Below are positions 1 through 60,717 of a DNA stretch of 60,717 nucleotides, in pieces. The notes below the pieces were generated by a model. The model did not search any database, was not told the origin of the DNA, and worked only from the letters and a program-made list of their open reading frames with translations. Source of the stretch: a virus; the IMG/VR virus record IMGVR_UViG_3300030060_008344, positions 1 through 60,717 of that record; one strand, given 5' to 3'. Position numbers and translations under genes: made by a program. Every line of letters starts with the position of its first letter. Position 1 is the stretch's first letter.

Positions 1-294
1 AGTTACAGCTACATGCTTACCTTTATTATCTTTAAGCTCTTCAATAAGCTCCTTTTCATCAATGTCTTTCTTGTAACAAGTAAAGAGATCTAAATCACTC
101 AAGGTTCTTCCTACCTCTAATGTACCAACACCATCCATGTTAGCAGCCATAACAGGAATGCCTCTATAAGAGCCACCGTATTTAAATCTAAACGTTCTAG
201 TTAAATCAACCTCTTTTCGAGATGATAATGTCGATCTTTTAGGTCGAATCAATACATCATCAAAATCATACTTAAGCTCAGTTTCTATGCGCAT
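1..294 (-). CDS. guaC: GMP reductase / IMP dehydrogenase family, N-terminal 98 residues (cut by window start)
   Basis: The minus-strand frame from an ATG at 294 stays open to base 1 and encodes 98 residues. It opens MRIETELKYDFDDVLIRPKR and continues with STLSSR, then GIPVMAANMDGVGT. This follows the N-terminus of bacterial GuaC (DVLIRPKRSTL..SR, then a P..AANMD.VGT strand-loop) closely, and fits GuaC better than IMP dehydrogenase because the CBS-domain insertion region has not begun. GuaC converts GMP to IMP with NADPH in the cytosol. The catalytic cysteine loop lies beyond the window, so activity cannot be judged. The gene follows a small acidic gene with a 32-base gap that holds a sigma70-like sequence. 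The likely role is purine redistribution for phage DNA synthesis. The family call is strong; the choice of GuaC over IMPDH is moderately sure. Confidence 0.85.
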   Translation of the reverse strand, partial: MRIETELKYDFDDVLIRPKRSTLSSRKEVDLTRTFRFKYGGSYRGIPVMAANMDGVGTLEVGRTLSDLDLFTCYKKDIDEKELIEELKDNKGKHVAVT

Positions 295-303
295 GCCTTG
301 TTA

Positions 304-330
304 ATTATAAGGCTTTTAAGCTAATATCAA
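304..330 (-). promoter_or_regulatory. candidate sigma70-like promoter of the GMP reductase gene
   Basis: Read on the minus strand, TTGATA (325-330) is followed after 15 bases by TATAAT (304-309), which ends 9 bases before the ATG at 294. The spacer is shorter than the usual 17 and the -35 box overlaps the stop of the 67-residue gene, so this is only a candidate. Confidence 0.35.
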
Positions 331-530
331 CTTGTAATTTTATCTCTAATAAGCTCTAAATTTATCTCGCCTTCTTCTAAACTATCGGAGATCTGCTGAC
401 TTAGCTCATTACCCAATTCACTAAGTTCATAATCTTCAGTACTATGTAAAACTTCAGTTAGTTTATCCAAAGCGTTGTATACTTCTTCAACTTCTGATTC
501 AAATTTTTTAAGAATTGAACTTTGTTTCAT
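327..530 (-). CDS. small acidic protein of unknown function (67 aa)
   Basis: A 67-residue, strongly acidic, probably all-helical protein (heptad-like hydrophobics around VEEVYNALDKLTEVL and LSQQISDSLEE). I recognise no family. The start at 530 is supported by a TAAATA late-promoter hexamer (complement of 537-542) six bases upstream, which faces a second copy serving the superoxide dismutase gene. The next gene on this strand is the GMP reductase, so this may be the first gene of a late transcript that also reaches guaC. Being short, it could be a small assembly or binding protein; no function is inferred. Confidence 0.6.
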   Translation of the reverse strand: MKQSSILKKFESEVEEVYNALDKLTEVLHSTEDYELSELGNELSQQISDSLEEGEINLELIRDKITS

Positions 531-536
531 ATATTC

Positions 537-554
537 TATTTATTTTAATAAATA
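537..554. promoter_or_regulatory. divergent pair of late promoters (67-aa gene / superoxide dismutase)
   Basis: TATTTA at 537-542 (TAAATA on minus) and TAAATA at 549-554 on plus lie six bases apart. Each ends six bases before its start codon (530 and 561). The whole region between the two start codons is 30 bases. Confidence 0.65.
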
Positions 555-560
555 TAATTA

Positions 561-1187
561 ATGTCGTTCTTAAAAGAAGTAAACTTAATTCTGGAAAAAG
601 TTGGATCTTATAAGCCTATTAACTTACCTTATAGCTTAAATGCATTAGAGCCAGTTGTAAACAGACAAACTACCGATTTTCATTATAATAAGCATTATAA
701 AGGATATGTAAAGAAGTTAAATGTTGCAATGGGAAACAGAAGAAAGAAACCTCTAGTTGAGTTAGTTAAAGATATAAAAAACTATAATGATAAAGTAAAA
801 GATAATGCCGGAGGAGCATATAACCATCAATTATTTTTTAACATGATGACTCCTGGAGGAAGTAACTTCGAAGGAGAGATAGCAGATAGAATAAAAAAGC
901 GGTTCGGTACTTACGCTAAATTCAAAAAAGAGTTTATAAGCAACGCCTCTGATCAATTTGGTTCAGGTTGGGGCTGGTTAGTTGAAAAGGACGGTAAATT
1001 AGATTTAATCAGAACCCCTAATCAAGATAACCCACTTATGTTTAATTTAGGTAAACCTATTCTTGGTGTAGATGTATGGGAGCATAGCTACTACCTTATG
1101 TACGGACCTGATAGAAAAGAATGGCTAAGTAATTTTTTCGAGATTGTTAATTGGAATTTCTGCTCCGCTCTGTTGCATACTAGCTAA
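561..1187 (+). CDS. superoxide dismutase, Mn-type of the Fe/Mn family
   Basis: A 208-residue Fe/Mn superoxide dismutase, which converts superoxide to peroxide and oxygen. By alignment in mind to E. coli SodB the four metal ligands are all present: H41 (in FHYNKHY), H89 (in AYNHQLFF), D171 and H175 (in LGVDVWEHSYY). The hallmarks GSGWGWLV and VDVWEH are intact. Glycine occupies the position four residues before H89, and NQD is present at 154-156; that pairing is typical of Mn rather than Fe enzymes. There is no signal peptide, so it should act in the cytosol. The first ~15 residues are an extra N-terminal stretch. A TAAATA late-promoter hexamer lies six bases before the ATG, so expression is probably late. 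The last 63 bases overlap the convergent nuclease gene, and the C-terminus (ending ALLHTS) lacks similarity to the usual tail. Confidence 0.93.
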   Translation: MSFLKEVNLILEKVGSYKPINLPYSLNALEPVVNRQTTDFHYNKHYKGYVKKLNVAMGNRRKKPLVELVKDIKNYNDKVKDNAGGAYNHQLFFNMMTPGGSNFEGEIADRIKKRFGTYAKFKKEFISNASDQFGSGWGWLVEKDGKLDLIRTPNQDNPLMFNLGKPILGVDVWEHSYYLMYGPDRKEWLSNFFEIVNWNFCSALLHTS

Positions 1188-1850
1188 GATTGCTTCTACT
1201 TCTGCCTTCATATAGTTTACATGATAAGATAGAAACCTTTCATCTTTTAAATAAAAGATAACACACTTCCTACATCTTTTACTAGTCATTCTTTCATACA
1301 AGTATGCATACATAGATAACTGTAATCCATATAAGTTAAATTCGCAGTTATGTAAATGACTTACAGGGTCCTTTAAACGTTCACAAAAAGGAGAACTAAA
1401 TCTAAATTTTTTATTAGTCTTAAAGTCTCCTACAGTGAATTCATTTTTATGCTCATAAATTAAATCAGCTGTACCAGCTATCTTAAACTCTTCATCATAT
1501 AGTAGATTCTCACATAAAACGTTCTTAAAAGAGTCAATTGAACGCTCAGCTGCTTTATCATATGACTTACACAACCAACCATAATTATCTTCTACATCTC
1601 CATAACTAATATAATCTTCTAATATTTTATGAATATTAGTACCTCTAGTACAAGCTCGTACCTTTTCTTTTTCCCACATTTCAAGAACTAACTCTTGAGA
1701 TATACCTTCACGATCTGCAACTCTTTTAGAATGACCATCTCTATCGAAAGGTTGCTTGTACTTTCCTAATAGAGTAGTTACCGAGATAAACTTTTCTTTA
1801 GTATCTTTATGAGTATACGTATGAGACGCTTCATCAAATTTAATTTTCAC
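1125..1850 (-). CDS. PD-(D/E)XK superfamily nuclease (RecB/Cas4-like)
   Basis: A 241-residue protein with the core of the PD-(D/E)XK fold: H74 in RGTNIHKILEDY, acidic E120/E121, D129 in IAGTADLIYEH, and D142-x-K144 in VGDFKTNKKF. This order (helix with His, GTxDL, DxK) is that of RecB/exonuclease-type family members common in marine T4-like phages. The likely role is DNA processing in recombination or host DNA breakdown; the precise substrate is unknown. The start is GTG at 1850. A TATAAT box (complement of 1859-1864), with a weak TTGATT 15 bases further out, sits eight bases upstream of the start. The 3' end runs 63 bases into the end of the superoxide dismutase gene on the other strand, an unusually long convergent overlap. 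Confidence 0.8.
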   Translation of the reverse strand: MKIKFDEASHTYTHKDTKEKFISVTTLLGKYKQPFDRDGHSKRVADREGISQELVLEMWEKEKVRACTRGTNIHKILEDYISYGDVEDNYGWLCKSYDKAAERSIDSFKNVLCENLLYDEEFKIAGTADLIYEHKNEFTVGDFKTNKKFRFSSPFCERLKDPVSHLHNCEFNLYGLQLSMYAYLYERMTSKRCRKCVIFYLKDERFLSYHVNYMKAEVEAILASMQQSGAEIPINNLEKIT

Positions 1851-1858
1851 TATCTAAT

Positions 1859-1885
1859 ATTATACCTACATTATAATAAAATCAA
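1859..1885 (-). promoter_or_regulatory. candidate sigma70-like promoter of the nuclease gene
   Basis: On the minus strand TTGATT (1880-1885) and TATAAT (1859-1864) are separated by 15 bases, and the -10 box ends eight bases before the GTG. The weak -35 and short spacer make this tentative. Confidence 0.35.
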
Positions 1886-1906
1886 TATTATTTTACAGAT
1901 CTATAG

Positions 1907-1918
1907 AACTACGTAGTT
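1907..1918. other. 12-bp perfect palindrome in the divergent 1851-1938 intergenic region
   Basis: AACTACGTAGTT reads the same on both strands and is followed by a T run. It has no loop, so it suits a dimeric protein-binding site better than a terminator. The sole support is its symmetry and intergenic position upstream of the holin-like gene. The same 12-mer occurs by chance inside a coding region near 34619. Confidence 0.25.
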
Positions 1919-1925
1919 TTTTTAT

Positions 1926-1931
1926 TAAATA
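1926..1931 (+). promoter_or_regulatory. late promoter hexamer TAAATA, holin-like gene
   Basis: TAAATA ends seven bases before the ATG at 1939. There is no Shine-Dalgarno sequence. Confidence 0.6.
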
Positions 1932-1938
1932 TAATAAC

Positions 1939-2256
1939 ATGGAGCCGGAAAAATCACTTCTAAAAGAATTTCTAAGCGGTGGTTGGGTCGTACCTTTGAT
2001 AGGGGCCGGCGCAATGTTAGCTCGTCTGCTTTCAGGCGAAAATAATTATACGTGGGGTCAACAACTTAAAAAGATATTAACTGCCGGTATTTCAGCTGGA
2101 ATAGCTTGGTTTATACTTGAACAAACAGAAATATCTTCTCTTTATAAAGCAGTAACATATGGAATTATTGGTGTTATCTCTCCAGAAGTAATTGAAGGCA
2201 TAGTTAAATTAGGTAAAAAGTTTGCAGATAATCCTGAAAAGGTTATTAAAAAATAA
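1939..2256 (+). CDS. holin-like membrane protein (LydA/holin superfamily III type)
   Basis: A 105-residue protein with a short charged N-terminus, a hydrophobic stretch at about 15-30 (GGWVVPLIGAGAMLARLL), a second at 45-60 (LTAGISAGIAWFIL) and a third at 68-85 (LYKAVTYGIIGVISPEVIEG), then a basic tail. Size, spacing and charged tail fit the LydA-like phage holins, which collapse or permeabilise the inner membrane at lysis. It overlaps the next gene, another small membrane protein, by one base (TAATG), as in holin/accessory pairs. No endolysin is visible nearby. The late promoter upstream fits a lysis gene. It could also be another small virion or membrane protein. Confidence 0.55.
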   Translation: MEPEKSLLKEFLSGGWVVPLIGAGAMLARLLSGENNYTWGQQLKKILTAGISAGIAWFILEQTEISSLYKAVTYGIIGVISPEVIEGIVKLGKKFADNPEKVIKK

Positions 2257-2501
2257 TGAAACCGAAATATCTAGTTTATATTCTAGCTGCTATAATACTA
2301 GCGTTCGTTATTAGAGGATACTTTTGTGTTGATATGGTAAATGTATATTTGGACGCTCTAAATAAGGGTGCGTTACCATCTGATGGTGATTTATATTGCA
2401 CGGTAACAGAAAATGTTGAAGGTTTTAAAAAGCATTTACTTCTTTCTGGTGTCTTTGCGATAGTAATTGCTGTTTGTTGCCGGTTAAAAGCACCAAAGTA
2501 A
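2256..2501 (+). CDS. small two-TM membrane protein, possible lysis accessory
   Basis: An 81-residue protein with an N-terminal hydrophobic segment (YLVYILAAIILAFVI, residues 5-19) and a C-terminal one (LLLSGVFAIVIAVCC, about 61-75), separated by a polar loop of about 40 residues that contains two cysteines. The start overlaps the stop of the holin-like gene (TAATG), so translation is probably coupled. I recognise no family. Neighbourhood suggests a holin partner, antiholin or spanin-like protein, but there is no lipobox. Confidence 0.55.
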   Translation: MKPKYLVYILAAIILAFVIRGYFCVDMVNVYLDALNKGALPSDGDLYCTVTENVEGFKKHLLLSGVFAIVIAVCCRLKAPK

Positions 2502-2502
2502 A

Positions 2503-2508
2503 TAAATA
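2503..2508 (+). promoter_or_regulatory. late promoter hexamer TAAATA, 813-aa repeat fibre
   Basis: TAAATA ends five bases before the ATG at 2514 and lies just after the stop of the preceding gene. Confidence 0.65.
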
Positions 2509-2513
2509 TAAGT

Positions 2514-4955
2514 ATGGGAAAGAAGATATCTCAGCTTACTATTGCTAGCACTCCATATGAAGGCGAAGAGCTTTTCGCTATGGTTGAAGATAGCGCTACT
2601 GTAGCAGCTCCAATTAGTTCATTTCAATCATTTTTATCAGGTCAAGATCACCTAGCATCACCGCATAAAAATAATAATTTTGTTTGTGATCAAACAGTAG
2701 CAGGTACTATTAGTGGCGAACAATTAAACATAGGTACCCAGAATAATGCTTCTTTAGGTACTGGAGCTTCTATAGCAGGAGGATTTTTACAAACTGCAAC
2801 ATCTAATCATACGTTTATTGGAGGTGGTTGCTGTAATACTGCTACTGGCAATGTATCTAATGTAGTAGGAGGAGCTAAAAATACTACTTGCGGTGCAGGG
2901 GGTTTTATAGGAAGCGGAGCATGTAATACCATAGATTCAGCTGCAGCTTGTAGTAGTGTAGTAGGAGGATTTAAAAATACTACTTGCGGATGTAATAGCT
3001 CTATAGGTGGTGGATATCAAAATTGTATTTCAGGTGATGGTGATTGCGGATATATTGGCGGTGGTCAATGGAATAACGTTACTGGATGTTATAGTGTTAC
3101 TGTTGCTGGTTTGGATAATAATGCACAAGGTGAATGTGCTGTATTATTGGGAGGCCGTGCAAACCAAGCGCGTGGAGATCTGTCCTCCGCAGTTGGAGGT
3201 CTTAGTTCATGTGCTATTGGTAAAGCATCATTCGTAGGTGGAGGTAGTTGTAACTGTGTATCAGGTTTAAGTTCATTCGCTGGTGGGGGGCTTTCAAATT
3301 TAATTATTGGAAACGCTAGTGTAGTAGTTGGTGGTAGTTCGCATACGGCTACCGGTAGCGGTGCTTTTATTGGTGGTGGTTTTTCAAATGGTATTTCAGG
3401 GTCAAGTAAAGAATCAGTAGTTGTAGGTGGAACTAATAATGTAGCTGCCGGTGGGCCTTGTAGCGTTATTGTAGGAGGCGATAGCAACTGTGTAAACTGT
3501 GAAGGTTCTAGTATTGGAGGAGGATCGAACAATTGTATTGCTGGAACAGGAGCAACTGGAGGCTGTTGTGCAACAATCGCAGGAGGTAGAAGCAATCTTA
3601 TTCAAGGTAAATGGGGGTTCGTAGGAGGTGGAGCTGTTAATAAAATTAATGGATGTAGTATTTATGGCACTATTGGTGGTGGAAATTTAAATAAAATAGG
3701 TGTTAATTCAACATCTAACTTTGGTTGTGCTACTATTGCAGGTGGCCAATCAAATGAGATTTGTAGTAGTGGCGGAACTATTGGCGGAGGCTGTGATAAT
3801 ATAGTTACAGGAAATCGAGCTGTAATAGCAGGTGGCCAGGACAATTTCGCTTCCGGAGCTGCTAACGTAGTTGGTGGTGGTAGTAATAATGAAAACTGTG
3901 CTGCTTGCGCAGTTGTGGGAGGCGGTTCAAGAAATTGTAATGCAGCAGGAACCTATGCAGTTATAGTAGGAGGTTGTGGTAATTATAATTGCAATGACAA
4001 CACGTTTATAGGAGGTGGAATTGCCAACTGCGTATCAGGTTCTAACGAAGCATCAGTTATTGCAGGTGGATATGGAAACTCTATGGTTGGCTCAGCAAGT
4101 GGTACATCTATTGTAGGTGGTGTTCATAACCGAGCTGATAATGTTGGAGGATTTGTCGGCGGAGGGTCAGGAAATAATGCTAGTGGTTGTTATACCATTA
4201 TTGTCGGTGGTTGTTGCCATGCTGCAAGTTGCGATTATGGAGTTGTAGTAGGAGGGCGGTGTGCATGCAACCAAGGACCATGTGGTTTTATTGGAGGAGG
4301 ATATTTAAACTGTATTGGCAGTAGTGCATCTTTTGGTACAATTGTTGGAGGTGAATGTATATCGGTAACTACTGCATGCAGTGTTGTGGTTGGAGGTAAA
4401 GGAAATTGCGCTCCATGCGGTAGTAATTCTTTTACAGGAGGCGGTTGTGGTAATGCTAATTGCGCTGCTTGTGGTGTGTTAGTAGGAGGTTGCCTAAACA
4501 AAGCATGTGGTGATTATAGCTTTATGGGTGGCGGCCGAGTTAGTTGTGCTACTTCTGACTCTTCGGTTGTTGTGGGAGGTTGTCAAAACTTAGAATTAGG
4601 TACGTGTATGAACTCGATTGTTGGAGGTAATAATCATAGAATATGTAGTGGTTCTACAGCTGGAGCTATCGGAGGAGGTACTGCCAATAAAATTGATGGT
4701 TCTGCTAACTGGGGCACTATTGCTGGAGGTTGCTTTAATGCACTATCTGGTAGTTATGGATTTATAGGCGGTGGGGAAACAAATACTATTAAATCTAGTC
4801 ACACTAAAGCTGCTATTGTAACTGCAGATATTACATCAGTATCAGGATGTATGTTACATGCTAATGCATTATATATTAAAAATCTACCTACAGCAGACCC
4901 TGGTGTAGCGGGTGTACTATATAGAGATGGTGCCACGGTAAAAGTATCGATATAA
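2514..4955 (+). CDS. cysteine-rich repeat fibre with YadA-head-like GGG..N repeats (813 aa)
   Basis: Residues 1-40 (opening MGKKISQLTIAS, then GEELFAMVED) resemble the N-terminal attachment module of phage fibre proteins. The C-terminal 30 residues (NLPTADPGVAGVLYRDG, ending KVSI) match a common C-terminal module of marine phage structural proteins. Between about 75 and 770 lie tens of imperfect 14-18 residue repeats of the form (I/V)(I/V)GGG-x2-N-x4-G, alternating IGGG and VVGG types. Such G-x-N/S repeats fold as trimeric left-handed beta-rolls in YadA-type adhesin heads. More than 50 cysteines sit in the turns (patterns such as GGGCCN, NCVSG, GGCCH), which is exceptional for a phage fibre. 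The likely role is a long, stiff, surface-exposed adhesin or fibre. It is followed by a glycosyltransferase gene, so the fibre could be glycosylated; that is inference. Confidence 0.75.
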   Translation: MGKKISQLTIASTPYEGEELFAMVEDSATVAAPISSFQSFLSGQDHLASPHKNNNFVCDQTVAGTISGEQLNIGTQNNASLGTGASIAGGFLQTATSNHTFIGGGCCNTATGNVSNVVGGAKNTTCGAGGFIGSGACNTIDSAAACSSVVGGFKNTTCGCNSSIGGGYQNCISGDGDCGYIGGGQWNNVTGCYSVTVAGLDNNAQGECAVLLGGRANQARGDLSSAVGGLSSCAIGKASFVGGGSCNCVSGLSSFAGGGLSNLIIGNASVVVGGSSHTATGSGAFIGGGFSNGISGSSKESVVVGGTNNVAAGGPCSVIVGGDSNCVNCEGSSIGGGSNNCIAGTGATGGCCATIAGGRSNLIQGKWGFVGGGAVNKINGCSIYGTIGGGNLNKIGVNSTSNFGCATIAGGQSNEICSSGGTIGGGCDNIVTGNRAVIAGGQDNFASGAANVVGGGSNNENCAACAVVGGGSRNCNAAGTYAVIVGGCGNYNCNDNTFIGGGIANCVSGSNEASVIAGGYGNSMVGSASGTSIVGGVHNRADNVGGFVGGGSGNNASGCYTIIVGGCCHAASCDYGVVVGGRCACNQGPCGFIGGGYLNCIGSSASFGTIVGGECISVTTACSVVVGGKGNCAPCGSNSFTGGGCGNANCAACGVLVGGCLNKACGDYSFMGGGRVSCATSDSSVVVGGCQNLELGTCMNSIVGGNNHRICSGSTAGAIGGGTANKIDGSANWGTIAGGCFNALSGSYGFIGGGETNTIKSSHTKAAIVTADITSVSGCMLHANALYIKNLPTADPGVAGVLYRDGATVKVSI

Positions 4956-4993
4956 TACTTGACTTATAATAATAGCATACTAAATCATATAGT

Positions 4994-5887
4994 ATGGCTA
5001 CTACAGTTTTTCACATTGAAGGAGGTATAGGTAAAAATATTGCTGCAACTGCTGTTATTGCTGCATATAAAAAAGCTAAACCTGAACGTAAGATTATAGT
5101 TGTATCAGCTTGGGCTGAAGTCTGGATGAATAATTCTAATGTTTCGAGATTTTATGTTATAGGAAATACACCTTACTTCTATAAAGATATTATTCAAGGT
5201 AAAGATGTTGAAATATATTCAGCTGATCCATATCGAACTACAGATCACATTACTAAGAAGACTCATCTTATTAAGACTTGGTGTAAAATGGCTGGAGTAA
5301 AACATAACGGTGAAGGTCCTGAATTAAACTTTAACTTTAGGGAGCTAGAAGAAGGAGCAGCTTATATCAATCAATTTAAAACAGATAGTCGACCTACTTT
5401 ACTTTTTCAACCTTTTGGAGGACCAGGACCTGATCACCAACAGCATCCATACTCTTGGACGAGAGATATGCATCCTAATCAAGCACAAGAGGTAGTAAAT
5501 GGATTAGCTCAAAAGTATAATATTATTCACCTTTGCTATGAGTTTCATCCAAGATTGCAAAATTGTAATCGCTTTGATAAGACTATCGGTAAAAAGGCTT
5601 TATTTGCTATGACTGGTAATGTAGATAAAAGGCTATTGATTGACTCTTCTTTACAGCATGCCGCAGCTGCGTTAGGTAAAGTATCTACTGTATTATGGAT
5701 TGCTACTCAACCTAAAATATTTGGTTATAAGTTGCATGATAATATTGGACCTAAGAAAGAATACCTTGACGGTCATATTGATTCATACTTATTTGACTAT
5801 AACTTTACTGGAACTATTTACGAATGTCCTTATAAGTCTATTGATGAATTGCATGATGTTAATGCTATTATTCAATCAGTAGGTTAA
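4994..5887 (+). CDS. GT9-like glycosyltransferase (heptosyltransferase fold)
   Basis: A 297-residue protein. The N-terminus carries FHIEGGIGKNIAATAVIAAYKK, a Gly-rich loop followed by a helix as in GT-B enzymes, and IIVVSAWAEVW. The C-terminal half has LLIDSSLQHAAAALGK-VSTVLW, which resembles the donor-site motif of family 9 ADP-heptose transferases (DSG..H.AAA.G.P.V.L). Its action is presumably transfer of a sugar to a cell-surface or virion glycan. A TAAATC variant of the late hexamer (4981-4986) ends seven bases before the ATG, so expression is probably late and linked to virion production. It follows the Cys-rich fibre gene, and its stop overlaps the convergent neck gene by four bases. 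Related proteins occur in marine T4-like phages. Substrate unknown. Confidence 0.65.
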   Translation: MATTVFHIEGGIGKNIAATAVIAAYKKAKPERKIIVVSAWAEVWMNNSNVSRFYVIGNTPYFYKDIIQGKDVEIYSADPYRTTDHITKKTHLIKTWCKMAGVKHNGEGPELNFNFRELEEGAAYINQFKTDSRPTLLFQPFGGPGPDHQQHPYSWTRDMHPNQAQEVVNGLAQKYNIIHLCYEFHPRLQNCNRFDKTIGKKALFAMTGNVDKRLLIDSSLQHAAAALGKVSTVLWIATQPKIFGYKLHDNIGPKKEYLDGHIDSYLFDYNFTGTIYECPYKSIDELHDVNAIIQSVG

Positions 5888-6681
5888 TAATACGACCCGT
5901 AAATATCTGTATCATTTACATCCATATCCATAACATCGGTCTTTGATACATTATCGATATTATAAGGATCCTCTTCTGTGGGGTATGTCTTACCATCTGA
6001 GGTGAGTTGATCAGTAAGAGTAGTAGAAAGAATACCGCTGAAAGAATTATCGTAAATTTGTTCATTAACTTTCTCACTCGACAACCCGTTCTGGAAAGTA
6101 TAATCTAATCTCTTACCTCTTAATCTGTATATATAATGACCTAAAATAGGATTAAGAGCTGACATATCTTGATCCATTCTCTCTGTTATTTCGTATTGTA
6201 CAGAGCCTCTTCCATTAGGACGATCACAACCTAATACTGTTAAATCGATTACATCTCCGGCTTTAGGTTCTATTGACTGACCAACTGAAGCATAATCAAA
6301 ATAATCAGAAGCAGCTGTTTCAAACGTACTTATATGTACAAAGGCAGTGAATTCATCTCCTGGGTCAAAACCAAACTTAGTTAAACTTAATGCATCATCA
6401 CTTAATTCAATATACATTTGTATTCCGGAGAGAGGTCCTTGAAATTGCTTTACCGTATCTTCCCCGTATAGTAAATCTGCAGCAGATAGATTAAAAGTAT
6501 TAATGTAGTAATCTACTGGTATACCAAAATTATTAATTAAGTCGTTAAATGCTTGATCAAAGACTAATTGCTCTGCTTGTAAATTAGACGGGTTAACTAG
6601 CTTACCGCAATTTGGTATAGCTGTTGCCGCTAATACCTCTTCCGGCGTGCAGTTTAATCTATTTTCATTACATACAGACAT
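5884..6681 (-). CDS. gp14: neck protein gp14
   Basis: A 265-residue protein resembling T4 gp14 (256 residues). It has an N-terminal helical part, then VDYYINTFNLSAADLLYGEDTV, which matches the gp14 pattern YYVPRE...PDLIFGED, followed by a jelly-roll-like middle (FDPGDEFTAFVHIS, EPKAGDVIDLTVLG, YEITERMDQDM) and an acidic C-terminal tail. gp14 helps close the portal after packaging and joins the head to the tail. It follows the nucleotidyltransferase-fold gene after one base and has no promoter hexamer of its own, so both are probably read from the late promoter at 7720-7725. The stop shares TTAA with the stop of the convergent glycosyltransferase gene. Confidence 0.7.
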   Translation of the reverse strand: MSVCNENRLNCTPEEVLAATAIPNCGKLVNPSNLQAEQLVFDQAFNDLINNFGIPVDYYINTFNLSAADLLYGEDTVKQFQGPLSGIQMYIELSDDALSLTKFGFDPGDEFTAFVHISTFETAASDYFDYASVGQSIEPKAGDVIDLTVLGCDRPNGRGSVQYEITERMDQDMSALNPILGHYIYRLRGKRLDYTFQNGLSSEKVNEQIYDNSFSGILSTTLTDQLTSDGKTYPTEEDPYNIDNVSKTDVMDMDVNDTDIYGSYY

Positions 6682-6682
6682 T

Positions 6683-7714
6683 TTATCTCTTTGCTAACAT
6701 TCCACATTGGTTACCTTCTTCGTCTTCAAACATCTTTACTTGTACTCCAGAATTACCTAGTACTTTTGTTTTACCAGAAGAATAATCAACTCCATAAGTG
6801 TTTAAAGTATCAAATAAAGGCATGCCCATAAGTTTAATTTGACTTGCAGCTCCGTTTAATAAATTGTTTACATGTGGACACTGATGATTATATTTTTTAG
6901 GTAAAGTGTTTAGGTGTTTTTTATTTAAACCAACTCTATTAATATTTTTACCTACTCTCATATGAGGGTTTAGAAGCTCCTCTCCTTGGTAATATTCAAA
7001 ATACGTCTTAAAGTTTTCCATATAAATCTTATCATACGATGTAGCTATCAGATCAATTAATTTTTCTATAACTTTTGTATTACGAAGAACTTTAAAAGCT
7101 AAATTCTCTATGCTGAATTCACCTTCTCTTGCTAGACCTCTCTTTCTCATTTTTGAGATCTTATCTTTGAGCTTTTTAGCAACTTGATTTAATTTCTTTG
7201 CCTCTTCTCCTTTGACATTCTTAACCTCTTCTTCTAATATTTGTGTATCCTTAACAAATGTATTTGCTTTTTTATATACATCCTTTAAATCAACTGAAGG
7301 TGGGTCATATGTAGGCTTAGTTATCCACTCATCATCTTGAATCGAATATAATCCTGAAGCAGTATGAGGTTCATCCTTATCCTGAACATACATCTCTACG
7401 TCATGACCTCTAAAATTTATATTATGACGTTGATTCCATATAAATCTCTTTCCATCTAATGCATCTTTAACTAAGTCTTCATCATCATTGATATCTTTAT
7501 AGTCAATTAATACATGAACGTCTAAATCAGAAAAATCGTTATAGTTATAATTACTATTACTACCAGTTAAAGTAATATCATATACCTCTACATCGTTTAA
7601 ATCTAACTCATTTATAAAATCTGAAGTAATAGCTAATAATTTTTGTCTTATTTTTGGATCAAAGCTATCTTCAGACCAAAACTTTTCATTTAGAGTTTTG
7701 TTGTAGATCTTCAC
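6683..7714 (-). CDS. nucleotidyltransferase-fold protein in the neck operon
   Basis: A 343-residue protein. Residues ~45-75 contain LTGSNSNYNYNDFSDLDVHVLIDY, the GS-x(n)-SDLD-h-V core of the polymerase-beta-type nucleotidyltransferase fold, with the two metal-binding aspartates in SDLDVH; a third acidic residue may be in HDVEMYVQD near 105-112. The middle (about 155-215) is a charged, helical segment, and the C-terminal third is unrelated to anything I recognise. The start is GTG at 7714, five bases after TAAATA on the minus strand. It is followed directly by gp14. It might modify a protein or RNA, or use the fold structurally in the neck (the position of T4 gp13). Homologues with the same motif occur in other marine T4-like phages. 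Confidence 0.6.
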   Translation of the reverse strand: MKIYNKTLNEKFWSEDSFDPKIRQKLLAITSDFINELDLNDVEVYDITLTGSNSNYNYNDFSDLDVHVLIDYKDINDDEDLVKDALDGKRFIWNQRHNINFRGHDVEMYVQDKDEPHTASGLYSIQDDEWITKPTYDPPSVDLKDVYKKANTFVKDTQILEEEVKNVKGEEAKKLNQVAKKLKDKISKMRKRGLAREGEFSIENLAFKVLRNTKVIEKLIDLIATSYDKIYMENFKTYFEYYQGEELLNPHMRVGKNINRVGLNKKHLNTLPKKYNHQCPHVNNLLNGAASQIKLMGMPLFDTLNTYGVDYSSGKTKVLGNSGVQVKMFEDEEGNQCGMLAKR

Positions 7715-7719
7715 ACTTA

Positions 7720-7725
7720 TATTTA
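7720..7725 (-). promoter_or_regulatory. late promoter hexamer TAAATA, nucleotidyltransferase/gp14 operon
   Basis: TAAATA on the minus strand ends five bases before the GTG at 7714 and starts immediately downstream of a terminator stem, so it restarts transcription. Confidence 0.65.
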
Positions 7726-7727
7726 TT

Positions 7728-7762
7728 AAAAAAGCCCGTAGAGGACTACTCTACGAGCTTTT
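7728..7762 (-). terminator. intrinsic terminator after the acidic 339-aa gene
   Basis: The stem AAAAGC-x-CGTAGAG pairs with CTCTACG-x-GCTTTT around a five-base loop (14 pairs, one C/A mismatch). On the minus strand the stem is followed by a T run, so it ends the 7786-8805 transcript. The flanking A/T runs would also let it work on plus. It is the clearest terminator in the window. Confidence 0.8.
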
Positions 7763-7785
7763 AATTGTTAATATTTGAGTTTTTT

Positions 7786-8805
7786 TTATGCTCCTGGAAT
7801 TGATCCAAGCTTCGTATTTCCAACAGTATTTTTCTTACCCATGTCAACTTCATGCTTAAGAGTAGATCCAGCGTCAACGCCGTAACCTCCACCGTCTACA
7901 TCAGTTGCAGCTCCAGCAGATTTTAATTTACCTACTTTATTCTTACCACCATGTCCGTAATTGACATCATGCTTAAGAGTTGATCCAGCATCTACACCGT
8001 AACCACCTCCATCTTTCATTGCTGCTTCTTCATCCTCTTCAAACTGTGTATCAGTCACTTCTTCAACATCAACATCGATATCAACTTCAGTTTCCTGTTG
8101 TGCGATGGCTGTTTGTAAGATGTTACAAAGGGTTTGTGCTAATTCACCGGGAATGTTAACTGCGATGCTTTCAGGCACTTCATCAACCTCTACATCGGTC
8201 TCAATTCCTAAAGCTTCAATGTCTGTAATGTCTTCAGCATCTTCGCCAAAGTTTTCATTAACCATTACCTTATTATAAAGTTTATCAAATACGGAAGTCT
8301 TACTCATAAAATTATTTAGGCCATCTCGTGCAATTTTCTCGTGTTCTTCTAAAAATTCTTCATCTTCTTCATCATCTTTACCTTTTTTGCCCTTCTTTTT
8401 ATCTTTTAGAGCTTTTTCCATTGACTCATCAGTATCTCCATCTTCATCTACATCTGGATAATCTGGTCTTTTTTCTTCTTCATCTTCTTCAGGTCCAACG
8501 TTGCCTGTATAAGCTACTTGACCAAATGTTGGACCAGTAGGCTCAGGCTCATTACAATCACCTGGGTCATTACCATCACCATATGTATAACCTTTAATAT
8601 TATAGATGTTATCTTTTTTGTCTTTTTCAGACATTTTTGTAATATCAACTAATGGTGGTCTAAATCCACCCTTTTCTTCAGGTCCACCTTGAATTAATGG
8701 TGCTTCACCTGTTGTACCTGGAGGTACATCTTCGCTAACAATTACTTTATTAAACACATCTTTATATGCTTCTCCTAATGACATGAAGTCTTTACTTTTT
8801 GACAT
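7786..8805 (-). CDS. acidic protein with C-terminal repeats, possible head-associated protein (339 aa)
   Basis: A very acidic, low-complexity protein. The N-terminus has SLGEAYKDVFNKVIVSED, and residues ~165-180 have the related SVFDKLYNKVMVNENF, an internal duplication. A middle stretch (about 105-155) is Glu/Asp/Lys-rich and likely disordered. The C-terminus holds two copies of GGGYGVDAGSTLKH separated by about 35 residues. LGE|AY near the N-terminus matches the T4 prohead protease consensus (L/I-x-E before A/G/S), which would fit a scaffold or internal head protein; that is inference. It lies next to the neck operon, has its own late promoter, and is followed by a strong terminator. No family is recognised. 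Confidence 0.6.
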   Translation of the reverse strand: MSKSKDFMSLGEAYKDVFNKVIVSEDVPPGTTGEAPLIQGGPEEKGGFRPPLVDITKMSEKDKKDNIYNIKGYTYGDGNDPGDCNEPEPTGPTFGQVAYTGNVGPEEDEEEKRPDYPDVDEDGDTDESMEKALKDKKKGKKGKDDEEDEEFLEEHEKIARDGLNNFMSKTSVFDKLYNKVMVNENFGEDAEDITDIEALGIETDVEVDEVPESIAVNIPGELAQTLCNILQTAIAQQETEVDIDVDVEEVTDTQFEEDEEAAMKDGGGYGVDAGSTLKHDVNYGHGGKNKVGKLKSAGAATDVDGGGYGVDAGSTLKHEVDMGKKNTVGNTKLGSIPGA

Positions 8806-8810
8806 GTAAT

Positions 8811-8832
8811 TATTTATGCTCCTTATTAAATA
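8811..8832. promoter_or_regulatory. divergent late promoters, acidic protein / terminase
   Basis: TAAATA on minus (8811-8816) and on plus (8827-8832) are ten bases apart; each ends exactly five bases before its start (ATG at 8805, GTG at 8838). Between the start codons there are 32 bases, the same as at 52368-52399. Confidence 0.7.
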
Positions 8833-8837
8833 TTTCT

Positions 8838-10574
8838 GTGCCTGCTAAAGATAATATGTTCTATATGGGTAATAAAAACTTACCCAATGTAAATTGGAAG
8901 GGTGAATATACTAAAGAACAAGTAAGAGACCTTAAAAAAGCTAGTAGTAATATACTTTATTTTGCTGAAAACTTTTTTCATATTGTTAACCTTGATAGAG
9001 GTAAAGAAAAAATAGCTCTATATAAACCTCAAAAACGTGCATTACGAAAGATGAGAGACAATCGATTCTTTTGCTTATTAGCTTCTAGACAGATTGGTAA
9101 GTCTACAATGATGACAATCTATATCTTATGGCAAGCATGCTTTAATGATGATCAGCGTATATTATTAGTAGCAAACAAAGAAGCAACAGCTATTGAGATA
9201 TTTCAAAGGGTAAGAATGGCATATGAAGAGTTACCAAACTGGCTAAAGCCTCCTGTTAAAGAATATGCTAAGACGTCTATGACATTAGAGAATGGAAGTA
9301 GGATAGGTATTACAACTACTACCGGTACTGCTGCTCGTGGTCAGTCTGTTAACTGTCTAGTTATTGATGAGATGGCATTTATTGAGTCTCATTTAGTAGA
9401 AGAGTTTTGGAAATCTGTCTTTCCTATTATTACTTCTTCAAAAAAATCTAAAGTGTTTGTATGCTCAACGTCTAATGGTACAGATAATCTTTTCTATAAA
9501 TTATATAGCGGTGCAGTTGACGGTGATAATGGATGGGCACATGATAAAATTAAATGGAATGAAATACCTGGTAGAGATGAAGCTTGGGCTCAAGCTACTA
9601 AAACAGCGATTGGTTCAGCTGATGCATGGTTACAAGAGTTTGAATGTGAGTTTATTCATTCAGGAGAATCAACTCTAGATGATGAATTATTCGAAGAAAT
9701 GATGTCAAAAGTTTCTGAGCCTAAAATAATTTTAGATGATGGACATTATAAGATATGGGAGGAACCAGATGATAGCAGGGTTTATGTTGCAGGGGTAGAT
9801 ATATCAGAAGGTGTTGGTGTAGATTCTTCAGTCATTCAAATTTTAGATATAACCGATATTAAAGATATTAAACAAGTAGCCATCTATAGAAACAATAAGA
9901 TCCCGCCTTTAGAGTTTACTAATAGATTACACAAGATTTTACGTAACTGGGGGTCTCCCTTGGCTCTCATAGAGAGAAACAATTGTGGCGCACAGGTAGT
10001 GGATAGGCTGTCAGAAGATTTAAACTACGACAAAATAGTTTCATATGGTAATAAAAACGCTCATCGAAGAAATGTTATGAGGGGTATGATAGCTCATACA
10101 AATACAAAGTATAAAGGTGTTCTTAATATGAGATACTTTATGAATGAAGTTAGAGTGGTAACTGTAAGAGAAGAAGATACGGTAACTGAGCTAAGAAACT
10201 TTGTAAGATATCCAAACGGTACATGGAAAGCTAGAGGAGGCTTTCATGATGATAGAGTTATGGCTATGCTTTATGCTTTGTTTATATTGGAAAAAGAAAT
10301 AACAGAGAGGTTTTTTGAGATAGTAGAAGTAGATGATATGGGTAAGCCTTGCGTTATTGAACCTATGGATTTTGGTGTTCAGTACTTCGAAGATCCTACT
10401 TCAATATATCTAGATGAAGAAATAGTTGGAGGTAATAACAACAATGTATCGGCTATAGTATTTGGTATGGGTGAAGAGAGTGAGGATGAGATGGATGATT
10501 TGAAAGCAATGGGCTTTACTATGTTAGGAGAAGCACCTCCTAATAACTGGCAGGCAGGTATATCAAAGGAATAA
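8838..10574 (+). CDS. gp17: terminase large subunit gp17 (packaging ATPase/nuclease)
   Basis: The DNA-packaging motor subunit. With the start chosen here it has 578 residues. The ATPase domain shows Walker A SRQIGKST (83-90), Walker B CLVIDE (173-178) and the coupling motif STSNG (210-214). The C-terminal RNase H-like nuclease has D321 in VAGVDISEG, E379 in LALIERNN and D471-D472 in GFHDDRVMAM. T4 gp17 is 610 residues, so length fits. The frame is open to an ATG at 8799, but that ATG lies inside the opposing gene's start. GTG at 8838 sits five bases after TAAATA, the same spacing as in its neighbours, and removes a cysteine-rich N-terminus that looks unnatural. The small terminase candidate is far away on the minus strand at 23125-23565. 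Confidence 0.93.
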   Translation: MPAKDNMFYMGNKNLPNVNWKGEYTKEQVRDLKKASSNILYFAENFFHIVNLDRGKEKIALYKPQKRALRKMRDNRFFCLLASRQIGKSTMMTIYILWQACFNDDQRILLVANKEATAIEIFQRVRMAYEELPNWLKPPVKEYAKTSMTLENGSRIGITTTTGTAARGQSVNCLVIDEMAFIESHLVEEFWKSVFPIITSSKKSKVFVCSTSNGTDNLFYKLYSGAVDGDNGWAHDKIKWNEIPGRDEAWAQATKTAIGSADAWLQEFECEFIHSGESTLDDELFEEMMSKVSEPKIILDDGHYKIWEEPDDSRVYVAGVDISEGVGVDSSVIQILDITDIKDIKQVAIYRNNKIPPLEFTNRLHKILRNWGSPLALIERNNCGAQVVDRLSEDLNYDKIVSYGNKNAHRRNVMRGMIAHTNTKYKGVLNMRYFMNEVRVVTVREEDTVTELRNFVRYPNGTWKARGGFHDDRVMAMLYALFILEKEITERFFEIVEVDDMGKPCVIEPMDFGVQYFEDPTSIYLDEEIVGGNNNNVSAIVFGMGEESEDEMDDLKAMGFTMLGEAPPNNWQAGISKE

Positions 10575-10577
10575 ATA
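10572..10577 (+). promoter_or_regulatory. late promoter hexamer TAAATA, tube-like gene
   Basis: TAAATA overlaps the TAA stop of the terminase gene and ends six bases before the ATG at 10584. Confidence 0.6.
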
Positions 10578-10583
10578 TATTAT

Positions 10584-11165
10584 ATGGCTAGAAACACTAT
10601 GCAGCAGTCTATGCTGAACAAATCAAGAGCTGATAAGTTTTTATTAGTTTTTGATGTACCGCCTATACTAAAAGAATTTAGTAAAAAATTTAATCAAACT
10701 AACGATTCTATTATACCAGACTCAGTTCAATTTTCTATATTTGGGGCAGCTGTACCAGAAATCACTGTACCTGCAGTAGATAATAGATATGCAGGGAGTA
10801 CCTTGTATGTATCTTCTCATTCGAAAAATCCTTACCCTCCTGTTTCAATAGGATTTAAAATTGATAATGAGTATAAAAACTACTGGACAATGTATTCATG
10901 GTTAAATTTATTACATGATCAATACGAAGGACGTTATAATGTAAGAGAGATTAACGAAAATCAGCCAGATTTTCAAGATTATCAGACTGATTTAACGATT
11001 TATGGTAAGGATGAATTTAATAACAATCGTATAAAATTTACATATACTAAAGCATTTCCTACTACAGTTGAAGCAGTAAATTACAGTTATACTGATGCAG
11101 ATGAAATTACTTCAGGATTTACATTTGTTTACTCACAATTACATACAGAAGTTATCAGTTTTTGA
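10584..11165 (+). CDS. tail tube-like protein, paralogue 1 (gp19/gp54 fold)
   Basis: A 193-residue protein lying between terminase and sheath. Its C-terminal half (KFTYTKAFPTTVEAVNYSYT, then ITSGFTFVYSQLH) follows the pattern of gp19-type tube proteins, where 'xFPTxVxxxxYxxxxxE..xFxVxFxYxxxE' forms the last beta-strands. The N-terminal part has DKFLLVFDVPPIL and VPEITVPAVDNRYAG, again the tube pattern (strand, then loop before a beta-barrel). It is one of three tube-like genes around the sheath gene. It may be a tube initiator or completion protein (gp54- or gp3-like position) rather than the main tube. The late promoter overlaps the terminase stop. Confidence 0.55.
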   Translation: MARNTMQQSMLNKSRADKFLLVFDVPPILKEFSKKFNQTNDSIIPDSVQFSIFGAAVPEITVPAVDNRYAGSTLYVSSHSKNPYPPVSIGFKIDNEYKNYWTMYSWLNLLHDQYEGRYNVREINENQPDFQDYQTDLTIYGKDEFNNNRIKFTYTKAFPTTVEAVNYSYTDADEITSGFTFVYSQLHTEVISF

Positions 11166-11186
11166 AATTATTAACCTGAATTAGGA

Positions 11187-11192
11187 TAAATA
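11187..11192 (+). promoter_or_regulatory. late promoter hexamer TAAATA, tail sheath
   Basis: TAAATA ends five bases before the ATG at 11198. Confidence 0.7.
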
Positions 11193-11197
11193 ATTTT

Positions 11198-13564
11198 ATG
11201 GCACAGCGTACAATAAACTCTCCTGGAGTAGAAATAAGAGAATCAGATCTTTCCTTTACAGCACCTGCAGCCGCCGGAACTAGCGTCTACGTTACCGGCT
11301 TTGCTCAGCAGGGTCCTCTCGATGAAGTCTTGTTAGTTAGCACTAAGCAAGAATTAACTCAAATATTTGGGCCCCCTACAAATGCTGCAGAGAAATATTT
11401 TCATTACACAATAAGTGAGCTTTTAAATTCACCAGCAACAGTTTATGCAGGAAGATTGCCATATGGTGCCGGAAATGGAGATGGATTTGGATCAAAGTAT
11501 TCAGCGTTAGTATATCCAGTATCTGGATTTAATAAAAGTGGTGATAGAACTAACACCTTGAGTAGTGTTACATCAGGGGCTTTTGTTATTGGAGCTCCTT
11601 GTCATGTTGAACTAACAGAAGCACAATATCTGTCCGCTCTTGACGGTTCATCTATTATCTGGGCTAATTCTTCTACTGATACTTCGAACATCAATGCTCA
11701 ATATCTTGGTAATGGAGGAATTGTTATTTTAAATAAAACTCAATTAGCTAATAATAATGGTTTTGAAGGTACATATGTAGGTATTGCTGGTATACAACAG
11801 CTTAACCCTGCTACTAATTTTGATGTTATATCTGGTGTCAAGGCTGTAAATGCTGAGGGCGCCGAAGTCTCTAATGGCACCGGTGGTCAAACATTACCCA
11901 CAGCAATGGTAGATGTTCCTACTAAATCATTGACTTTTAGCTTAACATCTTCACCTACAGACGGTTCTAGTCAAAGTATATCGAGAGTTGTTGAGAACTT
12001 AACAGATTATGACTTAGAAGCAGGGTCGTTTAACGACTACTTAAACATTGGAGTATTTAAATTACGTAAATCAATTTATGCTAATGAAGCAACTAAATTA
12101 GATTATGTTTTAACTGATAATATTGTTGGTTCATTAAACTCTAATAGAGTTCAGCTTAATTCAAACGGCGGGGCTGATAAGACAGCGTTTTTAGGAAACG
12201 TAGGAGATAATTCACAAAACATTAAAGTTCTTGTTAATGATAATGTTTCTAGAAGACTATTAGGTGGTGATGGGTTATTAGATAATAAACCTACTGTAGC
12301 AATCGTTACTGCTGGAACAAAAAGTAGAACTACTACTAATACAGGTTTAAATTCTGGTGGTTTAGCTACAACAGCCGGTAAATTTGGAGCAAATTTCCTT
12401 GGGGCAAATAAAGCAACATTTGCTGATAAACTATTCCCATTAGGTCAATTTACTAATGAAACAGTTACTACTAAGATTTTAGGTGATATACCAACTAAGC
12501 TTGAAAGATCACTCGATAACATAAAGAACGATGAAATTTACAATATTGATGTGGTAGTTGAAGCTGGTCTAGGAACTATTCATGCAGTAGCAAGTGCTCA
12601 AACTACTAACCCATATTATTATGATGATGAAGATTATAGCACTAATGTAGCAACTGCTGTAAATGGTTTAAGAACTTCTGGTGATGTTGATGAAGCAACT
12701 TCAATAACATTACGAAATAACTACTCAACTATCTTTAATAAATTTGAAGCATTTGTAAAACCACCTTACGACGGAGGTGAAAGAGGAGATTGTATATTTG
12801 TTGCTGATCCTATAAGACAAATTCTTATTAAAGGAGCTAATACAAAGATCTTAGCAGATAAGACAAAGAATTTCCAAACTGATATTTACTGGCCAATCAG
12901 ACATCAGTTTGCAAATGAAAATACTTCTTATGCAGCAGTTTATGGTAACTGGATGTCTATAAATGATAGCTATGCAGGTAAACAATGCTGGGTTCCATCT
13001 TCTGGATATGCAGCAGCTGCAATGGCTAGAACAGATGCAGTGACATTCCCATGGTTTGCTCCTGCAGGATTTACAAGAGGCTTAATTTCATTCGCTAATG
13101 ATGCAGCGGTTAATCCTAATCAGAAGCAGAGAGATGAGCTTTATAAAGCTAACATTAATCCAATAGCTCAATTCCCAGGATCTGGAATAGTAATATTCGG
13201 GCAGAAGACCTTACAGAAGAAGCCAAGTGCATTCGATAGAATTAACGTTAGAAGGTTATTCTTATCACTTGAAAGACCTACTAAGCAGCTAGCTCGTCAG
13301 TTTGTATTTGAGCAGAACTCAGAGTTTACTAGAACAAGATTAGTTAATGCTTTAACTCCTCTGTTTGAAAGAGCTAAGAATAACGAAGGATTATATGATT
13401 ACTTGATTGTATGTGACGAGAGAAACAATACACCATCAGTAATAGATGCAAATGAGTTAGTTGTAGACATCTACATTAAACCTACTAGAACAGCAGAGTT
13501 TATATTAGTTAACTTCTACGCTACAAGAACAGATGCTAATTTCCAAGAGTTAATTGGCGGTTAA
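11198..13564 (+). CDS. gp18: tail sheath protein gp18
   Basis: A 788-residue contractile sheath subunit (T4 gp18 is 659). The N-terminus (TINSPGVEIRESDLSFTAPA) has the SPGV-x-E/I-x-E signature of sheath proteins, followed by TSVYVTGFAQQGPLDEVLLV and FGPPTNAAEKYFHYTISELL. The C-terminal domain includes KKPSAFDRINVRRLFLSLER and YDYLIVCDERNNTPSVID, then DIYIKPTRTAEFILVNFYAT, the most conserved part of the family. The extra length lies in the middle, surface-exposed domain (about 100-520). The protein polymerises around the tube and contracts on infection. It is followed by the tube gene, the usual order. Confidence 0.96.
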   Translation: MAQRTINSPGVEIRESDLSFTAPAAAGTSVYVTGFAQQGPLDEVLLVSTKQELTQIFGPPTNAAEKYFHYTISELLNSPATVYAGRLPYGAGNGDGFGSKYSALVYPVSGFNKSGDRTNTLSSVTSGAFVIGAPCHVELTEAQYLSALDGSSIIWANSSTDTSNINAQYLGNGGIVILNKTQLANNNGFEGTYVGIAGIQQLNPATNFDVISGVKAVNAEGAEVSNGTGGQTLPTAMVDVPTKSLTFSLTSSPTDGSSQSISRVVENLTDYDLEAGSFNDYLNIGVFKLRKSIYANEATKLDYVLTDNIVGSLNSNRVQLNSNGGADKTAFLGNVGDNSQNIKVLVNDNVSRRLLGGDGLLDNKPTVAIVTAGTKSRTTTNTGLNSGGLATTAGKFGANFLGANKATFADKLFPLGQFTNETVTTKILGDIPTKLERSLDNIKNDEIYNIDVVVEAGLGTIHAVASAQTTNPYYYDDEDYSTNVATAVNGLRTSGDVDEATSITLRNNYSTIFNKFEAFVKPPYDGGERGDCIFVADPIRQILIKGANTKILADKTKNFQTDIYWPIRHQFANENTSYAAVYGNWMSINDSYAGKQCWVPSSGYAAAAMARTDAVTFPWFAPAGFTRGLISFANDAAVNPNQKQRDELYKANINPIAQFPGSGIVIFGQKTLQKKPSAFDRINVRRLFLSLERPTKQLARQFVFEQNSEFTRTRLVNALTPLFERAKNNEGLYDYLIVCDERNNTPSVIDANELVVDIYIKPTRTAEFILVNFYATRTDANFQELIGG

Positions 13565-13577
13565 TAGAAAAATTTAC

Positions 13578-13583
13578 TAAATA
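13578..13583 (+). promoter_or_regulatory. late promoter hexamer TAAATA, tail tube
   Basis: TAAATA ends five bases before the ATG at 13589. Confidence 0.65.
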
Positions 13584-13588
13584 TTATT

Positions 13589-14131
13589 ATGGCAACAACA
13601 ATTCAAAACTTCTTTACCAAAGCAGCAGAAAATCAATTTTCGAGAGATTTTCTTTTTCGAGTTAGAAACATTTCACTGACAGGAGGAATTGACTTTGTAG
13701 GTGATAATGATTTAGTATATGCTAAAACAGCAACCCTACCAGGAAGAAACATTGATGATAAAGTAGTAAATTACTTTGGTCAAGAGTTTCATGTTCCAGG
13801 TAGAGCTACTTATCCAACAGGTGGAGGGTATACTATTTCTTTTTACCATGATGAAGATTGTTTATTAAGAACAAAGTTTGAAGCAGCTTCAAGGTTAGTT
13901 TTTAATAATGAAACCTCTGTAGGAGAATATGGAATGCCAGGTACTGAGTCAGTTATAAATTTAGTTCAAGTTGATAAGTCACTTAATGATGTTAGAAATA
14001 TTGAGCTTGTAGGTGCTTCAATTAGAAACATTGGAGACGTAAGTTATGATATAGCTGATGGTACTGGCGATGTTCTAAGCTTTGATGTTACTTTTGCTTA
14101 CCACTTCTATAAAGACTTTGCTATAGCATAA
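13589..14131 (+). CDS. gp19: tail tube protein gp19
   Basis: A 180-residue protein directly after the sheath gene, close in length to T4 gp19 (163). It has FSRDFLFRVRNI, then VYAKTATLPGRNIDDKVVNYFG and FHVPGRATYPTGGGYTISFYHDED, which follow the tube pattern (strand, 'xxATLPG' loop, 'G..ty..tftv.f..De'). The C-terminus (ISYDIADGTGDVLSFDVTFA-like) gives the last strands. Stacked hexamers form the inner tube through which DNA passes. This is the best candidate for the main tube among the three tube-like genes because of its length and its place after gp18. Confidence 0.82.
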   Translation: MATTIQNFFTKAAENQFSRDFLFRVRNISLTGGIDFVGDNDLVYAKTATLPGRNIDDKVVNYFGQEFHVPGRATYPTGGGYTISFYHDEDCLLRTKFEAASRLVFNNETSVGEYGMPGTESVINLVQVDKSLNDVRNIELVGASIRNIGDVSYDIADGTGDVLSFDVTFAYHFYKDFAIA

Positions 14132-14144
14132 GTACTTTCGCGAT

Positions 14145-14150
14145 TAAATA
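14145..14150 (+). promoter_or_regulatory. late promoter hexamer TAAATA, tube-like paralogue 3
   Basis: TAAATA ends six bases before the ATG at 14157. Confidence 0.65.
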
Positions 14151-14156
14151 TTATTA

Positions 14157-14801
14157 ATGGCGTTCGAGCAATATGACTTCTTAGATGGGTATAGCTATAG
14201 TGAAAGGTTCTTTCTTTCACATCCATTTCTTTGGAAGGTAAATTTTAATTATAATAATGATTTAATACCTCAAATAAATATCTCTGCTAGAAAATCCTAT
14301 TCATCTGAAAATAGTTGGAGAGCTGTAACTGAGCCTAGGTTATTTGAAAGAAATGGAAATATGTTAGTTGCACGAGAGGTAACAGTTCCTAATGAAAACT
14401 CTCAATTCGATATAGCTGGCGCGCAAAACACAGGAGGTTTTTTACCAGGCTACGCTCTTAATAAACGTGTAGATTTTTTATCTAAAAATTTAGCTATAAA
14501 CTTTTTTGATACACAAGATGATATAGAGCATTCATTTTTTAGACCATGGATGATAGCAATAGGTAATGATGGGCTATTAGAGAGAAAATTAATATGCCCC
14601 GATATTACTCTGCGTCAATATAATAATAGAATGGAATTAAGGAAGGGCTATATATTTGAACAGGTGTTTCCCACAAATGTAGAAGGTTATAATTTAACTT
14701 ATAACGATGAAGAGTTTAAACAGAAGTCTGTTACTTTTGCATTTCGTAATTATAGACCTCTTCCGACCAACGATCCGGGTTTACCTTTTCTAGGTCTTTA
14801 A
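14157..14801 (+). CDS. tail tube-like protein, paralogue 3 (gp54/gp19 fold)
   Basis: A 214-residue protein following gp19. The C-terminal half has EQVFPTNVEGYNLTYNDEEF and KSVTFAFRNYRPL, nearly the same strand pattern as in the gene at 10584 (FPTTVEAVNYSYTDADE). The N-terminal half has FLWKVNFNYNNDLIPQIN and a long insertion rich in aromatic residues. In T4 the baseplate-tube junction protein gp54 shares the tube fold with gp19, so this is a reasonable candidate for a tube-initiator. It could also be a tail terminator. Confidence 0.5.
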   Translation: MAFEQYDFLDGYSYSERFFLSHPFLWKVNFNYNNDLIPQINISARKSYSSENSWRAVTEPRLFERNGNMLVAREVTVPNENSQFDIAGAQNTGGFLPGYALNKRVDFLSKNLAINFFDTQDDIEHSFFRPWMIAIGNDGLLERKLICPDITLRQYNNRMELRKGYIFEQVFPTNVEGYNLTYNDEEFKQKSVTFAFRNYRPLPTNDPGLPFLGL

Positions 14802-14812
14802 CTATATAATAT

Positions 14813-15577
14813 ATGGATTGCGTCTTTAAGCTTCCTAATGGTAAGGAAGTAGTTACCAAAGAATTTAAATTCAAAGATAGTAAATTGTTTTTTAATAATT
14901 CATCTAACTTTAGATTAGATATATTTGAAAGTTTACTGGTAACTAAGGGGTTAAATGTTGTAGAAAAATTTATAACATTAGCGTTATTGAGAGAAAAATG
15001 TATAAAACAATCCGTAAATTTAAATTTAAATAATAAAGATAAAGAGGTAAGTATATCGTATATATTAAAAAATCTAAATGAAATAATAGATATAAGAGAG
15101 GAAAAACAAATGGATAATATAACTCTTACTTTAGATTATCCATCCAAATTTGTAATTGACACGGATAGTATTTTTAGTGTTATTCATAACATACAGATAG
15201 ATAATGAATCTATAAATTTAAACGATGTTACTAATGAAGAATTTGTTCTTATTACTAACTCGCTCCCGGCTAATGTTTTATCAACTATTGCACAGTTTAT
15301 TGAGGATAAAAAACATGCATTAATTTACAGTTTATTTACTGATAAAGATAAAATGGAGTTAAATTTTTTAAATGCGTCGCCTTTTATTTTGCTTGAAAAT
15401 CTTTACGATTGTATTGATCCATTTACATATAGAGAGTATTTGTTTGTTTTAAGCAAAAGAATAAACGACGTTACTTTTTTACTAAATAGTACTTTTCTAG
15501 ATATAATAGATTATATGGATCTATACAAAAGAGAAAATGAAGAAAGTAGTACTGAAGTTGCAAAACTAGATAACTAG
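14813..15577 (+). CDS. hypothetical protein, possible baseplate-hub assembly factor (254 aa)
   Basis: A 254-residue, mostly helical protein without recognised domain. The first 80 residues are beta-like (CVFKLPNGKEVVTKEFKFKD); the rest holds several amphipathic helices (LSTIAQFIEDKKHALIYSLF, NDVTFLLNSTFLDIIDYMDL). It lies between the tube genes and the gp26-like gene. Marine T4-like phages often carry hub-assembly proteins of this size (gp51 or gp26 in T4) just before the tape measure, so that role is suggested by position only. It has TATAATA rather than the TAAATA hexamer before its ATG. Codon use is as AT-rich as its neighbours. Confidence 0.5.
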   Translation: MDCVFKLPNGKEVVTKEFKFKDSKLFFNNSSNFRLDIFESLLVTKGLNVVEKFITLALLREKCIKQSVNLNLNNKDKEVSISYILKNLNEIIDIREEKQMDNITLTLDYPSKFVIDTDSIFSVIHNIQIDNESINLNDVTNEEFVLITNSLPANVLSTIAQFIEDKKHALIYSLFTDKDKMELNFLNASPFILLENLYDCIDPFTYREYLFVLSKRINDVTFLLNSTFLDIIDYMDLYKRENEESSTEVAKLDN

Positions 15578-15578
15578 T

Positions 15579-15584
15579 TAAATA
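15579..15584 (+). promoter_or_regulatory. late promoter hexamer TAAATA, gp26-like gene
   Basis: TAAATA ends five bases before the ATG at 15590, right after the stop of the previous gene. Confidence 0.65.
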
Positions 15585-15589
15585 TAATC

Positions 15590-16330
15590 ATGGCTACATC
15601 AACAAGCGATTTTATTAGTAAGCTGTCAGAGCTTAAAAAAGATTTTAAAGTCTTTATACCATCTACTGCTAAACAAACTACTGCTAAACAAATTACTCTA
15701 AGACAACAAAAAGATATTATTTCAACTGCTGTAAATGGTGTACTAGGAGCATTGCAATTTACTAAAGCTATTAATGATGTAATTAATGATAACATACAAG
15801 GTGATGATTTTTATACATTTGATAGAGTACCAGCGCTGTTAGCTCTTAGAGTTCATTCCTTAGGAGACCAAATTAAAGCAGATAACGGTGAAGTTGTTTC
15901 TTTAAAACCGGCATTGGAAAAAGCTAAAAAGGTTCCAAACTTTAAATTAGAAAAACAGGTTAAAATTGATAACATAAAAGTCGACTTACGTTTACCTACT
16001 CTTAAACAAGAAAACATTATAGTTAAAAGGTGTATACAAGAAATAGATAATTTAAAATCAGAAGATCTTTCTGAAGCTATGGGCCTTATTTACATTTTTG
16101 AACTATTAAAGACTATTAAGTCAATAACTATAGAAGATGAAACAGTGGAATTTGAAGACTTAAAAGTAACCGATAGAGTTAAAATAATTGAGCAGTTACC
16201 CTTAGAGTTATATGATGATATTACTGCTTTTCTTGGTCAATTAGTAAAATACGAAGCTGATTTGTTAGCTATCGATGATACTACTATAACTATTGACGCT
16301 TCACTGTTTGATGCCACGACTACTACATAA
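15590..16330 (+). CDS. baseplate hub protein, T4 gp26-like
   Basis: A 246-residue protein. The region KVFIPSTAKQTTAKQITLRQQKDIISTAV (about 20-48) resembles the conserved start of the T4_baseplate (gp26-type) family, in which a 'P-S-T-G-K ... LT-x-x-QQK-x-x-L' segment precedes a helical domain. The remainder (VDLRLPTLKQENIIVKRCIQ, AMGLIYIFELLKTIKSITIE, VKIIEQLPLELYDDITAFLG) fits the same family pattern. gp26-type proteins act in assembly of the central hub on which the tail tube is built. Its place immediately before the tape-measure gene supports this. The C-terminus is Thr-rich. Confidence 0.5.
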   Translation: MATSTSDFISKLSELKKDFKVFIPSTAKQTTAKQITLRQQKDIISTAVNGVLGALQFTKAINDVINDNIQGDDFYTFDRVPALLALRVHSLGDQIKADNGEVVSLKPALEKAKKVPNFKLEKQVKIDNIKVDLRLPTLKQENIIVKRCIQEIDNLKSEDLSEAMGLIYIFELLKTIKSITIEDETVEFEDLKVTDRVKIIEQLPLELYDDITAFLGQLVKYEADLLAIDDTTITIDASLFDATTTT

Positions 16331-16333
16331 ATA
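16328..16333 (+). promoter_or_regulatory. late promoter hexamer TAAATA, tape-measure gene
   Basis: TAAATA overlaps the preceding TAA stop and ends five bases before the GTG at 16339, which it helps to choose over an out-of-frame ATG at 16337. Confidence 0.65.
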
Positions 16334-16338
16334 TATAT

Positions 16339-17955
16339 GTGGCAGACGAAAATATAGTTGATAAGTTAATTAGTTCAAATGCAGACAATAAAAGGGAGTC
16401 TGTAAAAGATCGTGATGTACTTAAAAAACAATCAACTACTCTTACAGCTCAAGAAAGAACTAGAATCACAAACGTAACTACCGTATTTGCTAAAGAATTC
16501 TTCAAAATAGAAAAGCAAATGACGCCTGATGAAAAAGGTGAAACTGCCCGGGGAGGTAAAACTACTGTTGGAAAAGTAAAAAGTTCTATTGAAAAAGCTA
16601 AAGAAGATAAACCACCTAAATTAAAATTTCCTTTATTACTAGCTTTAGGAGCTGGTATTACAGCATTTGCTGCTTGGATTGCTGACTTTATAGGACCGGT
16701 AGGTGAGTTTGTAGCTAAAACTTTACCTAAGCTTTTAAAGCCTATGGGTAAGTTAGCAAGCGGCTTTTTTGAAGCTATGAAGGGAGGTAAGTTAGGTAAA
16801 GTGTTAGCCGGGTTGGCGGAAGGTATAGGGGGTAGATTATTAAAATTTGGTAGGTTTATTCCAGTTATAGGTTCTTTATTCAGCTTTGGTTTTGGAATAG
16901 CTAGATGGAAGAAAGGAGAATACATACCAGCAATTTTTGAATTCGCTTCTGGTATTTTAAATTTATTACCGTTTGGAGTCACAAACATAGCTTCTATGAT
17001 AATTGATGGGGCATTACTATTATATGATTTAAATCAAGCTAAGAAAGAAAAGGAAGGGATTGATCCTACTGGAGGTTCTTTTGATATGTGGGGTAAAATA
17101 AAAGAGTTTGCATTAAAGCTTCCTGGTATACAGAATATTATTTCATTGGGTAAGGGTATAGGAGCAGTGTTTAGAGGTGAATGGGCTGAAGCTGGAGAAC
17201 ATTTTTTGAAAGCGATACCATTTGTTGGAAGTATACTAAACTGGTTAGCTGCAGCTGGAGATGGAAGTATCACAAAAGGCGCAGGACTAGTATTAGGTAA
17301 AGCAGGTAATTTCTTTAAATCTATTAAAGATAGGTTTGTTGAAATATTCAAAAATATAATTAATTCTATAGTAGGAGGATTAAAAAACTTTGGTAGTAAG
17401 TTTAGCAAAGTAGGTAAAGGAGTAGGAGCTGCATTCAAAGCCCTAGCTCCTGGAGGTGAATCTCCAATAGAAGCTTTTAAAAGGGTTGTATATGCAGATG
17501 ACTTTGCGAGATTTAACGATGGTACTATTGTAAAGTTTAACCAAAAGGATGATGTATTGGGAATGAAAGAAGGTGGTACCTTGTCTAAGATGTTCAATAG
17601 TGTAATGAATGCTGGTAAACGCACAGGTTCATATGGAGGTGAGGGAGAAGGTAGTAAAATAACTGACTTCATTAGAGGTATAGGGAGAGCAGGTCGCGAG
17701 GTACAAGCTGCTGTCTTAGGAGAAAAACACGTTTATGATAAATTTGTAGTATCAGAAATACAGCAATCTAATAAATTTTTAGCGCAGTTAGTTCAACTTA
17801 CAGCACAGATGGCGGGTAGCCAAGGAAATAATACCCCTCCAATAATAATGCAAAATCAAGGTAACAATGATATGTCTGGTACTATGCAGGGACCAGGGTA
17901 TGCAGATGCTAAATCTAATTTTTTAAATTCCACTTATAGTATGCAGCCAGGATAA
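16339..17955 (+). CDS. tape-measure protein / baseplate hub gp29-like
   Basis: A 538-residue protein starting at GTG. The first 90 residues are charged and helical; then come long hydrophobic helices (PLLLALGAGITAFAAWIADF at about 96-115, and several Gly/Phe-rich segments up to about 230, LLPFGVTNIASMIIDGALLL). Alternating Gly-rich amphipathic helices follow to about 370. The region DFARFNDGTIVKFNQKDDVLG, then MKEGG, is a motif common near the end of tail length-determining proteins. The C-terminus is Gln/Asn-rich and disordered. T4 gp29 (590 residues) sets tail length and sits inside the tube. Position between the gp26-like and gp48-like genes agrees. Confidence 0.65.
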   Translation: MADENIVDKLISSNADNKRESVKDRDVLKKQSTTLTAQERTRITNVTTVFAKEFFKIEKQMTPDEKGETARGGKTTVGKVKSSIEKAKEDKPPKLKFPLLLALGAGITAFAAWIADFIGPVGEFVAKTLPKLLKPMGKLASGFFEAMKGGKLGKVLAGLAEGIGGRLLKFGRFIPVIGSLFSFGFGIARWKKGEYIPAIFEFASGILNLLPFGVTNIASMIIDGALLLYDLNQAKKEKEGIDPTGGSFDMWGKIKEFALKLPGIQNIISLGKGIGAVFRGEWAEAGEHFLKAIPFVGSILNWLAAAGDGSITKGAGLVLGKAGNFFKSIKDRFVEIFKNIINSIVGGLKNFGSKFSKVGKGVGAAFKALAPGGESPIEAFKRVVYADDFARFNDGTIVKFNQKDDVLGMKEGGTLSKMFNSVMNAGKRTGSYGGEGEGSKITDFIRGIGRAGREVQAAVLGEKHVYDKFVVSEIQQSNKFLAQLVQLTAQMAGSQGNNTPPIIMQNQGNNDMSGTMQGPGYADAKSNFLNSTYSMQPG

Positions 17956-17963
17956 CTTGTAGA

Positions 17964-17969
17964 TAAATA
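17964..17969 (+). promoter_or_regulatory. late promoter hexamer TAAATA, gp48-like gene
   Basis: TAAATA ends five bases before the ATG at 17975. Confidence 0.65.
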
Positions 17970-17974
17970 ATTAT

Positions 17975-19855
17975 ATGCCTAAGAAAGAACCATACGAAGG
18001 AATACGCACAGGCGCCGGCAAAGCGGGGTCGTATGATATTGTTGGGCAATATGATTGGACTTCAGTACCAAGAAATTCAGGTTTAAGAAAAGAAGCACCT
18101 TCTGCATATATAACTGCTTATGAGTTACAATATTCGCAGTTACGTTCATTTATAGATGGGTATATGAATATACTATCACCTCGTAATAGTACAGGAAGTT
18201 ATAATTCTAATAACCCTGGATTAGATTTTTACAAGGGCTTATATACAGTTAATAAGGATCCTATAGCAAGATTTAACTTTCCCTTTTTTGGAGATAGCTT
18301 TCGTTCTTTTAGTAGTGAATTTGCTGATACATTTTCTCCTATCAGTCAAAGAGGAGCTCAAATGTTTGGAGGTAAAGAGATACAAGGGCTAGGAGGAGCT
18401 GCGGAGAGTATAGCTGGTGGAGGTGTAGCTGCTGTAAATGCATTAGCCACGTTTGGAAATAATGGGGGCAATAATGGTGATCAATCATTAGCAGATAAAG
18501 TAGCTAAAACTGCTTCCGATGCTGCTACTGGTATCGCTAACAAGCTTGGGTTAAATCCAGGAATGCAGACTATAGGCGCTCCAGGATCTTATATCGAGAC
18601 TCCAAAGTTCTATCAATATAGTAATACCGATAACGGTTTACAAATAGCCTTTACTTTATCTAACACTTTGGAAGATGATTCAATCGAAAAGAATTTTAAA
18701 TTTATTTGCGACTTTACTAAGATAAATAGACCTTTTAGATACGGTCCTATTGGTATGAATTTTCCAGCTATTTATAATTTAGTTGTACCTGGTTTAAGAT
18801 ATATTCAATGGGCTTCGTTAGAAAACTTCGAAGTAAGTTTATTAGGAAATAGACGAAAAATAGGTAATCATATTATTCCAGAAGCTTATGTTTGTCAGTT
18901 CACATTTAGATCTCTAACTGTTGAACCTTCTAACTTTATAGATGAAATATGCGAAGAAAGAAGTGAATTAGGTTCTTTCGAAGCTTATGCAGCCAATCAG
19001 CTCAAAGAAGAATTAGAATTTGAAAAGGGTAAGGGTAATAGAGAGAAGAAATATAATGAGAGAAGAGCTTTAGCAGCTGCAATGAATAAAAGGCCACTAG
19101 ATCCTCCTAGAGAACCTGGTGATCTTGCAAGATTTGCTACTGTAAATCCGGATACTGGAGAACTTGAGGCCGGACTAACGATGCAGAATGAAGATTCCTC
19201 AGTACCAAACCGAGATGGGTTATTCTCGGATCTTCCGCCGGATCTTATTGTAGGAGATACACGTAACGCAGGTGTTGAAACTCTTAATAGTCAACAGTTA
19301 GATAGACAATTAGGAGGTTCTACCGGCGGCGGTACTATTGCTGATGACTATGAAAATACCCCTAGAGTGCTTAATCCAGGTGACGGTACCCCGGGTCGAC
19401 CTCCAACTACTATTACTAACCCTGATGACCAAAGATTAGTGCAGGCGGATCCTTCAGGAGCTCTCGGGGCGGAATTACAAAGAGCACAAGACTTGCAAAT
19501 GGTTAACCGTAGGTCACGTCCAAGTGGGATGTCTCCAGCTGACTTTGAGAGAGCTCAAGAACAAGCACAAGGGCGACTAGATGATAGGGCTAAGTTTTAC
19601 GCTGATCGTGATAGAAAGGATAAAGAAGAAAAAGTTAGACGAAGAAACGAAATTTCAAATCAGTCTGATGAACAAGTAGAGCTAAATGAAAGAATGGCTG
19701 AAAGACGAGCAGCTGAGCTAAAAGCTGCCCGTGAGCAGGAAAAAATTAATAAAGCACAAGAGAGATTTTTAAGAGATAAACAACTGTCTGATGCTAGAGC
19801 TTCAGGTAGTCCTAATGAACCAATAGCAGGCAGTGGTGGTTTCGGCGATTTTTAA
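17975..19855 (+). CDS. baseplate-tube cap gp48-like protein with long disordered tail
   Basis: A 626-residue protein in two parts. Residues 1-335 are folded; the section with ETPKFYQYSNTDNGLQIAFT, then FKFICDFTKINRPFRYGPIG, LVVPGLRYIQWASLENFEVS and LGNRRKIGNHIIPEAYVCQF resembles gp48-type tube-cap proteins, which end with a 'PG-x-R ... G-x-R-R ... IPEAY-x-x-x-F' tube-like fold. T4 gp48 is 364 residues, so the folded part matches and the rest is added. From about 340 the chain turns highly charged, Pro/Gly-rich and coiled-coil-like (RMAERRAAELKAAREQEK), with no globular signature. Neighbours are the tape measure and gp53-like genes. The function of the extension is unknown. Confidence 0.55.
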   Translation: MPKKEPYEGIRTGAGKAGSYDIVGQYDWTSVPRNSGLRKEAPSAYITAYELQYSQLRSFIDGYMNILSPRNSTGSYNSNNPGLDFYKGLYTVNKDPIARFNFPFFGDSFRSFSSEFADTFSPISQRGAQMFGGKEIQGLGGAAESIAGGGVAAVNALATFGNNGGNNGDQSLADKVAKTASDAATGIANKLGLNPGMQTIGAPGSYIETPKFYQYSNTDNGLQIAFTLSNTLEDDSIEKNFKFICDFTKINRPFRYGPIGMNFPAIYNLVVPGLRYIQWASLENFEVSLLGNRRKIGNHIIPEAYVCQFTFRSLTVEPSNFIDEICEERSELGSFEAYAANQLKEELEFEKGKGNREKKYNERRALAAAMNKRPLDPPREPGDLARFATVNPDTGELEAGLTMQNEDSSVPNRDGLFSDLPPDLIVGDTRNAGVETLNSQQLDRQLGGSTGGGTIADDYENTPRVLNPGDGTPGRPPTTITNPDDQRLVQADPSGALGAELQRAQDLQMVNRRSRPSGMSPADFERAQEQAQGRLDDRAKFYADRDRKDKEEKVRRRNEISNQSDEQVELNERMAERRAAELKAAREQEKINKAQERFLRDKQLSDARASGSPNEPIAGSGGFGDF

Positions 19856-19869
19856 TAATATAAAACATT

Positions 19870-20265
19870 ATGAGCTTGACAGGAAAAACAGGAAAATATC
19901 AAGATGAGGTTTCAGCATTGCCTGATTTACCTTTAAATCGTTACGAGCGTATATTTAAATTATTTACCGAGCCTAATAACGGTAAGGAGTTTTATTTCTA
20001 TAATATTCTCAATAAGATGGAGTTTCCTTCTAATATAGATAGTTCTTTATTAGATACTCACATAGTAAAAGGTAGACAAGCTCTTACATCTACATCATAT
20101 GATATATACGGTGATATTCATAGTTGGTGGATTATATATTTGTTAAACAAAGAAACAATCGGTAACAGTTTTTTTGCTGAAGGTGGTCAACAGCTTACTT
20201 ATATTATACCTAGCAAGCGTGGTTTAATTTATCAGCAAATGACAAATGCCACACTTAACCGGTAA
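19870..20265 (+). CDS. gp53: baseplate wedge protein gp53-like
   Basis: A 131-residue protein with the gp53 core: ALTSTSYDIYGDIHSWWIIYLLNKE and GGQQLTYIIP, comparable to T4 gp53 (RP.ELA..IYGNPQLYWVLLMCND and DQIVYHV). This LysM-like segment ('YxIYGDxxxWWIIxxxN') is the diagnostic part. T4 gp53 is 196 residues; this copy is shorter at both ends. It binds and locks adjacent wedges during baseplate assembly. The stop overlaps the next gene start (TAATG), so the two are translationally coupled. Only a weak AATATAAA precedes its ATG instead of the usual hexamer. Confidence 0.68.
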   Translation: MSLTGKTGKYQDEVSALPDLPLNRYERIFKLFTEPNNGKEFYFYNILNKMEFPSNIDSSLLDTHIVKGRQALTSTSYDIYGDIHSWWIIYLLNKETIGNSFFAEGGQQLTYIIPSKRGLIYQQMTNATLNR

Positions 20266-21926
20266 TGCCTACTTCTAATACAAGTCCTTTAGATAATGAA
20301 TCATTTAAGTTTAAAATAAATGGTGCAGATTATTATTGCTATTTTCTCATTAGTTCAAATCCTGAGCCTCCTATTTCGTTTAAAGGTAAAGATCTCGGTG
20401 AAGGTATTTTATTAACTAAGTCGGCTATAGTAGATATGGATATACATGAAGACATATTTACTCCAGAAATAACAGGTACGATTACGATTAACAATCCATA
20501 TAATTACATAGAAGACGAGCATGTAAATAATGTAAAAACTGGTGAGGATTATTTGCATATAAAATTAGTTGAATACGAAGTTTTTGAAAAGGGAGATCCT
20601 TCGCGTGTAGGTTCTGCTGAACCCGGAGGTGTAAGCTATCAAAATGAAGTTTTAGAATATAGTTTTGTTATAACAGATGAAAGTAATAGTGTGTCAAAAA
20701 CTGATAGATCTAATAACTTTAAAACTTATAATTTAATAGATAAAAATTTTTACAAATTAAATCGTCTAGGTGGTAAAGATTTATCCTTTCCAATGGGAAA
20801 CAAGCCTATAACAATGGGTAATATTATAAAAGATGAAATACTTGGTGAAGAAATATTTGATACAAACGTAATAGATGTAAATCTGTGGGATGCTGGTAAT
20901 CATTGGTTAAACTCCAATAGCGGTAACAAAGTAAATTTATTACAGAAAGTACACCCGGGTAAGCATTGGAGATATTCAGATGTGTTAAAATATTTACTTA
21001 GATTTAATTACAGTTTAAGAGGAACTGATAATAAATTACCAGTACAATCTCTATTACAATTTAATAGAGCAACTGGGTTGTATTCTTTATTACCATTAAC
21101 CAAATATTTTGATGAAAATGAAAAGCTGACTATAGAAGCCTTAGGTATAGGAGACCTAAATACTGAGTCTGAAAATAGTTTTGCCTCGACTAATAAAAAT
21201 AACCCTGAATCTAATCCTAATATTAGAGTGAACCGGTATACAGGTATGCTACATAATACTAATCTCTCTACCCCCTATACTACATTTACTAATGAATACT
21301 TTATGGATTATGAGATAAAATCTCAAACTCTTAGAGGTGGGCAGCAATATGATGTAATAAAAATTAATGATATTATTCCTCAGTGGACAAAATCTATTAT
21401 AGATAAATTTAAATTAGTTGGTGGAAAAGCTAAATCTTTTATACCTTTTAATAACGTAAACAATGATAGACCGGTTAAGCCATTTGGTCTACCAAACTTT
21501 GAAGCTGAAAACTGTAAGAATATTTGCAAAGCGCAAATGGTATCAAACTTAACATTTTATAATCTACAACTAACGTTAGATGTAACAGGAGATACTGCAA
21601 GAAGACCAGGAAGATTTATAGATATTTTCAAGCTATCGGATCAAGAAGGTTCATCAGATGCAAAGCTCTTAGGTAAGTGGTTTGTAACAAACGTCCATCA
21701 TATATTTAAAAAAGATAAATATCAAAATGTTATAATGTGTGTTAAACCGTATGTTGGCCCAGATTATGATATGAGAACTGACGATGCAAGTCTATCTCTA
21801 CCTAATCAAATACCAGCCGGTAAACAGATTAGAACACTTCCACCTTCACAAACCCCTCTTGATGATATAAATGATTTTGATGATGGAACAACACTACCAG
21901 GAGGGCCACAGATTGGAGCAGTATAA
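20265..21926 (+). CDS. baseplate hub protein, gp27-like (553 aa)
   Basis: A 553-residue protein. An early beta-rich section (LLTKSAIVDMDIHEDIFTPE, then ITGTITINNPYN) and a late one (NLQLTLDVTGDTARRPGRFI, then DIFKLS, LLGKWFVTNVHHIFKKDKYQ, NVIMCVKPYV) fit hub proteins of the gp27/VgrG type, in which a 'G-x-x-x-x-RPG-x-x-I ... L-x-G-x-W-x-V-x-x-V-x-H' pattern forms the tube-like barrels. T4 gp27 is 391 residues; here there is an extra central section. The C-terminus is Pro/Asp-rich. It starts on the stop of the gp53-like gene. It should form the trimeric centre of the baseplate. It could instead be a gp5/gp27 fusion-like protein, but no lysozyme motif is visible. Confidence 0.5.
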   Translation: MPTSNTSPLDNESFKFKINGADYYCYFLISSNPEPPISFKGKDLGEGILLTKSAIVDMDIHEDIFTPEITGTITINNPYNYIEDEHVNNVKTGEDYLHIKLVEYEVFEKGDPSRVGSAEPGGVSYQNEVLEYSFVITDESNSVSKTDRSNNFKTYNLIDKNFYKLNRLGGKDLSFPMGNKPITMGNIIKDEILGEEIFDTNVIDVNLWDAGNHWLNSNSGNKVNLLQKVHPGKHWRYSDVLKYLLRFNYSLRGTDNKLPVQSLLQFNRATGLYSLLPLTKYFDENEKLTIEALGIGDLNTESENSFASTNKNNPESNPNIRVNRYTGMLHNTNLSTPYTTFTNEYFMDYEIKSQTLRGGQQYDVIKINDIIPQWTKSIIDKFKLVGGKAKSFIPFNNVNNDRPVKPFGLPNFEAENCKNICKAQMVSNLTFYNLQLTLDVTGDTARRPGRFIDIFKLSDQEGSSDAKLLGKWFVTNVHHIFKKDKYQNVIMCVKPYVGPDYDMRTDDASLSLPNQIPAGKQIRTLPPSQTPLDDINDFDDGTTLPGGPQIGAV

Positions 21927-21928
21927 TT

Positions 21929-23128
21929 ATGTCAGCTTGTGTAGATAAATTAATTAATGAATTAGTAGATGACGTTAACGGGTTCTTTAACGTTAAGGCG
22001 CAAGTACTACGTTCTTTGTTTATTAGCAGAAAGCAATTTGAAAACTTAATTGAAAGAGATTGCGATGGTAATTTGAGAGGTGATTTTATGCATGATTTTT
22101 CTGAAGCAGAATTAGACTTCATGGAAAACTACTTAAAGATATTCGAACTAGGTTTAGATCAATTAGAAAAATTTATGGGCATGCTTTCCTCGGCAGAAGG
22201 CCTGTTAAAATTAGACGAATCTACTATTTTATATTACCTTAGACAACTATTAAACGGGCCATTTTCATGCGCTGCATACGATATATCTAGACTATTGTCT
22301 GGTCAAGATTTAAATTTATTAGCGTCAGTAAGTGATGGTATTGGTACATTAGGTAATGCTGTAAGAAGTAATATTGCAACAACTGTATATGGTTTAGAGC
22401 CTTTTAATGCAGCTGTTGATCTTTTTAATAAACTACCTCCTGTGATGCAGAAGAATATAGAAAACGGTACAAAATCAGCAACTAATGTTTTTAATCGCAA
22501 TTTCGAACAGCTTGTATATTTAGATAATACATTACCGTTTATTGATAAATTACCTATGATGAGAGTCAATAATGAATACTCACAAGGCTTTACCAACTTT
22601 GCTGCCGGCAACTTAATGTTAAAGGACATTCCGTTTTTTAATAAATTAAGAGATATTTCAAATAATATATTTAGCAGTATTAGAACTGCATTAGGGCCGG
22701 CTGCTAATAAACTTTTTGAGTTTAGAAAAATGGCAAATATATTTTACGTTCAAGGTAGTAAAGCTTTTAGTATCTTAAATGGAGTAAATAGATTATTAAT
22801 TTCATTAGATAGAACTGAATATACTGTTAATAATAGAGTAGTGCAACAAAAGTGTGAAAGTGTATTAACTGGTATTTTAGGTACTCCTATTCAAAGCGAT
22901 AGTACTTACGATTTGCAGATTCAAGTAGGTAGTGGTGTTTATGATATATACACATTAAATGGTATGTTTGGAGATCCTGTAGGTGGAAGCACTACAACAA
23001 GACCTCCTGTTAAACCACCTGTAGATGGAGTTGATGGAGTTGATGGAGTTGATGATCCTGACATCGACGTCTCGGTAGTTAAGAAAGATATTTGTGACGA
23101 TGGAGAGTGTAAAGATCTAAAATTCTAA
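21929..23128 (+). CDS. structural protein of unknown function with Cys-containing C-terminal tag (399 aa)
   Basis: A 399-residue protein, largely helical over residues 1-290 (KQFENLIERDCDG, LGLDQLEKFMGMLSSAEGLL), with a small beta-like region near 320-350 and a Pro/Gly/Asp linker containing three copies of VDG (VDGVDGVDGVDD). It ends in KKDICDDGECKDLKF. Almost the same end closes the 1269-residue protein at 51317 (EDLCDDEEDCNKLGF). No family recognised. It lies two bases after the hub-like gene, so a baseplate or hub role is likely. Its stop overlaps the convergent small-terminase-like gene by four bases. Confidence 0.55.
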   Translation: MSACVDKLINELVDDVNGFFNVKAQVLRSLFISRKQFENLIERDCDGNLRGDFMHDFSEAELDFMENYLKIFELGLDQLEKFMGMLSSAEGLLKLDESTILYYLRQLLNGPFSCAAYDISRLLSGQDLNLLASVSDGIGTLGNAVRSNIATTVYGLEPFNAAVDLFNKLPPVMQKNIENGTKSATNVFNRNFEQLVYLDNTLPFIDKLPMMRVNNEYSQGFTNFAAGNLMLKDIPFFNKLRDISNNIFSSIRTALGPAANKLFEFRKMANIFYVQGSKAFSILNGVNRLLISLDRTEYTVNNRVVQQKCESVLTGILGTPIQSDSTYDLQIQVGSGVYDIYTLNGMFGDPVGGSTTTRPPVKPPVDGVDGVDGVDDPDIDVSVVKKDICDDGECKDLKF

Positions 23129-23565
23129 ACATCAATAACTTCTTTATCCTCGTCAACCAATGCATTTAAGATATCTTCTCTAGATAATAATATTTTTGCC
23201 TGGTTATCTGCTATATTAATTCGCTCTTTACTCTGAACATCTATCTTCTTTACTTCAAGTTGCGTTTCATTCCTTTCTTTAGCAACATGTAGTTTGTTAA
23301 GAGTTTCTATAGCTGAAGATGAAGCTTTAATGAGTTCTGCTAAAGCTGCAACATCTCTATTTTCTGGTGCAGAAGATATATAATCATTTACATTATCAAC
23401 TATACTAAGAGATTTTTTAATAAGTTTTCCGGAATTTTGAATAAGAAAATCTTCTAAGTCTTCTTTATTAAGAACACTTTCTTCAACAGGAGCTTTAGCA
23501 ACTTTATTATTTTGCTTTAATTGATCAATAATATCGTTTACAGCTTCATCAAGTTCTTCAGCCAT
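23125..23565 (-). CDS. small terminase subunit gp16-like
   Basis: A 146-residue, acidic, all-helical protein. The core (about 50-105: VDNVNDYISSAPENRDVAAL, AELIKASSSAIETLNKLHVA, KERNETQLEVKK) resembles the central helical hairpin of T4-type gp16, which has 'A..y...........A.L...I.....e.L.kL.ke'. T4 gp16 is 164 residues and the order (acidic N-terminus, helical oligomerisation core, variable C-terminus) fits. gp16 forms a ring that recognises viral DNA and stimulates gp17. It is separated from gp17 by 13 kb and lies on the opposite strand. A TAAATA hexamer ends seven bases before its ATG. Confidence 0.5.
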   Translation of the reverse strand: MAEELDEAVNDIIDQLKQNNKVAKAPVEESVLNKEDLEDFLIQNSGKLIKKSLSIVDNVNDYISSAPENRDVAALAELIKASSSAIETLNKLHVAKERNETQLEVKKIDVQSKERINIADNQAKILLSREDILNALVDEDKEVIDV

Positions 23566-23572
23566 TTATATA

Positions 23573-23578
23573 TATTTA
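23573..23578 (-). promoter_or_regulatory. late promoter hexamer TAAATA, small terminase-like gene
   Basis: TAAATA on the minus strand ends seven bases before the ATG at 23565. It lies back to back with the sigma70-like promoter of dut. Confidence 0.55.
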
Positions 23579-23586
23579 ATCTACTC

Positions 23587-23614
23587 TTGAATATTTTGCA
23601 AAGTATCTTATCAT
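23587..23614 (+). promoter_or_regulatory. sigma70-like promoter of dut, start-codon-proximal
   Basis: TTGAAT (23587-23592) and TATCAT (23609-23614) are 16 bases apart. The -10 box ends six bases before the ATG at 23621, so transcription would begin at or next to the start codon. Confidence 0.5.
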
Positions 23615-23620
23615 AGATGT

Positions 23621-24043
23621 ATGGTATTAAAATTTAAGAAGACTGATGAAAATGCTGTTCTTCCTTCTAAAAATCATAAGGACGATACTGGACTAGACGT
23701 AACCTGTGTTGAGAATAAAGTAATTCCTGCTAAGGGTTCTGCTGTTATAGAGGTAGGATTGAAGTTTGCATACATTGAGCCAGGTTATTGGGTTAGAATT
23801 GAAGGTAGATCTGGCTTAGGCTTTAAACACGGTATTTTACCTCATCCAGGTATTATCGATAGTGGGTATAGAGGTAGTGCTGGAATTAAGCTTTATAACT
23901 TAACAGATAAAGATTATGAAATCAAAGCAGGTGATAGAATTGCTCAGTTCGTAGTCTATAATAATCATGATGTTGAAGTAAGTGAAGGCGAGATTGAAGA
24001 GTCGCTTCGAGGGGAAAAAGGATTTGGTTCTTCTGGTAAATAG
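23621..24043 (+). CDS. dut: dUTP diphosphatase (dUTPase)
   Basis: A 140-residue trimeric dUTPase that turns dUTP into dUMP and diphosphate, keeping uracil out of DNA and feeding thymidylate synthesis. All five family motifs are present and in order: DTGLDV (22-27), GRSGLG (62-67), GIIDSGYRG (77-85), GDRIAQ (104-109) and the flexible C-terminal RGEKGFGSSG (130-139) that closes over the active site. The catalytic Asp is in IIDSGY. It is followed after two bases by the clamp-loader gene, so the two share a transcript. The promoter is sigma70-like rather than late. T4 uses an unrelated dCTPase-dUTPase (gp56), so this is a difference from T4. Confidence 0.96.
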   Translation: MVLKFKKTDENAVLPSKNHKDDTGLDVTCVENKVIPAKGSAVIEVGLKFAYIEPGYWVRIEGRSGLGFKHGILPHPGIIDSGYRGSAGIKLYNLTDKDYEIKAGDRIAQFVVYNNHDVEVSEGEIEESLRGEKGFGSSGK

Positions 24044-24045
24044 TT

Positions 24046-24972
24046 ATGGTTGATTTTGATAAAATTTGGGTAGAAAAGTATCGTCCAGCTAAGCTAGATG
24101 ATATTATTTTAGATGAACGAACTCTTAATATTGTAAGAGAGTTTAAAAATGAAATACCTAATCTGCTTTTTGTTGGTAATCCTGGTACTGGTAAGACCAC
24201 GCTAGCTAGAGTTATTGTTAACGATATACTTGGGTGTAATTATCTTTACATTAACGCTTCTGATGAATCAGGTATCGATACTATCCGACATAATATCACT
24301 AACTTCGCTCAAACTAAGTCGTTTGATGGTGGTGTTAAGGTAGTAATATTAGATGAAGCTGATGGGCTAACGCCTCAGGCGCAAGCTGCTTTGCGTAACA
24401 CTATGGAGACGTTTGCTAAGTACTGTAGATTTATTCTTACTGCAAATTATAAGCATAAAATTATTCCCGCCTTGCAGTCTCGCTGTCAAGCCTTAGATAT
24501 TAAACCTGTAGTAGAGCTTGCTGTAAAGCGTTGTTATCATATCCTTAAAAAAGAAAATGTTAAAATATCCGATGAACAAAAGATCAAATTTATCCAACTC
24601 GTCAAGCGTCACTTCCCCGATCTACGGAAAGCGATCAATGAGCTTCAAAAGAACGTTATTGATTCAGAGCTGTGTATTGCTAACATTAATAGCGATAACG
24701 AGCTTCTCGAGACGATCTACAAAAAATTAGCTAGTAGTAAATCTTTAGAAGCTAGAAAGTATCTAATTGAAAATGAAGATAGATTTCAAGGTGATTATGA
24801 TACTCTCTTAGGTAATTTTCTAAATTTTATCTACGGATCTAATGTTGGAGATGATAAAAAGAAAGTTATTATTGCTACTATAGCAGATCATTTGTATAAG
24901 AGCGCATTTGTAGTAGATAAAGAAATTAATTCTTTCGCTTGTTTAGTTAATTTAGAAAATGCCTTACATTAA
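24046..24972 (+). CDS. gp44: clamp-loader large subunit gp44 (AAA+ ATPase)
   Basis: A 308-residue AAA+ ATPase that opens and loads the sliding clamp at primer ends. It shows IWVEKYRPAKLDDIIL (8-23, the usual RFC/gp44 start), Walker A GNPGTGKT (44-51), Walker B VVILDEAD (99-106), sensor 1 LTAN (131-134) and the arginine-finger motif SRC (145-147). T4 gp44 is 319 residues. It follows dut after two bases and overlaps the DUF6899-type gene by 14 bases. The small partner gp62, which follows gene 44 directly in T4, is not here, and the clamp gp45 lies over 30 kb away. Confidence 0.95.
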   Translation: MVDFDKIWVEKYRPAKLDDIILDERTLNIVREFKNEIPNLLFVGNPGTGKTTLARVIVNDILGCNYLYINASDESGIDTIRHNITNFAQTKSFDGGVKVVILDEADGLTPQAQAALRNTMETFAKYCRFILTANYKHKIIPALQSRCQALDIKPVVELAVKRCYHILKKENVKISDEQKIKFIQLVKRHFPDLRKAINELQKNVIDSELCIANINSDNELLETIYKKLASSKSLEARKYLIENEDRFQGDYDTLLGNFLNFIYGSNVGDDKKKVIIATIADHLYKSAFVVDKEINSFACLVNLENALH

Positions 24973-25219
24973 ACCATCTCAAAGAAAAGACGTAGAAGAT
25001 AAGCTAAACGTTGCAGGGTTAAATTATGTACCTAAAAACGCTGGTGAGTTAAACTATGTCATGACAGTTTTTATAGATAACTACTTAAGAGCATATGGTA
25101 AGAATTATTCTAACTGCAATGAAATGATCGGCGCCTTAGAATGTTGTAAGCAAGAATACTATAGAACTATAGTAGGGCCTTACGAAGATCAGAAAATAGA
25201 CGAAAACGGAGACGTTTAA
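24959..25219 (+). CDS. conserved small phage protein, DUF6899-like (86 aa)
   Basis: An 86-residue protein with the pattern MPYIKPSQRKDVED, GELNYVMTVFIDNYLRAYGKNY, NEMIGALECCKQEYYRTIVG and PYEDQKIDENGDV. I recognise this as a small family widespread in tailed phages and some bacteria ('MPYI....R ... GELNYx(I/M)T ... N-E-x-I-G-x-L-E ... E-x-Y-R-R-x-x-x-P-Y-E-x-x-K-I-x-x-NGDV'). Its function is unknown to me. It overlaps the end of the clamp-loader gene by 14 bases, in the place gp62 occupies in T4, but it is half the size of gp62 and not similar. The highly conserved C-terminus suggests a binding surface. Confidence 0.75.
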   Translation: MPYIKPSQRKDVEDKLNVAGLNYVPKNAGELNYVMTVFIDNYLRAYGKNYSNCNEMIGALECCKQEYYRTIVGPYEDQKIDENGDV

Positions 25220-25240
25220 TTATATGGAAAATACTTTAGG

Positions 25241-25765
25241 TTACTCTGGATCCATAGGACCTTCCATATGGCTTTGCCCTACCTTTTTCCCCATATTAGC
25301 CTGTCCACCTCTGTTATAAGTACCTCTTGTAGTAACCTTTGTTAAATGTTTTGATACTAGCATCTGTAACTCTTGGTTTAAAGCATCTGGATCAGTAACT
25401 TCCATTCCTAGCTTATTAAGATCTTTAACTATTGTATTAGCTGAATTTTTAATATAAGATGCATATTTAGCTTCTTGTCCGGATGCCTTCCCTTTTCTAG
25501 TATCTTTAGCAGCATCTTTCTGCATCTTCGCGCCTTTTTTAGCTAATTCACCTCCTGATGCATCTACTCCAAGAGCTTTACCCCCTAACTCAGCAGTTTT
25601 ACTCACGGCTTTTCCAGCAACTCCTTTCGCGGCGCCCTTTACTCGATCACCAACTCCTTTAACTGCTCCGCCTAGCTGACTAGCTCGAGACTTTATCCTA
25701 TCAAATATTCCCTCTTGAACATGTTGATAAGCTTCTGCTATTAATTCTTGATCGTTTTTTGTCAT
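25241..25765 (-). CDS. basic, Gly/Lys/Ala-rich late protein, possible internal head protein (174 aa)
   Basis: The start is set at ATG 25765 (MTKNDQELIAEAYQHVQEG) because a late hexamer variant CAAATA ends five bases upstream; the upstream in-frame start would run into the previous gene. The N-terminal IAE|AYQ fits the T4 prohead-protease consensus. Residues ~20-100 are rich in Gly, Ala and Lys (GGAVKGVGDRVKGAAKGVAG), a DNA-binding-like, low-complexity segment. The rest (SYIKNSANTIVKDLNKLGME and QMLVSKHLTKVTTRGTYNRG) is more folded. A basic, processed internal head protein is a fair guess; no family is recognised. Confidence 0.55.
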   Translation of the reverse strand: MTKNDQELIAEAYQHVQEGIFDRIKSRASQLGGAVKGVGDRVKGAAKGVAGKAVSKTAELGGKALGVDASGGELAKKGAKMQKDAAKDTRKGKASGQEAKYASYIKNSANTIVKDLNKLGMEVTDPDALNQELQMLVSKHLTKVTTRGTYNRGGQANMGKKVGQSHMEGPMDPE

Positions 25766-25769
25766 CGTA

Positions 25770-26366
25770 TTATTTGTGCTGTAAATCTTTTGCGACTCCT
25801 GTGTAGTTAGCAGGCTTAAGATCACTAAGATATTCATTTGTATAAGAAGTTACAGCTTGTGAAGGAGTTACAGGGTCAGAGGGAATATCGGTATTACTAG
25901 TTGGTAGCTCTCTTTTTGGATCTTCTACAGCTCCCGGAGCCATTGTCGTTTCAGCCTCTTCAGGTTTAATATTAACATCACCTTTTCTTCTCATTACATC
26001 GGGAATAGGAGGAAGATTCGGGTAGAATTCAACTGATTGACCAAGCGAACCTGGAATCGATACATGGTGGGTATATCGCCCTCCTCCTGTATCTAAAGCA
26101 AGATCTAAAACTACATCTAAAGAACTAGTTTGCGCACTAGCCGGGTAACGCGCAGGCTCTGTATCTTTAATTCCAACAACTCTTACATTTAAACCAGAAT
26201 CAATCATTTGCTGAAGCAAATCCTGGGTGTTTGATCCAAGGTTTTTAAATCCATCTGCACTTTTAAAATTGTCATTAAATTTAAAAACATCACCAACGAG
26301 AAAACCTCCACGTTGATATCTTCTCATGTAGGATTCATGTAAATTTACAAACTTTTTATCGGCCAT
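25770..26366 (-). CDS. hypothetical late protein (198 aa), possible head-associated
   Basis: The start is set at the ATG at 26366 (MADKKFVNLHESYMRRYQ), since TAAATA lies five bases upstream; the longer reading would add eight residues across that promoter. The N-terminal NLHE|SY again fits the L-x-E before A/G/S prohead-protease consensus. The middle has FLVGDVFKFNDNF, NVRVVGIKDTEPARYPA and DVVLDLALDTGG-RYTHHVSIPG, a beta-rich domain; similar 'GDVVKF ... G-x-N-x-x-V-x-I' small domains occur in marine T4-like phages. The C-terminal third is Pro/Thr/Ser-rich and likely disordered. No function assigned. Confidence 0.55.
   Translation of the reverse strand: MADKKFVNLHESYMRRYQRGGFLVGDVFKFNDNFKSADGFKNLGSNTQDLLQQMIDSGLNVRVVGIKDTEPARYPASAQTSSLDVVLDLALDTGGGRYTHHVSIPGSLGQSVEFYPNLPPIPDVMRRKGDVNIKPEEAETTMAPGAVEDPKRELPTSNTDIPSDPVTPSQAVTSYTNEYLSDLKPANYTGVAKDLQHK
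25771..25776 (-). promoter_or_regulatory. late promoter variant CAAATA, basic late protein
   Basis: CAAATA on the minus strand ends five bases before the ATG at 25765 and overlaps the stop codon of the upstream gene (25770-25772). Confidence 0.5.
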
Positions 26367-26371
26367 ATTAT

Positions 26372-26377
26372 TATTTA
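26372..26377 (-). promoter_or_regulatory. late promoter hexamer TAAATA, 198-aa late gene
   Basis: TAAATA on the minus strand ends five bases before the ATG at 26366. Confidence 0.65.
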
Positions 26378-26404
26378 TGCCAGCTTGCAAAGAATCATAC
26401 AGTT

Positions 26405-26689
26405 TTAGCTATCTTTAAGAAAGAAACGTAGAGTATGATAAGCTTCAAAGATCTCAATATCTTCGTTATCTGCTAGTCCTAAACTTTCTTCAAGTTGAAA
26501 CGAGTGAGAAGTATTAACATCTTTTTTAATATTCCAACGCCAATTACCATCATCATGAGGATTTGCTGTAACCTCGCCTTCATTAGGATGAGGAAGCTTT
26601 AGCTTTTTGTGAACTTCTACTTCAAGAGTATTAAGAATATCTTTAAACGAAACATCTACCTTAACATCAGCTTTACCAATTAACTCCAT
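26405..26689 (-). CDS. hypothetical protein (94 aa)
   Basis: A 94-residue protein with DVKVDVSFKDILNTLEVEVH, a central WRWNIKKDVN and an acidic-helical end (NEDIEIFEAYHTLRFFLKDS). No family recognised. It does not use the late hexamer; instead the 18-base element with two overlapping TATAAT boxes (26694-26711) precedes it, so it may be an early or middle gene that lies among late genes. It is divergent from gp25. Confidence 0.5.
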   Translation of the reverse strand: MELIGKADVKVDVSFKDILNTLEVEVHKKLKLPHPNEGEVTANPHDDGNWRWNIKKDVNTSHSFQLEESLGLADNEDIEIFEAYHTLRFFLKDS

Positions 26690-26693
26690 AATC

Positions 26694-26711
26694 TAATTAT
26701 ATTATAGTTCC
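26694..26711 (-). promoter_or_regulatory. 18-bp shared upstream element with double TATAAT, copy 1
   Basis: GGAACTATAATATAATTA on the minus strand, five bases (26690-26694 region) upstream of the ATG at 26689. The identical 18-mer lies upstream of the gene starting at 51547. The second TATAAT ends six bases before the start codon. Confidence 0.45.
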
Positions 26712-26731
26712 TTAATCCTGATATGCTACAT

Positions 26732-26737
26732 TAAATA
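26732..26737 (+). promoter_or_regulatory. late promoter hexamer TAAATA, gp25-gp6 operon
   Basis: TAAATA ends seven bases before the ATG at 26745 and drives gp25, gp6 and probably the overlapping gene at 29068. Confidence 0.6.
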
Positions 26738-26744
26738 TAATAAA

Positions 26745-27233
26745 ATGGCACTCATTAAACTTACAGATACAGCGGCTAGTGAGTTGGATAACGCTTCTCT
26801 TCAACACGGCTATCTCTACAAAGATTTGTTTTTAGATTTAGAAACTTCAGTCTACTATAATAAACAACTCAATAAGCAATCAATACTTAAAGATGTACAA
26901 GGACTATTTGATGAAAATTCTATAAGAAATAGTATAACTAATATTTTTTTAACAGCTCCTGGTGAAAAGATACTTAGTCCGGAATTTGGTTTAGATTTAA
27001 GAAGGTATTTATTTGAACAAATAACTGAGTTTAATGCCTTTTCAATTAAAGATGAAATAAAAAATAGGTTACCGTTAATGGAGCCAAGAATAGAACTAGA
27101 CGCTGTTAGTGTTATACCCAACCCTGACATGAATGAATATAATATTAATATGCAAATTAACATTCCTTCATTAAATGTGTATGGTATATCATTAAGGTCA
27201 GTATTAAATAACAATGGGTATTATATATTTTAA
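26745..27233 (+). CDS. gp25: baseplate wedge protein gp25
   Basis: A 162-residue protein of the gp25/GpW family. The conserved core (about 45-130) reads DENSIRNSITNIFLTAPGEK, ILSPEFGLDLRRYLFEQIT and IKDEIKNRLPLMEPRIELDA, the usual 'I..si..iL.T..GER...P.fG..l...lFe ... I...i...L...EPRi' pattern. gp25 is the most conserved wedge protein of contractile systems and nucleates sheath polymerisation. T4 gp25 is 132 residues; the excess is at the N-terminus. It is followed after six bases by gp6, the typical order. Confidence 0.93.
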   Translation: MALIKLTDTAASELDNASLQHGYLYKDLFLDLETSVYYNKQLNKQSILKDVQGLFDENSIRNSITNIFLTAPGEKILSPEFGLDLRRYLFEQITEFNAFSIKDEIKNRLPLMEPRIELDAVSVIPNPDMNEYNINMQINIPSLNVYGISLRSVLNNNGYYIF

Positions 27234-27239
27234 ATTATT

Positions 27240-29075
27240 ATGGCTACATCAGACAAAGATAACGACTTTTTAGATTACAACTTACCGCAAAATGCATATG
27301 TTGCTTTTGATGCTGTGAGTTTAAAAGATTATATAGTAAACAGACTTAACACAAATGAAAAATTTACTGACCAAAATTACGATGGTAGTAACTTAGCAGC
27401 TGTTATAGATATAATTGCATATTCATATCATGTTCTTTTATTTTACTTAAACAATACAGCTTCAGAGGTTAATTTTGATCAAGCGTCTATTTATGAAAAT
27501 ATGAATAAGATAGTTAAGCTTATAGGTTATAAGCCAGCTGGGAAGCAAACATCTATCGTACCTATTAATGCTGTAGGATCAGCTGATATGGCTATAGCTA
27601 ATTACACTATACGTAAAAATTCTTTCTTTGTAGCTGATGGCGTTCAATATAACTTTATTGATGATTATTCTTTTAACAAAACAACTACCGATACGGAAGT
27701 AATAAAAACTTTAAACGATACAGTAATATTATACCAAGGCGTTGTTAAAGAATATCCAGATTATAACGCACAAGGAGAAGAATTTGAAGTCGTTCCTATT
27801 GTAGTTAAAAATATAGTAGATAATAATACAGAAAAATTTATAGCTGACAATACAATTGATGTTTATGTTAAGGAGGTAGATGATAATACCTATTATCTCT
27901 ATAAAGAAGTAGAGAGCTTATATTTATCAAATTCTAATGATAGAGTATATGAAAGACGTTTAAATGAAAACGGATTTTATGAAATTAAATTTGGTAGTGG
28001 AGTTTTCGGAAAAAAATTAAGTGAAGGTGATACAGTTTCAATTAACTATATTCAATCAGATAATACAGAGGGTATAATTAGTAAAAATGTTATAAATGGT
28101 AATAAGTTATTTGTTTATGATTCATTAAGACAGAGACAAATATTTAACGATACGTTTGCTAACAAAAATGAAACAATATTTATTGATAATAGTAATAGCT
28201 CTCTTCTTACAATAAACAACCCACAAAATTCTACTTCGCTTTCTGACGAAGAGACTATTGAGCAAATTAGAGAAAATGCTCCAAAAGCATTTGCATCTCA
28301 ATTAAGACTAGTTACTGAAACTGATTACGAATCTTTTATAGAGAGAAATTTAGCTAATGTTGTAAACAGTGTTAAAGTTGTAGATAATGATTCTTACATA
28401 AATGAATACATTCAGTATTTTTATGACATATGTGTAGATCCTAATAAAGTAAATAGAGTTCTCATAAATCAAATTAATTTTGCTGATTCGTGTGATTTTA
28501 ACAATATAAATGTTTTTTGTGCACCGTCGTTTTCTGTAGTTGAAGATAATTATTACCCACCATATTTATCTGAATCTTTTAAAAACTTATTAGTTGAAAC
28601 ATGTGGGGAGCGTAAAATGGTATCAAATACAGTAGTACCACGTGATCCTATTTATATGGCTTTTGGTTTAGGGTTTACAAATTCAGCAGATCTTAGTCTT
28701 GATATTTTAGACGAAACATCTCTCTATCTTGTACGAGAGACCAATAATAAAATTAATAAAGATACACTTAAAGCTAGAGTTGGTAATATAATAAAGGCAT
28801 TTTTTGAACCAAGTAAAAATAACCTAGGTCAAAAATTAAACTTTAGTGAACTTACTAACGATATATTATCTATTGAAGGTATTAAGAGAATTTATACTAA
28901 AAATGAAAACAACAGCAGCACTATTGATACGGTTTCGTTTCTATCTTTTAATCCAGTCTATGAAACGAGTGATATAGCTTTAGTAAATCAGGATGTAACG
29001 TTACCTTATTTTAAGTTCCCGTATATGTATTCACCACTTTCTATATCTAATCGTATCAAAGTAATAGATGAGTAA
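27240..29075 (+). CDS. gp6: baseplate wedge protein gp6 (BaseJ-like)
   Basis: A 611-residue protein, close to T4 gp6 (660). The N-terminus (AVSLKDYIVNRLNTNEKFTD, then NLAAVIDIIAYSYHVLLFYL, NNTASEVNFDQASIYENMNK, and IVKLIGYKPAGKQT) is the typical helical start of gp6 in marine T4-like phages. The middle has YEIKFGSGVFGKKLSEGDTV, matching 'v.FGDGv.G..l..G..V' of baseplate J-type proteins, followed by ETDYESFIERNLANVVNSVK. Two gp6 copies per wedge clamp the inner baseplate together. It overlaps the next gene by eight bases. Confidence 0.9.
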   Translation: MATSDKDNDFLDYNLPQNAYVAFDAVSLKDYIVNRLNTNEKFTDQNYDGSNLAAVIDIIAYSYHVLLFYLNNTASEVNFDQASIYENMNKIVKLIGYKPAGKQTSIVPINAVGSADMAIANYTIRKNSFFVADGVQYNFIDDYSFNKTTTDTEVIKTLNDTVILYQGVVKEYPDYNAQGEEFEVVPIVVKNIVDNNTEKFIADNTIDVYVKEVDDNTYYLYKEVESLYLSNSNDRVYERRLNENGFYEIKFGSGVFGKKLSEGDTVSINYIQSDNTEGIISKNVINGNKLFVYDSLRQRQIFNDTFANKNETIFIDNSNSSLLTINNPQNSTSLSDEETIEQIRENAPKAFASQLRLVTETDYESFIERNLANVVNSVKVVDNDSYINEYIQYFYDICVDPNKVNRVLINQINFADSCDFNNINVFCAPSFSVVEDNYYPPYLSESFKNLLVETCGERKMVSNTVVPRDPIYMAFGLGFTNSADLSLDILDETSLYLVRETNNKINKDTLKARVGNIIKAFFEPSKNNLGQKLNFSELTNDILSIEGIKRIYTKNENNSSTIDTVSFLSFNPVYETSDIALVNQDVTLPYFKFPYMYSPLSISNRIKVIDE

Positions 29076-31245
29076 TATAAAAACAGATTATGCTCTTTTT
29101 GATGTTGTAGATTATAAAGGTGAGAGTAAGCTCTCATCTTATAATTTAGATATTACTCCTTTAACGTTTAAGGCCAGGATTCCAGAAGAAAAAGGTACTG
29201 ATATACCATTAAATGATCAAAAAGTAACTTTTGATTTCGGAGATGGTACTTTTGGTCACAACGTTTCAAGTACACATGTTTATGAATACCCCGGTGAATA
29301 CACCGTCCGGATGGTTATAAGAGATTGTAAAAATAATTCTGTTTTAGCTTCTTACAGTACTTCGGTTCAAATACATGATTATATAATTAACACTTTTACT
29401 GTTGATTTACAAAATCTAAATTTAAATCTTTCTGCAGGAGAGTTTTCAACTCCATTAACTATAAATGCACAGACTCCTTTTTATCAAGATTTTCAAGATA
29501 TATTTTACAGTACATCTGGTTGCGATTTTAAAAACTATTTTAATTTACCAAAAAACCGTTTCAATAGTTTAGAAAAATATTTTTCTATATACGAAAAAAA
29601 TTATCTTCCTACTCTTTCTAGCTATGAATACGTAGAGTTAGAAAAAATTTCTTTATCGTCAACTGATATATATGCAAGAATTAATTCTGACGGTTTACTT
29701 GTACATGGCTTAAGTTCAAGTCTATCTAGTGTTTATGTAGGAAGCTCTGGAGTAAAAGAGATCTTCGTAAAAACAGATGATCAAGATGATCCGCTTAATA
29801 TTTCATTTTTTAAAGATAGAAATAATATATTTGCAAATAGTTTAAAGGGATATAAGAATAATAACTATACAAACAATTTTAATATTTCGTTATCATCTTT
29901 AGTTGGAGCTACTTCAGCCCAAACACTAAGCGCTATTAAATTTACATCGAACGGGATCGCTGGTGAAAGCATAGAACAAGAACCTTTTGCTGTAAGTAAA
30001 ACCCAATATAAAGATCTAGGTATACCGTTTGTATTATCTCCAGTTAGTAATGACAACTATACAATGAAAGCATTATCTGCTGGTAGTCCTAACTTTATAC
30101 TTTTGTCAGGAGCTACTAGTAACGTATGGAATGCTGATAATATTGTACAGTCAACATATTATACTATATCTAGTTTAGGTAACACCTTATCTTCTATAGA
30201 TACAGATTTTTGGTATAGAGGTGTATTAACGTTTAATGATAATTTATCTTCATCCTCTACAAGATTAACATTAAGTGCACGAAATCAATATGCGTTTAAC
30301 ACCAATAGCTCTCTTCTTTCTACCGTTAATGGGTTAGTTACTTTAACTGCTTACCCTAAAAATTATTACGATTTTTATAAGCATAATGAAAATTTTGATT
30401 TCGAAAGAACAATAAAAGATTTACGCTTCCAAGAAATATTATTAGATAAAAATATTTTCTTTGATGATTTTATAGGTACTATATTTGGTGATGTAAGTAG
30501 TAGATATGATATTCTAGGTAAAAAGCTTTATGAAAAAATATTTAACTTTGTTTCAAATAATGCAGATATAGACTTATGCGATATTTCATCCTTAATTAGT
30601 ATGGCGGGTATGACTGATGATTATGGAATAGTATTTGATAGGTCATTAGCTCAGGAACCAGCAGAGGTAAAAAGATTTTTAGATATATTAAGTGTAAATT
30701 ATAATAAATTTAGAGGAGGTAAAAATAAATTTGAAGAAAATTTTGATCCTAAAGGTACTACTACAAAAGCCATTTATGGAAAAAATTTGGGTGAAGAAAT
30801 AAATTCTTTAACTTATGAGATAACAGCAGGTGATGATTTAGTCGCATATGAAAAATATAGTAACACTTATTTACGATTAAATACCTTTCAGCCATTAAGT
30901 GCTTTAAGCGCAGTAAACACAGGTACAGGAGCAAAAAATACCAATACTTACATGTTAAGTGATTATAGTACTGAAGTATCTAACGCCTCTTTAAGCGGGG
31001 GCAATAGCTGGGGATGGGGACTAATTCTACCATCTACTTATACTATAGATACAGTAAATAATTTTTATGATTTTTATTCTTTATCAGCTGTATATGATGA
31101 TACAGTATTAAGCGGATTGATAGATTATGAGAATGGGCTAACTACAGTAAGTTTTTCGGATCCGCTTAGTAGCTTAGAGGGTGAAAATAATATTTTTGAT
31201 ATTATCATACGAAATTCGTTATTTAGTAGTCTATCCTTGTTCTAG
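29068..31245 (+). CDS. baseplate wedge protein with PKD domain (gp7 position, 725 aa)
   Basis: A 725-residue protein. Residues ~30-105 form a PKD-type beta-sandwich (VTFDFGDGTFGHNVSSTHVY, then EYPGEYTVRMVIRD). The middle is beta-rich with many Ser/Leu repeats. Around 470-570 it has LGKKLYEKIFNFVSNNADID, LCDISSLISMAGMTDDYGIV and EVKRFLDILSVNYNKFRGGK, a helical region I have seen as a conserved element near the end of marine phage wedge proteins. It overlaps gp6 by eight bases, and T4 has gp7 after gp6. I infer a gp7-like wedge role from that; sequence similarity to T4 gp7 is not evident. Confidence 0.5.
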   Translation: MSNIKTDYALFDVVDYKGESKLSSYNLDITPLTFKARIPEEKGTDIPLNDQKVTFDFGDGTFGHNVSSTHVYEYPGEYTVRMVIRDCKNNSVLASYSTSVQIHDYIINTFTVDLQNLNLNLSAGEFSTPLTINAQTPFYQDFQDIFYSTSGCDFKNYFNLPKNRFNSLEKYFSIYEKNYLPTLSSYEYVELEKISLSSTDIYARINSDGLLVHGLSSSLSSVYVGSSGVKEIFVKTDDQDDPLNISFFKDRNNIFANSLKGYKNNNYTNNFNISLSSLVGATSAQTLSAIKFTSNGIAGESIEQEPFAVSKTQYKDLGIPFVLSPVSNDNYTMKALSAGSPNFILLSGATSNVWNADNIVQSTYYTISSLGNTLSSIDTDFWYRGVLTFNDNLSSSSTRLTLSARNQYAFNTNSSLLSTVNGLVTLTAYPKNYYDFYKHNENFDFERTIKDLRFQEILLDKNIFFDDFIGTIFGDVSSRYDILGKKLYEKIFNFVSNNADIDLCDISSLISMAGMTDDYGIVFDRSLAQEPAEVKRFLDILSVNYNKFRGGKNKFEENFDPKGTTTKAIYGKNLGEEINSLTYEITAGDDLVAYEKYSNTYLRLNTFQPLSALSAVNTGTGAKNTNTYMLSDYSTEVSNASLSGGNSWGWGLILPSTYTIDTVNNFYDFYSLSAVYDDTVLSGLIDYENGLTTVSFSDPLSSLEGENNIFDIIIRNSLFSSLSLF

Positions 31246-31248
31246 GGA

Positions 31249-31254
31249 TAAATA
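31249..31254 (+). promoter_or_regulatory. late promoter hexamer TAAATA, 956-aa gene
   Basis: TAAATA ends six bases before the ATG at 31261. Confidence 0.65.
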
Positions 31255-31260
31255 TGTATA

Positions 31261-34131
31261 ATGGATAACATTACTACAGGGTTTCCAAGCGTAAATCAAT
31301 CTATTACTAATCCAAATGTAAATAGTGATGACGCTTTAGATAAATTTACACCATATACTTTTATACAATTTATAGAAATTGTAAGCGAAGATTATAAACC
31401 AGAAACTTTAACTGCATTTTATAATAATTATATTAATAAATGGAATGATAGAAATGTAGATTTATCTAATACTAATAGTAATTCAATTATAGATAGATAT
31501 AGAGATTTCTTAAAAGATATCACCTTAAACTTTTCTTCAAACGCAGAAAAAAAATTTTTAACTCAATTAGATTTTAATAACAAATACGACTTGCAGATTG
31601 CAATGTCGTTTTTTAGTAAAAAAATTAGAAATATAATTTCTTACTATAAGAAAAAAAGAAGCACATTACATTACTCATTAACTAAAAGCAAGATAAAGGG
31701 TAGTAATTTAGGCTTAGAACAAGCATCAAAAGACTTAATTATAGATTTTTTAGAAAATAGCAGTACTGGAGATATTAACTATAATATAAATGATATTAAG
31801 AATAATTTATCAATATCAATAACAGAGTATTACGATAATTATTCTCAGTATTTTAATAAACAGCCTGATGTAAATGAATATGGTGCTAATTATAGAGAAT
31901 ATGAACCTGGCGCGCTTCCGAAAGAAGATAATTTATTTTTATCTCTTGAAGCAGATATTATCGATAAAGTTTTTTCAGCAGTAAGTCAAGAAGTACGTGG
32001 TTTAAAGGAAACAGATCAAATTTTAAGTTCTAAAAAGAAGCAAACAGAAAAATTTATAGGGTCTGATTTTTATTATCTTTCAACAGATAGTAATGGTACT
32101 CCAGATATGGGAATACTTTTCAAATGCGATAAACCGTATGCTAATTTTTTAAATCAAGATTATCCTTCAACTGCGTCAATTTTTTCAGACAAAATTATTA
32201 GTGAGAGAGATTTAGGCTTTTTTAGACCGCATAATTCTGCCATAGCTACCATTCAAGGAAAAAGGATTGATTTTTATGAAAAGGAAGTTTATAAACCTAA
32301 TCAGCTTTATATATTTCCAGACCCTAATCTTTTTACTAATAATGACCAAATATTAACATTTATAGTAGATACTTCTCGTTCAATAAACAATAGAAGTAAA
32401 GGAATAGCTATAAATCAACCTAATGCTGATAAGGAGAGTACTACATTTATAGGTTACTCATCAGAAATATCACAAGAAAGAGATCTAAATACTGATTTAT
32501 CATATCTTTACGATCAAGGATATATTGATGAAAGTAAAAAGGATATTTTTGGAAATATTTTTGGCTTAGTTAAAAATAATAATTATTACAGGCAAAATGT
32601 TGAATATGAAATACCAAAGCATATAAAAAATTTGGTACTTAATGGTTATCAGTTTTTTGACGATTTATATAACGAGGGATATAATTTTAATTATAGTACC
32701 GCTGATTCATCTACTTTTTCAGAAACTATAAGATCTGGTATATCAGGATTTACTAACGGGTTTAATGCTCCTGGTGATCAGTCTCCAGATTTACCTTTAT
32801 CTTCTTATTTTATATTTAGTAGATTTTTTACTCCATATCAAGAGTTAATACAACCCTCAAATTACCTGGAAGTTGATTATACTAGACCAGAATCAATAAC
32901 ACATGATGCTGATGTAAAAGAAGGAGCTTATTTTAGATTTTCCGATACTGAAGCATTAGCTGATCCAGTAAGATCAGGATTGAGTGCGTATACTGATTCA
33001 GCAGATCAATTTTATTTTAGTGATTTAGTTGAAGGTGGTATAGGGTATTTCGATGGCGCAACTACTATAGTAAGAGCTCTATGTGATAGTACAGGGCCTG
33101 GTACTGCCTACAAACCAGGAATAGCTCTTTACGAAGGGCTTTCTGGTAATTTTACCTATAATGTAAGACTTTCTGGTGACAACGGTGTAGAGAATTACGA
33201 TGGAAGTAGGTTTACTGATAATATAATATTTAACTATACTCAAGCTGAAGAAGGTTTTGAATATAAAGATAATGTATATGATTTAACATCATTTTCTACA
33301 GTACAGACTGCTAGCGAGAGTTTGTTCAATAGAAAAAATCACACTGGTAAAATTTACGTTAAAAATATTAATAAAAATCCAGATACCCCGTCTGTAAAAG
33401 AACTTACAGAAACTTTAGATTACTTATCAGGTAAATACTCAACTGCAGTGTGTGATGAACTATCAACTAAAGTGGTTAATTTCGATATTATTTACAATAC
33501 TTTATTTATTGAAACTAGCTCTTACCTAGTAACAGAAAAAACATCTTATGTTAATGATAAATTTGTATCACCTAACACATTTACTAACTCTATTAATATA
33601 AACACTAACTTCTTTAATAGAGTTAGTAACCGGTTAAGAGTAAATAGTGATGTTTTCTTTTGTAGGATGGAAAGAGACCAGCTTACATTTAAAGATATAA
33701 GACTGTATCCAACAATATACAAGTATAGTTATATTGATGATAAAACACAACAGATATTTCCTACAACAGGTAATTCTGCTGAAAATTCATCATGTTACTT
33801 TGATTTATCTACTTTTGATTCTGTATATATAGAATGTAGCAAACCTACTTTAACTTATAGTAGTGATAACGAATTATTCAATTTAGCTGTTTTAATTAAA
33901 GATTTGAATAAAGCTCCTTTACTGGTAAACTATTTATTTGAATATAAAGATAATGTAAACTTTGTAGATAGTACTTCATTTACTAGTAATAATAGTAGAT
34001 TTACTAATAATTTTATTAACAGTTCAACAGGAAATATAGATCTTAATAATACATTTTTTACTCTCTCTTCTAACTTACCTTCATTATCAACCTCTAAATT
34101 ACCAATTTCAGCAACAGCTTTAATATTATGA
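31261..34131 (+). CDS. large baseplate or tail structural protein (956 aa)
   Basis: A 956-residue protein. The N-terminal 180 residues are helical (YTFIQFIEIVSEDYKPETLT, then FNNKYDLQIAMSFFSKKIRN, IISYYKKKRSTLHYSLTKSK and IKGSNLGLEQASKDLIIDFL); 'IxxYYxxKRxxLxxxxxKxxxKGSNxGLE' recurs in large wedge proteins of other myoviruses as I remember it. The rest is beta-rich with many Tyr, Asn and Ser. There is a single late promoter ahead of it, and the next gene overlaps by four bases. The most likely role is the outer wedge (gp7/gp8/gp10 region). No enzyme motif found. Confidence 0.5.
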   Translation: MDNITTGFPSVNQSITNPNVNSDDALDKFTPYTFIQFIEIVSEDYKPETLTAFYNNYINKWNDRNVDLSNTNSNSIIDRYRDFLKDITLNFSSNAEKKFLTQLDFNNKYDLQIAMSFFSKKIRNIISYYKKKRSTLHYSLTKSKIKGSNLGLEQASKDLIIDFLENSSTGDINYNINDIKNNLSISITEYYDNYSQYFNKQPDVNEYGANYREYEPGALPKEDNLFLSLEADIIDKVFSAVSQEVRGLKETDQILSSKKKQTEKFIGSDFYYLSTDSNGTPDMGILFKCDKPYANFLNQDYPSTASIFSDKIISERDLGFFRPHNSAIATIQGKRIDFYEKEVYKPNQLYIFPDPNLFTNNDQILTFIVDTSRSINNRSKGIAINQPNADKESTTFIGYSSEISQERDLNTDLSYLYDQGYIDESKKDIFGNIFGLVKNNNYYRQNVEYEIPKHIKNLVLNGYQFFDDLYNEGYNFNYSTADSSTFSETIRSGISGFTNGFNAPGDQSPDLPLSSYFIFSRFFTPYQELIQPSNYLEVDYTRPESITHDADVKEGAYFRFSDTEALADPVRSGLSAYTDSADQFYFSDLVEGGIGYFDGATTIVRALCDSTGPGTAYKPGIALYEGLSGNFTYNVRLSGDNGVENYDGSRFTDNIIFNYTQAEEGFEYKDNVYDLTSFSTVQTASESLFNRKNHTGKIYVKNINKNPDTPSVKELTETLDYLSGKYSTAVCDELSTKVVNFDIIYNTLFIETSSYLVTEKTSYVNDKFVSPNTFTNSININTNFFNRVSNRLRVNSDVFFCRMERDQLTFKDIRLYPTIYKYSYIDDKTQQIFPTTGNSAENSSCYFDLSTFDSVYIECSKPTLTYSSDNELFNLAVLIKDLNKAPLLVNYLFEYKDNVNFVDSTSFTSNNSRFTNNFINSSTGNIDLNNTFFTLSSNLPSLSTSKLPISATALIL

Positions 34132-34664
34132 ACACTTATAATCTTTCTATATCTTCATCTAAGTCACAAATCGATTCAAAAATAATATTGAATCAAATCG
34201 ATTTATTTGATTTAACTCGTGTTACATTAGACATAAGTAATATATATACTGAAATATTTCCTACATACCTTTCTATAGACTGGGGAGATGGTTCTGAGAC
34301 TATTCAACCTGATATAAAGATATATCGAGATTATAAAACAGAATCAATTTTTCCGGAAATAGAAAAAGGTGCTGCACCTGTAACTTTTACAAATTCATAT
34401 TTACATAATTACTACCCTTCTTCATACGCTCTAAAAAAATCATTAACCTTTAAAATGAATGTAGGTTACATTACTGGAGAAACTCTACAATTAAGTGCAC
34501 CTATTGTAGTTAATTCACAAAGCTATTACGAAAATATAGATGATATGAATATTATAGGATTAGACTTACTTAATGATAAAAATAATAGCTCGAGAATATC
34601 ACTCTTAACTAAGAAAAACAACTACGTAGTTCAGCTTGATAACAAATCTTATAAGGAGGACTAA
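34128..34664 (+). CDS. PKD-like beta-sandwich protein (178 aa)
   Basis: A 178-residue protein overlapping the preceding gene by four bases (ATGA). Residues ~40-75 (YLSIDWGDGSETIQP) carry the W-G-D-G signature of PKD-type folds and the second half has PVTFTNSYLHNYYPSS, where a PKD domain has its '..HtY...G.Y' strand. It would be a small wedge-associated or accessory protein, translated with the 956-residue protein. The PKD domain in the gene at 29068 shows the same motif, so the two may be related by duplication. Confidence 0.5.
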   Translation: MNTYNLSISSSKSQIDSKIILNQIDLFDLTRVTLDISNIYTEIFPTYLSIDWGDGSETIQPDIKIYRDYKTESIFPEIEKGAAPVTFTNSYLHNYYPSSYALKKSLTFKMNVGYITGETLQLSAPIVVNSQSYYENIDDMNIIGLDLLNDKNNSSRISLLTKKNNYVVQLDNKSYKED

Positions 34665-34667
34665 GAA

Positions 34668-34673
34668 TAAATA
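34668..34673 (+). promoter_or_regulatory. late promoter hexamer TAAATA, 783-aa gene
   Basis: TAAATA ends six bases before the ATG at 34680. Confidence 0.65.
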
Positions 34674-34679
34674 TTTAAA

Positions 34680-37031
34680 ATGGGTTGTTTAGTTAAATCA
34701 AGTTTAAGTGCGTTAAGCTCTGTTGAAGCTAATGTATGCCCTAGTGATCTAACACTAGATCAATACTACCAAACTTTTAATGGTGATTTTCAAATAAATT
34801 TTATTTCTGCTTTATCAGGTATACAAGATTTCAAAAATTTAAATTATTCGAATTTTTATCTTTCTAATAATTTTTTACTAGATAACGTTACTTCATTTAA
34901 CGAGATAAAAGTAAAACCAGATTCATTTTTTACTACATTTAATTTCTCAACTTCAGGTAGTAATTATCTTATTTTTAAAACTCCTTCTTTAAGCTCATTT
35001 AAAGATACGAATAATATTATAAATTCAAAATTTTACGGCACAACTTCAGTTACTAATATTCTTTCTAATGCAAGTGATTTTGAAATAACCTTTGTAGATG
35101 ATTATACATGTAGCATAGCTACCGTGGTAATGGGTATAAAATATTTTCTCGTAGTAAGTGATAATACAGAAGATGTCCTTAAACAAAGAGAGGTACTTTT
35201 TGTAGCAGAAAATAAATTATCTACTACTGGAAGTTATTTAGAATACAACTTAGTAAAATATGGTAGAGAGAGTTTTATAAATTTATATTCCTATAAAAAT
35301 AATGAAATATTTGCTATTATAAATAACGGAAAACGTCTTTATGCTCAACAAGTTGATACTAGCTCCAAGCCCAATCAATACTTCGTAGCTAATAACTCTA
35401 TAAAAATTGACCAAGAGGTTAATTTAAGTATACCGTCGCCATACAATTCATCTTTTATAACTTATGATAATTCCGGTGATATAGATAACAATAAGAGTGA
35501 TTTTAATTTACCCTCTAACTATTTATTTTATAGTTCAAGTAATGACGTTGACTTAAATTTTAACTTTTTTAATTTAAAAAATATTGTAAATACACAAGAG
35601 CAATTTACTTCGTCCAATAATTTGCTTTCTACTTCTGAAACAACTATCTTTAGTCAAGGTTTAAGAGAATACACTTCTATTTTTTCTGATATGGATAGTG
35701 AGAACAACGAGGTTTTAGCTTTAAATTTTGTTTATAATAATTTTGACATTAATATAAAATCAGGGACAACTTATTTTACAACTCCATCTTCTATGGAGCC
35801 ATTTACTAAGTTAAATATTAATGATACTAAGTTTACAAAGTGCGGATCATTTTCATTTAAGAGACCGGATTTATCTGATAGGGTCTATAGATTAGATGAT
35901 AATTCTATTAAAGAAGAAAATGTAACATATTTATGTACATGGTTATCTGGTGGTATAGGTAAAGAGGGCGTATGGGTTGATAGGTATTATTACCCAGATC
36001 TAGTTTCTAAAGAAGCTGCTTTGGCAGCTTCGCCTGCATATAATGTTACCTACGAACAATCAGTAGAAAGCTTAATTATGAACAATTCTAGCTTAAAAAG
36101 TTCTGTAGAGAAAAAATTGTATTTAGATAAAAAAAGCGATCTTACATTTGAGCCTGATAAAAGATATAAATATGTAAGAGTATCTAAAAACGACTTTTTA
36201 AGAGAGTCTCCTACTAATTTCTGTAAAACAGCTCGTGTTAATAATAGAGTAAATAATTATTTTAAGACTATAAATGAAAATGGAGGATTTAGTTTAGGAT
36301 TTACTTTACAAAACGAAGCTGGTGATTTTTCAATTATATCAGATAGTAATGATATAAATGGTGGTATTAGTTTTACTAAAACCGGAAATGATATTACCTT
36401 TGAATTTAAAATATTTGATAATAGTACTGAAGGTAAAACAATTGAGCAGCGCATAGATCAAAATACATTTACACATTCTTTTGTAATAGATAAATTTGAA
36501 AAAAATAATATATTTTTATCCTTTAATGCTATAGAAGGTATTTGTAATTTATATTTAAATTCTAACGTTATATTTTCTTTTAATGTTAACGCGTATCAAC
36601 TTTTTACAAAGAGAATATTGTTTGGTGATATATTTATACGATGGGAGCAAGATAATGAAATGAAGAAAAGAGAGATCCTCTACAATGAAGCTACAACTAA
36701 ATTATATATTACTAATTTATATCTTACTTTAGAGCCATTAGAAAAATATCAAGAACTAGGATACGTATTTGGAACCAACATAGATGTAATTCAAGATCTT
36801 ACAATTTCTTTACCTTGTGGGATGAGAAATATGACTGATACTATAAGATCTGTTAATTCTATTAATACGAATCTAAAAAGTAAGAGTAACGCTATAGATA
36901 TTAATATTAAAAATTTAAATATTAAAGCTGATATAGCTAGTGAAATTAAGAATATAATGCTAACTAACATTGTCAAATCGCTGCCTAAAACTGCAGTAAT
37001 AAATGATGTAAAATTTATAGATTACAAATGA
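34680..37031 (+). CDS. large tail structural protein with lectin-like C-terminal domain (783 aa)
   Basis: A 783-residue protein rich in Asn, Ser and Phe. The region about 530-690 (GGFSLGFTLQNEAGDFSIIS, GISFTKTGNDITFEFKIFDN, FEKNNIFLSFNAIEGICNLY and LNSNVIFSFNVNAYQLFTKR) looks like a LamG/concanavalin-type jelly roll, which commonly binds glycans. The C-terminal 80 residues are helical with repeated IN/IK segments (IDINIKNLNIKADIASEIKN). N-terminal parts are beta-rich and unknown. The following gene overlaps by four bases. It is probably a wedge or fibre-attachment protein. Confidence 0.5.
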   Translation: MGCLVKSSLSALSSVEANVCPSDLTLDQYYQTFNGDFQINFISALSGIQDFKNLNYSNFYLSNNFLLDNVTSFNEIKVKPDSFFTTFNFSTSGSNYLIFKTPSLSSFKDTNNIINSKFYGTTSVTNILSNASDFEITFVDDYTCSIATVVMGIKYFLVVSDNTEDVLKQREVLFVAENKLSTTGSYLEYNLVKYGRESFINLYSYKNNEIFAIINNGKRLYAQQVDTSSKPNQYFVANNSIKIDQEVNLSIPSPYNSSFITYDNSGDIDNNKSDFNLPSNYLFYSSSNDVDLNFNFFNLKNIVNTQEQFTSSNNLLSTSETTIFSQGLREYTSIFSDMDSENNEVLALNFVYNNFDINIKSGTTYFTTPSSMEPFTKLNINDTKFTKCGSFSFKRPDLSDRVYRLDDNSIKEENVTYLCTWLSGGIGKEGVWVDRYYYPDLVSKEAALAASPAYNVTYEQSVESLIMNNSSLKSSVEKKLYLDKKSDLTFEPDKRYKYVRVSKNDFLRESPTNFCKTARVNNRVNNYFKTINENGGFSLGFTLQNEAGDFSIISDSNDINGGISFTKTGNDITFEFKIFDNSTEGKTIEQRIDQNTFTHSFVIDKFEKNNIFLSFNAIEGICNLYLNSNVIFSFNVNAYQLFTKRILFGDIFIRWEQDNEMKKREILYNEATTKLYITNLYLTLEPLEKYQELGYVFGTNIDVIQDLTISLPCGMRNMTDTIRSVNSINTNLKSKSNAIDINIKNLNIKADIASEIKNIMLTNIVKSLPKTAVINDVKFIDYK

Positions 37032-39499
37032 TAGAATATTTTAAATATACTAATGGAGATTCGTTTACACTAAGCGGTGAAGATTATACCGGTCTATTTA
37101 ACGTGGTAGAGGGTAAGGTTTTCACTGGTAAATCTTTTAGTTCTAGTTCTAAGTTATTAAGTGCTAAAAATACATTTTTAGCTAATTGCTTTATAAATGA
37201 GTTTGAGTTTGATAGGACTACAACACCTATTAATAGAAATATATTAAAACAGCCTCAAATTTCTCCTAGAAATGTAATAGATCAAAATTTTATTGATACT
37301 AATTTACAAATTTTAAACTTAAACAACTTAAAATTATTTTCACAAAACATTATAGCGAATCCGGACTTATTTGATTTTGTAAATTCAGTTGAAGGTGGAG
37401 ATAGTTATTTCTTAGGATTATCAAGTGGTAAAGAAGATATACGTAATGATGATACTAAATTAGCTAAAACTAATAGCTTTCCTATTCAAATAGATCCTTT
37501 TAGTTTTATTGATAAAGTACCTGGTGTGGACGTTTTAGATGAAACTAAAGATAGTATTATATTTGTATACGATGATGAATCGTATTACTATTTTACTACT
37601 ACATCAACTAGTTCGTACACCTTCTCTGGGTCCTTTGTTAACGGGGGTAGTTTAATAAGAATAGAAGATGATGTATTTGAGGGAGCACAAAGATTTTCTT
37701 ACGATAATAATACTGATACTTTATACGCTTTAGAAAATACTGGAACTAGTTTTGTACTTAAATTATATGATAATAGTTTTGTAGCTCCTTGTAGAGTACT
37801 AAAGTTAGTAGATCAAGTTACTCTTAATGATAATATAATTGACGATAAAATAAGCTTAGGAAGTGAAGTACTAGGATATAGATATACTGATGAAGAAGTA
37901 GAAGTTGTAGATGAAGAAGATGAAGAAGTAGAAGTTAATAATGGAGGACGTACCCATGGCAAAAGAAGAATTGTTCCTGGTGTTTGGTTTGCCCTTAATG
38001 GGGAGCCGTTTCCAAGAAGATGGGGACCCCCTCCACAGATACCGGATAGCCCTGAGAATGATGTTCTCGTCAAACTTCCAGAACCATATGGTTTTGATTT
38101 ACCACTTATTAGAGAGTGGATTCTAAGAAATATTGCAAATGATGAAAATAATAATATTACATCAGACGATGATGTTTCGGTAATTATAGAGGATAATATA
38201 CCGATAATAAAAGTAAAAATCCTTAATAAGTATACTTATGAGTTTATTAATAATATTGTTTCGTCTAATCCAAACGAAGCTATATTGGATTTTGATATAA
38301 GAGACTCAGATGATTCTATTTTAATATTAACTTCTTTAGAGGGGTATGAAAGCGAAGAATTTTATATATATCATTTAGATATTGATAAAGTCAGTTCTAA
38401 AGAAGGTGATTATGTATTACCCTTCAATCCTAAGGTATTAAGACGTTATAAGCCTCAAGTAGAGTATAAGGTAAGACCTGGTGAAGTAAGTATCTATTTT
38501 TCTGGTAATGATTCAAATATATTTACAATAGATGATGAAGGTGCTATTTCTACTAGATTTATAACTAATCCAGAAAACGTAGCAGGGTTTCCATCAATTG
38601 AAAATCTTCTTTACTTAAAAGATATGTATTTTGATTCAACTCTAGAGCAATTTGACGCTATTGAGAAAAAATTTAATTCTAATACTTTACCTTCTAATAA
38701 TTACAATAATTTAAATTTCTTAGTTACTAAAAATAGTACCGATTTGTTCTATGTATTGCATAATATAGGAAGGATATATCTATTAAAAGAAAGTAAGTTG
38801 CTTTATAAGAATTTTGTTCCTTTAACTTTGAAAAATTTATATGAACAAATTACTAGTTGTGAATCAAGCCTTGGTATTTCCATTAACAGTGAGCTTCAAA
38901 ATATAATTAAAGACACGTCAAAGGTCTTTTTAAATGCTAGTGTTATACCTTATAAAGAATTCAGAGAAGGTATACCGGTTTTAGGTAAATTTATATCATA
39001 CGAGGGTATAGATATTAATTTCCGTAATCTAGAGTTTCATGAAAATGAAGAAGTGAATTATGATACTGTTTCTAGAGTTTTTGATCAAATTTATAAATTA
39101 CAAGAGACTGTTTTCAATATTATCGTTTCTGGTGAAGATGATGATGATAAAATTGGTTCCGGGCCGGATGTAGTAGAAAATGTAACTGAGTTTAGTAATG
39201 AAGTACAAGAAAATTTGTATACTGCAGGTGGTCAATATATATTAAGGGATACTGGTGAAGAATATGTTGGATTTTTCCATATACATCCTGAAAAAGGAGC
39301 TATGGAAGGACCTCTACATGTTGATACTCCGCATAGGTATTTAGATACTTTTGAAGGTGATAGTGTATTTGAAGCTTACGGTGGAGATATTTTTGTAAGA
39401 GCAAACACATCACCTGATTTTGGCGATGATGCACTCAGTCCACCAACGAGATCTAGTTCGTCAAATACTAGTAGTGGTAGTACGGGAGGATCATATTAA
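37028..39499 (+). CDS. large baseplate/fibre-connector protein with HIHPEKG module (823 aa)
   Basis: An 823-residue acidic protein overlapping the previous gene by four bases. A segment near 740-785 (TAGGQYILRDTGEEYVGFFH, IHPEKGAMEGPLHVDTPHRY) is a module I know from marine myophage baseplate proteins ('G-x-Y-x-x-x-x-G-x-x-Y-x-G-x-x-HIHP-x-K-G-x-M-x-G-x-x-H'). A region at about 290-310 is almost only Glu, Asp and Val (YTDEEVEVVDEEDEEVEVNN). The C-terminus is Ser-rich. No enzyme motif. Translation is probably coupled to the gene at 34680. The His-rich segment could bind metal ions, as seen in some tail tips; this is inference. Confidence 0.5.
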   Translation: MIEYFKYTNGDSFTLSGEDYTGLFNVVEGKVFTGKSFSSSSKLLSAKNTFLANCFINEFEFDRTTTPINRNILKQPQISPRNVIDQNFIDTNLQILNLNNLKLFSQNIIANPDLFDFVNSVEGGDSYFLGLSSGKEDIRNDDTKLAKTNSFPIQIDPFSFIDKVPGVDVLDETKDSIIFVYDDESYYYFTTTSTSSYTFSGSFVNGGSLIRIEDDVFEGAQRFSYDNNTDTLYALENTGTSFVLKLYDNSFVAPCRVLKLVDQVTLNDNIIDDKISLGSEVLGYRYTDEEVEVVDEEDEEVEVNNGGRTHGKRRIVPGVWFALNGEPFPRRWGPPPQIPDSPENDVLVKLPEPYGFDLPLIREWILRNIANDENNNITSDDDVSVIIEDNIPIIKVKILNKYTYEFINNIVSSNPNEAILDFDIRDSDDSILILTSLEGYESEEFYIYHLDIDKVSSKEGDYVLPFNPKVLRRYKPQVEYKVRPGEVSIYFSGNDSNIFTIDDEGAISTRFITNPENVAGFPSIENLLYLKDMYFDSTLEQFDAIEKKFNSNTLPSNNYNNLNFLVTKNSTDLFYVLHNIGRIYLLKESKLLYKNFVPLTLKNLYEQITSCESSLGISINSELQNIIKDTSKVFLNASVIPYKEFREGIPVLGKFISYEGIDINFRNLEFHENEEVNYDTVSRVFDQIYKLQETVFNIIVSGEDDDDKIGSGPDVVENVTEFSNEVQENLYTAGGQYILRDTGEEYVGFFHIHPEKGAMEGPLHVDTPHRYLDTFEGDSVFEAYGGDIFVRANTSPDFGDDALSPPTRSSSSNTSSGSTGGSY

Positions 39500-39502
39500 A
39501 TA
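39497..39502 (+). promoter_or_regulatory. late promoter hexamer TAAATA, collar/poly-Gly fibre
   Basis: TAAATA overlaps the stop of the preceding gene and ends five bases before the ATG at 39508. Confidence 0.65.
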
Positions 39503-39507
39503 AGATT

Positions 39508-41817
39508 ATGTTAAATAGAGGAGAAAGTTTAAAAGATTTAAGAATAGCTGATTACTATTCTTCTCTTTTGCATCTAAGCGGATTTAACGTTAACTCAGCT
39601 GAGAATAATCAAGTATTTGATGGTATCGGTAATCCTACCGGTATCTCCTTAAGCGCGCAGGGTGATAGAGTAACATTTTCTCATTATATTGCTCCAAGTA
39701 GTAATGACGTCAATGAATGGTTAGATGCATTTTTTCCTATAAACAGTATAATGCTAACTACTACCAATGATAACCCAACTAAAAGAATAGCAAATACAAA
39801 ATGGGTACAAGAAGGTGGTGGACAGTTCTTAGTAGGCGTCGGTGGTACTGATAAAAGATTTACAGCTGGTAGTGGAGGATTTGCTTCGGGAGATAGAGCA
39901 GGTGAGTATACTGTAAAATTAAACAATAACACCTTACCCGCACATACACATGATGTAAATGTTAGAACTACAGTTAAAGGTAATACAGTATTAACAAATG
40001 TATTTTGTTATTATTTTGGTGATCCTATTAATCCTCGAGGATTAACAGAAGAAAAATTATATAGTACAAATTCTGATTTACTTCCTAATGTATCCAATAA
40101 CCCATATTCTTATTTTTTAAATCAAGATGAAATTGAAGCGTTTCAAAATAACACTACATTTAACGGTCAAAGAAATTATAGAGAATTTTTAATAAAGAAG
40201 CGCCATGATGATGGCTATCGATATACTGACCTCGATTTTGATCCTAAAATAGCTAGCTATTCATTAGCTGGTTGGGGAGGTAGTGTAGTTAATGGACCAG
40301 GATGGGGTGGATTAGTAAGCTCTTCAATTCCCAATACAAAGATTTTTATTACAGATAGTCCTAGACCAGTTGGAGTTCCATGGAGTGGTACATCTATAAC
40401 ATTAGAGCAAGCTGATTATGATCCAAGAGATTCTGATAGAGTTCACCCAGGTCGTTTAAGCTCTGAAGATCTTTTACGAGCAAGAAATATTATTATAGAT
40501 GTATTAGGAGAAGAACAAGCAGTTATAGCTCTAGAAGGTGTTAACCGCTTAAAAGAATTAGACGAACAAGCAAGTAATGCTAATATTTTCAGTGCTTATG
40601 CTAATGAACAAGTAAGAGGGTCAACAACTAGAGCTTCTTCTAATACAGGTGACACTTATTCACATAACAACATACCACCAAACTATGGTTTATACTTATG
40701 GAGAAGGGTACCCTTAGATTATATAGAGCCAGAAGTTCGACCGGATTTGATTATAGATCCTCCTATCATTGTTACTCCCGAAGGTCCTGCACCAGATGTA
40801 ACTTGGAGAGGTACAATTGTATCAAATAAGAAAAATTTAAATTTATATAACTGGGCAAGGGATAGAGGATGGGATGGTAGAAGTCCAGCTGAAATAACTA
40901 TAAGAAATAACGTCTATATATATTCTGATGATAGTGAAAAACCGGCTCTTACTACCGGTAACTGGCCGGGGGGATTAACTTTAATTAATAATGGATTTAT
41001 AATGGGTAGAGGTGGTGATGGTGGTTCGTATGCTGCAGGGAATAATAGTCGTTATTCATGGTCTGTAGGACGTCCTCCAAATAGAAATAAAGCTGATGGG
41101 TGGCCAGGAGGAGATGCGATAAAAATTAACACATCATCTAGAATAGTAATTAATAATAGAAGAGGTGCTATTGCAGGTGGTGGAGGTGGTGGAGCCGGTA
41201 GTGGATCTGGAAACTATGGAGGAGGCGGCGGTGGAGCTGGCGGAGGTAAAGGTGGTGTAGGTTCATCTCCGGATAGGAATAAGTCACCTGGAAGACGCGG
41301 TGCGTGGGAAAAGGGTGGAGCAGGAGGAAGAGTGGGTAGAAAGGGTGGAGACGGTGGTAACTGGCGTAATGAGACTGGTGGTATAAGTAGACGTAGCGGT
41401 AGATTTAGGAATAGCGGTGATAAGCAATATCTGCAAGGCCGAGGTGGTGAAGCAGGTGGTGGTGGAGCTGGAGGTTGGCAGCAAAGTGGAAACGACCCTC
41501 ATGGAGGTGGAGGTGGCGGCGGACGGCGGCTAAATAAAAGCGCTAAAGGCGGAAGAGGTGGTAATTACGGTGGGGGTAACGGAGGTAATGGAAAGAGTAA
41601 AGGTAAAAATTCTGCTAGATCTAAGAAAAAATCACCTTGGGGTAATGCTGCTGGTGGTGGTGGTTGGGGTGCTGATGGTGGTGATTTTGTAGGTAGTTTG
41701 AGATCTTCTTTAGGAGGTCGCAGACCTAGAGGAGGTAAAGGAGGTAAAGCAGTAGATTCAAAAAGAAATTCTAATTTTACTATTCAAGGTGGTATAGTTT
41801 ACGGTAAAGTAGACTAG
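39508..41817 (+). CDS. tail-collar fibre with poly-glycine receptor-binding domain (769 aa)
   Basis: A 769-residue protein. N-terminus: ADYYSSLLHLSGFNV, then NQVFDGIGNPTGISLSAQGD, shared with the next gene. Then a tail-collar-like domain (FFPINSIMLTTTNDNPTKRI, NNNTLPAHTHDVN at about 142-154, SHNNIPPNYGLYLWRRV at about 388-404). From about 490 to 769 comes a glycine-rich domain (INNGFIMGRGGDGGSYAAGN, INNRRGAIAGGGGGGAGSGS, many GGGG runs) as in adhesins that fold into poly-Gly II helical sheets (T2/T6 gp38-type). That domain binds host receptors. The collar part resembles short tail fibre proteins. It is a strong candidate for a receptor-binding protein. Confidence 0.75.
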   Translation: MLNRGESLKDLRIADYYSSLLHLSGFNVNSAENNQVFDGIGNPTGISLSAQGDRVTFSHYIAPSSNDVNEWLDAFFPINSIMLTTTNDNPTKRIANTKWVQEGGGQFLVGVGGTDKRFTAGSGGFASGDRAGEYTVKLNNNTLPAHTHDVNVRTTVKGNTVLTNVFCYYFGDPINPRGLTEEKLYSTNSDLLPNVSNNPYSYFLNQDEIEAFQNNTTFNGQRNYREFLIKKRHDDGYRYTDLDFDPKIASYSLAGWGGSVVNGPGWGGLVSSSIPNTKIFITDSPRPVGVPWSGTSITLEQADYDPRDSDRVHPGRLSSEDLLRARNIIIDVLGEEQAVIALEGVNRLKELDEQASNANIFSAYANEQVRGSTTRASSNTGDTYSHNNIPPNYGLYLWRRVPLDYIEPEVRPDLIIDPPIIVTPEGPAPDVTWRGTIVSNKKNLNLYNWARDRGWDGRSPAEITIRNNVYIYSDDSEKPALTTGNWPGGLTLINNGFIMGRGGDGGSYAAGNNSRYSWSVGRPPNRNKADGWPGGDAIKINTSSRIVINNRRGAIAGGGGGGAGSGSGNYGGGGGGAGGGKGGVGSSPDRNKSPGRRGAWEKGGAGGRVGRKGGDGGNWRNETGGISRRSGRFRNSGDKQYLQGRGGEAGGGGAGGWQQSGNDPHGGGGGGGRRLNKSAKGGRGGNYGGGNGGNGKSKGKNSARSKKKSPWGNAAGGGGWGADGGDFVGSLRSSLGGRRPRGGKGGKAVDSKRNSNFTIQGGIVYGKVD

Positions 41818-41838
41818 TAGTATTTAAAGATTTTGACA

Positions 41839-41844
41839 TAAATA
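41839..41844 (+). promoter_or_regulatory. late promoter hexamer TAAATA, collar fibre 2
   Basis: TAAATA ends five bases before the ATG at 41850. Confidence 0.65.
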
Positions 41845-41849
41845 ATAGT

Positions 41850-43001
41850 ATGCCGGAGAGTTTAGAAAATCAATTTATATCTGATTTATATACTTCACTT
41901 TTACATTTAAGTGGAGCTGAACTCGGTGAGAAAGGTCCTTTGAATCAAGTCTTCGATGGGGCAGGGAATTCAACTGGGTTAGCGTTATCCGGAGATAGGG
42001 TAGTAGTAAATAATTATATATATCCACGTGGTTTTACTACAAGAGCACCTTTAGAATGGTTAGATAGTTTTTTCCCTGTTGGGAGTATACAGTTAACTCT
42101 TGATGATAATAATCCTACAACTAGAATAGCTGGTACAGTTTGGGAGCAAGTAGCTCAAGGTAGGTTTTTAGTTGGAACGGGTATACTAACTGATAAAAAT
42201 GGTACCCCGAGAGAGTTTTGCCCAGGTGGAGCTGAAGAAGAAGCTCTAGGCTTAAGAAACGGTAATGGGGATACTGCTGGTGAGTATTTAACCGAATTAT
42301 TACAGCAAAATTTACCAGCCCATACTCACGATGTTAATATTGGTGCGGTAGATGTTCAAATTCCTAACCCCGCGGGATCTAATCTTTCTTTTCAAGCTCC
42401 TAATGTAGGTATTACAGATTCCACTCTTACATTTAAAGAACAACAAAATGCTAGATTAGCTCTAGGAACAAAGGTATATGCATTTCCTGGTGAATATGAT
42501 AATATGTATTTATTAAATTTTAGAAATGCAGCTTTTTTGAATAGTTGGCAATCATATCCATGGCTTTATGCTTTAGATTTTGCATTTGATAGAGGATCTG
42601 CTGCTAATTATTCTGCAGCTGTAAGAGCTAGTTATACTAGTAGCTGGGCAACAGAATATCAATTTAAAGAAATGATAGGTATATGGAATGGTGAATCTAG
42701 ATTTGTTTCAGATACTAGAGTTAAAATAGCAACGCAAGCTGACTCTAGAGGTGATATAATTTTAGCTAAATCACCTTACGAATATGCAAAAGAATTAGGA
42801 GCTGTAGATATAGGTGAAGCTACCGCAGGTGATTTTTTAACACAAAATAATAACGTACCTATTAATACAGCACCGTCAGATATAATAAATAGAAATGAAA
42901 GCGCTAACAATACACGAGTTTCGGCTTCTGTTGGTGAGAACATAGCACATAATAACATACCTCCTTCATATGGAGTTTATGTTTGGAAAAGAATAGCATA
43001 A
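41850..43001 (+). CDS. tail-collar fibre protein, paralogue of the 769-aa fibre (383 aa)
   Basis: A 383-residue protein with the same architecture as the first 405 residues of the gene at 39508, without its poly-glycine part. Shared landmarks: ISDLYTSLLHLSG / NQVFDGAGNSTGLALSGDRV; FFPVGSIQLTLDDNNPTTRI and VWEQVAQGRFLVGTG; QQNLPAHTHDVNIG; and the end AHNNIPPSYGVYVWKRIA. The middle differs. So the pair arose by duplication and only the first copy carries the receptor-binding end. It may form a heteromeric tip or an alternative fibre. Late hexamer upstream. Confidence 0.7.
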   Translation: MPESLENQFISDLYTSLLHLSGAELGEKGPLNQVFDGAGNSTGLALSGDRVVVNNYIYPRGFTTRAPLEWLDSFFPVGSIQLTLDDNNPTTRIAGTVWEQVAQGRFLVGTGILTDKNGTPREFCPGGAEEEALGLRNGNGDTAGEYLTELLQQNLPAHTHDVNIGAVDVQIPNPAGSNLSFQAPNVGITDSTLTFKEQQNARLALGTKVYAFPGEYDNMYLLNFRNAAFLNSWQSYPWLYALDFAFDRGSAANYSAAVRASYTSSWATEYQFKEMIGIWNGESRFVSDTRVKIATQADSRGDIILAKSPYEYAKELGAVDIGEATAGDFLTQNNNVPINTAPSDIINRNESANNTRVSASVGENIAHNNIPPSYGVYVWKRIA

Positions 43002-43005
43002 ATTT

Positions 43006-44505
43006 ATGGCAAATATTACTATAGTAAAATTAAAAGTAAGGCGCGGTTCCGATGCGCAACGAAAAACTATTGTTTTAGATCAAGGTGAAATAGGATACAC
43101 GCTTGATACGAGAAGGCTTTTTGTAGGTGATGGATCAACTTATGGAGGACAGTCAGTAGGTACTAAAAACGTAGGACCTTTTGCTGCTGATTCTAGTTTA
43201 GGACCAGATAGCTCACCAGGATTACAAGTAGGCGATATAGGATACGCAAACAGTAGGTTATATATGCTTACATCCACTAATTACAATGATTCGTTAAGTG
43301 GTTACGCATATATTGGAACGGTTCCTGATGAATCATTTTTAGAATTTGATTCAGATAATAAACTCACTATTAAAAAAGATACATTTGATTCTCAGTTTTT
43401 AAAGACAGAGTTTTATGGTGAAGGATTACTCTCAGCAGCAGGAGGGGTTGCAAAGGTTAACATTAATTCAACTTACTTAGAAATATCAGGTGAAAAAATT
43501 ACCCCTGTAGCTAACTCTATTACTGAACGTGAAATTAAAACTACAGCACTGTCTTCCGGATTAGTTGGTGGAGATAATACACCAATTAAGTTAAGCATTG
43601 ATCCTACTCAATTTGAGTTCGATGTAGATAATAGACTAAAAATTAAATCTTTAGGAACTACAACACTGGCTGCTTCTAGTTGGGCAGGCCAAGACGGTAA
43701 TAATTTGGTAAATAGCGGACTGTCACTTAATCCTATTACTAATAAATTACAAGCTGATTTAAGAAGTATTGATTCCAATTTATTTACAGTAAGTGATGGT
43801 CAGGTATCATTGTTTGGTGCTAATTCTTCTGCTAATGAATTTCCATTTTTAGATGTTAGAAAAGGTCTTATAAAAGCTATCAATTCTTCTATATATGATG
43901 TTGTAACCGGGATATCTTTATCAGGTACACAAGGAGCGCAAAGCTCAATACCTGTTGGTACCTTATTACCTCATGCCCGGGCATTTACTAACTCTGTACC
44001 ACCTGGATTTTTGCTTGCAAATGGTAGAACTTTAAGTCAAACAGAATATGATGAGTTGTATGATGTTATTGGTGATAGTTATGGTAATGGTGATGGATCC
44101 GGAAATACTTTTTCTTTACCTAATCTAACAGGAGGTGGTATGCCGGCAACATTATATGGGGCAGGTTCATTAGCTCCTGTAGCAGGTGATTTTGATGGAT
44201 CGCAAAAATTCTTAACTGGTGATGGAGCATCCAGCGGTGCTATATTAAGTGGTTTTGGAGTTAACTTTATTATAAAATATAAAAAAGATGCTGTTACGGA
44301 TCTTTTCAATGGCGCGCCTAATGCTCCATCAATAGGTGCTATAGGAAGAAATAATAATCAAGTATATAGCGGTACTGATAGTACAGGGGGAAGTGTAACA
44401 TTAAGTTCAGCAGGATTTATAACCTTTGCACTATCCGGAGATGTACGTAATCCTGATAGTGACGGAACATTTGATAAATTTGCAATACCAATTTTTAACT
44501 ATTAA
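43006..44505 (+). CDS. tail fibre with Mtd-N-like start and tail-collar domain (499 aa)
   Basis: A 499-residue protein. Residues 6-50 (VKLKVRRGSDAQRKTIVLDQ, GEIGYTLDTRRLFVGDGSTY, GGQ) match the N-terminal trimerisation module found in Mtd-type fibres ('RRGT-x-xR-x-x-x-L-x-x-GElgY-x-xD-x-x-x-L-x-vGDG-x-t-xGG'). A collar domain at about 315-380 (PVGTLLPHARAFTNSVPPGF, LLANGRTLSQTEYDELYDVI, GDSYGNGDGSGNTFSLPNLT) has the usual 'G...P......PPG.L...GR..s...Y..L...IG..YG.gdg...F.LPnL'. It is followed by a paralogue with the same N-terminus. Only four bases separate it from the previous gene; its TAAATT is too near the ATG to be the standard promoter. Confidence 0.78.
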   Translation: MANITIVKLKVRRGSDAQRKTIVLDQGEIGYTLDTRRLFVGDGSTYGGQSVGTKNVGPFAADSSLGPDSSPGLQVGDIGYANSRLYMLTSTNYNDSLSGYAYIGTVPDESFLEFDSDNKLTIKKDTFDSQFLKTEFYGEGLLSAAGGVAKVNINSTYLEISGEKITPVANSITEREIKTTALSSGLVGGDNTPIKLSIDPTQFEFDVDNRLKIKSLGTTTLAASSWAGQDGNNLVNSGLSLNPITNKLQADLRSIDSNLFTVSDGQVSLFGANSSANEFPFLDVRKGLIKAINSSIYDVVTGISLSGTQGAQSSIPVGTLLPHARAFTNSVPPGFLLANGRTLSQTEYDELYDVIGDSYGNGDGSGNTFSLPNLTGGGMPATLYGAGSLAPVAGDFDGSQKFLTGDGASSGAILSGFGVNFIIKYKKDAVTDLFNGAPNAPSIGAIGRNNNQVYSGTDSTGGSVTLSSAGFITFALSGDVRNPDSDGTFDKFAIPIFNY

Positions 44506-44508
44506 ATA
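44503..44508 (+). promoter_or_regulatory. late promoter hexamer TAAATA, 564-aa fibre
   Basis: TAAATA overlaps the preceding stop and ends six bases before the ATG at 44515. Confidence 0.65.
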
Positions 44509-44514
44509 TTAACA

Positions 44515-46209
44515 ATGTCAATAGAAATTTTAGAAAATACCTTAATCAAGCTTTTAGTCAGGCGTGGTACTGATAACGATAGAACTAACATAACACTTGA
44601 AAATGGAGAGCTAGGCTATACTACTGATACACAGAGACTCTATATAGGTGACGCTACCACAAAAGGAGGATTAATAGTAGGAAATAAATATCAAGGTCAG
44701 GCAGCAGATATTACTACTCTTGCTCCGTGTGTAACCGGTGATTATGGTTTTGAAACGGATACTAATACTTTAAAAGTTCTTATTGGAGGTAACGGTTCAA
44801 ATGAAGCCGATTGGTTAAAAGTATCTAATTTATTAAGTGCAGGTAACACTACAATCAATATAGGTTTAGATAATAAAATAACAGTAGGTACGTTATCTGC
44901 TGGTAATTTTAATGCTGATGCTTTAGGTCAAAGCTTAGAAATAGATAGTTCAGATAGAATAGCACTAAGCTCAACTATAACTATTGATAAAATTAATCAA
45001 AAAACAGTAGATGCTACTAGTTATCTTACCCTACCTGCAAAATTAAAAATAAATACAATAGATTATGATTTCCCAGGAGTTGGTCCATCAAATAGTACGT
45101 TTTTAGGATCTGATGCATCTGGAAACTTATCTTGGAAAGTACCAAGTATAATTGAATCTGGTGTAGCGCCAACAACAGCAAGTATTTTACCTGTAGGAAC
45201 TATAGTACCTTTTGCTTCTGCTAGTAATGGTGTACCTTATGGGTGGTTGGAATGCGATGGTGCAGAGTACGCGAGTGATTCTGATTATTCAGATCTTTCT
45301 GCTGTTATAGGTACTGATTATAATACAGCAGACCCGGCTACTACTGCTGACCACTTTAGAGTTCCAAATTTAATATCAAAAGCTCTTTATGGTGTGCCTG
45401 ATGGTGTACCAGCTGGGAGTACTGTATACCCTATAACTACTGCTGCTCATGCAACTCCAAGTCTCTCAGCAGTAGGTACTAACTTTATTATTAAAGCTAT
45501 TGGCGGGGTTACAGCTCCAACTCTTACTATTGGCGGCAATCTTTCTGCTTTTGTAGAAAATCCAGCTGGTACAAAAAAAGTTGATAAAACTGGGATATCA
45601 TTTAATCCGTTAAGCGGTTCTGTAACTATTGAACAACCAGCCCCGGGGCAAGTAGTTTATAATACTGGTGGAGCTCATACATTTACCTTTCCCGATGGTA
45701 TACATTTTGTTAAATACACAGTTACTGGAACTGGTAGTAAAGGAGGTACAACGCCTGGTGGAGCTGGAGCTACTGCTATAGGTAATTTATCAGCTAAGCC
45801 AGGGACAGAGTTTACTATTGAGGTAGGACAAGGATTTACTACAGCTGATGGACCAGTAAATGGTAATGCATCACGCATTAGATTAACAGATGGAACTGCT
45901 ATTGTAACTGCTGATGGTGGAATATATGAAGGCGCAGTTGCTGGTAAAGTTAGTGACCGTGGTCAAGTAACTAATACCATTGCCGGTGGAACTGTTGATA
46001 CTTCAAATGCTCATGTATTAAATGGATTCATTATAAAAGGCGGTTCAGGTTTAATTGATACAGATGGAGGTGGGGGAAAGGAAGAATCATTAGGTGCTTC
46101 TTCATACTTTGGTAATTCACCATCTCCGGGTGGAGGACAAGGCGCACATTCTGGAGCAGCATTTGGACCCCCTCCAGGTGACGGTGTTGTTATCTTAGAG
46201 TGGTCATAG
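44515..46209 (+). CDS. tail fibre with Mtd-N-like start, collar domain and Gly-rich tip (564 aa)
   Basis: A 564-residue paralogue of the previous fibre: N-terminal LIKLLVRRGTDNDRTNITLE, then NGELGYTTDTQRLYIGDATT, and a collar domain at about 225-300 (LPVGTIVPFASASNGVPYGW, LECDGAEYASDSDYSDLSAV, IGTDYNTAD, then HFRVPNL). The C-terminal 200 residues form a different domain: VVYNTGGAHTFTFPDGIHFV, KYTVTGTGSKGG, EFTIEVGQG, ending GGGQGAHSGAAFGPPPGDGV, VILEWS. This is a glycine-rich beta domain common at phage fibre tips and probably binds the host surface. A short hairpin follows the stop. Confidence 0.75.
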   Translation: MSIEILENTLIKLLVRRGTDNDRTNITLENGELGYTTDTQRLYIGDATTKGGLIVGNKYQGQAADITTLAPCVTGDYGFETDTNTLKVLIGGNGSNEADWLKVSNLLSAGNTTINIGLDNKITVGTLSAGNFNADALGQSLEIDSSDRIALSSTITIDKINQKTVDATSYLTLPAKLKINTIDYDFPGVGPSNSTFLGSDASGNLSWKVPSIIESGVAPTTASILPVGTIVPFASASNGVPYGWLECDGAEYASDSDYSDLSAVIGTDYNTADPATTADHFRVPNLISKALYGVPDGVPAGSTVYPITTAAHATPSLSAVGTNFIIKAIGGVTAPTLTIGGNLSAFVENPAGTKKVDKTGISFNPLSGSVTIEQPAPGQVVYNTGGAHTFTFPDGIHFVKYTVTGTGSKGGTTPGGAGATAIGNLSAKPGTEFTIEVGQGFTTADGPVNGNASRIRLTDGTAIVTADGGIYEGAVAGKVSDRGQVTNTIAGGTVDTSNAHVLNGFIIKGGSGLIDTDGGGGKEESLGASSYFGNSPSPGGGQGAHSGAAFGPPPGDGVVILEWS

Positions 46210-46213
46210 TTGC

Positions 46214-46240
46214 TTTTAGTTATTTTTACTATAACTAAAA
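46214..46240. other. 10-bp perfect hairpin abutting the start of a 54-aa gene
   Basis: TTTTAGTTAT (46214-46223) pairs with ATAACTAAAA (46231-46240) around a seven-base loop. One base separates it from the ATG at 46242. The stem is AT-rich and could be a weak terminator of the fibre transcript or a structure that hides the start codon. Confidence 0.5.
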
Positions 46241-46241
46241 T

Positions 46242-46406
46242 ATGGAAGAAGTAATTGTTGAAGGTCTAGACTACGAAGATTTTGTTACTCTTAAGAAAAT
46301 TTTAAAAGATAATACTATTTTTAAATTTTCGGATACCAATCTTTTCGCTAATAACGCTATACTTATTGAAAAAATAGAAAAAATTATAGAAGTCTTCGAA
46401 GAATAA
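46242..46406 (+). CDS. small acidic protein (54 aa)
   Basis: A 54-residue reading frame from ATG 46242 to TAA 46406: MEEVIVEGLDYEDFVTLKKI, with LKDNTIFKFSDTNLFANNAI in the middle and the end IEKIIEVFEE. It fills the otherwise empty gap after the 564-residue fibre and its stop overlaps the late promoter of the next gene. The amino-acid composition (acidic, helical, no low complexity) looks like a real protein. It has no late hexamer; the hairpin stands where that would be. No family recognised; it could be a fibre chaperone or adaptor by position. Confidence 0.55.
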   Translation: MEEVIVEGLDYEDFVTLKKILKDNTIFKFSDTNLFANNAILIEKIEKIIEVFEE

Positions 46407-46409
46407 ATA
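46404..46409 (+). promoter_or_regulatory. late promoter hexamer TAAATA, 70-aa gene
   Basis: TAAATA overlaps the TAA stop of the 54-residue gene and ends five bases before the ATG at 46415. Confidence 0.6.
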
Positions 46410-46414
46410 CTTGT

Positions 46415-46627
46415 ATGAATGCAAGTGTCTGGAAAGGTTGTTCGTTGTGCGAAGAATTTTCAGATTACGTATTGTATGATGAAATAAATGATAGCATTTT
46501 AGTTAATATACATGAAGATTATCTTAAAACTATAAGAATAGAGTTAGTAAAAATGGGGTATTATTTAGTATTTAAAACAAAACTTGAGATAACTAATTCT
46601 TATACCTGTACTTTTATAAAGGGTTGA
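46415..46627 (+). CDS. hypothetical small protein (70 aa)
   Basis: A 70-residue protein, opening MNASVWKGCSLCEEFSDYVL, with a C-x-x-C pair (GCSLCEE) near the N-terminus, then IHEDYLKTIRIELVKMGYYL and ending TCTFIKG. I recognise no family. Late promoter upstream with standard spacing. It sits between fibre genes and the lectin-like gene and so may assist fibre assembly. The CxxC could be structural or redox-active; only one further cysteine is present. Confidence 0.5.
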   Translation: MNASVWKGCSLCEEFSDYVLYDEINDSILVNIHEDYLKTIRIELVKMGYYLVFKTKLEITNSYTCTFIKG

Positions 46628-46632
46628 GTAAT

Positions 46633-46638
46633 TAAATA
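46633..46638 (+). promoter_or_regulatory. late promoter hexamer TAAATA, lectin-like gene
   Basis: TAAATA ends six bases before the ATG at 46645, which decides that start over TTG at 46642. Confidence 0.65.
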
Positions 46639-46644
46639 TAATTG

Positions 46645-47508
46645 ATGGCCTTTCCTAGTGACATAAAATTACCTTCTGATGCAAGATATTTTACATTTGT
46701 AGAGACAAATAAAAAATTTAATTCCAATTACGATATTACTTGGTCCTTTGAATATAGTTTACCAGCTACAAATATACCAGATCCAGCTAATTACGAATTA
46801 GGTTTTAGTACATTTATTACTAATCTTTCTGCGCCGCTTTCAGCCCTGCCAGGCCAGTATATTGGTGATCAAGACCCGGAATTTATTTTATCTGCTCACG
46901 CTCTTTTAACGGAATCTCCGTTGATATTAAAAACTGAAAACGATTCAACTATCTTACTTGAAGGTGGTCTTTTAAGTGGTAGTCTTGTAAAGGTAGCATT
47001 TGATTCTACTGGTATGTATGCTCTTTCAGGTAGAGATGATAGACCTGGGGTTGGGTTAAACGATGTTAATAGACAATCATTAGTAGTTAGAGATGTTTTA
47101 CATAACGTAAGAGCTAATTCACCTCTATCTACTATTTCTAATGTCTTTTCTACTTTATCCACAGATAGTTTTAGAGCATTAAGATTTAGATATGTAAATT
47201 TAGGGCAAAAAATTCACATCGATTTTAGAGAAGATAATACTACGGAATATACTCTACTCACAACTATTAATATAGAGCCTAGATTGACTAATTTTGATAA
47301 TTTAAATAACATCTATTGTGGTTTCTCGTTTACTACCCCTGTATCAACAACCAACACAGGGTTAAGTGCTAAGAATTTTTTCTTACGCAATTTTAACGTA
47401 GAAGGTTATGAAGGGAGCGAAGTTTTAACTGAAACAGTTATGACACCTCCGCTATCAGTTAACCCAAATACCCAATATACAACTGTAACTAATATTACCG
47501 CAAAATAA
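46645..47508 (+). CDS. lectin-like (concanavalin-fold) virion protein (287 aa)
   Basis: A 287-residue protein with an L-type-lectin-like beta-sandwich. The section FRALRFRYVNLGQKIHIDFR, TLLTTINIEPRLTNFDNLNN, and IYCGFSFTTPVS, then NFFLRNFNVEGYEG matches the last strands of such folds ('..V.V.IGFS.STP.....F.I.NF.VeG'). The N-terminus (PSDARYFTFVETNKKFNSNY, DITWSFEYSLPATNIPDPAN) would supply the first strands. It probably binds carbohydrates on the host or decorates the tail. It overlaps the next, very large, gene by one base (TAATG), so the two are probably parts of one assembly. The start is ATG 46645. Confidence 0.6.
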   Translation: MAFPSDIKLPSDARYFTFVETNKKFNSNYDITWSFEYSLPATNIPDPANYELGFSTFITNLSAPLSALPGQYIGDQDPEFILSAHALLTESPLILKTENDSTILLEGGLLSGSLVKVAFDSTGMYALSGRDDRPGVGLNDVNRQSLVVRDVLHNVRANSPLSTISNVFSTLSTDSFRALRFRYVNLGQKIHIDFREDNTTEYTLLTTINIEPRLTNFDNLNNIYCGFSFTTPVSTTNTGLSAKNFFLRNFNVEGYEGSEVLTETVMTPPLSVNPNTQYTTVTNITAK

Positions 47509-50500
47509 TGCAAATAACTCAATTAAAAGTTTTAAATGTAGATAGAAAACTACAACAGAGACCGGAGATTGGTGGCGGTGGTGTACCAAATTCATTTGAA
47601 GGAGCAGAAGGTTTAGTTTTTTTAAATGAAATAGAAGTTGATAGATTTTTTGAACCAGAAATAAATTATGAAATTTATGACCGTAATGGTGAAAAGGATG
47701 CTTTTAATGACCCGCTGTTAAGTTTAAGCGGTCATACGTATGTCACAATCATAGAAGATAGATATTTCTTAGTTATAGGTCAGATGCTTGAAGGTATTGC
47801 TGATCCGACTGATGGTAGTTTAGATTTTAGTATTCAATTTTCTAATGCAGAAGAAGACATTGGTATAGATTTAGTTACCGATATATCTATACCTAATAAT
47901 GAACAGACGCAGGAAGAAGAATCAGCGTCATCGGCAGTAACCCACGAAAAACGTAATCATGGGGATCAGACTATAACTTATCCGGATCAAACTGTTACAA
48001 CACAAGGACCAGGGACTTGTGATCCTACTGGAGGCTGTAGTAACTGCGCTGGAGCTGCTAAATGCGGTGGTGCGCCAGGTGCCGGAAACGCACAATCTGT
48101 TGACGAAGTATCCGTTCCACCACAAGGAGATGAAGATTTTACTTCAGAAGATGAATATCTCGGAGTAGTTTCTAACGAGCCTTCGTTTGTTGAAGAAACG
48201 ATTTCAGATGATGAGCCTTCGATTGTTGAAAGACCAGAATTAATTACAAACGTTGAAGAAGTGGTTTCAGTTGAACCTGCAGTTGTTGAAAGACCAGAAT
48301 TAATTACAAACGTTGAAGAAGTGGTTTCAGTTGAACCTGCAGTTGTTGAAGAAATTGAAGAATCAACAGCTACTACAGAAGAGGAGTATCTAGGAGAAAC
48401 AGAGACTCAAACTCAAACTGTAAGTGAACCGGTTATACCGCAATTTGTATCTAATGAACAAGAATTAAGAGATGCTATTAATACGTATGATGTTGTTTTT
48501 GTAAGGTCAGATATAACTTTAGAAGATTATGTTAGTATACCTGGTAATACAAAAATTCTAGGATTTAGCAACCCAACTATAACTTTCAAAGACTGGGCTT
48601 TTGATATTAGAGAAAGTAATATTGAGTTAAGAGGATTTACACTAAAACCTGCAGGTGAAACTAAACTAGGAATAGGTATACAAGTTACTAGACCTTCTAG
48701 ACAATCACTTGACGCTCCAGATAATATAAAAATTGATTCAATTACTTTCGAAAATAATGGAGGAGCGGGTGACAAGTGGTCAGCGGTTACAGTTTTAGGT
48801 TATAATTTTGTTGAATCTTTAGTTGATTCAGATAAAACCGTTCCTGGGTTATTACCTGATGCTAAGCCTATTACTAATTTATCTATTACAAATAATTTAT
48901 TTGAAAATACTCAAAATAATGCATTAGATTTATGGAATATAGATGGCGCTGTTATTACAAACAACGTAATTAACAGTACACGAGGATCTACTACGTTAAT
49001 GGGAAATGGTATAAGAGCTAATTCTTTAAGTAATTCAACTATTACTAGTAATACTTTAACAGATATAGGAAGAAGCGCTATTGAAGTTACCGGTAATGGA
49101 ACTAGCAAATTATCAGTACGGGATAATCTTATAAATGTATTCGGTACACAAACCAATCTTACAAATACTTTTACTTCAGGTGTTTCAATTGTTCAAGGAG
49201 CTAATGATATTACAGTTAAGGATAATAATATTACTGGTAGTGGAATAGGAGGTGGTGTTGAGGTAGCTCAAAATTCTTCAAATGCTTTAATTGAAAACAA
49301 TATTATTACAAATGTTAATAAAGGAGTTACTATTGCTGCTCATGTAGATACTTTTGAAGTAAAAGACAATGTTATCTCTGATTCTAAGTACGGTGTACAA
49401 TTATATCAAGTTTGGAATGGTGTAGTAAATTCGAACACGGTAACTCAAAAAGAGGGAGAAAGTATAGTAAGACCCGCTATTTCAATTGAGCAGAGTAATG
49501 GAGTAGCAGTAGTAAATAATCAAATTTCTGGTGATTATTTTCCTGAAAATAATGAAACTGCTATTTTAACTTATAGTAATTATCCAGGCCCGTTAGAGGC
49601 TAATAGACTTCAATATGGTGGAGCTACTATTGTAGATAAACTGGAGACTATAAAATATTCTCTCGGTCAGCCTTCTAAATTTGACCTTATATATAACTCA
49701 GCTGCATCATCAGCATCAGATTTAATAGCTAATACTTTTGCTGGTAATAAATTAAATGGGCAAGGTCGACCGTTTTTTAATAATAGCTCTGTAGTAGTTT
49801 TTCCAGAAAATGAACCTGCCACTAAAGGAGAAGTTAGTAAGAGTGACAAGCAAACTCCTGATGTTTTAACATTTCCTAAAACCGATTTTGTTACAACAGT
49901 AGTTAATACAACCGGTGAATCAAAAACTGCTGATGAAGTAGTTGTAGATAGTCAAGATAGCAGTAGCGAGAGTACAAATACATCAACAGTTGTTGTATGT
50001 AATGATACTAAGACAGATACATGTACGTTTTGTTCTGTAGAATCCACATGTAGTATATGTGCTAGTGATTTATGTACTGTTTGTGTGAATACCAATCCCG
50101 GATATGGTTGCAACAATGATACAACATGTAAATGTTCTGTACCTACACCTGATGAATGTTTAGTAGCTATCGCGATAGCTGAAAATGCTTTACGTAATTG
50201 TGTTGATACTAATAGTGTTTGTACTCCTGGAGGCGGAAGTTGTGCATGCTGTTGTACGGTTTGTTTACCGGGTCAAGATGTATGTATACCTAGTGGTGAA
50301 GTATGTTTACCGGGAGCAGGTACAGTTTGTTTACCTGGCGGAGGTGAGGTTTGTTTACCCAAAGGAGGTTCTGTTTGTTTACCCGGCGGAGGCGAGGTTT
50401 GCTTACCTGGTGGTGGTACAGTTAGTACACCTGACGGATGTCAATGTTGTGTTTCAAAAGGATGCGAAACATGCTTACCAAGTGATGGTTGTGTATGTTT

Positions 50501-51317
50501 ACCTGGTGGTGGTACTGTATGTTTTCCAGGTGGAGGCACTGTATGTATAACACGAGGAGGATGTGTATGTGCTCCTGGTCCTATATTTCCAGACAGTACT
50601 ATTGGCGGTGGTAGCGCTACTGATGATCCAGACTCTGATGATGACGGAAGACCTATTATTTTTCCAGGCGGTGGTATAAATGTAGATCCTATACCACCGT
50701 TTCCTGAAGAAGCTTGTGAGTCATGTTGTATTCCCGGACCATTTGGTGGTTGCTGTATAACTGGTCCATTAGATCCAACGGATCCATCTAGAAGAGATGT
50801 TTGTATTGATGATGGTTCAAGTGATTCGGATGATGATTATAATGGAGGAGGCATTTTTACTCCAAATGGATGTATTGGTGATCCTGTTACGACTACAGGT
50901 GGTGGTGGTGGTGATGGTCCTCCCTTTACTGGTCCACCTCCTACATTTACACCTCCACCTACAATTATATTTCCACCTCCACAACAACCTCCATTTGTAC
51001 CTGCAGATTGCGGCAAACCACCTGTTCCTAGAAAAGGTGTAGAAGAAGGTGAAGATCCTGATACTCCAATACCTAAAGAACCTGAACAACCAGAGCCAGA
51101 AACAGAGATTTTACTTTACCCAGCACCGGTATTACCGCTTCAAGTACCGTTTTTAAGTGATATTAACTTTGATACAAACAGTACTCTTAAAGTACCACCT
51201 CCGTTTTCATTTGAAGAAGAGGTTACTGATACTGCAGCTACTCCTACTACTTCTGAATCTAATAAAAAGGAAGATCTTTGTGATGACGAAGAGGATTGTA
51301 ATAAGTTAGGATTTTAA
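47508..51317 (+). CDS. giant multidomain beta-helix protein with Cys-Pro-Gly octapeptide repeats (1269 aa)
   Basis: A 1269-residue protein with: (1) 1-130, a beta-rich module starting on the lectin gene's stop; (2) about 140-310, a disordered acidic linker with a short Cys-rich patch and a duplicated 20-residue unit; (3) about 315-720, a right-handed parallel beta-helix (repeats such as SITNNLFENTQNNALDLWNI, ITNNVINST, ISDSKYGVQLYQ, VVNSNTVTQ), as in pectate-lyase-like depolymerases; (4) about 825-1035, a Cys-rich part with the octapeptide V-C-L-P-G-G-G-x in tandem; (5) a Pro-rich tail ending DLCDDEEDCNKLGF. The beta-helix may cut or bind surface glycans. The full protein is probably a tail spike or appendage. 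Its stop shares TTAA with the convergent gene. Confidence 0.7.
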   Translation: MQITQLKVLNVDRKLQQRPEIGGGGVPNSFEGAEGLVFLNEIEVDRFFEPEINYEIYDRNGEKDAFNDPLLSLSGHTYVTIIEDRYFLVIGQMLEGIADPTDGSLDFSIQFSNAEEDIGIDLVTDISIPNNEQTQEEESASSAVTHEKRNHGDQTITYPDQTVTTQGPGTCDPTGGCSNCAGAAKCGGAPGAGNAQSVDEVSVPPQGDEDFTSEDEYLGVVSNEPSFVEETISDDEPSIVERPELITNVEEVVSVEPAVVERPELITNVEEVVSVEPAVVEEIEESTATTEEEYLGETETQTQTVSEPVIPQFVSNEQELRDAINTYDVVFVRSDITLEDYVSIPGNTKILGFSNPTITFKDWAFDIRESNIELRGFTLKPAGETKLGIGIQVTRPSRQSLDAPDNIKIDSITFENNGGAGDKWSAVTVLGYNFVESLVDSDKTVPGLLPDAKPITNLSITNNLFENTQNNALDLWNIDGAVITNNVINSTRGSTTLMGNGIRANSLSNSTITSNTLTDIGRSAIEVTGNGTSKLSVRDNLINVFGTQTNLTNTFTSGVSIVQGANDITVKDNNITGSGIGGGVEVAQNSSNALIENNIITNVNKGVTIAAHVDTFEVKDNVISDSKYGVQLYQVWNGVVNSNTVTQKEGESIVRPAISIEQSNGVAVVNNQISGDYFPENNETAILTYSNYPGPLEANRLQYGGATIVDKLETIKYSLGQPSKFDLIYNSAASSASDLIANTFAGNKLNGQGRPFFNNSSVVVFPENEPATKGEVSKSDKQTPDVLTFPKTDFVTTVVNTTGESKTADEVVVDSQDSSSESTNTSTVVVCNDTKTDTCTFCSVESTCSICASDLCTVCVNTNPGYGCNNDTTCKCSVPTPDECLVAIAIAENALRNCVDTNSVCTPGGGSCACCCTVCLPGQDVCIPSGEVCLPGAGTVCLPGGGEVCLPKGGSVCLPGGGEVCLPGGGTVSTPDGCQCCVSKGCETCLPSDGCVCLPGGGTVCFPGGGTVCITRGGCVCAPGPIFPDSTIGGGSATDDPDSDDDGRPIIFPGGGINVDPIPPFPEEACESCCIPGPFGGCCITGPLDPTDPSRRDVCIDDGSSDSDDDYNGGGIFTPNGCIGDPVTTTGGGGGDGPPFTGPPPTFTPPPTIIFPPPQQPPFVPADCGKPPVPRKGVEEGEDPDTPIPKEPEQPEPETEILLYPAPVLPLQVPFLSDINFDTNSTLKVPPPFSFEEEVTDTAATPTTSESNKKEDLCDDEEDCNKLGF
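48223..48350 (+). repeat. 60-bp direct tandem repeat inside the 1269-aa gene
   Basis: Positions 48223-48290 and 48283-48350 are identical over 68 bases, so a 60-base unit (20 residues, containing RPELITNVEEVVSVEP) is present twice without a single change. Related but diverged copies flank it. Confidence 0.85.
50301..50420 (+). repeat. five tandem 24-bp units encoding V-C-L-P-[GK]-[GA]-G-x
   Basis: Units start at 50301, 50325, 50349, 50373 and 50397 and encode VCLPGAGT, VCLPGGGE, VCLPKGGS, VCLPGGGE and VCLPGGGT. Further units follow at 50493 and 50517 (VCLPGGGT, VCFPGGGT). The protein repeat is stricter than the DNA repeat, so selection on the protein is likely. Confidence 0.88.
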
Positions 51318-51547
51318 AGATTACCCATTGTTGCTTCTACCTTAAGATCATGCTTCATTGAATGAAATCTTTCATCAATATATTTTTGAAAAGCTAAAGG
51401 CTTAATCCATTTATCGTTATCTGTATTTACTTCTTGATTATCTACTACTTCGAGAGCCTCAACTAAACAGCACCACCTAACCAACTCATCGAACTCCATG
51501 GTCTTTGTAGTACCGTCTTTTAAATTAAAAGTATATTTTTTATCCAT
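51314..51547 (-). CDS. hypothetical protein (77 aa)
   Basis: A 77-residue protein with a beta-hairpin-like start (KKYTFNLKDGTTKTMEFDEL), two adjacent cysteines (VRWCCLVEAL) and a charged helical end (YIDERFHSMKHDLKVEATMG). No family recognised. It is preceded by the 18-base double-TATAAT element also found before the gene at 26689, so it may be an early/middle gene. It lies 11 bases after the membrane-protein gene, and its stop overlaps that of the 1269-residue gene. Confidence 0.5.
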   Translation of the reverse strand: MDKKYTFNLKDGTTKTMEFDELVRWCCLVEALEVVDNQEVNTDNDKWIKPLAFQKYIDERFHSMKHDLKVEATMGNL

Positions 51548-51550
51548 ATA

Positions 51551-51568
51551 TAATTATATTATAGTTCC
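51551..51568 (-). promoter_or_regulatory. 18-bp shared upstream element with double TATAAT, copy 2
   Basis: GGAACTATAATATAATTA on the minus strand, identical to 26694-26711. Here it overlaps the last codons of the 151-residue gene, and the second TATAAT ends five bases before the ATG at 51547. Confidence 0.45.
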
Positions 51569-52014
51569 GTTCCCGGTTGATAATCTGAAGTTATTTTTAT
51601 TTCATCTTTTATATCTTCAACTTCTTGTATATTATTTACCGTTTGTTCCGTATATATAGGTTGCGTAATTAACGTTGGAGTAATAGATATATCAACTCTA
51701 AAATCATTACCGCATTTTTCGCACTTAAACGTTTCCTCAATATTAGGAAATATATTAGTAGTATACGTATAACCGCCACAAGGGCATACTATTTTAGTTT
51801 CACTTAGACTTAATAGTTGATCTAATTCTTGTTCAAAATCGCCTGTAAGTGTTTGAACTTGGTTTATTTTAGAAGATCTATAAACAAACGATACAATAAA
51901 TTGTACAACAAAGGCTAGTGCAAAAGTTTCCCAGAAACCTAGTAAATTTTTTAAACCAAACGCAAAGCCTAAAGATACGAGAATAGTAATTAAAATTGAC
52001 CTCAAGAGAGTCAT
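51559..52014 (-). CDS. membrane-anchored zinc-ribbon protein (151 aa)
   Basis: A 151-residue protein. Residues 1-46 hold two hydrophobic helices (LRSILITILVSLGFAFGL and FWETFALAFVVQFIVSFVY). After a short helical linker comes a zinc-ribbon-like pair: CPC (about 77-79) and, 18 residues later, CEKC (about 98-101). The C-terminal 45 residues are acidic and polar. It overlaps the upstream gene by four bases (ATGA), so they share a late transcript. A zinc ribbon held at the membrane could bind nucleic acid or a protein partner. No exact family recognised. Confidence 0.55.
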   Translation of the reverse strand: MTLLRSILITILVSLGFAFGLKNLLGFWETFALAFVVQFIVSFVYRSSKINQVQTLTGDFEQELDQLLSLSETKIVCPCGGYTYTTNIFPNIEETFKCEKCGNDFRVDISITPTLITQPIYTEQTVNNIQEVEDIKDEIKITSDYQPGTEL

Positions 52015-52367
52015 ATAGCTATTTTAGCCAAATCTTCCGGAATATCAAGGATAATTTTATTTATTTCATCAATTTTATTGTTAATATTATCAATCGCTCC
52101 TTTATTTACTCCATTATATGGGAGTTGTGTAGGCCCTTCTACAGGCTGATCTTTTACTCTTGATAACATATTTCTTAATTCAGCTAAAGTTACAAATATA
52201 TTTCCTAACATTTCATTCATTTCATTTAAATCAAAAGGTAATATAGGAGGGGCTTTTTGATGCTTTTCATCGTCTTTATATTTCATTTGCTGACCATCTG
52301 TCGACATATTAAAGTTAATAGGGGTATCATCCGGATTAACACTGTAAGGAAATTCTGCTCCATTCAT
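52011..52367 (-). CDS. hypothetical late protein (118 aa)
   Basis: A 118-residue protein: a polar, disordered N-terminus (about 1-45, YSVNPDDTPINFNMSTDGQQ) followed by a helical, coiled-coil-prone part (LNEMNEMLGNIFVTLAELRN and IDNINNKIDEINKIILDIPE). No family recognised. It is the first gene of a minus-strand late unit (52367 to about 51559) with TAAATA five bases before its ATG. The downstream membrane protein overlaps it by four bases, so the two products may act together. Confidence 0.55.
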   Translation of the reverse strand: MNGAEFPYSVNPDDTPINFNMSTDGQQMKYKDDEKHQKAPPILPFDLNEMNEMLGNIFVTLAELRNMLSRVKDQPVEGPTQLPYNGVNKGAIDNINNKIDEINKIILDIPEDLAKIAI

Positions 52368-52372
52368 ATAAT

Positions 52373-52394
52373 TATTTATGCTCGAGAATAAATA
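52373..52394. promoter_or_regulatory. divergent late promoters, 118-aa / 145-aa genes
   Basis: TAAATA on minus (52373-52378) and plus (52389-52394), ten bases apart, each ending five bases before its ATG (52367, 52400). It has the same geometry, and shares the 14-mer AATTATTTATGCTC, with the divergent region at 8806-8837. Confidence 0.72.
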
Positions 52395-52399
52395 ATTTT

Positions 52400-52837
52400 A
52401 TGACCAAATTCGAAAGACGATTTTTTAAGAGCTTAGTAAAAGAAGATGTAGAGGATAGAGTAGCTTTTGAAGCTGAACTTGAAGACGATACAGATGCTAA
52501 GGATTTTGATGTTAACGTAGATGTTGATGAAACAGTAGTAGATGAAGATCCTAATGTTAAGGCTGCTATGGCTGTAAATGAACGTAACGAAGCTATGAAA
52601 GATGAACTTAGAGGGTGGATTAAGGCTATGGAAGCATTTTTAGACTACTTAAATGGAGAGGAAGCTAATTCTATCCAGCAACAGCTAGCCAATGCAGAGC
52701 CTGATACTATCTTTGATAGAATGAAAGCTTCAGAGCAAAGAAAACTTGCTAGAGTAGCTACTGAATTAGCTGGTGTGACGGAGTCATTTAAAGGCTATTT
52801 AGCTCAGACAGGAAACTCTCAGTTTAAGTATGTTTAA
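52400..52837 (+). CDS. acidic helical late protein (145 aa)
   Basis: A 145-residue protein. It opens MTKFERRFFKSLVKEDVEDR, then a very acidic stretch (about 27-55), then helices (LRGWIKAMEAFLDYLNGEEA, RKLARVATELAGVTESFKGY). No family recognised, but the N-terminal 'F-E-R-x-F-x-x-x-L' with an acidic follow-up recurs in late proteins of marine T4-like phages. It has its own late promoter and lies alone on the plus strand between two minus-strand blocks. Its 3' end overlaps the primase gene by 14 bases. A small virion or assembly protein is most likely. Confidence 0.55.
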   Translation: MTKFERRFFKSLVKEDVEDRVAFEAELEDDTDAKDFDVNVDVDETVVDEDPNVKAAMAVNERNEAMKDELRGWIKAMEAFLDYLNGEEANSIQQQLANAEPDTIFDRMKASEQRKLARVATELAGVTESFKGYLAQTGNSQFKYV

Positions 52838-53882
52838 TTAGATTTCTATACTTTTTAATCTCTGATAACTTAACAATACCTTCGAGACCTTCGAAGGTAT
52901 TTCTTTCTATAAACTCCCATCTTATTTCATCTATCTCAGCCGCTATAGCAATATCATTAAAGTCTTTAAAACGCTTTCCAAAATTTTCAGGCCATACAAA
53001 AACCTTTTCATTTTGCTTTAATAGAGCTTCAGACTTTACTAATGAAGCTTGATCGATCCATTGCGAGTCTAGGATCCATACTTTATCATGCCATTTTAAA
53101 GAGTTTAGTTGCTGCTCTTGTCTTTGAGTAAATGATCTACCACGTTCAGTAATACCTGCTACTGCTATAGAGTTTTTAGTAAAGAAAGCATTTAAAGGTC
53201 CTTCGAAAATATAAACCTTATCATGATCACTTGATACTCTATCAATATTAAACAGAGTTTTTTCTGCTTGCACTTTACCTAAGTACTTAGGTTTAGTCTT
53301 ATTGTCTTTATTTAAAACTGTACGAGTTTGATAAAACTCTATTTCTTTATTCTCATTAATAAAAGGTATAACTAATCTATTTTTATGTACTCTATCAGTT
53401 AATGATACGTATAAGCTATCCGGTCTATTTACTGCAGTATCTAATCTACGTTCCTTAACCAGATATCTAACAGCCGTAATAACAGAGTTGCTATTATAAT
53501 AGTCAAGCTGAAACTCATCAGACAAATTAATGCTATCTTTAGGTAAGGTTTCGACTTGAATAGTTGGTCGAGCTTCTTCTCTATTAACAATAACATCTTC
53601 TGCATCTGGTACATATTCTTTTAGTTCATTTATTACATCAGTATCTGAACAGTTAGATACTTCTTTAATCCATTTTAACGGTTTACCTGACCAACCACAG
53701 TTATGACAGAATATATTTTCATTCTTCGGAATATAATAGCATCTTCTCTTCTTACCTAACGACTTACCCTCTTTACAAATAGGACAGCTACATTGATATA
53801 CGTTATTAAATTTATTATACTTTGGATAATAACCTAACTCAAAAAACTTAAGTATAACAAAATCTTCAGGAAGCGATATCAT
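52824..53882 (-). CDS. gp61: DNA primase gp61 (DnaG-like)
   Basis: A 352-residue primase (T4 gp61 is 342). It has an N-terminal zinc finger (C33, C36, C59, C62 in CPIC...CHNC), a linker, and a TOPRIM domain with E227 in YIFEGPLNAFF and D272 in WILDSQWID. The RNA-polymerase-like core between them includes NRLVIPFINENKEIEFYQTR and PKYLGK, typical of DnaG-type primases. It makes RNA primers for lagging-strand synthesis with helicase gp41. It overlaps the RNase H gene by 17 bases and lies in the minus-strand replication block. Confidence 0.93.
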   Translation of the reverse strand: MISLPEDFVILKFFELGYYPKYNKFNNVYQCSCPICKEGKSLGKKRRCYYIPKNENIFCHNCGWSGKPLKWIKEVSNCSDTDVINELKEYVPDAEDVIVNREEARPTIQVETLPKDSINLSDEFQLDYYNSNSVITAVRYLVKERRLDTAVNRPDSLYVSLTDRVHKNRLVIPFINENKEIEFYQTRTVLNKDNKTKPKYLGKVQAEKTLFNIDRVSSDHDKVYIFEGPLNAFFTKNSIAVAGITERGRSFTQRQEQQLNSLKWHDKVWILDSQWIDQASLVKSEALLKQNEKVFVWPENFGKRFKDFNDIAIAAEIDEIRWEFIERNTFEGLEGIVKLSEIKKYRNLIKHT

Positions 53883-54750
53883 TTAATTTATTATATAATG
53901 ACTTTATAAAAAATAAATTATGCCAATCTTCTTTTTTATCTAAAATACGCTTGAATGAATATTCCTTACAGTACTTTAAAAATGTTTTATAGCATGGATC
54001 AACTTTAACCTTAAGTTGCTCTTTATAATAATTTGACTCTTCTGGTATAGATTCATACTTATTTAAACAAAATATATCTACATTACGTTTAAATATTTGG
54101 CGCTGCTTTTCATCTAAAATATATCCAGGGTCATTAAGATATTTTTTTACAGAAGCAGGACCAAATCGAGGTATACCAGGTACATTATCTGACTTATCAC
54201 CAGTTAAGCACTTTGCTGTAAACCACTGTTCGACATCTATATAGCCTGTATTTTCTTCAAATGTTTTATGTTCAAAATGTTTCTTTCTGATAGGATCATA
54301 TAACAAACAATCTTCACTAATTAGTTGTAAAAAGTCCCTATCTACAGAAATAATTACTTTTGAACCTTCCATTTCTCTACATATATAGGCTACTACATCA
54401 TCAGCTTCTAATTGACTAGGAAATATAGAGTTAATACCCATAGACTTAAGTATGGATTTTATAACTTCGTTGTTTTGATGAGGGCTACTGTCTTTAGATC
54501 TATTACCCTTGTAACTCTCTAACATATCCTTACGTATATTCTTTTTATAAACGGGCTTTTCATCCCATACAAATATAGTATTATCAGGAACAAACTGCCT
54601 CACGTAGGAGCTAACAGCGTTAAGCGTAAAGTATATATGTAGATTATTGACTTGATCGTCTGAATGTTTATCAGTCTTTTTCGACTGATTCTTTGCTGTA
54701 TAATACGTTCGGTGTATTAAGTTGTTGCCGTCTACTATCAGTGTTTTCAT
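53866..54750 (-). CDS. rnh: RNase H / 5'-3' exonuclease (FEN family, T4 Rnh-like)
   Basis: A 294-residue flap/5' nuclease that removes RNA primers. Metal-binding acids: D7 (TLIVDGNN), D63 (FVWDEK), E115/D117/D118 (QLEADDVV), D137/D139 (ISVDRDF), D185/D188 (TGDKSDNVPG). The helix-hairpin segment PGIPRFGPASVKKYL follows. T4 RNase H is 305 residues. The start is the ATG at 54750 (MKTLIVDGNN), directly before the first catalytic strand as in the family; an in-frame TTG at 54771 would add seven unneeded residues. The 3' end overlaps primase by 17 bases and the 5' end overlaps the 104-residue gene by 80 bases, showing tight packing. Confidence 0.9.
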   Translation of the reverse strand: MKTLIVDGNNLIHRTYYTAKNQSKKTDKHSDDQVNNLHIYFTLNAVSSYVRQFVPDNTIFVWDEKPVYKKNIRKDMLESYKGNRSKDSSPHQNNEVIKSILKSMGINSIFPSQLEADDVVAYICREMEGSKVIISVDRDFLQLISEDCLLYDPIRKKHFEHKTFEENTGYIDVEQWFTAKCLTGDKSDNVPGIPRFGPASVKKYLNDPGYILDEKQRQIFKRNVDIFCLNKYESIPEESNYYKEQLKVKVDPCYKTFLKYCKEYSFKRILDKKEDWHNLFFIKSLYNKLNDIAS

Positions 54751-54985
54751 TTTTATTATACTGAGCTTCAACTACACTATAAACATTTTTAGGTAGTTCT
54801 TCTATTAATTTAATTATATCATTGTTCCTTCCGGAATCAAATGATTCTCTCGGTACCTTAACATTTTCCATTTCCGGGAGAGATAGACAACCTATATCGT
54901 CGTTACTTACTTCTACTACCACAAACATTTGACCCACATAATCTCCCGTCTCGACAGCGTATATTTGTTTTTTAGAGTAATTCAT
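54671..54985 (-). CDS. hypothetical protein overlapping rnh (104 aa)
   Basis: A 104-residue protein. A small beta-type core (YAVETGDYVGQMFVVVEVSN, then IGCLSLPEMENVKVPRESFD) is followed by helical and polar stretches (IIKLIEELPKNVYSVVEAQY). The last 27 residues are encoded in another frame of the rnh gene start. The start overlaps the end of the upstream gene (ATGAA at 54985, previous stop at 54972). No family recognised. A binding or regulatory role near replication genes is only a guess. Confidence 0.55.
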   Translation of the reverse strand: MNYSKKQIYAVETGDYVGQMFVVVEVSNDDIGCLSLPEMENVKVPRESFDSGRNNDIIKLIEELPKNVYSVVEAQYNKNENTDSRRQQLNTPNVLYSKESVEKD

Positions 54986-55292
54986 CAGAATCTGGATTTA
55001 TACCTTTAATAGATTGTATCTCAGTAGCAAAATATTTCATTAAAAATGAATTTAGCGCTTCTTTTTGCTGCGGTGTACTTGCTGCTTTAATGTCAAGATG
55101 CTTACCGTTAAAATCGTAACCTAGTAAAATATAACTATCTAAGTATTCACATAAAATAGTAGAAAGACGATTTGCTAAATCTTGGCGTCTTTTAAATGAT
55201 TTTCTTTCTTTAATATTATCTTTTAAAGCGCGTTCAACCAACTCTCTAAGCTCATCATCATCTCTAGAGTTTAGATCATCTTCACTATCCAT
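54972..55292 (-). CDS. hypothetical helical protein (106 aa)
   Basis: A 106-residue helical, charged protein (DDELRELVERALKDNIKERK, DLANRLSTILCEYLDSYILL, then KHLDIKAASTPQQKEALNSF, and IQSIKGINPDSDELL). No family recognised. A late hexamer TAAATA ends five bases before its ATG, unlike the other replication-block genes, so a late function is suggested. The acidic C-terminal end (DSDELL) resembles clamp-binding tails; late coactivator gp33 of T4 has a hydrophobic-acidic C-terminal clamp-binding end. That remains a weak hint. Confidence 0.5.
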   Translation of the reverse strand: MDSEDDLNSRDDDELRELVERALKDNIKERKSFKRRQDLANRLSTILCEYLDSYILLGYDFNGKHLDIKAASTPQQKEALNSFLMKYFATEIQSIKGINPDSDELL

Positions 55293-55296
55293 AAGG

Positions 55297-55638
55297 TTAT
55301 TTATTCAAAAAATCACTTTCAGACTTCTGTCTTACACCACTCTTAAGTAGCTTTTGTACTACTACTTCAATAGAGTCAGTCTTTAAACTAAGATTACCTT
55401 TAAACATTTGATTACCATCGTTAAATTGAAATAGATATTCACCTTTAAATGGTGTATTTTCAAAACATGTAACGTATACAGACGATCCAGACGGGTCAAT
55501 TAATACAGTCCATTTACGAGGATCGCTTTCACTATACTTATCGAAAATTCTCAAAGTAACAAAATCGTTATCCTTAAGTCTTTTAATAAAATACCCCGGA
55601 GTTTTTAACTTATTCTTTTTTTGGTTCATTGTTATCAT
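55297..55638 (-). CDS. conserved T4-like phage protein (113 aa)
   Basis: A 113-residue protein: TPGYFIKRLKDNDFVTLRIF, YSESDPRKWTVLIDPSGSSV, then FQFNDGNQMFKGNLSLKTDS and IEVVVQKLLKSG. I recall the same pattern ('TPGYFIKRLKD.GF......F...DPR.WTVLV.P..SSV...C' and 'L.T.SIEVIV..L...G') in hypothetical proteins of cyanomyophages near replication genes. Function unknown. Its start overlaps the sliding-clamp stop by one base, so the two are translationally coupled. An internal ATG at 55629 is also possible. Confidence 0.65.
   Translation of the reverse strand: MITMNQKKNKLKTPGYFIKRLKDNDFVTLRIFDKYSESDPRKWTVLIDPSGSSVYVTCFENTPFKGEYLFQFNDGNQMFKGNLSLKTDSIEVVVQKLLKSGVRQKSESDFLNK
55298..55303 (-). promoter_or_regulatory. 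late promoter hexamer TAAATA inside the replication block
   Basis: TAAATA on the minus strand (within the end of the 113-residue gene) ends five bases before the ATG at 55292. Confidence 0.6.
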
Positions 55639-56363
55639 TATTGTGTAAGAGCTGAAATTATATATCTTAATTTAATATTATTTTCTTCAATATCAAATAC
55701 AACAACGCCATATTCAGTATTAATTTTTACTTTAATATCATCATTTAACAATGAAATCAATCTAATATTATCTAGATTAACCGCAATAGGCTCTAGTTCA
55801 AAATCTACCTTACCTAAACTTAAAGTAAAGTTATCAGTATTATGTCTTGCTCGATCAGTTAACTCTGCCATTAAATTTTTATCTTCAGTATAAAAATAAA
55901 TTTTATTAGTTTCGCTAGCGAAAGTACTTCCTTTAAATAATCTTTGAATAGTTGCTTTATTTAAGCCAAAGTTAATGTCAAATTTAAACTTATTAATTTT
56001 ATCAATATTAATATTAGGTTTTGTAATAAATCCTTCTTCGTAAAGGTGATACTTAAACTTTACACCATTACCGCTATATTGCAAATTATTACTATTAACC
56101 TCTATATCGATATTCTCTTCTTCAATGGTATCTAAAACATGTCTAAGTTTTTTAACATCAGGTATATTGAGAGTAGTATTAAACTGAAAGTTAGATTTAT
56201 ACTCACTATGTAAGATTAACGTACTATCTAAACTAGATACCAAACTAACTAGCTTATCATCTTTAACATCAAAGATAACACCCGTATCGTTAATCTTAGA
56301 AATAGTATCTAGATATTTTAGATACTCACCTTTACTTTTTACTTTTAGCGTTCTTACCATCAC
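55638..56363 (-). CDS. gp45: DNA polymerase sliding clamp gp45
   Basis: A 241-residue protein, close to T4 gp45 (228). It shows the two-domain, beta-rich pattern of trimeric phage clamps: KSKGEYLKYLDTISKINDTG, LVSSLDSTLILHSEYKSNF, NTTLNIPDVKKLRHVLDTIE; then INKFKFDINFGLNKATIQRL, FKGSTFASETNKIYFYTEDK, LMAELTDRARHNTDNFTLSL and the last strand VKINTEYGVVVFDIEENNIK. gp45 holds the polymerase on DNA and in T4 also activates late transcription by contact with gp33/gp55, which is relevant to the late promoters here. It lies downstream of gp32; the preceding gene overlaps by 32 bases. Confidence 0.78.
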   Translation of the reverse strand: MMVRTLKVKSKGEYLKYLDTISKINDTGVIFDVKDDKLVSLVSSLDSTLILHSEYKSNFQFNTTLNIPDVKKLRHVLDTIEEENIDIEVNSNNLQYSGNGVKFKYHLYEEGFITKPNINIDKINKFKFDINFGLNKATIQRLFKGSTFASETNKIYFYTEDKNLMAELTDRARHNTDNFTLSLGKVDFELEPIAVNLDNIRLISLLNDDIKVKINTEYGVVVFDIEENNIKLRYIISALTQ

Positions 56364-56826
56364 TTAATTTTAACCTAATATCTTTAAGAATCAAATTTTG
56401 ATCTTTAATTAGATCTATAAGCTGATCAATCTTAGTAGGCTCAGAAAAATCAAACTCTACTTGATTAGAATCAACTTCTTCAACTACCGGGGGTTGCTCT
56501 GTTCTGATAGCGCGTTGAGCTGCAATTTCTTGAGCTGCTTGTTCGGGTGTCACAGCATTAACTAATGCAGCAGAGGGCTGCTCGTCTTGAGGATATTCAC
56601 CTAAATTAGCTGGTGGCTGGGGTTGTTGAGGTTGTTGAGGTTGTTTCCTAACTGTAGGCATGTGAGCTGTTTGCTCAAACACCTTTTTTAGTTCCTGAGA
56701 TTTAGGTTGTAGATTAGAAGATCCACCAACAAGCATTTGATCTTGTTGGTGGGCTTGACCGTATGTTGTACCCATAAACTGCATAACAGCAGCTTTTTCT
56801 TCGGGAGTCATTCCTTCGGTTTCCAT
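56332..56826 (-). CDS. Pro/Gln-rich protein following gp32 (164 aa)
   Basis: A 164-residue, mostly disordered protein. The N-terminus is helical (GMTPEEKAAVMQFMGTTYGQ), then a Gln/Pro-rich tract (RKQPQQPQQPQPPANLGEYP), then Ala-rich (EQAAQEIAAQRA), and the C-terminal part forms a helix (IDQLIDLIKDQNLILKDIRL) before a Lys-rich end. It starts one base after gp32 ends and overlaps gp45 by 32 bases. No family recognised. The C-terminal helix could bind a partner such as gp32 or the clamp. Confidence 0.5.
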   Translation of the reverse strand: METEGMTPEEKAAVMQFMGTTYGQAHQQDQMLVGGSSNLQPKSQELKKVFEQTAHMPTVRKQPQQPQQPQPPANLGEYPQDEQPSAALVNAVTPEQAAQEIAAQRAIRTEQPPVVEEVDSNQVEFDFSEPTKIDQLIDLIKDQNLILKDIRLKLSDGKNAKSKK

Positions 56827-56827
56827 A

Positions 56828-57658
56828 TTAAAGATCTTTCAATAATTCGTCAATATCTTCTTCAACAGTATCATTAGATACTACAGCTGGTTCTGGCTCA
56901 GTAGGCGTCTCACTAGGAACTGGAGCTGAAGTAGTAGGAGCAGGTTCATCAGTCCTGCAATAATAATGCTCGTTAAGCATATCCTTTAGCTCGTCATATG
57001 ATTTAAGAGTAAAGACTTCTGTAAGATCATGAGCACCTTCATAGATACCTTTCTGTTCATCTTCAGAAAGATCGATCTTACCTGCAGGAGTAAATCTAGA
57101 AGATACATAAGTAGGATAGTCGCCTTGCTGCTCTACTTTAATTTTAAAGTTAACACCTTCAGATCCGAGATCAAAGATACGAGCACCAAACTCTTCAGCA
57201 TCTTCACCCTCGATAGCTTCAGTAATAATTTTATGAAGCTGCTTACCATAACGAAGAATCTTTACATTTCCATTATTATCCGGATTAGTCGGATCGTCAA
57301 TAACATAAACGTTAACTAACCACTTTTCAAGACGACGAACAGCACTCATCTTCTCTTTTTCTTCTTCACTGCCAGTACGAAGAACTTTAAAACGTTCTTC
57401 AGCGATAGGATCACGTTCACCAAACGTTTGAGGACTAAGCGTTTGAACATATTGACCAGTAGCGAAAGACGTCCATCCATGATTGTAGTAATGGAAGAAA
57501 GTCTTACTCGGATCTTTAGCAAAAGGTAAAAGTCTTACCGTATAAGTATTACCCGACTTAGTCGGCATAATCTCGTTAAATTTAGCTGACCCCTTATTAT
57601 CAGAAGTAGCTAGTGCATCTTTAATTGATTGAAACATTGAACTAGTAAAAGTACTCAT
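56828..57658 (-). CDS. gp32: single-stranded DNA-binding protein gp32
   Basis: A 276-residue protein close to T4 gp32 (301). The OB-fold core is recognisable: KSGNTYTVRLLPFAKDPSKT, FFHYYNHGWTSFATGQYVQT, then VRRLEKWLVNVYVIDDPTNP, NNGNVKILRYGKQLHKIITE, and GARIFDLGSEGVNFKIKVEQ, YPTYVSSRFTPAG. The acidic C-terminal tail (VEEDIDELLKDL) is the partner-recruiting tail. The zinc site (His-Cys-Cys-Cys in T4) is missing: where the cysteines should be, the sequence is LSPQTFGERDPIAEERF, and the protein has just one Cys, near its end. It coats ssDNA and organises replication. TATAAT lies six bases before its ATG. It is followed by the 164-residue gene. Confidence 0.88.
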   Translation of the reverse strand: MSTFTSSMFQSIKDALATSDNKGSAKFNEIMPTKSGNTYTVRLLPFAKDPSKTFFHYYNHGWTSFATGQYVQTLSPQTFGERDPIAEERFKVLRTGSEEEKEKMSAVRRLEKWLVNVYVIDDPTNPDNNGNVKILRYGKQLHKIITEAIEGEDAEEFGARIFDLGSEGVNFKIKVEQQGDYPTYVSSRFTPAGKIDLSEDEQKGIYEGAHDLTEVFTLKSYDELKDMLNEHYYCRTDEPAPTTSAPVPSETPTEPEPAVVSNDTVEEDIDELLKDL

Positions 57659-57665
57659 GTCATAA

Positions 57666-58334
57666 TTATAACGCCGGTGTGCTGAACTTCAAGAGCTTTT
57701 GTTCTATTATTTTTAGCCCTTTGTTAGCTTTCTCTTTTAGAACTTTGGAACTTAGGAATTTAGCTCTTGTCTGCGCATACAGATCATAAAATTCAGGAAT
57801 AATCCAAGTTAAAGTTCCGTTACATTCTTTTATAGCTGAATCAACACTAAGAGCATGCAATAAATAAAAATTAATCTTGTGATTTTTAAGATGTGTAAAA
57901 ATTATTGGAATAGAATTAGGCGTATCAACATTAGAATAAGTTTTATATTGTGCTAGCGTTATTTTTTCCTCTTCACAATAACAACAAATAAACTTTAAAC
58001 ATTCTTTTAAAGTATTAACACTATCTTCACTGTCAGGATCTTGAACTTGTTTATTCTTACAATGTAAAGAATAGCATTTGATTGCTTTACGGGTATTAAA
58101 AAACGGTAAATCAAAATAATTATCAGAGCCATATACCATATATGGAGCTATAAAGAAATCGCTATAGTTAATATGGCTATATTTTGATAAGAGTAGATTA
58201 AGCTTTTTAAGTGCTACCTCATCTTTACTCTCTAAATTATCGAAATTTTGTCTAAGTCTAACTGGCTTGTTTTTAGCCTTGCGAGAAGCATATAAGTAAC
58301 TGTTATATATTGACTTCTCTTTTTCGGTAATCAT
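57666..58334 (-). CDS. putative helicase loader gp59-like (222 aa)
   Basis: A 222-residue, helical, basic protein located directly upstream of gp32, where T4 has gene 59. Segments such as NYSDFFIAPYMVYGSDNYFD, FFNTRKAIKCYSLHCKNKQV and CLKFICCYCEEEKITLAQYK, with length near T4 gp59 (217), agree with a gp59-like two-domain helical protein, but I see no decisive motif. gp59 loads gp41 helicase on gp32-coated forks. Four of the cysteines form CYS, CKN and CCYC groups that might bind metal. The call depends mostly on gene order. Confidence 0.45.
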   Translation of the reverse strand: MITEKEKSIYNSYLYASRKAKNKPVRLRQNFDNLESKDEVALKKLNLLLSKYSHINYSDFFIAPYMVYGSDNYFDLPFFNTRKAIKCYSLHCKNKQVQDPDSEDSVNTLKECLKFICCYCEEEKITLAQYKTYSNVDTPNSIPIIFTHLKNHKINFYLLHALSVDSAIKECNGTLTWIIPEFYDLYAQTRAKFLSSKVLKEKANKGLKIIEQKLLKFSTPAL

Positions 58335-58627
58335 AAATCTATATCTGAATGTGAATTAAGGAACTTTGTAATGTATTTTGATTTAGTAATCGAAGGCTCA
58401 AAGTCTATGAATAGTTTAACTACATCATAGTTAGTTTCAATGGTTAAAAGTTCCTTAAGAATATTTCTTACTTTTTCTTCTTGTAATACTAGTATAAAGA
58501 TATTTTGTAAAGATAACTTCTTACCTTTTAACTGTGAGCAAAAGGTACAAAAACACAAAAGTAGATGTTCAGTTTCATCCTTTATTAAAGTGCTTGAAGG
58601 CGCTTGGTTAAGATTTGTATTTAACAT
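58331..58627 (-). CDS. hypothetical protein upstream of gp59-like (98 aa)
   Basis: A 98-residue protein overlapping the next gene by four bases (ATGA). It has a Cys-containing helix (HLLLCFCTFCSQLKGKKLSL), then IFILVLQEEKVRNILKELLT and KLFIDFEPSITKSKYITKFL, and ends DIDL. T4 has gene 33 (late coactivator, 112 residues) just before gene 59, so a gp33 equivalent is possible by position and by its short acidic-hydrophobic end, but the sequence does not show it. It also overlaps the upstream DHH gene by seven bases. Confidence 0.5.
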   Translation of the reverse strand: MLNTNLNQAPSSTLIKDETEHLLLCFCTFCSQLKGKKLSLQNIFILVLQEEKVRNILKELLTIETNYDVVKLFIDFEPSITKSKYITKFLNSHSDIDL

Positions 58628-59490
58628 TGGGTAAATTGTTTGGTTAAAATTGCAAATTGCTTTGTTAACTTACCTCCAGCTGCTGCAGAGTGGCCACCTC
58701 CGTCGCATAATTTTTTAGCTAATAAACTTACATCTATATTACAATCTTTGTTTCTTCTAAATGATACTGTTTTAGCATTTGTGTTAACAATTATACTAAT
58801 ATCAGCTTTATATTTACTAAGAAGAAAATGAGCTAATTCACCTATAGCATAATCACCAAACGAAGCTACTACATTGTAGTCCTTTATTTTACCTTTAAAG
58901 ACATCATTACTGTTAATTTGATCTTTAAATTTTTTAAAAAACAATTTTATTGAATTTTTTTGCTGTATAGTAAAATCAGATAATCCGTTATAAAAGTTAC
59001 TAATAAAGTTTTCAGTTTTGGGAGAATTTAAATTATAATAAATAGCGTTAAGTTTTAATGCATCATTATTAGATTTATACCAATCATATTGACTTATGAT
59101 ATCTACTAATTTTTCCTGCTCTTTAGTTAAGCTAATATGACTTTTAAATCTATCACAAATTAAATCTACACAAGAAAAAAAGCTATCATCGATGATAACT
59201 TTTGATTCTTTATATAAGTGTTTATTTTTATTGTGATTTTTATGTGTATCAATAACAACTACATTTTTTCTATCTACAAGTTTAATTTGTTCCTCATTAA
59301 GATCCAAATCAACAATAAAAATTCTATCGTAGTGATCTAGAGTTTGTATTGCTCCTTTAAAGCGTCCAGTAAACGTAGACTCGGTAACATCGTTTATATT
59401 AAACGTTTTACTGTCTTTATACAACCACTGCAATACAAGAGTCCCACCTGCTCCATGTAAATCAGTATCAGTCCATACTTGGATATTCAC
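58621..59490 (-). CDS. DHH-family phosphoesterase, degenerate DHH motif (289 aa)
   Basis: A 289-residue protein with RecJ/NrnA-like order. N-terminal motif I VWTDTDLHGAGG (5-16) corresponds to 'D-x-D-x-D-G'; motif II FIVDLDLNEEQ (58-68); motif III VVVIDTHKNHN (77-87) aligns with the DHH motif but reads D81-T82-H83. The C-terminal DHHA1 part is clear: CNIDVSLLAKKLCDGGGHSA, then AAGG. Family members cleave short RNA/DNA, cyclic dinucleotides or act as 5' exonucleases. The DHH-to-DTH change and H12 in place of the motif-I Asp could reduce or change activity. It lies between helicase and gp59-like genes. Confidence 0.72.
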   Translation of the reverse strand: MNIQVWTDTDLHGAGGTLVLQWLYKDSKTFNINDVTESTFTGRFKGAIQTLDHYDRIFIVDLDLNEEQIKLVDRKNVVVIDTHKNHNKNKHLYKESKVIIDDSFFSCVDLICDRFKSHISLTKEQEKLVDIISQYDWYKSNNDALKLNAIYYNLNSPKTENFISNFYNGLSDFTIQQKNSIKLFFKKFKDQINSNDVFKGKIKDYNVVASFGDYAIGELAHFLLSKYKADISIIVNTNAKTVSFRRNKDCNIDVSLLAKKLCDGGGHSAAAGGKLTKQFAILTKQFTQC

Positions 59491-59513
59491 TGTCTTTATT
59501 TACAAAAAGTTCC

Positions 59514-60717
59514 TTATTGTGCAAGTCCTACTAAAGCATTTAAGGTTTCGTTCCCATCATCTTCAAACTCAATATCATCAGCTTCTTCGATAGATAAAGT
59601 ACTATAATCTATTCGCATAGCCTGAGTAGTACCCCGGGGACCATATCGATTTTTCATCATACCAAGTCTAATAATACCAAGTTCTCTATCTTCTTCATTC
59701 TGATAAATAGATACAATAACATCAGCAGTAGCAGCCAATCCAATAGATTCAGATATAGTAGCAAGATCAGGATTATCAGTATCAAAGCCTGATCTATTTA
59801 ACTGAGTAGCTGATATAATAGGACATTCAAAAATATAACTCATTGCACGAACTTGCTCAGTCACATGTTTTATACGTTCATATGAATTATTACCCATAGT
59901 AGAATGCATCAAGTTAAGATAATCTAAAACTATAGCATCTAACTTAATACCCTTATCTTGAAACTTTTTAACAAAGCCCTTTAACTGACTTGGTGTGATA
60001 GTTGAGGGAGGAAACTCTTTAATAAAAATCTTGCCTTCCTCACTCTTTATTGCCTGTTTAATTGAAGGAGTATTGCCAGCTAACTCTTTCATGGGTATCT
60101 TTGTTACGTTAGTACATAATCTACGCGCGTATAATAACTCTGACATCTCAAGAGTTACTAATAAGACATTCTTACCTTGTTGAGCTATATTAGTAGCAAT
60201 ATTACCCAAGAAGATAGACTTACCAATATTAGTTTCGCCTGCAAATACATATAGAGATTTACCAGCCTCTAGAAAGCCTCCACCTAAAGTTTCATCCAAC
60301 CAATCCCAAGTACTAGGGACATGTCGTTCTACAGAGTTAATATCATCAATAAGAACATCAATATCCCCATATAAATCTAAACCCAAGTCAGTTACAAGAT
60401 TAATATTACAAGACTTTTCAAACTTATCTAATACAACAGAAGTATCTACTTTACCACTCGATACATCCTCAGCTACATTAAGCATAGTATGATATACAGC
60501 TTTTTCTTTAAGAAACTGCTCAGTATTATCATACAATTCATCTTTATCTAAATTTTTATCTATATCATTAAAAGAAGTAACTAACTCTTTAAATGACTGC
60601 TTTTGATCATCAGTAACAAGATGAGATTTTATCTCAGTAACAGTAGGTAGCTTGTTACGCTTTTCAGAAAAGTCTTTAATAATAGTAAAGATACTAGCAA
60701 TAGCCTTACTCTTAAAA
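59514..60717 (-). CDS. gp41: replicative DNA helicase gp41 (DnaB-like), 5' end outside the window
   Basis: The frame is open to the window end, so 400 residues are visible (T4 gp41 is 475) and the N-terminus is missing. The visible start (KSKAIASIFTIIKDFSEKRN) is helical, as in the DnaB-type N-domain and linker. The RecA-like domain begins near TWDWLDETLGGGFLEAGKSL and has Walker A AGETNIGKS (visible residues about 159-167), Walker B LDAIVLDYLN, ISATQLNRSG (the DnaB motif with Gln sensor) and KNRYGPRGT. It unwinds DNA at the fork as a hexamer and carries primase gp61. It ends 23 bases before the DHH gene. Confidence 0.92.
   Translation of the reverse strand, partial: FKSKAIASIFTIIKDFSEKRNKLPTVTEIKSHLVTDDQKQSFKELVTSFNDIDKNLDKDELYDNTEQFLKEKAVYHTMLNVAEDVSSGKVDTSVVLDKFEKSCNINLVTDLGLDLYGDIDVLIDDINSVERHVPSTWDWLDETLGGGFLEAGKSLYVFAGETNIGKSIFLGNIATNIAQQGKNVLLVTLEMSELLYARRLCTNVTKIPMKELAGNTPSIKQAIKSEEGKIFIKEFPPSTITPSQLKGFVKKFQDKGIKLDAIVLDYLNLMHSTMGNNSYERIKHVTEQVRAMSYIFECPIISATQLNRSGFDTDNPDLATISESIGLAATADVIVSIYQNEEDRELGIIRLGMMKNRYGPRGTTQAMRIDYSTLSIEEADDIEFEDDGNETLNALVGLAQ

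Follow-up and report, generated by a model that had tools for sequence, protein, structure and literature searches.

Several described phage systems share individual traits with the protein examined here. The needles of T4 gp5 and VgrG are built from an eight-residue repeat in a phage tail protein, with a VxGxxxxx motif in which Gly lies two residues after Val (PMC3004832). Right-handed beta-helix tail spikes (PF13229, PHROG 2234) carry the same type of payload domain. In Agrobacterium phage Milano, a contractile-tail phage with many cysteines in its tail and receptor-binding parts, inter-chain disulfides join tail components, including spikes and fibres (PMC10811340). Finally, pelagimyophages and cyanomyophages are, like the phage described here, aquatic T4-type phages with many variable receptor-binding-like genes, and their host recognition proteins include Mtd, YadA and collagen-repeat domains (PMC7029224).

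A modular protein that closes the tail gene cluster

The window (i.e. the whole 60,717-base stretch that was analysed) covers the opening 60.7 kb of a virus record of 70,242 bases and has a G+C content of 33 %. PHROG matches to a terminase, tail sheath, baseplate wedge, clamp loader, single-strand binding protein, primase and DnaB-like helicase identify it as a T4-type contractile-tail phage. Among annotated phages, the best terminase match was to rhizobial T4-like phages (38 % identity), while the primase reached 27 % identity at best. Judged by its sequence, this is a phage without a close named or cultured relative, which sets the present group apart from the pelagimyophages and cyanomyophages, as does a spike family unmatched in annotated phages.

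The tail gene cluster is closed by a 1269-residue ORF, located downstream of genes with Mtd_N and Collar domains (Table 1). The order of its parts is an N-terminal Ig-like beta-sandwich, a linker, a payload, a low-complexity spacer and a C-terminal tail. The N-terminal domain is predicted with high confidence by AlphaFold2 to be an all-beta, Ig-like sandwich; neither a fold search of PDB and BFVD nor a profile search against PDB sequences returned a significant match for it. The payload was detected by profile as a parallel beta-helix (PF13229, passing the Pfam cut-off; PHROG 2234, tail spike). Unlike the known beta-helix tail spikes, the N-domain, spacer and C-terminal tail match no library family, and the spacer repeat is without counterpart in the matched families.

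Table 1. Coordinates of features in the 1269-residue ORF and its octapeptide array
Feature	Residues	Position	Strand	Evidence or remark
Modular tail-spike-like protein carrying the repeat	1-1269	47508..51317	+	Pfam Beta_helix 5e-11, NosD 1e-8; PHROG 2234 tail spike 3e-8
Conserved N-terminal domain	1-135	47508..47912	+	25 homologous ORFs; AlphaFold2 pLDDT 93
Small Cys patch (CDPTGGCSNCAGAAKC)	171-186	48018..48065	+	
60-bp tandem duplication in acidic linker (2.1 copies, 100%)		48223..48350	+	TRF
Right-handed beta-helix payload, without Cys	311-830	48438..49997	+	Pfam, PHROG
Cys-rich pre-array segment	831-917	49998..50258	+	
Octapeptide array, about 14 units V-C/S-L-P-G-G-G-x	918-1024	50259..50579	+	
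Regular block 1, five 24-bp units		50301..50420	+	
Regular block 2 (VCLPGGGT VCFPGGGT VCITRGGC)		50493..50564	+	
Fast-evolving Gly/Asp/Pro-rich segment	1025-1165	50580..51002	+	dN/dS 0.58
Conserved C-terminal tail, YPAPVLPLQxPFLS... to C-x5-C-N-x-L-x-F	1166-1269	51003..51314	+	32 homologous ORFs

Homologues were gathered by a scan with the neighbouring primase, which returned 68 loci. The ORF beside the primase has a common C-terminal tail in 32 of these, and the N-domain is found in 25 ORFs; many of the remaining loci stop short of the gene or carry different genes there. Scanning with the C-terminal tail yielded five further members, using a profile built from a closer set of sequences, the 18-sequence set being too diverse to scan with. 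The family, as defined here, comprises proteins with a homologous N-domain and C-terminal tail encoded adjacent to the primase, and the window protein has all of these. On sequence comparison, the family occurs in uncultured T4-type phages and keeps its two ends fixed while payload and spacer are exchanged. A beta-helix payload is present in the window and in L057, L062, L128, L126, L129, L095, L073, L076, L130 and L067 (L-numbers denote loci). Another payload, with conserved His, Asp and D-S-x-S-P, either replaces it in the slot or forms a second payload (L061:14025–14987, L073:14354–15295, L094:17051–17977 and L097:13717–14742); by these residues it looks like a trypsin-type serine protease, and it returned no significant match in Pfam or PDB.

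Nearly every lineage fills the spacer slot with a tandem repeat of its own (PPYTT, DTT, TDDGTDDS, SVDPTDTT, T/S runs or CxPGP motifs). In the nearest beta-helix relatives (L062 and L128), the spacer is Cys-rich with irregular V/I/T-C/S-x-P-G/P motifs, and a short version is retained in L061 and L126 (CIPGP, VCVPEGGTCIP). These sequences suggest that the regular array grew from a V/I/T-C/S-x-P-G/P-like seed motif. L062 and L128 carry a further Cys repeat, CPPSTCPPSI, the copy number of which varies between strains.

The end of the C-terminal tail, C-x4/5-C-N-x-L-x-F/Y, is common to the family, with the Cys pair invariant in the 18-sequence alignment, and may represent an assembly or docking tag. 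In L091, the neighbouring large gene is otherwise different and terminates in CPPESRGGPRCNVLKF. The linkers of the window protein (residues 136–310), L057, L062, L061, L117, L095, L126, L128 and L129 each contain one to four copies of a short motif, E/D-E-Y-L-G, possibly a binding motif.

The octapeptide array and its divergence from a sister strain

An earlier note on this DNA had described five units of exactly 24 bases, with more from position 50493. Translation and TRF agree with that description, and the array proved to be longer than was claimed, at approximately 14 units. The five contiguous units of block 1 read VCLPGAGT, VCLPGGGE, VCLPKGGS, VCLPGGGE and VCLPGGGT, and TRF returned a period of 24 at 50300–50423 (5.2 copies) and 50471–50546 and a period of 48 at 50295–50438. 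Most units are 8-mers, two are 7-mers (VCLPGQD and VCIPSGE), some are degenerate, and an isolated VCTPGGGS lies ahead of the array at residue 904. Within residues 918–1024, matches at lag 8 were found at 50 of 99 positions, whereas 2000 shuffles averaged 12.4 and never exceeded 25. The DNA of the units differs at many synonymous sites while the peptide is retained, indicating that the array is no fresh duplication. The CACCC, CQCC and CETC groups reported around the units are present, as are the beta-helix and the proline-rich tail between which the array had been placed. A 121-residue ORF in another frame of the array (50185–50550) is a mechanical by-product of the repeat and was not counted as a gene.

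No match covering the array was found in Pfam, NCBIfam, PHROG, PDB sequences or annotated phages, so the proposal that no known phage domain has this form holds for the collections searched. In annotated phages, tblastn with the whole protein, the Cys region and the beta-helix region also returned no match, although BLAST masks low complexity and is weak for the array. A period-8 pattern scan of viral contigs and of bacterial and archaeal genomes returned unrelated frames only, mostly GC-rich or short. The Cys octapeptide was thus found only in the window and in one relative with 86 % identity, and is apparently undescribed within the limits set by the masking of low complexity and by the coverage of the collections, from which records very close to the window may be absent. 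Modular phage adhesins with repeat spacers are already known; what is new is the Cys-Pro-Gly octapeptide. Membership of a collagen- or metallothionein-like family, which the earlier note had named as grounds for abandoning its claim, is not borne out: there are three matches at lag 3 vs 50 at lag 8, i.e. the collagen period of 3 is absent, and, relative to the dense conserved CxC/CxxC of small metallothionein proteins, the array has 18 Cys in 107 residues, spaced by eight, with five not conserved and no family match. An elastin-like VPGxG pentapeptide was likewise rejected (one match at lag 5), the array sharing only its Pro-Gly richness.

The period of exactly 8 raises the alternative of an intertwined beta-needle of three chains, as in the octapeptide domain of T4 gp5/VgrG, in which outward-facing Cys would staple the chains together. 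Tailspikes are usually trimers, and phmmer returned a weak match to the gp5/VgrG spike 9gtr (E value 0.02). However, the reversed array matched more strongly (9gtr, E value 0.0024, together with several T4 gp5 entries), meaning that the match reflects periodicity and composition and carries no weight as homology. Moreover, the array reads Val-Cys-Leu-Pro (V-C-L-P-G-G-G) where the gp5/VgrG motif demands V-x-G, and Pro at position 4 and two seven-residue units are ill suited to a regular beta-helix. We consider a needle improbable.

Scans with the whole protein or the N-domain returned no relative besides the single contig with 86 % identity (L001 = L056 = L057 = L125), and the comparison between strains is of this one pair. 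The number of array units is identical in the two, and the suggested variation in unit number between strains is not seen in the pair available. The relative lacks the RPELITN insertions found in the acidic linker of the window protein. The arrays differ at 14 of 107 residues. Purifying selection acts on the array, whose dN/dS of 0.13 is in line with the low values of the N-domain (0.12) and C-terminal tail (0.11); the stretch that follows it reaches 0.58. Of the Pro, Leu and Gly residues, 12/12, 8/8 and 26/27, respectively, are retained (together 46/47), whereas Cys is the most replaced residue, with 13 of 18 kept, four changed to Ser and one to Arg (Fisher p about 0.06). Retention of Pro, Leu and Gly alongside loss of Cys argues that a V-x-L-P-G-G-G skeleton is held by selection and that a single Cys is dispensable. 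Losses fell in neighbouring pairs (957 with 965, 995 with 997), which, in one comparison, hints at pairing of cysteines.

Synonymous divergence from the relative (dS) reaches 0.54 across the array and 0.97 immediately upstream, compared with 0.13–0.35 in seven neighbouring genes. Across 49998–50579, it is two- to fourfold above that of the flanking genes, which may reflect unit-to-unit exchange or past recombination.

Cysteine distribution and the candidate roles of the array

The protein contains 49 Cys, of which four lie at residues 171–186, 41 at residues 831–1110 and four farther on. Residues 1–166 and 195–830 are free of Cys, and all cysteines are thus in linkers, spacer or tail. An ungapped alignment of residues 831–868 with L062, L128, L126 and L129 shows several Cys in the window and L057, gained at positions where these four relatives, Cys-free over this stretch, carry E, V, N or T. 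This gain of Cys in quantity over older sequence argues for use and against accident. The other large structural proteins of the window contain 0–1.5 % Cys, with one exception.

That exception is a second very Cys-rich protein (2514–4955, + strand; 813 aa, 54 Cys, 6.6 %) with GGGxxNxxSG-type repeats that recall YadA-head-like solenoids. It returned no match in Pfam, PHROG or NCBIfam. Its homologues in ten related records contain 3.6–7.2 % Cys, indicating that a high Cys content is typical of this protein across the group.

The earlier note had also suggested a metal-binding array. A Cys-rich region binding zinc or Fe-S, with a zinc-ribbon-like site made up of the CxxC pairs 839/842 and 856/859 and with further ligands from the array, is in keeping with the conservation of C839, C842, C856 and C859 in both the window and L057. 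Against this, residues 831–1165, the array included, contain no His, searches of Pfam and PDB were without match, the array Cys are not conserved and no confident fold was predicted; we regard metal binding as quite unlikely, and the suggestion fares poorly for the array itself, where Cys is the residue most often replaced between strains. With Cys not fixed and Pro, Leu and Gly nearly so, a redundantly crosslinked stalk is favoured over a metal cluster that needs every Cys.

Alternatively, the array may be an expanded low-complexity linker in which Cys, Ser, Asn and Thr can stand in for one another as small residues and Cys forms no functional crosslinks. The replacement of Cys in the sister strain, mostly by Ser, fits this, as do a window unit that already reads V-S-T-P, the Cys-free repeats that fill the slot in other lineages and the raised dS of the Cys region, a sign of fast turnover or exchange. 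The readier loss of Cys than of other array residues also fits Cys as a merely tolerated small residue. However, 41 Cys in 280 residues and repeated Cys gain are hard to explain by drift, and the array matches the conserved N-domain in its low dN/dS. A plain linker therefore seems to us possible but rather doubtful.

The reading that we prefer, and to which we give an even chance, is that the array serves a modular, receptor-binding tail-spike-like protein as a lineage-specific repeat spacer (stalk), the cysteines of which are disulfide-stapled after lysis. The confinement of Cys to linkers, spacer and tail and its gain at residues 831–868, in a phage whose structural proteins are otherwise poor in Cys, speak for such a stalk. 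From the gene's place as the last of the tail gene cluster, we infer a trimeric protein of the virion that binds glycans or acts as a depolymerase; its location in the virion, oligomeric state, disulfides and glycan target are all putative. The array would separate the beta-helix payload, which presumably binds or cleaves a glycan on the host surface, from the conserved C-terminal tail. The Pro-Gly-Gly-Gly turn and alternating V-x-L would give an extended, flexible, Gly/Pro-rich exposed chain. AlphaFold2 returned no confident fold for residues 823–1269 (pLDDT 37), a result compatible with flexibility or with an oligomer invisible to a monomer run, and one that says nothing on crosslinks. The cysteines would most likely oxidise after lysis to form disulfides within and between chains, and this stapling would be redundant enough for single Cys-to-Ser losses to be tolerated. 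Disulfide stapling of the stalk has its precedent in phage Milano (PMC10811340), although the Milano cysteines lie in folded domains of sheath, tube and baseplate without a tandem repeat and the crosslinks considered here are conjectural. The rod that the earlier note had envisaged survives in part: a stalk or spacer before the C-terminal tail fits the architecture of the family, while dependence on each Cys does not. More tentatively, and with a probability that we hold to be low, the array may be a new kind of self-stapling stalk, i.e. a Gly/Pro octapeptide chain in which almost all units carry a Cys. It would be synthesised in reduced form inside the host and, once oxidised and crosslinked after lysis, would stiffen the spike chains or tie them together.

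Implications for phage adhesins

The comparison documents a family of modular spikes from uncultured T4-type phages, with fixed ends between which payload and spacer are swapped. The chemistry of the spacer, with a Cys every eight residues and Cys/Ser exchange between strains, leads to a direct prediction, namely redox-dependent crosslinking of a phage adhesin. If the spacer reading alone holds, the protein would be a modest addition to phage adhesin diversity. If crosslinking is true, the virion disulfide networks that phage Milano has in folded domains would gain a counterpart in a repetitive stalk, and the array would suggest a natural crosslinkable repeat for protein materials.
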